Of a stretch of 29,641 nucleotides of DNA, positions 1 to 29,641 are shown piece after piece. Each line of letters starts with the position of its first letter. The first letter of the stretch is position 1. This DNA comes from a virus: IMG/VR virus record IMGVR_UViG_3300049812_004136, positions 1 to 29,641 of that record. One strand, given 5' to 3'. Below the pieces are notes generated by a model. It searched no databases, was not told where the DNA came from, and saw nothing but the letters and a program-made list of their open reading frames with translations. Both the position numbers and the translations under genes were made by a program.

Positions 1-123
1 TAGTTTAATTTGATTAGCTTTTAGTATGGCATTGTCTGATCTAAGTTTCATTACATAAAGTCCTGCTCCTGCCAGTGAACTGACCAAGATGCCAACCATC
101 ACAAGTTTAAAAGTTCCGAACAT
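1..123 (-). CDS. Partial small membrane protein, spanin-like candidate
   Basis: Only the first 41 codons are inside the window; the gene runs off the left edge. It starts at the ATG at 123, one base after the endolysin stop. Residues 6-22 are hydrophobic (KLVMVGILVSSLAGAGLYV region) and are followed by a polar, charged stretch that looks like the start of a helix. An N-terminal membrane anchor with a periplasmic helix, directly downstream of an endolysin, is the usual layout of a phage inner-membrane spanin, but the coiled-coil part is not visible here. It could also be another small phage membrane protein. The reading frame is well supported; the role is inference from position. Confidence 0.6.
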   Translation of the reverse strand, partial: MFGTFKLVMVGILVSSLAGAGLYVMKLRSDNAILKANQIKL

Positions 124-124
124 A

Positions 125-637
125 TTATATCATTGATAGAGCCATTTCGGTAGTTTCAGTGACTCGTCTTGTCCATCCTCGGCCGAATGTATCAAATGTT
201 GATAGGCTCTCGTAATACTTTTGTCTTTCTGCTTGATAATTTTCAATTGTTTCTTTGACGCCATGTTTAGACACATATGCATCCAGTGTTTTTAAGGTGT
301 TTGGGCCTATTCCACCATCGGCCACTGTACCAATCAATGTTTGCAGATACTTGGCAGCTCTGCCTGTGCCTGCGTTTACTCCAAAGTCAAACACACAAAG
401 ATCAAGTCCTGCAGGCAACTGATCGCCTTTGACTCTGTCCCAATAATTTTTTTTATAAATTGGTTCAACATCTTCTCTAGTAAGTTCTTTCATGTTTTTG
501 GTTCCGCCAAAGTCTTCGTACACTCGTTTGGTTACACCAAGATTAGTTTCCCCACCAGGATCCTTTGGATGATTTACATATCCGCCTTCGTGATGCAAGA
601 TTGCTTCTAATGATTTGATCCAATTTTGTGATGCCAT
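125..637 (-). CDS. Endolysin, GH108 N-acetylmuramidase type
   Basis: This 170-aa protein should cleave peptidoglycan at the end of infection. It has the GH108 signature near the N-terminus: HHEGGY at residues 15-20, with Glu17 as the expected catalytic acid, followed by DPGGETNLGVT around residues 26-36. A second conserved block (FDFGVNAG) lies near residue 84, and the C-terminal half (VADGGIGPNTL, then GRGW) matches the peptidoglycan-binding domain usually fused to this family. No signal peptide is seen, so release would need a holin. Its ATG overlaps the stop of the upstream gene in a TAATG junction at 635-639, and a likely spanin-type gene follows at once. Confidence 0.9.
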   Translation of the reverse strand: MASQNWIKSLEAILHHEGGYVNHPKDPGGETNLGVTKRVYEDFGGTKNMKELTREDVEPIYKKNYWDRVKGDQLPAGLDLCVFDFGVNAGTGRAAKYLQTLIGTVADGGIGPNTLKTLDAYVSKHGVKETIENYQAERQKYYESLSTFDTFGRGWTRRVTETTEMALSMI

Positions 638-1347
638 TATAACTCCTTTATTTTTGCGACTATTGATTTTGACCCTTTTGTAATTTTAAATAGGTCATCA
701 ACTTTAACTACAGAATATCCGCCACCTAACCAATGATTGAGATACGAAGATTGTTCGCTGGATTCTCTATCAATTTTGTAAGTGCCTTGGACATCATGGT
801 CAAATGCTTCGACGACCATTTCGTGTTTAGTATAAGCTTTTTTTAGAATGATGTTTTTTCCATTTATCCTTTTATGGATTATTGGGGCAGATTCAAAAAA
901 TTTTGCTATATCTTCTTCAACTTTGTCGTCAGTAAGAAAAGTATATTGAGATGCAGAAGTAGGAATAATAGTTGTAAGATTTTGTTCGCTAAGTTTAAAT
1001 TGTTTCTGATTTTTATAGAACGAAAATTTCCAAGGTAACATTCCAGTTACCTGCTCAATATCTCTTACAAGTTCCATTATATTTTTTGGCAGATCTATAT
1101 TTCTTTCTATTTCAACGAACACATCATATCTATTATCTTCATTTTTAGCAGGAGAATTATCCGCATCCAACACAAATTTAGAGCCAGTTTCGATAAAATG
1201 AACTAGATCTTCAGCCACTGACTTGTTATCAGTTTGTAACTTTATTACCGATACATCTTCATCTTTGCCAAGTTTAGCTTGGAAATTATCAATAGTAATA
1301 ACTTCACTGACATGACTTTGCATCTCTAAATTTTTTACTGATTTCAT
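637..1347 (-). CDS. Hypothetical phage protein, 236 aa
   Basis: I do not recognise this protein. It is 236 aa, soluble, without signal peptide or membrane segment, and rich in Lys, Asp and Ile. The first half contains mixed alpha/beta-looking segments with a FVEIER strand; the second half ends in a Gly-rich turn (HWLGGGYSVVKVDDLFKI) and a short basic tail. It overlaps the upstream gene by four bases (ATGA) and the endolysin by one (TAATG), so the three are probably co-translated from one late transcript. The position between a late-type promoter box and the endolysin suggests a virion or late-function protein; nothing in the sequence proves this. Confidence 0.75.
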   Translation of the reverse strand: MKSVKNLEMQSHVSEVITIDNFQAKLGKDEDVSVIKLQTDNKSVAEDLVHFIETGSKFVLDADNSPAKNEDNRYDVFVEIERNIDLPKNIMELVRDIEQVTGMLPWKFSFYKNQKQFKLSEQNLTTIIPTSASQYTFLTDDKVEEDIAKFFESAPIIHKRINGKNIILKKAYTKHEMVVEAFDHDVQGTYKIDRESSEQSSYLNHWLGGGYSVVKVDDLFKITKGSKSIVAKIKEL

Positions 1348-1820
1348 AGTTCTGCCGCGTCTTGTGGAGACTGATCAACTGCAATCCCTGTTACTGATTT
1401 TGTAATTTGTGCCTCTGCATTAAAGTCTTCAATAACTTGGTTGGGCAAAGTAATCTTTACTAACCATACAGGCACTTCATCTAATTTTGCTTTTTTAGTT
1501 CCTGGTCTATAATCCGAATATGATTCAATTCTTCTTGGCGTCATTTTAACATCACGTTTGTATTCTACCTTGCCACCAATATTAAGCAATCTTTTGCCAG
1601 CGTCTGGATCAGGCATTTTGTTTTGTTCCCACATAAATGTCATTGTAGTATCGTACTTGTTTACGTGTGGACCGTCTACAAGTTCACCTAGTGCCCAATT
1701 TTTATATGCATACATATTGACATCATCCATAACTTTTTCCATGTTTACCACTGTTTCAACAATGGCATCTGATGCATATATTTTTTTTATGTTGCGGATA
1801 ATTTCTAATGTATCAATCAT
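1344..1820 (-). CDS. Hypothetical late phage protein, 158 aa
   Basis: A 158-aa protein of unknown function, first gene of the cluster that ends in the lysis genes. No membrane segment or signal peptide is visible. The middle part is aromatic and basic (MTFMWEQNKMPDPDAGKRL, RRIESYSDYRPG), and the last ~30 residues are acidic with a low-complexity feel. The ATG at 1820 lies seven bases after an AATAAATA box (1828-1835), with no Shine-Dalgarno sequence between, so translation is probably from a leaderless or nearly leaderless late mRNA. It overlaps the next gene by four bases. A virion role is plausible from the promoter type only. Confidence 0.75.
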   Translation of the reverse strand: MIDTLEIIRNIKKIYASDAIVETVVNMEKVMDDVNMYAYKNWALGELVDGPHVNKYDTTMTFMWEQNKMPDPDAGKRLLNIGGKVEYKRDVKMTPRRIESYSDYRPGTKKAKLDEVPVWLVKITLPNQVIEDFNAEAQITKSVTGIAVDQSPQDAAEL

Positions 1821-1827
1821 AATAAAC

Positions 1828-1835
1828 TATTTATT
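1828..1835 (-). promoter_or_regulatory. Late-type promoter box AATAAATA
   Basis: The minus strand reads AATAAATA seven bases upstream of the ATG at 1820. It resembles the T4 late consensus TATAAATA and recurs before the starts at 6026, 8660 and 12627 with nearly the same spacing. No -35 element is needed for T4-type late promoters. The repeated position makes chance unlikely, but use as a promoter is inferred. Confidence 0.55.
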
Positions 1836-1903
1836 GTCAACAAAGGTCCACATACTTTTTTTATTATAAGCATAGATATCATAAATTTGCACACTTTAAA
1901 TAT

Positions 1904-1915
1904 TTGCATATGCAA
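1904..1915. promoter_or_regulatory. Palindrome upstream of phoH, candidate operator
   Basis: A perfect 12-bp palindrome, TTGCATATGCAA, lies about 30 bp upstream of the phoH start, followed by another GCATAT copy at 1918-1923. A weak sigma70-like pair (TTGCAC at 1887-1892 and TATGCA at 1909-1914, 16-bp spacer) overlaps it. The arrangement would suit a repressor site or a promoter, but in such AT-rich DNA it could arise by chance. Confidence 0.25.
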
Positions 1916-1946
1916 TCGCATATTAAATTAACAATCGGAGTATATT

Positions 1947-2633
1947 ATGAAACACAAAACTGTCTTATCTTTTGACGATCTTCGTGACGATTTTTCGCGT
2001 TTCGAAGTAAAACCAAGATCGCCTAATCAGCACAAATATTGGCAGATGCTTAAGGATGATAAAAGATCTATTGTTATTGCACATGGGCCAGCTGGATGTG
2101 GCAAAACACTACTTGCAACGCAAAACGGCATAGATCTTATGAAACTACAAAAGATTGAAAAGATAGTGATTACTAGACCTGTGGTTGGCGCAGATGAAGA
2201 TATTGGATTCCTACCTGGAACACTACAACGAAAAATGGAGCCTTGGACAAGGCCTTTGATTGATATATTTCATAAAAACTACACAGTCAATCGTGTTGCA
2301 AAAATGATCAGAGAAGAACAAATTGAAATAGCACCATTGGCATTCATGCGTGGGAGAACTTTTGAAAATTCTTACATTATAGCAGATGAAATGCAAAACA
2401 CCACAGTCAACCAATTCAAAATGTTGTTGACTAGAATTGGTGAAGGATCAAAACTTGTTGTTACTGGTGACTTAGACCAAACTGATCGAGGAAAAGATAA
2501 TGGTATGGCACATTTTTTACATAAATTATGGCGTACCCATACTAGGTACATATGTAATGTTCAATTGTTTGGTGAGGATATTGTAAGACATTATGCTGTC
2601 ACTGAAGCTTTGAAAATTTATGAAGAAGCTTGA
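1947..2633 (+). CDS. phoH: PhoH-like P-loop ATPase
   Basis: The 228-aa product is a PhoH-family P-loop ATPase, common in marine phages and named after a phosphate-starvation gene of E. coli; its role in infection is unsettled, with RNA metabolism suggested. Walker A is GPAGCGKT at residues 47-54, Walker B is IIADEMQ at 144-150, and the family sensor motif TGDLDQ is at 173-178. The length fits the short phage version without extra RNA-binding domains. The ATG has a GGAG ribosome site six bases upstream. It is one of only three plus-strand genes here and converges on the clamp-loader gene, sharing the last 16 bases with it. Confidence 0.95.
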   Translation: MKHKTVLSFDDLRDDFSRFEVKPRSPNQHKYWQMLKDDKRSIVIAHGPAGCGKTLLATQNGIDLMKLQKIEKIVITRPVVGADEDIGFLPGTLQRKMEPWTRPLIDIFHKNYTVNRVAKMIREEQIEIAPLAFMRGRTFENSYIIADEMQNTTVNQFKMLLTRIGEGSKLVVTGDLDQTDRGKDNGMAHFLHKLWRTHTRYICNVQLFGEDIVRHYAVTEALKIYEEA

Positions 2634-3553
2634 TTACGTATTCGTGACAACTTAATAAGTGTAGCAGATAAGTTTATTTCTGCTTCTGCAACAAACGAAT
2701 GATCAACTATACCTTGTTTAATAACAAGTGTGGCTTCATCTTGTTGATCTTCTGTTTCACCAAATATCTCAATGTTGTCATACATCCAACGATAAATGTC
2801 TTCCATTTCTTCTGGACGTGCTTGTGAACACAACAGTTTTCTTGCCTCTGTTATTTTGCCTGCCTTGAACAAGTCCACCATTTCTATCCTATAATCTTGC
2901 TCACCTACATCAGCAACATTTGGCGCTTGTAGTTTTGCATCAGCACAGTTCATTTGTAATGTGTTAATGCATTTTCTTAGATCAGGATATGTTGCTTTGA
3001 CATATGTGTCTAGTGTATCCAAATCAAACTGGATGCCTTCACCAACCAATATTTCTGCCGCCCTAGCAGTGAATTCAGTTTTGTCTATCTTTTCAATATG
3101 AAAGCCTTGACATCTTGAATGCAGTGCTGGAATAACTCTGTTTGGATAGTTGCAAGTTAATATGAATCTTGCAGATTGATGATACATTTCCATAACACCA
3201 CGCAGTGCCGCTTGTCCGTTGGGAGAAATATAGTCTGCCTCATCTAACAGCACAACTTTGAATTCACCAAAAGGCATTGTCTGAACAAAGTTTGTTATCT
3301 TATCTCTGATCACATCTACAGAGTTTTCTCTTGAAGCATTTATTTCAAGTATATCTGTGCCTTCAACTTCTAACAAGTTCAACAGTATTTTTGCCAGTGT
3401 TGTTTTGCCTACACCCGGAGCGCCTGAAAATAACAAATGTGGAATAGACTTGGATGATACCCATTGTTCAACTTGTTTTTTTTGTGCATCATCACGGAAC
3501 ACATATCCTTGTAGTGTATTCGGCCTATGTTTTTCAACCCAAAGTGTATTCAT
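2618..3553 (-). CDS. 44: Sliding-clamp loader subunit, T4 gp44-like
   Basis: This 311-aa AAA+ ATPase corresponds to T4 gp44, which with gp62 opens and loads the replication sliding clamp. Walker A is GAPGVGKT at residues 44-51, Walker B VVLLDEAD at 100-107, sensor 1 ILTCNYPN at 131-138, and the clamp-loader SRC motif with its arginine finger at 146-148; a helical collar-like domain fills the C-terminus. The start context is notable: TAGACA and TATACT with a 17-bp spacer end six bases before the ATG, predicting a leaderless transcript. The 3' end overlaps phoH by 16 bases on the opposite strand. The gp62 partner is not in the window. Confidence 0.95.
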   Translation of the reverse strand: MNTLWVEKHRPNTLQGYVFRDDAQKKQVEQWVSSKSIPHLLFSGAPGVGKTTLAKILLNLLEVEGTDILEINASRENSVDVIRDKITNFVQTMPFGEFKVVLLDEADYISPNGQAALRGVMEMYHQSARFILTCNYPNRVIPALHSRCQGFHIEKIDKTEFTARAAEILVGEGIQFDLDTLDTYVKATYPDLRKCINTLQMNCADAKLQAPNVADVGEQDYRIEMVDLFKAGKITEARKLLCSQARPEEMEDIYRWMYDNIEIFGETEDQQDEATLVIKQGIVDHSFVAEAEINLSATLIKLSRIRNQASS

Positions 3554-3559
3554 ACTATT

Positions 3560-3588
3560 AGTATAACAGTTTTAATAAAATTTGTCTA
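3560..3588 (-). promoter_or_regulatory. Sigma70-type promoter of the clamp loader
   Basis: On the minus strand, TAGACA (3583-3588) and TATACT (3560-3565) are separated by 17 bp. The -10 element ends six bases before the ATG at 3553, so the predicted start of transcription is at or next to the start codon. Confidence 0.6.
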
Positions 3589-3592
3589 TTGA

Positions 3593-3940
3593 TTATTTGT
3601 AGGGAGCGGTGATTGTGTTAACATCAGGTTCTTCTTCGCTGATCAACAAAATATCATTTTCATCAACCATCCTGACATCAACATCAATATCGCCCTGGTC
3701 AAGCATTACTTGTCTTGTCCATCGGCCGTGTGCAATTAACACCCATTGACCAATCTCTACATCTTGCTGTTGTGGGCCAACAGCATATACTTTTGCCCAT
3801 CTGGGTCTAGTGCCTGCGGCAGTGCCATCATCATCCGGAAGGATCACTCCGCTTTTAGTTTTTAACATACCAAAGTGCATGTTAGATACTAGCACTCTTT
3901 TTTTGAGTGGTTTTATTTTTCCCTGTACTCTAGTTGGCAT
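3593..3940 (-). CDS. GroES-like co-chaperonin
   Basis: A 115-aa GroES-fold protein, probably capping the host GroEL as T4 gp31 does for folding of the capsid protein. The family pattern is visible: KIKPLKKRVLV near residues 8-18 (GroES has IRPLHDRV), then SGVILPDD after the mobile-loop region, the WAKVYAVGP strand, DVEIGQWVLI and a final DENDILLI strand. The roof-loop and mobile-loop parts differ from bacterial GroES, and the C-terminal acidic tail is extra. Its ATG overlaps the stop of the upstream 59-aa gene in a TAATG junction at 3938-3942, so the two are likely coupled. Confidence 0.8.
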   Translation of the reverse strand: MPTRVQGKIKPLKKRVLVSNMHFGMLKTKSGVILPDDDGTAAGTRPRWAKVYAVGPQQQDVEIGQWVLIAHGRWTRQVMLDQGDIDVDVRMVDENDILLISEEEPDVNTITAPYK

Positions 3941-4119
3941 TATTTTTCATCACGTTTTTTAACTATTTTTCCGCCTTTGCCTAGTTCGTCACCTCTTGCA
4001 TTTGTTTTTGTATTTCCTACTGCAATTGATTTTTCATGTTTAGTTCGCATGGCTTCGAAGTCAACAGGCCTTCCTTGCATGGAAAAGTGTACTTTTTTTG
4101 ATTGCATTTTTCTTGGCAT
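3940..4119 (-). CDS. Small basic phage protein, 59 aa
   Basis: A 59-aa frame begins at the ATG at 4119 (MPRKMQSKKVHFSM...) and ends in a TAA that overlaps the co-chaperonin ATG. AGGAG sits at 4125-4129, a good ribosome site overlapping the stop of the polymerase-fragment gene. The protein is strongly basic, with a Lys/Arg-rich start, GRPVDFEAMR in the middle and a Gly-rich NARGDELGKGGKI stretch. No known domain is recognised. The tight fit between two coupled genes and the strong ribosome site support it as real; it may be conserved among marine T4-like phages, which I cannot check here. Confidence 0.8.
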   Translation of the reverse strand: MPRKMQSKKVHFSMQGRPVDFEAMRTKHEKSIAVGNTKTNARGDELGKGGKIVKKRDEK

Positions 4120-4127
4120 AAATTCTC

Positions 4128-4649
4128 CTATCTCAAAAATTCCTTGTAGTCCAAACTGTATTTAACAGGGTCAATTTGATGCACATCTAATAAATGAAGT
4201 ACAAGACTACTCACGGAAGATCCTCGTCCAACCCCTGTCACTATGTTGTGTGTTTTACATGTTTGCATTAGATAACACAAAAATTTTAACACATTAACCA
4301 TTTTCCTTTTTTTAAATTGTTCTAGTTCTTCTATTAATCTATTTGTATAAGCACTTGATGTTAAATTTTTACTGACAAGCAATTCTGACAAAAACTTTTC
4401 TATATCCATTTTTTTATACTGTTCTGGCATATGCCATGTGTTTGCTTTACTTTCATGGAATGTGTCTGCACTTTCCTGTATAGGCTCCACAACATTTTTA
4501 GCCGGAACGTCAAAATAATTTGCAAACTGATTATATTTTTGTGTTTCCAAATTTGCAAAGTCACAATGATCTATGTTTTGTCCAGAGTACATCATGTCAA
4601 GTATTTCATTTACTGTGAACATTACTTGTCCATATTCGTTAGTGTTCAT
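4128..4649 (-). CDS. DNA polymerase III alpha-like fragment (no catalytic Asp pair)
   Basis: The 173-aa product resembles one segment of bacterial DnaE, the replicative polymerase alpha subunit. Residues ~73-173 follow the DnaE order: MPEQYKKMDIEKFLSEL, then RLIEELEQF, then VGRGSSVSSLVLHLL and IDPVKYSLDYKEFL, matching GPGRGSAAGSLVAY-L and DPL-Y-LLFERFL. In DnaE the catalytic PDxDxDF loop comes directly after; here the protein stops at FLR. It therefore has the nucleotide-contacting GRGS segment but neither the catalytic aspartates nor the PHP domain. It overlaps the upstream gene by four bases (ATGA), so it is part of the phage operon and not a random remnant. Role unknown. Confidence 0.75.
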   Translation of the reverse strand: MNTNEYGQVMFTVNEILDMMYSGQNIDHCDFANLETQKYNQFANYFDVPAKNVVEPIQESADTFHESKANTWHMPEQYKKMDIEKFLSELLVSKNLTSSAYTNRLIEELEQFKKRKMVNVLKFLCYLMQTCKTHNIVTGVGRGSSVSSLVLHLLDVHQIDPVKYSLDYKEFLR

Positions 4650-5203
4650 CTACCACCCTGTATAATTTTAAATTTATCATTATCATCAGTTATTGTAAAG
4701 CCAAGTCGTTCCCATGTCAAGTCCTCTTTGGTAAAGTTACTAAATCTTGGACTCTTATCTTTCCACCATGGATTATTAACAGTTGACGAATGCAATAAAT
4801 CATTCTCGGGACTGCTGTCTGAAATAATGAATCTTAAGTTTTCGCCTTGCCAAGACTCAATTTCCAAAGTATCAACACGTAAGCAATCTCCTATCATTGC
4901 ATTTAACTTTGTGAACAAACATATACCAACCACTTGATCAACTGGTTTTTCGAAAAAATCAATGGCTAACGTGTTGAATTTTTCGAATAATTGATATTGG
5001 TTATTGTTATCAATGAATAAAGAATTTTGTAATATTTTGTTGAAAACATACTTAATTTTTTCGAAAGCAATATGTTGTTGTTTGGAATCCTCGGCAATCG
5101 GAGTCATGTGGATCTCCACGTCAGTGTCATTAGGCCATAATTTGTTTTGAACGTAAAGTGTATTGGTGAATCTAGTTCGCCATATCAGACCATCATCTAA
5201 CAT
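4646..5203 (-). CDS. Hypothetical phage protein, 185 aa
   Basis: No family is recognised. The 185-aa protein starts MLDDGLIWRTRFTNTLYV, has no signal peptide or membrane segment, and is rich in acidic residues, Asn and aromatic residues; the end (WERLGFTITDDNDKFKIIQGGR) looks like a small beta hairpin. It overlaps the upstream 77-aa gene by 11 bases and the polymerase-fragment gene by four, so it is probably translated in step with them. The position next to a polymerase fragment and clamp loader hints at replication, yet the upstream virion genes make that uncertain. Confidence 0.7.
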   Translation of the reverse strand: MLDDGLIWRTRFTNTLYVQNKLWPNDTDVEIHMTPIAEDSKQQHIAFEKIKYVFNKILQNSLFIDNNNQYQLFEKFNTLAIDFFEKPVDQVVGICLFTKLNAMIGDCLRVDTLEIESWQGENLRFIISDSSPENDLLHSSTVNNPWWKDKSPRFSNFTKEDLTWERLGFTITDDNDKFKIIQGGR

Positions 5204-5426
5204 TTATTAAATTATCAAACTCGGAACTTTCAGGGTCATTGTTTTTCTTATCTAATTTTCTTTGTTCTTGTTCCATTAAAAGCGTATTGTTTATTGCCAA
5301 TAATTGATCGTATAGATTACGATTCATCATTCTAGCGGCTTGTTGTATTTTCATTGTAACATCTTTTAATTGGGATTCCAACTCCGAATCAGACAATCCT
5401 TTAGGATCTAAAGTAGGATGAAACAT
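5193..5426 (-). CDS. Hypothetical small helical protein, 77 aa
   Basis: A 77-aa protein that is almost wholly charged and helical in appearance, with heptad-like spacing of Leu, Met and Ile from residue 10 to 60 (LSDSELESQLKDVTMKIQQA and onwards), which suggests a coiled coil. It has no hydrophobic segment. The start at 5426 is three bases after the stop of the virion gene upstream, and the end overlaps the next gene by 11 bases. Small coiled-coil proteins of this type can be virion accessory proteins or chaperones; the function is unknown. Confidence 0.7.
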   Translation of the reverse strand: MFHPTLDPKGLSDSELESQLKDVTMKIQQAARMMNRNLYDQLLAINNTLLMEQEQRKLDKKNNDPESSEFDNLINVR

Positions 5427-5429
5427 CTA

Positions 5430-6026
5430 TTATGAGCTTGAAGGATATTCAAGTATGGTGCTTATAAACTTTGTTGTACCACCATCAACTGAGAAAACAT
5501 CAAAAACAAACGTGCTTTTCCTATCAGGGAATGTTGTACTCATTGTTGAGGAATCCAAGTTGGATTCATTAAAACTTGCAACAGTCGGAAAGCTTACTCC
5601 TGTTAGAGTTACAGTGTGTGTTGATGTTCCTTTAGTAAGAAATACTCTCATAGATGCATGAGTGTTTGTTGAAGCATCATCTTCTTGTGGAAAGTTTGTA
5701 AATGTTAAAGTAACGTTATTTGAAGTGGTCAATGTTGTAACATTACCATCTTCGAAATCCAATGATACTGATCCACTTACTGAGCCTTTTGCTACGACTT
5801 TTTGTCCCCAATCTTTAAGAACTAGTTTGGACTGATCATGCCCATTAAAATCAGTATCAGCATTTGTAGTTGCTCTATTATCCTGCAAAGAAGTTATTTC
5901 TGTAGATGCAGTGCTAAGTTGTGTTTTAATTTGAGAAAAGTTATCTCTAAAACCTTGTGAATCGTTATCTTGTCCTGCTACTGGAAAAGTAGCATCAATA
6001 TTTGTAGTGGTAATTGAACTTGCCAT
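5430..6026 (-). CDS. Virion structural protein, fibre-like, 198 aa
   Basis: A 198-aa Ser/Thr/Asn-rich protein of the type found in phage fibres and neck or tail appendages. The start (MASSITTTNIDATFPVAGQD) is followed by GFRDNFSQIKTQLSTASTEI, the same kind of module (a short 'NF..I' helix) seen at the N-termini of the two long fibre genes upstream. The remainder is regular beta-strand repeats (TTLTTSNNVTLTFTNF, HTVTLTGVSF). The ATG is seven bases after an AATAAATA late box (6034-6041) and lacks a ribosome site. An attachment adaptor or short fibre is likely; the exact place in the virion is not known. Confidence 0.75.
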   Translation of the reverse strand: MASSITTTNIDATFPVAGQDNDSQGFRDNFSQIKTQLSTASTEITSLQDNRATTNADTDFNGHDQSKLVLKDWGQKVVAKGSVSGSVSLDFEDGNVTTLTTSNNVTLTFTNFPQEDDASTNTHASMRVFLTKGTSTHTVTLTGVSFPTVASFNESNLDSSTMSTTFPDRKSTFVFDVFSVDGGTTKFISTILEYPSSS

Positions 6027-6033
6027 GTCGTAC

Positions 6034-6041
6034 TATTTATT
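6034..6041 (-). promoter_or_regulatory. Late-type promoter box AATAAATA
   Basis: Minus-strand AATAAATA with seven bases before the ATG at 6026; it overlaps the stop codon of the upstream gene. Same motif and spacing as before the starts at 1820, 8660 and 12627. Confidence 0.55.
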
Positions 6042-7563
6042 AAACACTTCTCACTAATTTAGGCTCTTTTGAAATATGTGTTATTCCGTCTGTGTTTGCA
6101 CTCTTGCTGAACATTAATTGGAAACTTGGATTTATTTTTCGGTCAAAAGTAACTTCTTCCTGTGTGAATCTAGTGCCGTTGTTATCAAATGTAGTATTAC
6201 CATCAGTAGTGTCCACGCCGTCGAAAGTTGTGACAACCCTTTTTCCGAATGTAGTTGGTTGTAATTTAACATCGATTGTGGAGCCGTCAATTGGCGCTGT
6301 ATCAAATACTATTTGCGAACTGTCAGGATCATTAACATCGGTGCTGTACAAAACAGTGTCAGTCGATATATGTGGTGTATCGGCGGTAATATCTCCTAGC
6401 ATACTAAAGTCAGTCACTCCCAAGCCATCCACTGTAATAATAAGATGATTAGGTTTTGTTACCCTATATGGTGATGTAAAAATTGCAGTTGATCCGTCAC
6501 CAGTGTATGTCAGTCTTGATAGGTCATTGAAAGTTGTTCCAAGATTATCATCAATTATTAATCGATCGATGTCTATGTCTAATTGTTTAGGATCATAATT
6601 GATTTCATTTTTCAATCTATATAACGCTTGGGCACCTGCTCCAGGTTGTAAATATTTTATTGGCAGAGCCAATCTGAATCCACGTACCACACTTTGTGGT
6701 GTTTGCATCCACAAAGGTAGATAATCAAAATTATTAACTGTTAATCCTGCTTTCAATTCTTCTTGGATATTAACTACATCGTTAGAATAGATTGTATCTT
6801 CCTCTGTGCCAGGTATATTAAGACCTGCATCTGCTCCTATTTCCAAAGTGTCTGTACGCAATTGGATTGTGATATTTTTTAATCCATGGGACTCTAATGT
6901 AAAGGAATCATTAGCTCCACTGTTTGGATCGATCAATTCACTGTATATTACTTCGTATATTGTGTTGCCAGCACGGTCTTTAGCCAGTGCAAGTTTATAA
7001 TCTCCAACACGTAATTTAAAGTTATAGGAATTTTCCTTTAGTAAATTTTGTATATATGATAACAATTTTAAACTTATGCCAGACAGAAGAATAAAACTGG
7101 GAATTTTTGTATCGAAGTTTCCATCATATGGTCTGTACTGTGTTGCGTTAGTAAAAATTTTTGTGTTGTTAATTAAAGATTGGAATGATGCTAATGATGT
7201 GCTATCAGGCCTTGGCTTTGCAATTATGTTTCCTATCTTGTCACTGGTTTGTCTCACCACGTCAATAGAAAATGCCTGATCTGAGGTCACGTTTCCAAAT
7301 TGTCCTGTTGCTGTTACTGTGAATACATAAGTTTTTTCGAAGGATGTTTTATCCGAATCAAATGTTGTATCTCCTTGATCCAGTTCAAAAATTCTTTCGC
7401 CACATGTGCCTGCTATGCCACCATCTGGAAATATTGCAAGTCCTGGCGGAAGTCTTCCTTCTTTGTATGCATAACTTAAAGTTACATTAGATACCGTGGT
7501 TGTTGCGCCAACTTTGAAAAGACTTACTTTCTTTGGAGAAATTGTTCCTAGATCTATTATCAT
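6040..7563 (-). CDS. Virion protein with Ig-like domain, 507 aa
   Basis: A large structural protein. I place the start at the ATG at 7563 (MIIDLGTISPKK), because this overlaps the upstream stop as TAATG; an in-frame TTG 33 bases earlier is less likely. Residues ~1-100 hold a putative Ig/cadherin-like (He_PIG-type) repeat with the hallmark RLPPGLAIFPDGGIAGTCG. The rest is long, beta-rich and acidic, with a conserved-looking GFRLALPIKYLQPGAG segment and a DGSTAIFTSPYRV strand pair near residues 365-380. It is probably a tail or fibre-associated protein. The first Ig domain seems to lack its first strand, which lies at the end of the upstream gene (see findings). Confidence 0.8.
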   Translation of the reverse strand: MIIDLGTISPKKVSLFKVGATTTVSNVTLSYAYKEGRLPPGLAIFPDGGIAGTCGERIFELDQGDTTFDSDKTSFEKTYVFTVTATGQFGNVTSDQAFSIDVVRQTSDKIGNIIAKPRPDSTSLASFQSLINNTKIFTNATQYRPYDGNFDTKIPSFILLSGISLKLLSYIQNLLKENSYNFKLRVGDYKLALAKDRAGNTIYEVIYSELIDPNSGANDSFTLESHGLKNITIQLRTDTLEIGADAGLNIPGTEEDTIYSNDVVNIQEELKAGLTVNNFDYLPLWMQTPQSVVRGFRLALPIKYLQPGAGAQALYRLKNEINYDPKQLDIDIDRLIIDDNLGTTFNDLSRLTYTGDGSTAIFTSPYRVTKPNHLIITVDGLGVTDFSMLGDITADTPHISTDTVLYSTDVNDPDSSQIVFDTAPIDGSTIDVKLQPTTFGKRVVTTFDGVDTTDGNTTFDNNGTRFTQEEVTFDRKINPSFQLMFSKSANTDGITHISKEPKLVRSV

Positions 7564-8660
7564 TAAAGAACCAACTCCGCTGTGGTCTGTGTCCAAGTGA
7601 CTGTGTTAAACGCTTGTCCTGTGATTCTAATGGTCATTTCCTGCGTAGTAAAGTCTACACCAAAAATTGTAGATGTTTTTGTTGCCTTCACTGTAAATGT
7701 GTAGTCAGTAAAAGTGTTCCTTGCAGTTGGAACCACACCAGAAAGTGTTCCAGTGTTGGAATCAATCGACATGCCTGGTGGTAATGTGCCGGAGTCAATG
7801 GCATATGTTATGGTAGTGTCTCCATCTTGGCCTAATGCTTCATCGGGGTCAATAACATTTAACTTAACAATTGCATAATCACCACTGGTTAATGTTGCAA
7901 TGATGCCAGTCTGTGTAAAATACAATCCTCTTACGTCAGATACATCAGCTGTCAACTCGGTGTTGTCGGTTGTAAATGACGTTGAACTAGATTTAAATTT
8001 GCCAAGACCACGAACATCCAGTTGGAAAGTTCTATCAGCAAATGTTATCCCATCGGACACTCTGACTGTAAATTGATATAGTCTATCAATAGATCCACTA
8101 CGGACAACCAAATCCCAAGCTCCAGTATCGAATGCAACACCATCCAGTCCTAGTTGTGTTGAGTCAAATGCTTCCTGAGGAATAGGACTCACCACTCCAG
8201 TAATCCTTCCTGTGTTACTCATCGTAACGCCATCAGGCAAACCTCCAGTGATGATGTCATAGTCTAAGGCAGTTGAGTCATCAGTGTCAATGTCAGATGC
8301 CTCTAACTGGATATCAACGTAGGTGCCATCAAAAATTATATCAAGTGTGCCGGCAGTAGTAACCCATGTTGGAGCATCAGATCCTTCAACGAATAAAGTA
8401 AAAGTTCGATCATTTACATTTGTACCATCGGAAGCACGTACAACAAATGTTTTTTCGGTTCTGAAACTTACTTCGTTGGGAAAGCCTATAATTTTTCCGG
8501 CACTAGTCAAATTAAGTCCACTTGGTAAAGAGCCAACTAGTAATGAAAAGGTTACAGTATCTCCATCTGAATCACTAGCTACAAGTTGTTTTTCATACTC
8601 CACACGTTCTTGGATAGTACCAAGCAAGCCAGAAGGAGTTTGCCACTGTGGAATCGACAT
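7563..8660 (-). CDS. Virion protein with three Ig-like repeats, 365 aa
   Basis: This 365-aa protein consists of three repeats of about 100-125 residues of the putative Ig (He_PIG) type. Each has the signature 'LP.G....(T)G.I.G': SLPSGLNLTSAGKIIGFP in repeat 1, GLPDGVTMSNTGRITGVV in repeat 2, TLPPGMSIDSNTGTLSGVV in repeat 3. Repeat 1 starts PQWQTPSGLLGTI, and a similar WTQTT strand appears at the very C-terminus as though a fourth repeat began there. Such domains decorate phage fibres and may bind carbohydrate. The ATG lies six bases after an AATAAATA box. No signal peptide is present, as expected for a virion part. Confidence 0.85.
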   Translation of the reverse strand: MSIPQWQTPSGLLGTIQERVEYEKQLVASDSDGDTVTFSLLVGSLPSGLNLTSAGKIIGFPNEVSFRTEKTFVVRASDGTNVNDRTFTLFVEGSDAPTWVTTAGTLDIIFDGTYVDIQLEASDIDTDDSTALDYDIITGGLPDGVTMSNTGRITGVVSPIPQEAFDSTQLGLDGVAFDTGAWDLVVRSGSIDRLYQFTVRVSDGITFADRTFQLDVRGLGKFKSSSTSFTTDNTELTADVSDVRGLYFTQTGIIATLTSGDYAIVKLNVIDPDEALGQDGDTTITYAIDSGTLPPGMSIDSNTGTLSGVVPTARNTFTDYTFTVKATKTSTIFGVDFTTQEMTIRITGQAFNTVTWTQTTAELVL

Positions 8661-8666
8661 TTTGTA

Positions 8667-8674
8667 TATTTATT
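8667..8674 (-). promoter_or_regulatory. Late-type promoter box AATAAATA
   Basis: Minus-strand AATAAATA, six bases before the ATG at 8660, with no ribosome site between. One of four equally placed copies in the window. Confidence 0.55.
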
Positions 8675-8715
8675 GGATACAGTGGATGTGGAAACACCCA
8701 CTGTTGAATTAAAGA

Positions 8716-9189
8716 TTACTGTGAATCGATGTTTGCGACTCCTAATGCCGCAACTGATGTGGCATCAAAAGCTTCATCGCCTACAGCAGCTCCACCCTGT
8801 GTGTTGTTGCCATCAGCAATAGACACCTTGAACTTGTCAGATCCTGATGAAGCGTCAGCACCAATACCGCCCACAACAACTGTTCTGTTGCATAATTTGG
8901 TCACTTGGTCAGTAGATGAATCCAGAGGATTGATACATGCAATTCTGAATTCGCCTTCACCTAATGCGCCGGCAGCTTTGTTTACTAGAGTAAGCACTTC
9001 TGTTACTGTTGATGAATCAGAAGGTTTTGTAGCAGAAACTTTAAACTTTCTTGTTGATCTTTGCGATACAATAAATGCACCTAAGCCTTCTTCAGCTCCT
9101 GCTTCTAGTTCTCCTGTTAGTCTGTAGTTGGTAACTTGGATCTTGCCTGAGCCGGATCCTATTTTACTTGGATTAATTGGTCTTCCCAT
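8716..9189 (-). CDS. Virion structural protein, MGRPIN type, 157 aa
   Basis: A 157-aa Gly/Ala/Ser-rich protein starting MGRPINPSKIGSGSGKI, an N-terminus I associate with structural proteins of marine T4-like phages. I chose the ATG at 9189 because AGGAG lies seven bases upstream; a GTG 42 bases earlier would only add a charged stretch that reads through the ribosome site. The middle has two similar beta segments (RKFKVSATKPSDSSTV and DKFKVSIADGNNTQGG), suggesting an internal duplication. No catalytic motif is seen. It is preceded by an unusual structured leader of about 100 nt, unlike its leaderless neighbours, so its expression may be controlled separately. Confidence 0.75.
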   Translation of the reverse strand: MGRPINPSKIGSGSGKIQVTNYRLTGELEAGAEEGLGAFIVSQRSTRKFKVSATKPSDSSTVTEVLTLVNKAAGALGEGEFRIACINPLDSSTDQVTKLCNRTVVVGGIGADASSGSDKFKVSIADGNNTQGGAAVGDEAFDATSVAALGVANIDSQ

Positions 9190-9308
9190 TTTATTCTCCT
9201 TTTGTTTCTGTCCAACGTGGGTTCTAGCCACTACGCGGAGGATGTTACCGCATAAGTCTCACTCGTTGTGTGAGCTCTATTAGACTGTGTATTTAAGCAC
9301 ACAGTCTA
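9190..9308 (-). promoter_or_regulatory. Structured 5' leader with four hairpins
   Basis: This gene-free stretch is richer in GC than its surroundings. On the minus strand it can form, in order, a 10-bp perfect hairpin (9281-9290 with 9299-9308), CTCAC/GTGAG (9258-9274), a 7-bp stem with one G-U pair (9232-9238 with 9248-9254) and GTGG/CCAC (9217-9231), then the AGGAG ribosome site. It contains a TTAAATACACAG motif (9285-9296) also found upstream of 10720. It could be a regulated leader RNA, and the first hairpin may also end the 9332-10720 transcript. No known riboswitch class is recognised. Confidence 0.45.
9281..9308. terminator. 10-bp perfect hairpin, possible terminator
   Basis: TAGACTGTGT and its exact reverse complement flank an 8-base loop. 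The hairpin lies 24-50 bases past the stop of the fibre gene at 9332 on the minus strand. There is no clear U-run on either side, so intrinsic termination is uncertain; the alternative is a role as the first stem of the leader RNA for the 8716-9189 gene. Confidence 0.35.
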
Positions 9309-9331
9309 TTAAATTTATACTAGTTTAGATT

Positions 9332-10720
9332 TTAGGTGCCGTCACCAAATCGATCTAAGTTCCAAGCTCCACCAGCAAACACACAAATTGCAAGTGTGCG
9401 TTTAGGTGTTGATGAATCGCCTGCTGTGTTTCCTATGAAAGGCTTCCATGCATATGTGGCCAGGACGTCTCCATCATCAGGATCTCTTACTTGACTTAAA
9501 GTAACAATTGTGTTTGCAATTGATCCAACCGCAGAGTCACCTCCAGCAATGGCCAAGTACATAACTTGTCCTTCAGATCCAGCGGCAAGGGTGTAGTCTT
9601 GTTCACCAGATGCTAGTAGATGCACTCCAGCAGTCAATGACAATGCTGTAGTTGATGTGGTGAGATCATTTTGTACCTGATTTTCAAAAAATTGTCCAGC
9701 AACTTTTCCACCCAACACAGTAAACGCCCCATTATTAACTTGCACAGGGTCTTGGAAATTAATAACTGAGGAGTCTTCAGTACCAATTTGATTGACAATT
9801 AGTGTTTCATTTACTTTTAGTATTTCATTGATTTCTAGTTCTGTTGAATCAGAAGATGAAATAGGTCCATTTATAACAACGCCACCTGTGCCTTGTGGTT
9901 GTAGCACAATGCTACCGTTGGTTGTGAGATTGTTAAGCACTACATCGTTGCTTGAATCTTTGATTTCGGCGTTTGTATTAAATTTAATTGCACCGCTACC
10001 AATTTTTGATAAGTTGGTTTGTACACCGTATGCCGCAGACAAAAATCCATTAAGGGCACTGCCTACTGTGATATTTGTGCATGTTATATCTTCTGTAATA
10101 TCAACATCACCTTCAACAAATAATGCTTTACTAGAAGAGTCATTGTTCCTAATGTCCAAATTTCCTTGAATCAAAACAGAATCTGAAACAGTTAGTCTAT
10201 CGCCATCAATTGCAGTAATTGTTTGTGTGTCGATGTTGGCAACAATGGTTGCTGTTGCAGTATCAGTAACAGCAGTTGTTACAGAATCATCGGAAGTGGA
10301 TGTAACTGCTTTGAATTTGTCTTCACCTTCATTCCAATAAAAGAATGCAGAATCAAGTGCGGCTCCTCTGTTGATAAAAATACCAGCGTCAATGTCTCCG
10401 CCAGAGGAGTTTCTATTGAGTTCTAGTAAATTATCTTCAATTTGCATCACTGTTGCATTGATTTCAGTTGTTGTGCCTTTTACTTCTAAGTCATCATTGA
10501 TAATAACTTTGCCTGTGCCATTTGTTTCAATTGTTAGATCGCCATTTGTTACTGTATTGGTAATTGTTGATCCTGAAAGTGTTATGTTAGATAGTGAAGC
10601 ACCGCCTAGTTTGTCATATATTTCGTTGAAGTTGTCATTAATTTTATCAAAAGCCGTTCTTAATGGATCACCTGTGCCATCATTGGCCGCTGATCCTATG
10701 TTGATTGATTGTTGTGTCAT
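9332..10720 (-). CDS. Tail-fibre-like protein 1, 462 aa
   Basis: A 462-aa fibre protein. The N-terminus (MTQQSINIGSAANDGTGDPL, then RTAFDKINDNFNEIYD) is the attachment module also found in the paralogue at 11065-12627. It is followed by many short Ser/Thr/Asn beta repeats (GDLTIETNGTGKVIINDDLE type, with 'NGTG.V.I.G' motifs), typical of trimeric beta-helical shafts. The last ~110 residues form a compact tip domain (GEQDYTLAAGSEGQVMYLAI ... AGGAWNLDRFG) closely related to the tip of the paralogue. The ATG has a GAGGAG ribosome site about seven bases upstream, and a TTAAATACACAG motif lies at 10739-10750. Probable host-recognition fibre; receptor unknown. Confidence 0.85.
   Translation of the reverse strand: MTQQSINIGSAANDGTGDPLRTAFDKINDNFNEIYDKLGGASLSNITLSGSTITNTVTNGDLTIETNGTGKVIINDDLEVKGTTTEINATVMQIEDNLLELNRNSSGGDIDAGIFINRGAALDSAFFYWNEGEDKFKAVTSTSDDSVTTAVTDTATATIVANIDTQTITAIDGDRLTVSDSVLIQGNLDIRNNDSSSKALFVEGDVDITEDITCTNITVGSALNGFLSAAYGVQTNLSKIGSGAIKFNTNAEIKDSSNDVVLNNLTTNGSIVLQPQGTGGVVINGPISSSDSTELEINEILKVNETLIVNQIGTEDSSVINFQDPVQVNNGAFTVLGGKVAGQFFENQVQNDLTTSTTALSLTAGVHLLASGEQDYTLAAGSEGQVMYLAIAGGDSAVGSIANTIVTLSQVRDPDDGDVLATYAWKPFIGNTAGDSSTPKRTLAICVFAGGAWNLDRFGDGT
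9335..9667 (-). repeat. Fibre tip domain, copy 1 of a diverged duplication
   Basis: Encodes the C-terminal ~110 residues of tail-fibre protein 1. The same domain, with about the same order of residues (TTSTTALSL, YTLAAG, IAGGDS, SQVR-PDDGDVL, TYAWK, GAWNLD), is encoded at 11068-11397. The copies are clearly homologous at the protein level and diverged at the DNA level. Confidence 0.8.
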
Positions 10721-10738
10721 TTATGTTGTCTCCTCTGG

Positions 10739-10750
10739 CTGTGTATTTAA
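10739..10750 (-). promoter_or_regulatory. TTAAATACACAG motif, possible late promoter variant
   Basis: The 12-mer TTAAATACACAG lies 19 bases upstream of the ATG at 10720 (minus strand) and occurs again exactly at 9285-9296 upstream of another virion gene. TTAAATA differs by one base from the AATAAATA core used before other structural genes. Unlike those, it leaves room for a leader with a GAGGAG ribosome site. Confidence 0.4.
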
Positions 10751-10786
10751 CAAATTTTTTTATAAACCGGAAGTAAATATAATAAC

Positions 10787-11068
10787 ATGTACATCAAGAC
10801 TACCACGTCCATTAGATTACATCAAAGAAAATCCAAACTTGATAATATTCACAACTACAAAAGAAGGCACACTGTGTATCATTTTGCATGTGATGAATGT
10901 GGGCAACAGTTTATACGTGAGGCATCTAAAGTGCCACAACAGCGGGCTTCAAATGCATTTAATCATGTGTGTTCAGAATGTGATGTGCATCGTTTTGCAC
11001 AAAAAACTGGAGTTAGAATGCGTAGGATATACAAAATTGATGCAAGTTCAACAAAGGTAAAACTTTAA
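10787..11068 (+). CDS. Small zinc-ribbon protein, 93 aa
   Basis: A 93-aa basic protein on the plus strand inside a minus-strand virion block. It carries two CxxC pairs, Cys35/Cys38 (FACDECGQQF) and Cys62/Cys65 (HVCSECDVHRFAQK), spaced as in a zinc ribbon, with Arg/Lys-rich flanks that suggest nucleic-acid binding. It starts at the ATG at 10787, preceded by a GGAAG about 15 bases upstream and a TATAAT at 10778-10783 that is too close to the ATG to be its own -10. The last four bases overlap the end of the fibre gene on the other strand. Likely a small regulatory or nucleic-acid-binding phage protein. Confidence 0.75.
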   Translation: MYIKTTTSIRLHQRKSKLDNIHNYKRRHTVYHFACDECGQQFIREASKVPQQRASNAFNHVCSECDVHRFAQKTGVRMRRIYKIDASSTKVKL

Positions 11069-12627
11069 TTGCTGTAGATGTCTAAGTTCCAGGCACCGTT
11101 GCCAAATATACAAGTTGCAAGACTTCTTCTTGGTTCAACTGAATCACCAGCACCAAAAGGTGTTGTAAACAGTTTCCATGCATAGGTAGGCAACACATCG
11201 CCATCATCTGGATTTCTCACTTGTGATATAGTAACAGTGGTGTTTGCAACAGATCCAGCCACAGAATCTCCACCTGCAATAATAAAGTGCATGATTTGTC
11301 CTTCTGTGCCAGCGGCTAATGTGTAATTTTGTTCACCAGCTGCCAAAGAATGAACTGTTTTGGACAGTGATAAGGCAGTGGTGGATGTTGCCAAATCATC
11401 TTGTGGCGTAAACACTGTGGCTCCCGAAACGTCTATATTTCCTGTCACGCTTACTCCAGTGTGTATTACTCTAAATCTTTCTGATAAAGACGCTCCATCA
11501 TGTGTTTTAAAAAACAATGTATTTGATGTGCCTGATGTGCCATCCATCATAAATTCTGCTCTTACATTGCCGCCTGATTGTTGGAAACTAATACCAGGTG
11601 TGTTTGCGTCTGCAGTTCTTTGTAGTGTTACTTTTGCCGCGGCAGTTTTTACGTGCAGGGAAGTATCGGGCGAACTTACTGATCCTATACCTACCTGTCC
11701 ACCTGCTTTCAATAAAATGTCGCCTGTGCCATCGTTCTCTATTGTGATGTCTCCGTTTGTGCCATCTGCAATTTTAATGGTTCCTGAGTTTGTTCCACTG
11801 TTGGTGCTTAGTGTTAGATCACCTGTGCCCTGTGTTGTAATCTCTGCGTTAGTGTCTGCCGCTCCAACGATTACACCAGTCGCTGTGGTTTCAAAGGTTT
11901 TGGTGTTGTCGTGATAAAGTTCAACTGCTCCATCGGCAATGCCCTTAACCATAGTTTCTGTGCCAGTGTCCTTGGAAAGTATGACATTGTTGTCACTCTG
12001 TAGGAAAAGGTTTCCTGTGCCTGTTTCTCTTACAATTGAATGACTGCCATTATGAAATATTTTTAGATCGCCGCTGTCACCAAGTTGTATTTGGTCACTG
12101 TCACCCATAATTATATTTCCATCAACATTTAGATTTTCGTTGATATTAATTTGTGTCGAATCTGATGTAGAGATACTTGATTCTGAAAAAGTAATGTTGC
12201 CTGTAGATGCTATTCCGGTCAATGCTGACCCATCTCCACTGAAAGATGTTGCTGTAAGTGTGCCAGTAACTTCAACATTTTCTGCAATACGCACAAGTGT
12301 AGAACTATCCGCTTTTATAGTTCCAGTGAGTATCAAATTGTCATCAATAATAACGCCTGTTGAATCATCTGACTTTATAATATTTGTAACAAGATCACCA
12401 TCAATAACAACATTGCCTGTTCCATTTGGTGATATTGTGATGTCTGTGTTTGTAAATGTAGAGCTAATTGTATTTCCGCTGATGTCAATTGCTTTGCCTG
12501 TTGAATCTTGACCAGCCAAATCATAAAGTTCATCAAAATTGTTGTTGACCTTTTCCATGGCGGCACGGAGTGTGTCACCAGTTCCTGTGTTTATTCCTGT
12601 GCCTACGTTGATTCTTTGTTTGGACAT
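11065..12627 (-). CDS. Tail-fibre-like protein 2, 520 aa
   Basis: A 520-aa paralogue of the fibre at 9332-10720. It shares the N-terminal attachment module (MSKQRINVGTGINTGTGDTL, RAAMEKVNNNFDELYDL) and the ~110-residue tip (GEQNYTLAAGTEGQIMHFII ... GNGAWNLDIY). The shaft differs: it has a FSGDGSALTGIA segment and a GDLKIFHNGSHSIVRETGTG stretch typical of marine phage fibres, plus Thr/Asn/Gly beta repeats. The ATG lies six bases after an AATAAATA late box. Two fibre proteins with a common base and tip but different shafts suggest duplication followed by shaft exchange. A role in host binding is likely, not shown. Confidence 0.85.
   Translation of the reverse strand: MSKQRINVGTGINTGTGDTLRAAMEKVNNNFDELYDLAGQDSTGKAIDISGNTISSTFTNTDITISPNGTGNVVIDGDLVTNIIKSDDSTGVIIDDNLILTGTIKADSSTLVRIAENVEVTGTLTATSFSGDGSALTGIASTGNITFSESSISTSDSTQININENLNVDGNIIMGDSDQIQLGDSGDLKIFHNGSHSIVRETGTGNLFLQSDNNVILSKDTGTETMVKGIADGAVELYHDNTKTFETTATGVIVGAADTNAEITTQGTGDLTLSTNSGTNSGTIKIADGTNGDITIENDGTGDILLKAGGQVGIGSVSSPDTSLHVKTAAAKVTLQRTADANTPGISFQQSGGNVRAEFMMDGTSGTSNTLFFKTHDGASLSERFRVIHTGVSVTGNIDVSGATVFTPQDDLATSTTALSLSKTVHSLAAGEQNYTLAAGTEGQIMHFIIAGGDSVAGSVANTTVTISQVRNPDDGDVLPTYAWKLFTTPFGAGDSVEPRRSLATCIFGNGAWNLDIYSN
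11068..11397 (-). repeat. Fibre tip domain, copy 2 of a diverged duplication
   Basis: Encodes the C-terminal ~110 residues of tail-fibre protein 2, homologous to the region at 9335-9667. The two copies are in the same orientation, about 1.7 kb apart. Confidence 0.8.
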
Positions 12628-12633
12628 TGTGAT

Positions 12634-12641
12634 TATTTATT
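12634..12641 (-). promoter_or_regulatory. Late-type promoter box AATAAATA
   Basis: Minus-strand AATAAATA, six bases before the ATG at 12627. It lies in the 26-bp gap shared with the divergent radical SAM gene that starts at 12654. Confidence 0.55.
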
Positions 12642-12653
12642 TGCTTAAATATT

Positions 12654-14573
12654 ATGATGAATGTTTATCTTTCACAGTTTTGTATAGATACTCCTGAAGG
12701 ATCCGCTAGAGAATTTTTGTATTTTCCATATAGTGTTGGAGTTATTTGGTCATATGCATTAACCAAAGCAAAGATCAGACAGAATATGCAACTAAAAGAA
12801 TTTTTAATAAAGAAGGAGAACATACAGGATGTTGTTGAGGGACTAGATAATCCTGCTATTTTTGGATTTAATTCTGTTGTTTGGAATCATGAATACAATT
12901 TAAAGTTAGCACAATGCGTTAAAGAAAGGTATCCAAACTGTGTGATAATTTTTGGAGGAGCAAGTGTCAAATATCAGGATGAAGAGTTTTTGAGACAATA
13001 TAAATTTATTGACTATGCAATTTATCGTGAAGGTGAAATAGCATTTAGCAATTTGTTATTACACACGCTAGGAGAAGATTTAGATAACAGTGGCATTGGC
13101 TATATAAAAGATGGAAAATTTATTACAGCACCAGCAACAAGAATGGCTGACATAGATGATATTCCAAGTCCATATACAACCGGATTGTTTGACTATCTAG
13201 TAGAAAAGTATGAAGGCACTAACGTTGTTTTGAACGCTGTAGTTGAAACCAATAGAGGTTGTCCTTTTGGTTGTACATTTTGTGATTGGGGCAACGGAGC
13301 TTTTGGTAAAATTAAAAAAGGTGGTATGCACAGAGTGAAAGGCGACTTCGAATGGTTGGCCAAAAAGAAAATTGAATACATTACTAATGCAGATGCAAAT
13401 TTTGGTATATTCAAAGATAGAGATGTAGAAATAACAAAATATATGATCGAACTTAAAAACAAATACAATTATCCTCAAATTTTTAATACATCATGGAACA
13501 AAGTTTTTTCAGTACAGATGGTTGAGATAGCCAAAATGCTTAGTGAGGCCGGAATGATGAGAAGGTTCATGGGATCTTTTCAATCTCTAAATGAACTTAC
13601 AAATAAGTCAATAAAAAGGAAAAATATTTCGATGGACAATTTTTTCCAAGTATATGAAGCCTGCAAAAAAAATAATATTACAATCAGTACAGAGTTTATG
13701 TTGCCTTTACCTGAAGAAACTTATGATTCATTCATGGACACACTTGAAAGATTTTACGAAGCAGACATTAACACAGTTGTTAATATATTAAGTATTTTGC
13801 CTAACTCTGAGATGAATGATCCCGAATATAGGAAAAAATATGGCTTAATCACGCAAATGTCTCCTGTGAAAGATTCGCCATATGCTACAGAATATCACGA
13901 AATGGTGATTGGTACTAACACTATGTCAGTAGAAGAATTTGAGAAAGCAAATATAATTAGATTTTTGTTAGAAGTTTTGCATGCCGCTGGATTTTGTGAC
14001 ATAATTTCAAGATTTATTGCAAAACAAAAAATGTGTAAAACTACAAAAATTTATGAAGACCTTTATGACTATTTTCTTTTTAGACCAAAGTCAGTTCTAT
14101 ATAAGCATTTCATTATACTTGTTGATAATGTTAAAAAGCAATTTGTACAAAAAATGCAAGGCACACAGATCAAATGGCCGATGTTTTCTGACATTGGAGA
14201 TAAAAATAGAAAAAAATTATATCAAGAACTGAAAGAATTTGTAGCATCATATGGATTTGAAGAAAGTATATGTAATGATGTTATTATATTGCAAAATGCC
14301 AAACAAAAACATTTTGGTCAAAAAGAAAATTATGATATAACCACCAGTTGTAACATATATGAATACATTGCAAATGACGAGCCTCTAAAGGAAGGTAGAA
14401 ATGTGTACCATATTTCAAACGGTGGCGTGGATAAAAAACATAAGGTTTACAGCGACTTCATGATATCATGCAGGTTCAATCAGAATTGGCAAACTAAAGT
14501 TGAAAATAAAAGTTATTTGACTGAAAAACTTGTGCCACAGCCACAACTAGAGTGTGCGTTGGGATTGTCATAG
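12654..14573 (+). CDS. B12-binding-domain radical SAM enzyme, 639 aa
   Basis: Residues ~1-140 resemble the Rossmann-like B12-binding domain found before many radical SAM enzymes (AIFGFNSVVWNHE, CVIIFGGASVKY, DYAIYREGE), but the classical DxHxxG cobalamin loop is not seen. The radical SAM core follows, with the 4Fe-4S motif CxxxCxxC as Cys203, Cys207 and Cys210 (RGCPFGCTFCDWG). Residues ~430-639 are an extra C-terminal part of unknown role. Such proteins methylate or rearrange unactivated carbons; the substrate here is unknown. ATG-ATG at 12654 leaves the start uncertain by one codon. Its last 61 bases overlap the opposing A-type Fe-S carrier gene. It stands alone on the plus strand. Confidence 0.85.
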   Translation: MMNVYLSQFCIDTPEGSAREFLYFPYSVGVIWSYALTKAKIRQNMQLKEFLIKKENIQDVVEGLDNPAIFGFNSVVWNHEYNLKLAQCVKERYPNCVIIFGGASVKYQDEEFLRQYKFIDYAIYREGEIAFSNLLLHTLGEDLDNSGIGYIKDGKFITAPATRMADIDDIPSPYTTGLFDYLVEKYEGTNVVLNAVVETNRGCPFGCTFCDWGNGAFGKIKKGGMHRVKGDFEWLAKKKIEYITNADANFGIFKDRDVEITKYMIELKNKYNYPQIFNTSWNKVFSVQMVEIAKMLSEAGMMRRFMGSFQSLNELTNKSIKRKNISMDNFFQVYEACKKNNITISTEFMLPLPEETYDSFMDTLERFYEADINTVVNILSILPNSEMNDPEYRKKYGLITQMSPVKDSPYATEYHEMVIGTNTMSVEEFEKANIIRFLLEVLHAAGFCDIISRFIAKQKMCKTTKIYEDLYDYFLFRPKSVLYKHFIILVDNVKKQFVQKMQGTQIKWPMFSDIGDKNRKKLYQELKEFVASYGFEESICNDVIILQNAKQKHFGQKENYDITTSCNIYEYIANDEPLKEGRNVYHISNGGVDKKHKVYSDFMISCRFNQNWQTKVENKSYLTEKLVPQPQLECALGLS

Positions 14574-14833
14574 GTGAAATAGGAACCAAATATTTCTTGT
14601 TTGTAATCAATTTTAGTGCCTAAAACAAACATTTCACAGCGTTCATCCACCAGCACTTTTACTTCTCCGAAGGCTAATTCGTGGTCACGGTCCTTTTTTT
14701 CTTCGGTTACATCCATTTGATAGTTGAATCCAGCACATCCGCCACCTTTGACGCCAAATCTGATGTATGGTTTATTGTTAGATTCACAAACCTCTTTCAT
14801 TTTTGCAATAGCAGGAACGGTCACTTCAATCAT
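14513..14833 (-). CDS. iscA-like: A-type Fe-S cluster carrier (IscA/ErpA/HesB family)
   Basis: The 106-aa product is a full-length A-type carrier, which accepts an iron-sulfur cluster and passes it to target enzymes. The three cluster ligands are in place: Cys33 in GGGCAGF and Cys97/Cys99 in SSCGCG, matching the C-x(63-65)-C-x-C pattern of the family. It starts at the ATG at 14833, eight bases after the SufT-like gene, as the last gene of an operon with Nfu and SOD. Its last 20 codons lie within the 3' end of the convergent radical SAM gene. A-type carriers are known in some marine phages; joined to Nfu and SufT it suggests a real maturation pathway. Confidence 0.92.
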   Translation of the reverse strand: MIEVTVPAIAKMKEVCESNNKPYIRFGVKGGGCAGFNYQMDVTEEKKDRDHELAFGEVKVLVDERCEMFVLGTKIDYKQEIFGSYFTYDNPNAHSSCGCGTSFSVK

Positions 14834-14841
14834 AATAATAT

Positions 14842-15159
14842 TTACATGCCGAGATATAGTCTACCATCTTCACTAATATATTCTTGTGTCCAGGGTGGAG
14901 TGAAGGTTAGTTGCACTCTCACAGGAGAATGTCCTGCTTTCGTAACGGCTTGTTGAACCCATTGTGGCATCTCGCCAGCAACAGGACAGTTAGGTGCTGT
15001 CAGAGTCATTACTACGTCAGATGAGTTGTCCTCATTGACTCTTAGATCATATATTAGTCCAAGTTCAAAAATATCAATTGGGATCTCAGGATCATAAACT
15101 TTCCTTAATTCATCTACAATATAAGGATATTTTTTTTCAATTTGATCTCTGTCAATCAT
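14842..15159 (-). CDS. sufT-like: SufT/MIP18 (DUF59) Fe-S maturation protein
   Basis: A protein of 105 aa from the ATG at 15159, which overlaps the Nfu stop by eight bases; a GTG 21 bases earlier is a less likely start. It is a single MIP18/DUF59 domain: VYDPEIPIDIFELGLIYDL at residues ~21-39, then MTLTAPNCPVAGEMP with the conserved Cys58, then VRVQLTFTPPWT. The DPEIP and TxxxCP motifs are the hallmarks of SufT, PaaD and the eukaryotic CIA factor MIP18, which help to load clusters onto target proteins. Its place between Nfu and the A-type carrier supports a SufT-like role over a PaaD-like one. Confidence 0.9.
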   Translation of the reverse strand: MIDRDQIEKKYPYIVDELRKVYDPEIPIDIFELGLIYDLRVNEDNSSDVVMTLTAPNCPVAGEMPQWVQQAVTKAGHSPVRVQLTFTPPWTQEYISEDGRLYLGM

Positions 15160-15727
15160 GATCGGTTGATCTGACACCACGAACTTCAGGAATGTAATGC
15201 TTCATCATATTTTCAATGCCTGACTTCAAAGTTGCTGTAGAACTTGGACATCCTTGACAGGCTCCTTGCATTTCCAACCATATCCATCCATCTACATATT
15301 CATTGAATATTATGTCTCCGCCATCCATTGCAACAGCGGGCCTTATTTTAGTATCAAGTAATTCTTTGATCTTTTTGACCACATCAGAATCAGTGCTTTT
15401 TATAGCGTGTTTATCTTCAACAACAGTTTTTTTATACTGCTGTTCCATAATTAAAGGATCATTGGTTGTAAACTGTTCAATGATTGCCCCCATTATAGCA
15501 GGCTTCAGCATAGTCCATGTTGTTGAATCACTTTTACTGATTGTTATAAAGTCTTCGCCATAAAAAACACTTTCTACGCCTTTTATTTCAAAAAGTTTTT
15601 GTGCTAACAATGAATTACCAGCACTGGTTTTGTCTTGATAGAACTGCGTGCCTTTTTCCATAACAGTCTTTCCAGGAAGGAACTTGAGTGTTGCAGGATT
15701 AGGCGTTGGTTCTATCTGAACAAACAT
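15152..15727 (-). CDS. nfu: Nfu-type Fe-S scaffold/carrier
   Basis: The 191-aa protein has the two-domain layout of alphaproteobacterial and mitochondrial Nfu1: an Nfu N-terminal domain (residues ~1-90, start MFVQIEPTPNPATLKFLPG) and a NifU C-terminal domain (~105-180) with the cluster-binding CxxC as Cys157 and Cys160 in GACQGCPSS. The IRPAVAMDGGDI segment before it is also standard. It would hold a 4Fe-4S cluster bridged in a dimer and deliver it to clients. The ATG overlaps the SOD stop as TAATG (15725-15729), and its own end overlaps the SufT-like start, so the three are coupled. Length is normal; there is no sign of decay. Confidence 0.93.
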   Translation of the reverse strand: MFVQIEPTPNPATLKFLPGKTVMEKGTQFYQDKTSAGNSLLAQKLFEIKGVESVFYGEDFITISKSDSTTWTMLKPAIMGAIIEQFTTNDPLIMEQQYKKTVVEDKHAIKSTDSDVVKKIKELLDTKIRPAVAMDGGDIIFNEYVDGWIWLEMQGACQGCPSSTATLKSGIENMMKHYIPEVRGVRSTDHD

Positions 15728-16359
15728 TATGCTTCCAGTAGTCTAGATTCAATAAATTTGTAGTTGATCAATTCATTGATTACTCTAGTTAGATGTTCTT
15801 TACGATCATTTTTGTAATCCAAATAATATGAGTGTTCCCACACATCAAATGCCGCAAGAATATCAACATCTTCGCCAACAGGATTATCCGCATTGGGATA
15901 AGTTTTAAATTTTAAATCTCCTTTTTCAAGAACTAGATATACCCAACCAGAGCCAAATCTTTTCATGCCTGCATCAATAAATGCTTCTTTGAATTTGTCC
16001 ATTGAGTCAAAGTCGTCTTCAATTTTATCTTGCAATTCTTGTGACGGCTCTTCGTAGTCTGGAGTTAATGATTGGAAGTATATTATATGATTAAAATTTT
16101 GTCCTGCGTTGTTGAATATTGCTTGATCGTTATCTCTTGAGTCAATAATAATTTGTTTTAGACTTTTATTTTCATATTCTGTTCCTTTAATAAGATCATT
16201 TAGTTTATCAACATATCCGGAATGATGCTTTCCATAGTGTAAGTCAATAGTATCTCGGCTTATTACAGGCTCAAGATCTTTCCGATCATATGGCAAATCC
16301 ATTAGCATAAACTTACCACCGTTGACGTTTACGTCATCTGCTACTTGATCTAGTTTCAT
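15727..16359 (-). CDS. sodB: Superoxide dismutase, Fe type
   Basis: The 210-aa protein is an iron/manganese superoxide dismutase. All four metal ligands are present: His41 (LHYGKHHSGYV), His91 (FNNAGQNFNH), Asp172 and His176 (FDVWEHSYYLDY). Gln87 in the NNAGQ helix is the position used by the Fe-type enzymes. GSGWVYLV and the C-terminal helix are intact. About 18 residues precede the usual N-terminus; I keep the ATG at 16359 because it forms a TAATG overlap with the AT-hook gene, but ATGs at residues 18 or 20 are possible. No export signal, so it acts in the host cytoplasm. Its place in front of Fe-S genes fits protection of clusters. Confidence 0.93.
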   Translation of the reverse strand: MKLDQVADDVNVNGGKFMLMDLPYDRKDLEPVISRDTIDLHYGKHHSGYVDKLNDLIKGTEYENKSLKQIIIDSRDNDQAIFNNAGQNFNHIIYFQSLTPDYEEPSQELQDKIEDDFDSMDKFKEAFIDAGMKRFGSGWVYLVLEKGDLKFKTYPNADNPVGEDVDILAAFDVWEHSYYLDYKNDRKEHLTRVINELINYKFIESRLLEA

Positions 16360-16529
16360 TATTTCTTTTTTGGTCTACCACGTGTTTTCTTTTTGGTAGT
16401 TTTTTTAGTTGTTTTTTTTGTGGCATTTATTTTTTTTGTTTTCTTTGGTGTTGTTGTCGATTTAGTAGTGACAGCCGCTGAAGCAGTTACACTTGCCGGA
16501 TCACCAAATATTAGTTTCATAAGTCCCAT
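16359..16529 (-). CDS. Small Lys-rich AT-hook protein, 56 aa
   Basis: A 56-aa frame starts at the ATG at 16529 (MGLMKLIFGDPASV) and ends with a TAA that overlaps the SOD start. The first ~20 residues are mildly hydrophobic; the rest is a Lys/Thr/Ala repeat tail like those of histone-H1-like proteins, ending in TRGRPKKK, where RGRP is the core of an AT-hook that binds the minor groove of AT-rich DNA. GAGGAG lies nine bases before the ATG (16539-16544), the strongest ribosome site in the window. Directly upstream is a perfect sigma70 consensus promoter. DNA binding is a fair inference; whether it is regulator, nucleoid protein or packaging aid is not known. Confidence 0.8.
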   Translation of the reverse strand: MGLMKLIFGDPASVTASAAVTTKSTTTPKKTKKINATKKTTKKTTKKKTRGRPKKK

Positions 16530-16555
16530 TGTTTGAGTCTCCTCTTTTTTATATT

Positions 16556-16584
16556 ATTATACTTATTTTTTGGTAAACTGTCAA
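16556..16584 (-). promoter_or_regulatory. Consensus sigma70 promoter of the SOD/Fe-S operon
   Basis: The minus strand has TTGACA (16579-16584) and TATAAT (16556-16561) separated by exactly 17 bp, a perfect consensus match. Transcription would start near 16549, giving a leader of about 20 nt with the GAGGAG ribosome site before the AT-hook gene. It lies just past the stop of the UV endonuclease gene and predicts strong early expression by host RNA polymerase. Confidence 0.8.
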
Positions 16585-16586
16585 TA

Positions 16587-17597
16587 TTAGATGATCCCAT
16601 ATTGTTCAGCCAACATGGATGATGCAAGATTCTTGGCTTTAGATTCGCATTGGATATCAAACAAATCACCGAATGGTTTTAGCCAATCATTGGTTGGCTT
16701 ATGCCAATAGTAATCTGAATGTGCCCTGATTGTTGCCCTATTTTCACCTTGTGTAAAAAGATCCTCACGATCTAATAACTTATGTGCGTCTACCTTGTTT
16801 TGTAACGACTCTCTAGGTTGTGAGTAGTGCATTGCAGGTCGAACTCCACGCCATGAATTGATAATTCTTTTTATCCTATCGTCATCCACGCTGATCCATT
16901 CACCACAGTTTACCCAATGATGATGTATATCAAACACCAAAGCCACGTGTTTTTCCAATTCTAATATATCATCCAATCCCCATTTCATTTCTTCGTTCTC
17001 AATAGTAATTGTATTTCTGGCTTCTGGTGTTAACTTCGGAAGGACATCTATTATGCCTTGTGGTCCACGTTTGCCTGATATATGCACATTAATTTTAAAG
17101 TCTTGGAATGTTTTGCCATATCCCATCCAACGTGCCATGCTGACATGATACTCAAATTCTTCAATACTACGTTTAATAATATCATCTGACTCAGATGCTA
17201 ACACAGTAAACTGTCCTGGGTGGAAGGATATTCTTACTCCAAGACGTCTTGCTGTGTCGCCAACTTCCGCAAAGTGTTTTTCACAATATGCTATTACATC
17301 AGGCTTGGACCAAAAATATTTCCATGTGGCCTCTGTGGCAACAGGAAGCACAGGCGAACTAAGTCTACACATACGCAATGGTTTCGATAATGCTCCTGTG
17401 TATTTTATCAATTCATGTATGGAAGATATGTTGTGTTGCATCAGTTCCCATAGTCTTTCTTCTGCTTGATCCTTGTGTTCATTGAGCCAACGCACTGTGG
17501 TTGCTCTACAATTATATGGCTGTTCAGTTTCTTTAAGAACTTTTGGTTTAAGTGTGCGATCAGGATGTATATATTTGCAACAGAAACCTAAACGCAT
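16587..17597 (-). CDS. uvsE: UV damage endonuclease, UvdE/UvsE family
   Basis: The 336-aa protein is a TIM-barrel UV damage endonuclease that nicks 5' of pyrimidine dimers to start repair. It begins MRLGFCCKYI and shows the family blocks: CRLSSPVLPVAT (~77-88), RISFHPGQFTVLAS (HPGQF at 126-130), TIENEEMKWG, LVFDIHHHW and RPAMHYSQPRE, which hold the metal-binding His and Glu residues. Length is normal for the family. The ATG follows a TTGACA-16-TATAGT promoter by only five bases, so its mRNA should be leaderless. A dimer-repair enzyme is useful for a virus exposed to sunlight in surface water. Confidence 0.93.
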   Translation of the reverse strand: MRLGFCCKYIHPDRTLKPKVLKETEQPYNCRATTVRWLNEHKDQAEERLWELMQHNISSIHELIKYTGALSKPLRMCRLSSPVLPVATEATWKYFWSKPDVIAYCEKHFAEVGDTARRLGVRISFHPGQFTVLASESDDIIKRSIEEFEYHVSMARWMGYGKTFQDFKINVHISGKRGPQGIIDVLPKLTPEARNTITIENEEMKWGLDDILELEKHVALVFDIHHHWVNCGEWISVDDDRIKRIINSWRGVRPAMHYSQPRESLQNKVDAHKLLDREDLFTQGENRATIRAHSDYYWHKPTNDWLKPFGDLFDIQCESKAKNLASSMLAEQYGII

Positions 17598-17602
17598 AAT
17601 TT

Positions 17603-17630
17603 ACTATAACATTACTTGATTAATTGTCAA
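17603..17630 (-). promoter_or_regulatory. Sigma70 promoter of the UV endonuclease
   Basis: Minus-strand TTGACA (17625-17630) and TATAGT (17603-17608) with a 16-bp spacer. The -35 overlaps the stop codon of the PP-loop gene. The -10 ends five bases before the ATG at 17597, with no ribosome site, so the transcript should be leaderless. Confidence 0.7.
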
Positions 17631-18802
17631 GGTGAAATGTCAAATCCTTCTGGAAACAACTCGTCCACAGTTGATACCAAACCATTTTTTAAATTGATAA
17701 ATGGGCCAAATACTCCCACTGTGCCAAGTTCAGGCCTTCCACCGTTGAACCATTTACCATCTCCTAATAACGATAATTCATGCATGGTCCTATGCCATTT
17801 GTTAAAACTTGTGATATCGTCATTTATTATGTTGCTTATGGCAATCTTCTCTTTATTGTTTCTGCAAAAGACTTTTTCACTGCGTGATTCATTTATTTTT
17901 ACATTTGACATAGTTGCCTGCAACGCAGTTCCGTCAAATTTAGTAAACATTTTTGAGGGGAAGGCACCATGTCCGTCCAACCTACCTGCATTAAGATTAT
18001 AAAAATGTTCATACTTTTCCTCTCCTAAACATACTTTGTTCCAATCCGCATAGGGAACATATTTTTCAATTGCATGTTTTAACATATGTGCCTGTTTAGA
18101 ACACACTTGTGGATCATCGTAAAAAAAATTACACCAATCACTTTCTTTATTATCCTCGTATTTTATTTCTACATCTAAAAAATAAACAAACCATTGTCCT
18201 TTGTAATACATTATTCTTGGCTTATCTATCCCTTGTAGGTCAACAGTTTTTCCATTGCCTTTATATAGGTCTGTATTTTCTAGCCAATGATTAAGACGGA
18301 AATGAAATGCTGTTTTATTATTAGTTTTGTCAGCAAGATCCTCAAACCAATATGGATTGGAGTAAAAATTATGATAATCACCATAAGTTGGTTTAACTAT
18401 TTTTATATTTGTTTTTTGTAATTTATTTTTATAATGTTTTAAAAAAGGAATAGCATGTTGGTTAATCTCATAATCAGCATCTTCTATGCCAGACTTTAGG
18501 ACAATAACTTCATCTACATGTATATCATTTAGTATAAATGATTCAAGGACAGTTCTACTGTCACAACCTCCCGAATAAAAAATCCTTACAGTATCATACT
18601 TTTGGCGCAAGTACAGGGCATGAGATTTACATAGTGATGACCAACTTTGTTTAGGCTCATTGTGTAGTCCATAGTCTGTTAAAAAAGTAGGAATATTAAA
18701 ATGAATTGGAGCGCCAGTGTTTATGCTGTGTTGGACTGCGGTAAGTTTGTTACAGGTAGATAATTCTCCACAGGTGAAGTAAAATGCATTGTTTTTAAAC
18801 AT
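17627..18802 (-). CDS. PP-loop ATPase, asparagine-synthase-like, 391 aa
   Basis: A 391-aa enzyme with an ATP-pyrophosphatase loop, SGGCDS at residues 77-82 inside RIFYSGGCDSRTVLESFI. The 'SGGxDSR' form is closest to the synthetase domain of asparagine synthase and beta-lactam synthetase relatives, which adenylate a carboxylate and join it to an amine. The N-terminal 70 residues do not show the Cys2 glutaminase of asparagine synthase, so ammonia or another amine would be the donor. The C-terminal 250 residues match nothing I recognise. It overlaps the SDR gene by eight bases and so belongs to the DegT/2OG/SDR run, pointing to a biosynthetic tailoring step. Substrate unknown. Confidence 0.75.
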   Translation of the reverse strand: MFKNNAFYFTCGELSTCNKLTAVQHSINTGAPIHFNIPTFLTDYGLHNEPKQSWSSLCKSHALYLRQKYDTVRIFYSGGCDSRTVLESFILNDIHVDEVIVLKSGIEDADYEINQHAIPFLKHYKNKLQKTNIKIVKPTYGDYHNFYSNPYWFEDLADKTNNKTAFHFRLNHWLENTDLYKGNGKTVDLQGIDKPRIMYYKGQWFVYFLDVEIKYEDNKESDWCNFFYDDPQVCSKQAHMLKHAIEKYVPYADWNKVCLGEEKYEHFYNLNAGRLDGHGAFPSKMFTKFDGTALQATMSNVKINESRSEKVFCRNNKEKIAISNIINDDITSFNKWHRTMHELSLLGDGKWFNGGRPELGTVGVFGPFINLKNGLVSTVDELFPEGFDISP

Positions 18803-19382
18803 TGAGATATATATCTTTTATCTCAGGATTGGAGATAGCGTAAGATATATTTTTAACAACAGTGTCTACGTCCATTGTACTAGGCGGATATTCATATCCT
18901 TTTGTGTGTCTATGCATTTTAGTTTTCACCCTTCCTGGATGCACCGCACAAATATTAAAAAGTTCTGCGTCCTCACAGTGCCGAAGAATATCAAAAAATA
19001 TTTTTAAACAGTGTTTGGAAAGTCCATACATAGGATCTAAATTCTTTACCCTAGTTGTTACCATTGAACCAACGTATATAATATGTCCTTTATTATTTTG
19101 TTGGATATATTTTTTTGTTAGGAAAATATTATTAAGAAAATTAGTGTTCATTACACTGCAAATATCATCATGGCTAAATGAGGTCAGTTTATCTCTTATG
19201 CCAAGCAAAACTCCAGCATTAAGAATTAAAACATCCTGATTAGACAGATCTAATGTATCAAAGTTTTGCAAGTTCGAAAGATCAAAATTATCACGATTAA
19301 CTGTTTTAATTGTGTGACTGGCAAGATGTTTACACAACGCATGTCCAATGCCACTAGTTGTACCTGTGATAGTTATGTTCAT
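18795..19382 (-). CDS. Short-chain dehydrogenase/reductase, 195 aa
   Basis: A compact SDR enzyme. The NAD(P)-binding motif TGTTSGIG is at residues 6-13, NAG at 55-57, the catalytic Ser106 in YVGSM, and the Tyr119-x-x-x-Lys123 pair in MYGLSKHC; a PG motif follows at HPGRVKT. At 195 aa it is shorter than the usual ~250, with a trimmed C-terminus. It would oxidise or reduce a hydroxyl/keto group on an unknown substrate. It overlaps the genes on both sides (by four and eight bases), so it is part of the same operon as the 2OG oxygenase and PP-loop enzyme. A second SDR domain in the window is fused to a radical SAM enzyme. Confidence 0.88.
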   Translation of the reverse strand: MNITITGTTSGIGHALCKHLASHTIKTVNRDNFDLSNLQNFDTLDLSNQDVLILNAGVLLGIRDKLTSFSHDDICSVMNTNFLNNIFLTKKYIQQNNKGHIIYVGSMVTTRVKNLDPMYGLSKHCLKIFFDILRHCEDAELFNICAVHPGRVKTKMHRHTKGYEYPPSTMDVDTVVKNISYAISNPEIKDIYLNV

Positions 19383-20035
19383 TTTATTTCTATAACAGCG
19401 GGATCTTTGATCCAGTCGTGAAATGTATCCCCAGCTAAAGCACTAATTCTTACACGGTAGCCAGTATGGTGACTAATATTTGCTGTGCCATGTGGATATT
19501 TTAGAGCGGGCCAAGCCAAAATCCAACCAGCTTTCCAACCTGTAATGTTTGTGTTCCCCCATATCATAAACTCCCCTGGCCACCAATCAGTTAGAAATAT
19601 TAACATTCTATATCCATTTTTTATGACTTTTTTTGCATCTAGTCCACTACTTGCTAGGATATCCAAATGATATGGAATATAATGACATGACTTTTGTTCA
19701 GTAATAAAGATTTGTTTCTTTTCTTTTTCAAAGGGCACCATCTCAGCCATTTTTTTAATCATTGGTGTGTTTTCATTAGGTACCATCTTCCCATTGAATT
19801 TGTGGAAATCATAACCAAGATTCAACCATTCTTGCACCTGCATCTTTGTATATTCATTTTCCATATCTACAAAGGCTTTTTGTTCTGTAACAAAATGTTC
19901 CAATTCATGTTGCCATTCCCCAGTAAATTTAGGTTTAAAAATAATATCATTATCATCAGGAGCGTCATGGTCGAAATGATATAAATTTTGTTTTTTTGCA
20001 AAGTTAAACAAAGGCGTTTTTATAGTTTCTGACAT
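19379..20035 (-). CDS. 2OG-Fe(II) oxygenase-like protein, 218 aa
   Basis: This 218-aa protein has the arrangement of a 2-oxoglutarate/Fe(II)-dependent oxygenase: HxD as His123/Asp125 (IPYHLDILAS), then His182 in PHGTAN and Arg194 in HHTGYRVRIS, which would bind iron and the 2OG carboxylate. The intervening beta strands (MLIFLTDWWPGEFMIWG) fit the jelly-roll core. Members of this class are abundant in marine T4-like phages and hydroxylate proteins, nucleobases or small molecules; the target here is not known. It overlaps the aminotransferase gene by 16 bases and the SDR gene by four, so a joint pathway is likely. Confidence 0.75.
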   Translation of the reverse strand: MSETIKTPLFNFAKKQNLYHFDHDAPDDNDIIFKPKFTGEWQHELEHFVTEQKAFVDMENEYTKMQVQEWLNLGYDFHKFNGKMVPNENTPMIKKMAEMVPFEKEKKQIFITEQKSCHYIPYHLDILASSGLDAKKVIKNGYRMLIFLTDWWPGEFMIWGNTNITGWKAGWILAWPALKYPHGTANISHHTGYRVRISALAGDTFHDWIKDPAVIEIK

Positions 20036-21123
20036 AGATTTTTATCCTCCTCAGTTACATTTTTTTGAATAGTATCTACAACATAATCCATTTCATTCTT
20101 GGTTAACCATGGATGTGCTGGAATGCTGATAGCGTGTCTTTTGTAAAAGTCTGTCCATGGAAAGTTTTCATTTTTTTGTTTATCTCCAAACACTTCGGTC
20201 TTGGCAAAATTATATGTGTAATGCAACTGGCACTCGATGTCTTGTGCCAACAATTTGTCTCTAAATTTATACTTGTCCTGTACAAAAATAACGTACTTGT
20301 GATAGTTTGGAGTTGTATATGAAGTGGTTGGCCTGATTGCAATTTTTTCGTTATTAAAACACTTGTCATAATGATCAAAAACATTTCTCCTTTTGATTTG
20401 CCAGTCAGAAAACCGTTCCAAACTGGTCAACACCTGTGCAGCTTTGTCTTCCTGTGGTTGACTGTTGATGCCTATTTCTTGAATACTGGTGCCAACATCT
20501 CTATTTTTGTATCCATTCCTCCTCATAAGATAAATTTTTTGTGCAAGATTGTCATCGTCACAAAGTATAGCTCCGTATGTCCCAAAGATAGGACAGTTCT
20601 TATTGGTTGAAAAACTAATTATACTGGCTTCGCCTAACTTAACATTTTGTACCCCTTTGTATAAAGTTCCGAAACTTTGAGCGGAATCATTTAACACAGG
20701 CACATCAATGTTAGATATTTTATCATAATCGAAACTATCACCATACAAACCAGTAACAAGCAAATGATCAATTGGTCTATCTATTTGGACACTTTGTTGT
20801 CCGTGTCTATCAATATCAAAGAACACGGGTTGAGCCTGCAATGCCATTATTGGCATGACTGTTGCTGGACAAGAAAAATTTGTGCATCCAACTTTATCGC
20901 CTGCTTTTACTCCTTTTGCCATTAACATTAATTGTATTGCTGATGTGCCGCTATGGGTCAAAAATGCATGTTTACGTCCAGTCATTTCGCATAATTTTTG
21001 TTCAGCTTGAAGACAAAAATCTCCTTCGAAATGTGTCGTTCCTTGATATATTTGTTTTAGTCTAGCGTCAAGCGTCACTTGTATATCGTTGTAGATTCTA
21101 TCAGTGCTTACAATTTTTATCAA
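20020..21123 (-). CDS. DegT/DnrJ/EryC1/StrS-type PLP aminotransferase
   Basis: The 367-aa protein belongs to the DegT family of PLP enzymes, which transaminate keto-sugars or cyclitols. I choose the TTG at 21123 as start (MIKIVSTDRIYND): it overlaps the TctC stop by four bases and has GGGG nine bases upstream; an in-frame TTG 15 bases earlier is less likely. The PLP lysine is Lys175 in SFSTNKNCPIFGTYGAIL, and Asp146 in VLNDSAQSFG pairs with the pyridine nitrogen. GTSAI at residues 59-63 binds phosphate. Residues HYTYNFAKTEVF and IPAHPWLT near the end fit the family. Context with SDR and 2OG genes suggests aminosugar or related biosynthesis. Confidence 0.85.
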   Translation of the reverse strand: MIKIVSTDRIYNDIQVTLDARLKQIYQGTTHFEGDFCLQAEQKLCEMTGRKHAFLTHSGTSAIQLMLMAKGVKAGDKVGCTNFSCPATVMPIMALQAQPVFFDIDRHGQQSVQIDRPIDHLLVTGLYGDSFDYDKISNIDVPVLNDSAQSFGTLYKGVQNVKLGEASIISFSTNKNCPIFGTYGAILCDDDNLAQKIYLMRRNGYKNRDVGTSIQEIGINSQPQEDKAAQVLTSLERFSDWQIKRRNVFDHYDKCFNNEKIAIRPTTSYTTPNYHKYVIFVQDKYKFRDKLLAQDIECQLHYTYNFAKTEVFGDKQKNENFPWTDFYKRHAISIPAHPWLTKNEMDYVVDTIQKNVTEEDKNLCQKL

Positions 21124-21929
21124 TCGTACAATCCCCAACTAATGGCACCTTGTTGCGATCTTTCCAGATCGTTAAAATCAAATGAACTTATGATGAAAGA
21201 TTTTGATGTTATCCAATTTTTGTAATCTGGAGATAGTATCGCCGAACTTAGTAATAATCTAATAGATTGATCATGGTTTTTAGTAAGCCAATAAGCATGT
21301 TGCTGGATATTTTTATATTCGTAGTGTGTTAGCACATCTTTCATTGGCGTAATATTTTGCATTCCAAAATCGTCAGTGACAGCAAAACATGATCCTTCTG
21401 GAAGTTTTTTAAGTTTAGACATGCTAATTGCAATGTAATCTATTTCTCCAGAAACAAAACCAAGCACCAAATCTCCACTGTTTCTATAAGGGATAGGCTG
21501 TACCTCTTTGCCCAAAGCTTCTTCCAAACTAATGAATATATCAATAGGCCATGATGCACTATGTCCTATTTTAATTTTTGTAGCACCAAACTGATTGTAT
21601 TTTGTAGAACAAAACACCACAGGTGCAGTATATTCCAACACGCCGAATGTGGATTTAGTAGGTTGTAAATTTTCTTTAATGTTAGCACTATCAATCCATG
21701 GCATAATGACTGGTTCTTTTGCTGTCCTAAACAATTGGGCCGCTTTGCTCAAATTGCCTGCGTTTATTAAATTAACTTCATATCCCATATCCACAAGTGT
21801 GTCATGCATTAGCATTGATCTTGTATGGAACGTTCCGCCAGCTTTTCCACTGACTATAATATTAATAGTATCAGCCACAGCACTTAAACTGAACATCAAC
21901 ATTAACATCAAATAATATATTTTTTTCAT
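21120..21929 (-). CDS. tctC-like: TctC-like periplasmic solute-binding protein
   Basis: The 269-aa protein is an extracytoplasmic binding protein of the tripartite tricarboxylate transporter (TctC/Bug) type. The ATG at 21929 has AGGAG nine bases upstream; an upstream in-frame TTG is not needed. A signal peptide covers residues 1-20 (MKKIYYLMLMLMFSLSAVAD). The mature part shows the TctC order: VSGKAGGTFHTRSMLMHDTL near the start, and YRNSGDLVLGFVSGEIDYIAIS, equivalent to the 'Y.G.....L.gG.vd' segment. It follows the TctA gene after a structured 120-nt leader, so the two may be expressed at different levels. Substrate unknown; family members bind citrate, other carboxylates or nicotinate-like acids. 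Confidence 0.82.
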   Translation of the reverse strand: MKKIYYLMLMLMFSLSAVADTINIIVSGKAGGTFHTRSMLMHDTLVDMGYEVNLINAGNLSKAAQLFRTAKEPVIMPWIDSANIKENLQPTKSTFGVLEYTAPVVFCSTKYNQFGATKIKIGHSASWPIDIFISLEEALGKEVQPIPYRNSGDLVLGFVSGEIDYIAISMSKLKKLPEGSCFAVTDDFGMQNITPMKDVLTHYEYKNIQQHAYWLTKNHDQSIRLLLSSAILSPDYKNWITSKSFIISSFDFNDLERSQQGAISWGLYD

Positions 21930-22050
21930 TATCAATGTCTCCTAATAAAAATGCTAGTGTGGATTCCACATACGGCTCGGCCTGCCCATTTAAGCACAGA
22001 GGTCGATGTTTGTGCCGACGTCATTGAATATGGCGTTGCAAATTTATTTA
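21930..22050 (-). promoter_or_regulatory. GC-rich structured leader upstream of tctC-like gene
   Basis: This gap between the TctA and TctC genes is much richer in GC than its flanks. On the minus strand it can form TCGGC/GCCGA pairing across 32 bases (21977-21981 with 22014-22018), an inner or alternative GCACA/TGTGC stem, and a near-perfect hairpin TGTGGATTCCACA (21958-21970), followed by the AGGAG site. A GATAAATA box at 22045-22052 could start the transcript. The mutually exclusive stems are typical of a switching leader, but no known riboswitch class is recognised. Confidence 0.45.
21932..22024 (-). CDS. Possible 30-aa leader peptide
   Basis: An ATG at 22024 opens a 30-codon frame (MTSAQTSTSVLKWAGRAVCG...) that covers the whole structured leader and stops with a TGA two bases before the tctC ATG, reading through its ribosome site. 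Such an arrangement would allow translational coupling or attenuation. There is no ribosome site before this ATG and the frame may be chance, so I give it low weight. Confidence 0.25.
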   Translation of the reverse strand: MTSAQTSTSVLKWAGRAVCGIHTSIFIRRH

Positions 22051-22052
22051 TC
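22045..22052 (-). promoter_or_regulatory. GATAAATA box, possible promoter of tctC leader
   Basis: Minus-strand GATAAATA overlaps the stop codon of the TctA gene. It resembles the AATAAATA late boxes, but it would give an mRNA with a ~110-nt leader, not a leaderless one. Confidence 0.35.
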
Positions 22053-23367
22053 AAGTCAAAATATTATAACTAACAACTATTATTGATTCAAGTTTTTTCT
22101 GTATTAAAAAAATAAAAATAAACGGAAGTAAGTCATACTGTCTGAAACACCATCCAAACACACTTGCAATTGTTAAACATAAAAAATAATAAAAATATTG
22201 TCCTGATAATGAGGCCACAAAAAATACCGAAAACAGTAAAACAAAAATTATAACAAACTTTACATAATCCTTGCTGTAGGATAAAAATTTATGCAAATAA
22301 CCACTAAGTGGCCAACTTACCATAAGTCCTATAAACATTGAAAGAAATACACTTATGGCAATGATATAATGTATATGTAAGTCAAGTATTACCCTCCAGT
22401 TTATTTCCAACAAATTCATTTCTACAATTGACAGTAATAGTGCTTCTGAACCTGTGATAGGGATTCCAAGTATTAACAGTGGCAACAACGTAACTAAAAT
22501 TGCACTATTATTAGATGCTTCTACACTTATTAGAGACCTATAACTTGGCCCTTTGTTTGTATCAATAGATTTAGAGACTCGATGCGACAAATTTGTTGCT
22601 AAAACAGTTGATACACCAGGCACTAGCCCGCATATACATCCTATTGATGTGCCCAACATACTAAATTTAAAATTTTTAATAAACAACAAGATATCACTTT
22701 TATAATTGGTTTTTACACGTTTTGCAATTGCAAAATTATATTGTGTAAAAATGTGTGGAATAACAAGCAATCCTATTATCACAGGAAAAATAGGAACGCC
22801 AGTTTGTAGGTTTATATCACCAAACGACAAAAAGTAAGATCCAGTAAATTCATTGAATCCAATCTTTCCTATCAAATATCCAAAACACATGAACAAAAAT
22901 GTATAATACCACTTGTTTTTGGAAGCAAACAAAAAAACTAACAATGCAAAACTAAACACAATCAATTGGTTCGTTGTTTTGTAAAACCATTGAAATATAT
23001 CGTCATAGATCGGAAACAAACATACTAAAAATAATAGTGTTAATATGCCTGCACAGAAACTTGATAAACTGGTGCCAATTATCGCTGTGTGTCCTTTGCC
23101 CTGTTTTGCCAATGCGTGTCCTTCAATCACAGCAGGCACACTGTTTGCTTCTCCAGGAAGTCCAAAATGTATTGCAGTGACGCTTCCTGTAAATTGAGCT
23201 AAGTTAGCTAGTCCAATATAAAAACAAATAAGTCCTATAAGATCTAAATTTATTAGATATGGATACATTACCATCAAAGAAACTAGTAGACCAGTTCCTG
23301 GTATAAGGCCTGCAACACTGCCAACCAAACAGCCTAAAATTGTGTTAATTAATGCTGACTCGACCAC
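22051..23367 (-). CDS. tctA-like: TctA-like membrane subunit of a TTT transporter
   Basis: A 438-aa integral membrane protein with about ten hydrophobic segments. It matches TctA, the large subunit of tripartite tricarboxylate transporters: GSVAGLIPGTG near residues 16-26, FTGSVTAIHFGLPGEANSV at ~59-77 followed by GHALAKQGKG, and the repeat of this pattern in the second half (GLVPGVSTVLATNL, VEASNNSAILVTLLPLLILGIP). The family is usually ~500 aa; this copy is ~25 residues short at the N-terminus and shorter in the loops, yet both signature repeats are whole. It starts at GTG 23367, overlapping the upstream gene by 19 bases. No TctB gene is found nearby. Confidence 0.87.
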   Translation of the reverse strand: MVESALINTILGCLVGSVAGLIPGTGLLVSLMVMYPYLINLDLIGLICFYIGLANLAQFTGSVTAIHFGLPGEANSVPAVIEGHALAKQGKGHTAIIGTSLSSFCAGILTLLFLVCLFPIYDDIFQWFYKTTNQLIVFSFALLVFLFASKNKWYYTFLFMCFGYLIGKIGFNEFTGSYFLSFGDINLQTGVPIFPVIIGLLVIPHIFTQYNFAIAKRVKTNYKSDILLFIKNFKFSMLGTSIGCICGLVPGVSTVLATNLSHRVSKSIDTNKGPSYRSLISVEASNNSAILVTLLPLLILGIPITGSEALLLSIVEMNLLEINWRVILDLHIHYIIAISVFLSMFIGLMVSWPLSGYLHKFLSYSKDYVKFVIIFVLLFSVFFVASLSGQYFYYFLCLTIASVFGWCFRQYDLLPFIFIFLIQKKLESIIVVSYNILT

Positions 23368-24488
23368 ACGTATCCTGGCTCCATAATTTTTATTTGTTGC
23401 TCTTTATAGTTTGGTTGAGTCCAAACATATTCAAATACATGCTCTACGTCATCAATTTTTATTTTATAAACATCCAGATGCTTTGATAGTATTGTCCATA
23501 TTTTTTGGGGATCTGTTGTTCCGAATGATTTTTTTAGATCGCACTGTCCTATTTTAATAAATCCTAGTGCTAGTTTTGGATCATTTTTATCAAAATTGTT
23601 TTTATCTAGCCATTTATAAAATTTATTTTGTTGTTCAGCAAACCAAGGAGCTGTTTTTTCTGTGACATCTCTCGCCCATTCTATGTCAAATTCGCCAGTA
23701 TAATATTTTAATGCGTTAATAGAAGAACATATTACGTCATCCACATCTTTGCCATCTTCGTCTCTAAACACTTCGATGTGTGTTTTGCCTATTTGTGCCC
23801 AATGTAAGTAGATTCCTCCACAAGTTCTATCAAATTTATTTTTTAAAAATAGTTCATAATCAGCATCTAGTAGATCCGATCTAGGTGCCTGTAACCATGT
23901 GTTAATTTGCGATGGTCTTTGCCATTCAGGTTCGAACTTTGATTTCCTATAACTTAAAACATAAGATTCAAGTTCATGGCAAAGATCATTTAATTGGCGT
24001 ATAGCATATTTTGTGCGTGAGTCTGCAACTTTGTAATATTTACTTAGGCCCCATGCTTCGCCTTGAAGATCCTCAAAGTATCTATGCAAACGATTCATTG
24101 CATCATGTTTTAGCCTACATCCAGGCGTGGCCATTTCATCACCATCTACATCTTTTCCAATCGGAAGATTTTCATCATACATAACAGTATCTCTAGTAAA
24201 CCAGTCATCTATTTTGTAATCTTTTAGTCCTGCCATTTGCCATTTGTTGTAACTATTGAATCTATTGATTTGGAATATTGCTTCGTTTATTTCTTTGCAA
24301 AGAAAGTCAATATCACGCGGGCTTTCTGTAAACCCCATAAAACAATAATTTTTTTCCAGATGTGCCTTGTTAGATAATAAGTTTTTTAATTGATATTTCC
24401 ACCTAGAGGCAAAGTCACTTGGATCAATGTCAAAGTGTACATCAATGCAGTCTTCAAAATTTTCAGGATTTCTGTATGTTATGATCAT
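23349..24488 (-). CDS. Hypothetical protein, 379 aa
   Basis: I do not recognise a family. The 379-aa protein is soluble, rich in Trp, Tyr, Asp and Lys, and has no signal peptide or membrane segment. Noticeable segments are DPSDFASRWKYQL near residue 22, GCRLKHDAMNRLHRYFEDLQ at ~123-143, GGIYLHWAQIGKTHIEVFRD (~224-243) and a Trp-rich end. It overlaps QueD by four bases and the TctA gene by 19, so it is translated within the same operon. The many His, Asp and Glu residues in conserved-looking blocks could form a metal site, but no known motif can be named. Confidence 0.7.
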   Translation of the reverse strand: MIITYRNPENFEDCIDVHFDIDPSDFASRWKYQLKNLLSNKAHLEKNYCFMGFTESPRDIDFLCKEINEAIFQINRFNSYNKWQMAGLKDYKIDDWFTRDTVMYDENLPIGKDVDGDEMATPGCRLKHDAMNRLHRYFEDLQGEAWGLSKYYKVADSRTKYAIRQLNDLCHELESYVLSYRKSKFEPEWQRPSQINTWLQAPRSDLLDADYELFLKNKFDRTCGGIYLHWAQIGKTHIEVFRDEDGKDVDDVICSSINALKYYTGEFDIEWARDVTEKTAPWFAEQQNKFYKWLDKNNFDKNDPKLALGFIKIGQCDLKKSFGTTDPQKIWTILSKHLDVYKIKIDDVEHVFEYVWTQPNYKEQQIKIMEPGYVWSSQH

Positions 24489-24934
24489 TCAACTGTATAT
24501 ACAGCAGAATTTCTCTCATGTTCCCATATCTCGACTTTGACAATTTTGACTCTACCATCTGTCTTGACATGTATTAAATTTGCCACATTGTCATAAATGT
24601 GTTTGCATGATGCTTCGATGCCAGGTCCCCATCCTTTTGTAACATCTAGCACATTAATGTCCATTATGCCTAGTTTATGCATTTCTTTTAGTTTTTCCAG
24701 ATGTGGATCATCTGATGCTATCAGCACTCTATGATCCCATTCTTTTTCAATCCATGCTTTGACATCTTTCAAATCGCCAAAATCCATTACCCACTGACGT
24801 TCATCAAGTTTACCTTCAAATGTGAATTGAATATAACGTCCATAGCCATGCACATAGGCACAATGTCCACCATCACGCCACTGTCTGTGTCCTACAGAAA
24901 TAGGACCTAATTTTTTTGTTGATTGAAACTTCAT
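24485..24934 (-). CDS. queD: QueD-like 6-carboxytetrahydropterin synthase
   Basis: The 149-aa protein is of the QueD/6-pyruvoyltetrahydropterin synthase family, which makes 6-carboxytetrahydropterin on the way to 7-deazaguanines (preQ0, queuosine). His16 (VGHRQW) and His29 (HCAYVHGYGRY) fit zinc ligands and Cys25 the catalytic cysteine; DFGDLKDVKAWIEKEWDHRVL and the final EIWEHERNSAVY match family blocks. The usual HGH is HGY here, so the third ligand position (residue 31) is Tyr; I recall similar HGY forms in phage QueD proteins. No QueC, QueE or FolE is in the window. It overlaps neighbours by four bases at each end. Confidence 0.85.
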   Translation of the reverse strand: MKFQSTKKLGPISVGHRQWRDGGHCAYVHGYGRYIQFTFEGKLDERQWVMDFGDLKDVKAWIEKEWDHRVLIASDDPHLEKLKEMHKLGIMDINVLDVTKGWGPGIEASCKHIYDNVANLIHVKTDGRVKIVKVEIWEHERNSAVYTVE

Positions 24935-25683
24935 TGTATTGTTATATCATACATCCTAACCCGATATCCATTTTGTTTCATTTGCATAATTGCATCACCA
25001 AAATCTTTAATGTTATACACAGTGTTCATTTCAAATGGTTTTGTGTATGACACAATAAGAACAATTTCGTTAGGATTCTCCTCCTTTATAGTTCTTATGT
25101 TATAATCTGAAGATGGCACAGTCAAGTTTTTTGTTGCTCCTCCATTTTCATATGTATTTGGATAAATTTTTACCGCTCGATCATTTAATATGAATATTTT
25201 ATAGTATTGTTTGCTTTCACCAAATATATCAATTTGCATATGGTCATTATTAAAGTATTTTCCATTTTTATTAAACACTGCTGAAAAGTCATGACCTTCT
25301 GCATACTGTTTGTTAATAGATACCACTGTGCCTGTCGCTTGTGCAACACAAAATCTTTTGCCTTCACGTTCTTCTATTTGGGTGATATATTTAGAGTTGT
25401 GAACTATTCCTGGAAAAGTTATCCACTTGAAACTATTAAGTTCACAGTTGTCATTTATGCAAGTTTTTAAGTCATTAACTTGAATAACAACTCCAAGTTC
25501 ATTTTCTATTAGTTGTTTGGTGGCTTTTAGTTTGGCAATCTCACATGATTGATTCTCTGTTATATCTGGACCAAAGTCGTGTATGCCTACAGCAGTACCA
25601 GACCATGCTGATAGTGACCATAGGCACACAACGAGTGTGGTGGTTAATTTACTCAATAATTTCTGATTGAGCAAATACTTCAT
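24931..25683 (-). CDS. Exported protein, 250 aa, FlgT-like N-terminal region
   Basis: A secreted protein of 250 aa. I place the start at the ATG at 25683 (MKYLLNQKLLSKLTTTLVV), because a signal peptide with a cut near AWSG then begins at residue 1; this overlaps the lipoprotein gene by 35 bases. After the signal, ENQSCEIAKLKATKQLIENE looks like the 'A...A...A...' helix of FlgT/LPP20-type outer-membrane-associated proteins, and several Cys residues (CEIAK, CINDNCEL, RFCVAQ) could form disulfides in the periplasm. The remaining ~150 residues are beta-rich and unknown. Paired with an LPP20-like lipoprotein, it may act at the host envelope; this is inference. Confidence 0.7.
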   Translation of the reverse strand: MKYLLNQKLLSKLTTTLVVCLWSLSAWSGTAVGIHDFGPDITENQSCEIAKLKATKQLIENELGVVIQVNDLKTCINDNCELNSFKWITFPGIVHNSKYITQIEEREGKRFCVAQATGTVVSINKQYAEGHDFSAVFNKNGKYFNNDHMQIDIFGESKQYYKIFILNDRAVKIYPNTYENGGATKNLTVPSSDYNIRTIKEENPNEIVLIVSYTKPFEMNTVYNIKDFGDAIMQMKQNGYRVRMYDITIQ

Positions 25684-26197
25684 CGATTTTGCTGGTATCA
25701 ATTTTTGCAACCTTCGTAGGAGGATACCATTCAGTGCGATCGAATTTTATAAGGACAAATGATCTATAGTTTTGTCCTTCGTTGACCACAACTTTGTTAA
25801 CAACGATGTAACCACCTATGTCCAATTCATCAATTACTGACTGAGTAATTTTTGTTGTAGATTGAACTGTGTTACCTGACACTACAGATCCATTGTCTTC
25901 AATGTATCTTTTAAAATCACCATTGATGTAGTTCTGTAGTTTATCCGCGATCATGACCTTGGCGTCATGAATACCTTTGTCGATAGCAAACTGCATGTCT
26001 TCGCTATAACCTGTGGCAACTCCATACACCCATTCATCATCCTTTGGATATTCAAAGAACCATTCGGGAACTTCACTGCCACCACGCAGTTTTACTTCAT
26101 CAACATTTACCCCTTTGTTAATGTTCTTGTTCAAAGGATTCATTGATGAACAAGCACCAAGCATTAACACTAGAGATACTATTACTAAATGTTTCAT
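25649..26197 (-). CDS. LPP20-like outer-membrane lipoprotein, 182 aa
   Basis: The protein has a textbook lipoprotein signal: MKHLVIVSLVLMLGAC with lipobox LGAC and Cys16 as the lipidated residue; Ser follows at +2, which favours sorting to the outer membrane. Residues ~43-120 resemble the LPP20/FlgP domain: VPEWFFEYPKDDEWVYGVAT, then DMQFAIDKGIHDAKVMIADKL, a helix with spaced Ala residues, then a strand pair. LPP20 relatives include flagellar outer-membrane proteins of Vibrio and Helicobacter. The ATG lies six bases after TTGACA-16-TACAAT, so the mRNA is predicted to be leaderless. The phage may alter the host envelope (receptor masking or superinfection exclusion), but no direct evidence exists. 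Confidence 0.78.
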   Translation of the reverse strand: MKHLVIVSLVLMLGACSSMNPLNKNINKGVNVDEVKLRGGSEVPEWFFEYPKDDEWVYGVATGYSEDMQFAIDKGIHDAKVMIADKLQNYINGDFKRYIEDNGSVVSGNTVQSTTKITQSVIDELDIGGYIVVNKVVVNEGQNYRSFVLIKFDRTEWYPPTKVAKIDTSKIDEVFAQSEIIE

Positions 26198-26203
26198 GTT
26201 ATT

Positions 26204-26231
26204 ATTGTATAGTGTAAAGTATAAGTGTCAA
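26204..26231 (-). promoter_or_regulatory. Sigma70 promoter of the lipoprotein operon
   Basis: Minus-strand TTGACA (26226-26231) and TACAAT (26204-26209) with a 16-bp spacer. The -10 ends six bases before the ATG at 26197. It is the only clear promoter before the lipoprotein-to-TctA gene run, so it may drive all of these genes. Confidence 0.65.
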
Positions 26232-26232
26232 C

Positions 26233-26511
26233 CTAGTAATAAAAGGTTGCCCATGAGCCGTTTGGTAATTTACATTTCCTAGCAGGAACTAACAAACCAT
26301 TGACTGGCACTTGCCATATTCTATTGGCACATAGTAGGCCATCTTTTGATACAAAATAGTCACCTGTTGCTTCATGATAATTTGGATTTGTCCATGACTC
26401 ACTGGTAATGGTTTTGTTTTTTGCATCTAATACAACTCCAGCATTCATGATATATGGAACTGAAAGTATAACGATAAACATGATTACAGCAAAAATAATA
26501 TTTTTGATCAT
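26233..26511 (-). CDS. Hypothetical small exported or anchored protein, 92 aa
   Basis: A 92-aa protein with a hydrophobic N-terminus (MIKNIIFAVIMFIVILSVPYIM, residues 1-22) that is either a signal peptide or an anchor; the ~65 residues after it would be outside the cytoplasm. Two Cys (LLCANRIW and ARKCKL) could pair. No family is recognised. It overlaps the upstream gene by four bases (ATGA) and is the last gene of that short run; the next gene has its own promoter. Confidence 0.65.
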   Translation of the reverse strand: MIKNIIFAVIMFIVILSVPYIMNAGVVLDAKNKTITSESWTNPNYHEATGDYFVSKDGLLCANRIWQVPVNGLLVPARKCKLPNGSWATFYY

Positions 26512-26891
26512 ACTTTTTTTCCTGCTGTCTTTAGATCTTCTTTTGCAATAACCATGTAAGGGCCTTTATTGTATGCAGGCGCAATCGAATACTGACTGCT
26601 AACTTCTAATCTTGCACGATCATCTCTTTTCAATCCAGCCACCCCAGGCTTGGATGACGGAGCATTGTAATAATGACTGCTGACAGTTTTCTTTGGATTA
26701 TTAAATGTATTTGTATCAGCAAAAGCAGAAAATCCATCAGTGTGTCTTTTTTTCTTGGCCTTAACTCCAAGAGACTCAAGATACTTCGCATATTCAACCT
26801 GTGCTTGTCTGTCTCTAGCTGTTAGTCCTTTTGTTTTGCGTTTGCGTGTCGAATTCATGCTCAACTCAGGACCTACAAGATGCATAGTCAT
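26508..26891 (-). CDS. Conserved-type phage protein, MHLVGP start, 127 aa
   Basis: A 127-aa basic protein that starts MTMHLVGPELSMNSTRKRK. I have seen MHLVGP-type N-termini on small proteins of marine phages, without a known function. The middle is low in hydrophobic residues and likely disordered (KKRHTDGFSAFADTNTFNNP, SHYYNAPSSKPGVAGLKRDD); the end is a short amphipathic helix. Two ATGs, at 26891 and 26885, are possible. The -10 TATAAT of a strong promoter ends six bases before the first, so a leaderless start at 26891 is favoured. Highly expressed early, by its promoter; role unknown. Confidence 0.75.
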   Translation of the reverse strand: MTMHLVGPELSMNSTRKRKTKGLTARDRQAQVEYAKYLESLGVKAKKKRHTDGFSAFADTNTFNNPKKTVSSHYYNAPSSKPGVAGLKRDDRARLEVSSQYSIAPAYNKGPYMVIAKEDLKTAGKKV

Positions 26892-26897
26892 AGTATT

Positions 26898-26925
26898 ATT
26901 ATAAACTAATCTTTATCTTTGTCAA
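26898..26925 (-). promoter_or_regulatory. Strong sigma70 promoter before the MHLVGP gene
   Basis: Minus-strand TTGACA (26920-26925) and TATAAT (26898-26903), both perfect, with a 16-bp spacer. The -35 lies inside the end of the upstream gene. The -10 ends six bases before the ATG at 26891, predicting a leaderless mRNA. Confidence 0.75.
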
Positions 26926-27211
26926 CTGATGCTAAAAAGCCATTATCATTGTACAAATTGGATATATCTACACTTTGTTCCCAATTCAATTGGTCTGGAT
27001 CTACACCGTTCATTTTGCCAAAAAACACCAGTAGTGATCTAATCACTTCGCCAAGTTCTCTAGAATCAATGATTGGATTGATGTCACATCCTGATTCGTG
27101 TGCATATTCTAGTAATAATTCTACAGCATCAAAAACTTGCATATCAGATTTCGTAAAATTTTGTTTTGGATTTTTTGGTTGTTTAAACTGAATTATTTTT
27201 GCTTTGGACAT
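26906..27211 (-). CDS. Hypothetical acidic phage protein, 101 aa
   Basis: A 101-aa acidic protein starting at MSKAKIIQFKQPKNP (ATG 27211; an adjacent ATG at 27214 is equally possible). A longer upstream extension in frame would lie within the radical SAM-SDR gene and shows no coding sense. The body is helical: FDAVELLLEYAHESG and LGEVIRSLLVFFGKMNG, then a short acidic tail. No family is recognised. It overlaps the end of the radical SAM-SDR gene by 29 bases and carries the -35 element of the next gene's promoter in its last codons. Confidence 0.65.
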   Translation of the reverse strand: MSKAKIIQFKQPKNPKQNFTKSDMQVFDAVELLLEYAHESGCDINPIIDSRELGEVIRSLLVFFGKMNGVDPDQLNWEQSVDISNLYNDNGFLASVDKDKD

Positions 27212-28928
27212 CATGTAATAAATTACAGTAAATTGTGATTTCGTCAACCACAGTATGATCTGCACACGATAGACACCAGTCAATTGCTCTCCTGATGTCA
27301 TCCATTACAATACCATTTCCTGTCCAATTAGATCTTTTTCTTGTAGTTTCATTGTCCATCCTATCCGGACTTATTAACGTGCATTTGAAACCTACTAAAT
27401 TTTGTTTAAATGCTTGTGTTATCTGTTTACTTGCATGTTGTAAAGCAGACTTTGCCACCCTATAAGTTTCAAACATAGGATCTGGCGCAACAACATGGTT
27501 TGCCGCTACACTGCCTATATTAATGATATAACCTTTTTTGTTATGGTCTTTCCATTGTTTGTATATCTCATGTAAAAGATTAACTTGTCCAAAATTCGCC
27601 CAAGGTTCATGTGGTGGACCATCAAATGCATTATTAATAAAAACATCATAATTTAAACTATCTATTGCTATTTTTTCGATGTCTTTTTGTGTAACAATAT
27701 TAAGTTTTGCACTAGTCCTGCTGACATCATCACCATTGTATTGTTCCTTTAGATGTTTACCCAATCCTTTTGTGCCACCAGTAATTAAAAATCTTTTATC
27801 CATTGTTATTTCATGTTGATCCCATACTTTGCTAAGTTTTTTTCCACATGTAAACGCACATTCAAATATTCTGCCATTATCTAAATTTTTATTCCAGCTG
27901 TCCACAAGATCGGTCCAAAAAGGATTTTGAAAAATTTCATCCAATGTATGATTGTTAATATTAAGTGAACTAGGGTTATGTGAATCTATAAAATTTTTAA
28001 CTTGATTGACTCCATTCACTGTGTGCAATTTATTGGAAGATGGTGTTATGCTAGGATCGTCAAAACGCATATCATAAAGATTGTGTTCGAAAAAGTTACA
28101 TGGTAAAACAAGTCCTTCAGCAGTAATTGTTACTTTTTGGCCAACACAACTATCACATTTAATTGCAGTGCTATCAAAATAATTGTAAAGATTATCACCA
28201 TATTGTTTTTTCAAAATCTGCAAGTTGTTAACAGATCTATTTTTCTCACTATCAAGTGTAGTTGGTTCTAAGTAATATTGTAATTCTCCCTTTTTATCAT
28301 TAACTGGCCATTGGTCAAGTTCCTCCATTTTGCTTTGATCAACAAACCTGCCAGTTTTCCTAAAATTTATTTTTGAGAATCCAATCATTTTGGACTTTTG
28401 TTTAGCCTGATCGATTTGATGTTGATTGTGCTTAAACACAATATAGTTCCATTCTGCTATTCCACCCATTCTAATATAAGCAGATGCATTATCTATTATC
28501 TTTTCGAAGTTGGTATTTTTCCTATATACATGATTTGTATCTTGCAGTCCATCTATGTTAAAATCCACCCTGCCGTTCACGCCTATTATTTCAGCTAGAC
28601 TCATCCACCAATCTTCGTTATGAGCTGATCCATTGGTATGAATGTAGATGTATAATTTTTGACTTTTGGATCTAAAATCTGCAACTATGTCTAAAAAATT
28701 AGGATGTGTGATAGGATCACCATAACTGCCACAAAAAAATATTTGTCTAATATTTTTAACAAGATCAGTTTGAAAAGTATTTTTTATTACTTCAGGACTA
28801 AGATGGCAAAGCGGCATCTTTGGATTGACTTTGCCGCCTAAAATGTTTCTTGGACATTGAGGACATGCCGCATTACAGTGGGTGGTTATTCCTAGTTGGT
28901 ATTCCTTAATTGTGTTGATGTTAAACAT
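27183..28928 (-). CDS. Radical SAM - short-chain dehydrogenase fusion, 581 aa
   Basis: One open frame joins two enzymes. Residues ~1-370 are a radical SAM protein: CxxxCxxC as Cys18, Cys22, Cys25 (THCNAACPQCPRN), GSYGDPITHP near 68-76 for SAM binding, and further Cys (258, 261, 277, 357, 361) that look like a SPASM/twitch auxiliary cluster site. Residues ~376-570 are a complete SDR: TGGTKGLG at 383-390, NNA at 432-434, Ser473, Tyr489 and Lys493 (ETYRVAKSA). The junction, QHEITMDKRFLITGG, has a Met exactly where a free SDR would start. The ATG follows a TATAAT by five bases. Substrate unknown; the order suggests two successive steps on one molecule. Confidence 0.85.
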   Translation of the reverse strand: MFNINTIKEYQLGITTHCNAACPQCPRNILGGKVNPKMPLCHLSPEVIKNTFQTDLVKNIRQIFFCGSYGDPITHPNFLDIVADFRSKSQKLYIYIHTNGSAHNEDWWMSLAEIIGVNGRVDFNIDGLQDTNHVYRKNTNFEKIIDNASAYIRMGGIAEWNYIVFKHNQHQIDQAKQKSKMIGFSKINFRKTGRFVDQSKMEELDQWPVNDKKGELQYYLEPTTLDSEKNRSVNNLQILKKQYGDNLYNYFDSTAIKCDSCVGQKVTITAEGLVLPCNFFEHNLYDMRFDDPSITPSSNKLHTVNGVNQVKNFIDSHNPSSLNINNHTLDEIFQNPFWTDLVDSWNKNLDNGRIFECAFTCGKKLSKVWDQHEITMDKRFLITGGTKGLGKHLKEQYNGDDVSRTSAKLNIVTQKDIEKIAIDSLNYDVFINNAFDGPPHEPWANFGQVNLLHEIYKQWKDHNKKGYIINIGSVAANHVVAPDPMFETYRVAKSALQHASKQITQAFKQNLVGFKCTLISPDRMDNETTRKRSNWTGNGIVMDDIRRAIDWCLSCADHTVVDEITIYCNLLHDVQSKNNSV

Positions 28929-28933
28929 AACAT

Positions 28934-28961
28934 ATTATAGTTAACGTTTTCTTCCTCTGAA
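28934..28961 (-). promoter_or_regulatory. Sigma70-type promoter of the radical SAM-SDR gene
   Basis: Minus-strand TATAAT (28934-28939) lies five bases before the ATG at 28928; a weak TTCAGA (28956-28961) stands 16 bp upstream, inside the end of the IF-1 gene. Predicts a leaderless transcript. Confidence 0.5.
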
Positions 28962-29165
28962 TGTTATTCTACCCTTGGTCAGATCATAAGGAGTCATTTC
29001 GACAGTGACTTTATCACCTACCAACATCCTAATTTTAAACTTTTTTAGTTTGCCTGCGGTGTAACACAACACCTTGTGTCCATTTTCCAGTTCCACCATG
29101 CATCTTGATTCAGGGAGGAGATCTGTTACAATCCCTTGAAACTCTATATTATCTTCTTTACTCAA
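28941..29165 (-). CDS. infA: Translation initiation factor IF-1 homologue
   Basis: The 74-aa protein aligns over its whole length with bacterial IF-1, the OB-fold factor that binds the 30S A site: [10 protein letters not shown] at the start (E. coli has AKEDNIEMQG), [19 protein letters not shown], then [20 protein letters not shown] and [10 protein letters not shown]. The best family-matching start is TTG at 29165; the first in-frame ATG is at residue 23, inside the fold, so TTG is almost certainly used. It overlaps the upstream gene by eight bases. An intact IF-1 on a phage suggests that host translation initiation is adjusted during infection; the many leaderless starts here make that link worth testing. 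Confidence 0.93.
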
Positions 29166-29367
29166 TTGTTTTCCAATGTATAGGAGTGTTGATATCTTTG
29201 TCGTGTGATTCGATCACCTTCTGTATGTCCTTGGTTGTGAACAGGAATCCAGAATTACTTAAACGTGGCCTATTGTTTTTAATGTGCCTGTTAGTTTGAA
29301 TGTTTATAAGTTGGTTGAATATTTTTGTAGCCAGTGATTGGGCATATCCATTGTTGTTCGCCTTCAT
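29158..29367 (-). CDS. Hypothetical small protein, 69 aa
   Basis: A 69-aa polar protein rich in Asn, Lys and Ile (start [20 protein letters not shown]), with no membrane segment and no recognised motif. The middle is basic ([16 protein letters not shown]). Its ATG overlaps the upstream membrane-protein gene by four bases (ATGA), and its last eight bases overlap the IF-1 start. The tight coupling supports it as a real gene; the function is unknown. Confidence 0.65.
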
Positions 29368-29630
29368 GCGTTCTTGGTTGTATCCTTGAAGTCCTCTGCT
29401 TTTTTAAATGTAACCACTGTGACAACCACTGCTATTATTATCATAAAGTGCGCCACGACTGTGTATCCAAATATAACAAAAGAACCAAAATAAAGTGAAA
29501 ATGTAATACACCACATCCATGCCAAAAGTTGTATCACTAGGTGTCTTACTTGCATGTCTTTAATATGTCTTAATGGATTCCAATTGGCGTCCATTATGCT
29601 ATTCCATAGATTGTAAACGTATTCTCTCAT
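29364..29630 (-). CDS. Small membrane protein, two segments, 88 aa
   Basis: An 88-aa membrane protein. The N-terminal ~28 residues are cytoplasmic in look (MREYVYNLWNSIMDANWNPL), followed by two hydrophobic segments at ~30-55 (LVIQLLAWMWCITFSLYFGS) and ~56-75 (VVAHFMIIIAVVVTVVTF), then a charged tail. The 'ANWNPL' start resembles small membrane proteins I associate with marine phages and their hosts. The ATG at 29630 is 12 bases from the window edge, so its promoter or ribosome site cannot be judged. It could be a holin-like or envelope protein, but it is far from the endolysin gene. Function unknown. Confidence 0.7.
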   Translation of the reverse strand: MREYVYNLWNSIMDANWNPLRHIKDMQVRHLVIQLLAWMWCITFSLYFGSFVIFGYTVVAHFMIIIAVVVTVVTFKKAEDFKDTTKNA

Positions 29631-29641
29631 TTTTTAACTGT

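Follow-up and report, generated by a model that had tools for sequence, protein, structure and literature searches.

A conserved viral gene pair for a TctA-family permease and a secreted, remotely TctC-like binding protein, found without TctB in phages

The best-known uptake genes of phages add one part to a host machine. In cells, the tripartite tricarboxylate transporters (TTT; TC 2.A.80; TctABC) that have been characterised all use TctB, which was essential in one tested case, and their TctA permease bears the repeat G-x3-G-x3-G-x2-P-G-x-G, duplicated in TM1 and TM7 (PMC5812351). In TctC, an AGGxxD loop binds the carboxylate via two waters (PMC5812351). A tctA domain of unknown role was described on SUP05 viral contigs in 2014 (PMC4164917) and mentioned again in a review (PMC6359870), and among phage-borne binding proteins cyanophage PstS is the nearest precedent (PMC2984593). 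We found no paper on a phage tctA/tctC pair in a search that lay largely outside subscription journals and preprints; one literature match, tctC in glacier phages, turned out to be a primer sequence.

Here we analysed an IMG/VR viral record of 29,641 bases (the window), in which a TctA-like protein with both signature repeats and a TctC-like protein with a clean signal peptide had been predicted amid phage genes. The gene at positions 22051-23367 on the minus strand encodes 438 aa from a GTG start, and its product is by sequence a TctA-family membrane protein, the short phage form, with about ten hydrophobic segments and a whole-length match to Pfam PF01970 that covers positions 2-416 of the 423 in the profile (E=6.7e-62) and scores 209.9 bits, the family cut-off being 28.9. 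The first signature repeat, GCLVGSVAGLIPGTG in TM1 (23290-23334, minus strand), has the published spacing complete, and the second, GTSIGCICGLVPGVS in TM7 (22609-22653, minus strand), has it complete except that the last Gly is replaced by Ser, so the predicted repeats are both present. Across the phage clade described below, G12, G16, G20, P23 and G24 of repeat 1 and G243, G247, P250 and G251 of repeat 2 are invariant, and other TctA core positions are conserved too. The window protein shares 22-25% identity with bacterial TctA and lacks about 22 N-terminal and about 45 C-terminal residues. Its shortness at the N-terminus, noted in the original prediction, is real, since upstream of the GTG, which is preceded by AGGA, the frame continues for 12 more codons with no start codon among them; this short N-terminus is a trait of the clade, not damage. 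A PDB sequence search for a TctA structure found none.

The neighbouring gene on the same strand (21120-21935) is listed with 271 aa and probably starts at the ATG at 21929 (269 aa), upstream of which lies AGGAG. Its product carries the signal peptide MKKIYYLMLMLMFSLSAVA (21873-21929, minus strand), recognised by eye from a hydrophobic segment and an AVA/D site, with cleavage read as MKKIYYLMLMLMFSLSAVA/D. Pfam, NCBIfam and PHROGs gave the protein no family, and the PF03401 (TctC) profile matched neither it nor any of 25 relatives, so that we call it TctC-like on the grounds of profile comparison, fold and partner. In hhalign, a 25-member profile gave a moderate match to bacterial TctC, with 77% probability across 247 columns. 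AlphaFold reached a pLDDT of 33 from the single sequence and 49 from a 25-sequence alignment, and the latter, low-confidence model matches type II binding proteins, BugE, TphC, TctC and Bug27 among them, with ABC-type receptors equally good. C109 and C183 are invariant in the binding protein. Designed PPR proteins, returned by phmmer as possible relatives, were repeat artefacts. Together with the signal peptide and the pairing with TctA, these comparisons suggest a secreted type II binding protein that is remotely TctC-like. The predicted signal peptide is borne out, and the protein is TctC-like by position and partner, at most a candidate member of that family.

Scanning viral contigs with a three-sequence TctA alignment as the query, we found a clade of short TctA proteins (about 420 aa) on 49 viral contigs, several of which are near-copies and not all independent. 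A binding protein of the window type is encoded about 0.1-2 kb downstream of the short TctA in 43 of these 49, and in five of the remaining six the contig ends no more than 830 bases from TctA. The sixth, L111, has directly downstream a gene for a 298-aa secreted protein that matches the window protein (BLASTP E=3e-7 in a single comparison), then a PP-loop gene homologous to that of the window (E=1e-18), and then 2OG-like and SDR-like genes whose homology to the window counterparts is weak or absent. The reverse search, with the binding-protein profile, returned 22 contigs, with TctA present in 18 and the other four cut. Most of the short clade shares a fixed gene order of 2OG-oxygenase-like, TctA, ATP-grasp-like and, on the opposite strand, binding protein. 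In addition, a broader TctA scan, of which the best 80 of 287 viral relatives were examined, revealed a second phage clade (about 475 aa) that makes up most of those 80 and comprises 56 contigs with 41 distinct TctA proteins. Here a gene for a secreted protein of about 350 aa follows directly after TctA, overlapping it by 3-39 nt in most cases, and the profile of this protein aligns with bacterial TctC at 97% probability. For both genes dN/dS was 0.05-0.33 in the pairs tested, the window's own TctA being without a close relative. The tctA and binding-protein genes are under purifying selection, and TctA and the binding protein form a conserved viral module: tctA/tctC-like pairs, which it had been proposed to look for on other viral contigs, occur on about a hundred contigs in two clades.

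The DNA carrying the pair is that of a phage and not of a host. The region recurs at 99.95-99.98% identity on two contigs from other metagenomes, one of which (G002, 48 kb) belongs to the same phage and reaches past the end of the window. The 114.8-kb sister phage G082 has a backbone in common with both flanks of the cassette, mostly at 70-94% protein identity nearby, and members of both phage clades have T4-type major capsid genes on the contig that carries TctA. The clamp loader is closest to those of Pseudomonas jumbo phages (56%), a match that does not fix a host. One reading that would have overturned the original prediction, namely that host DNA or an assembly artefact sits within a viral contig, might draw on the few contigs of the broad scan (L036, L041) whose TctA falls among cellular sequences and which may represent prophage or host DNA. 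For the window it is effectively refuted, and we give it a negligible chance, by the recurrence in two other metagenomes, the surrounding sister-phage backbone, the capsid genes of related contigs and the absence of a close cellular TctA homologue among the matches listed. In one scan of genome contigs, the best cellular TctA proteins among the matches listed came from many phyla and were mostly 24-29% identical, with E=6e-34 at best. A phylogeny against cellular homologues, also proposed at the outset, separated the window protein, L111 and 16 short phage TctA proteins from every cellular sequence in the tree by a branch with full SH-aLRT support, and placed the second phage clade among canonical TctA. 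The archaea were represented in this tree by one haloarchaeal plasmid TctA (L021), and the window and L111 form long branches, which weakens placement within it. The AU test did not reject a single origin for the phage TctA proteins as a whole (p=0.137), nor does the tree demonstrate one.

Several other genes of this phage are worth recording. Past the window end, G002 encodes a full TonB-dependent receptor (L013:1605-3482, minus strand; PF00593 E=2.3e-29, plus Plug), which sister phages retain at 34-62% identity; it is unusual for a phage to encode an outer-membrane receptor. We considered this receptor, 12 kb away, as a part of the module and rejected it, as it occurs in 1 of 50 TctA contigs and the sisters keep it without TctA. 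The same phage encodes a FecR-domain protein (L013:11781-13828, minus strand; PF04773 E=3.5e-9) beside a secreted protein with curlin-like repeats recognised by eye. Within the window, positions 14513-16359 hold an iron-sulphur run of A-type carrier (PF01521), FeS_assembly_P (PF01883) and Nfu/NifU scaffold (PF08712, PF01106), followed by an Fe/Mn superoxide dismutase. At 4128-5203, a 173-aa ORF matches part of DNA polymerase III alpha (PF07733 E=1e-13; PHROG DNA polymerase) and adjoins a 185-aa ORF without a match, perhaps reflecting a split polymerase. One ORF at 27183-28928 joins a radical SAM domain to a short-chain dehydrogenase domain, an unusual fusion.

Downstream of the binding-protein gene, four minus-strand genes lie head to tail and overlapping. 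The first, a DegT/DnrJ/EryC1 aminotransferase gene (20020-21138; PF01041 E=1.5e-53), overlaps the end of the binding-protein gene and is followed by genes for a 2OG-oxygenase-like protein (19379-20035; HxD...H by eye, 36% identical to the product of the same-place gene in sister phage G003), a short-chain dehydrogenase (SDR; 18795-19382; PF00106 E=8.2e-19) and a PP-loop (SGGxDS) ATPase-like protein (17627-18802), which has the L111 homologue noted above and whose motif is also found in L029 and L034. None of the 2OG-like, ATP-grasp-like and PP-loop-like neighbours received a significant family from Pfam and PDB profile searches, so their names rest on the motifs HxD...H, KPxxGSG with CNPR, and SGGxDS, respectively. 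At the cassette site, G082 is without the TctA, binding-protein, 2OG-like, SDR and PP-loop genes. G003 encodes a binding protein 87% identical to that of the window beside a DegT/2OG/SDR trio only 30-36% identical (L005:508-2936, plus strand, against window 18795-21138), with flanking genes at 86-95%; this divergence between conserved flanks indicates that the trio appears to have been exchanged en bloc between close phages. Given both sister phages, the cassette is an island that can be swapped while the phage backbone around it is conserved. We also observed in G082 an OpuAC-type, glycine-betaine-like binding protein (L233:14914-15921, minus strand; PF04069 E=2.8e-36), whose gene sits in a separate island that has no permease but contains PP-loop, 2OG-like and dehydrogenase-like genes, so phages of this group carry more than one binding-protein family.

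The absence of TctB, noted in the original prediction, was confirmed: the intergenic gap between tctA and the binding-protein gene is 115 bp, and PF07331 (TctB) found no TctB on the 48-kb contig G002 and scored above its cut-off on 0 of 50 contigs. Because TctB is poorly conserved, we additionally counted small ORFs with at least three hydrophobic segments within 4 kb of TctA, a crude measure calibrated on three true TctB proteins, and found them at 43 of 80 cellular loci but, in the phage clades, at 2 of 45 (one of the two being a piece of TctA) and 3 of 63, a large contrast; a divergent TctB elsewhere in the incomplete phage genome could escape detection. The window system is thus a TTT-like variant and not a full TTT, which includes the TctB subunit. 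One alternative is that the phage TctA and binding protein use a host TctB, or that the phage binding protein feeds a host TctAB, as is thought for cyanophage PstS. Such borrowing has a precedent in PstS, a phage binding protein carried without its permease (PMC2984593), and would agree with the orphan OpuAC-type protein of the sister phage, which has no adjacent permease gene, and with the essential role of TctB in a characterised TTT (PMC5812351). However, the binding protein of the phage clades comes together with a phage TctA and not alone, and phage and cellular TctA are 24-29% identical at best among the matches listed, so that a fit to host TctB is not obvious; we regard this alternative as rather unlikely. 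Of the two-part or host-completed transporter in the original prediction, the first form is supported, being implied by about a hundred contigs, and a need for host completion of a short TctA is not, since the short form is the rule in the clade and each has its own binding protein.

The pair is very probably a transporter. Phage-encoded envelope proteins often alter the envelope, for instance in superinfection exclusion, and a non-nutritional role of this kind, in which the membrane and periplasmic proteins change the envelope and, for example, exclude other phages, could find some support in enzyme neighbours that might modify surface glycans. Transport is a better fit to the TctA repeats and core positions conserved across the clade and to a partner whose modelled fold resembles solute-binding proteins, and we consider an envelope function very improbable. 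The reading we favour, and think reasonably probable, is a phage-borne two-component secondary importer of the TTT type that dispenses with TctB and whose solute feeds the cassette enzymes. In the host periplasm, the secreted binding protein would capture a small solute that probably bears a carboxylate; the short TctA permease of the inner membrane would receive this solute and move it inward with an ion gradient and no TctB. In the window, the imported solute would most likely feed the aminotransferase, the 2OG-oxygenase-like protein, the SDR and the PP-loop ATPase, and in most relatives a 2OG-oxygenase-like protein and an ATP-grasp-like ligase. We infer transport, its direction, the carboxylate cargo and the link to the enzymes, the carboxylate following only from the family (PMC5812351).

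The transporter might instead carry its cargo outward, exporting a product of the cassette, or take up a non-carboxylate such as an amino acid, amino sugar or opine-like compound. Consistent with this, the DegT, SDR and PP-loop or ATP-grasp-like enzymes look biosynthetic, amino-acid receptors are among the fold matches, and the window loop KAGGTFH keeps AGG and has His in place of the conserved TctC Asp of AGGxxD (PMC5812351), GGxxD being intact in L111 and L029. A secreted binding protein marks uptake in all known TTT (PMC5812351), however, and we judge this alternative improbable. Under import as we propose it, the recurrent company of PP-loop or ATP-grasp-like and 2OG-oxygenase-like proteins, names that are motif-based, suggests a cargo used as a building block in chemistry that the phage directs. 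More tentatively, and with distinctly less confidence, a stand-alone class of phage transporters (TctA and receptor without TctB, in at least two clades) may form the intake of a portable pathway whose PP-loop or ATP-grasp-like ligase joins the imported acid to an amine.

Taken together, these phages appear to bring permease and receptor jointly, as a conserved pair unlike the cellular TctA in the databases searched. The SUP05 contigs are similar in being marine viral contigs with a TctA-family gene, but that report gives a domain match only and does not describe a partner binding protein, the lack of TctB or a conserved cassette (PMC4164917). Cyanophage PstS is likewise a phage periplasmic binding protein thought to aid uptake during infection (PMC2984593, PMC3429862), but it is part of an ABC system and comes without its permease, whereas the window phage carries permease and receptor together. 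Archaeal stand-alone TctA also has no TctB and differs in reportedly being without TctC too (PMC5812351). If the phage pair does transport, infected cells would take up a solute chosen by the virus, and the pair would be the simplest form of a binding-protein-dependent TTT, making the role of TctB directly testable. Like TTT, it combines a TctA permease bearing both repeats with an adjoining gene for a secreted, probably type II binding protein. Unlike TTT, it is phage-encoded and without TctB, its TctA is short at both ends (about 420-440 versus about 500 aa) and has LGIPI where TTT has LGIPG, the binding protein of the window's clade is shorter than a typical TctC, and, in place of the order tctCBA, the binding-protein gene either follows TctA or converges with it.
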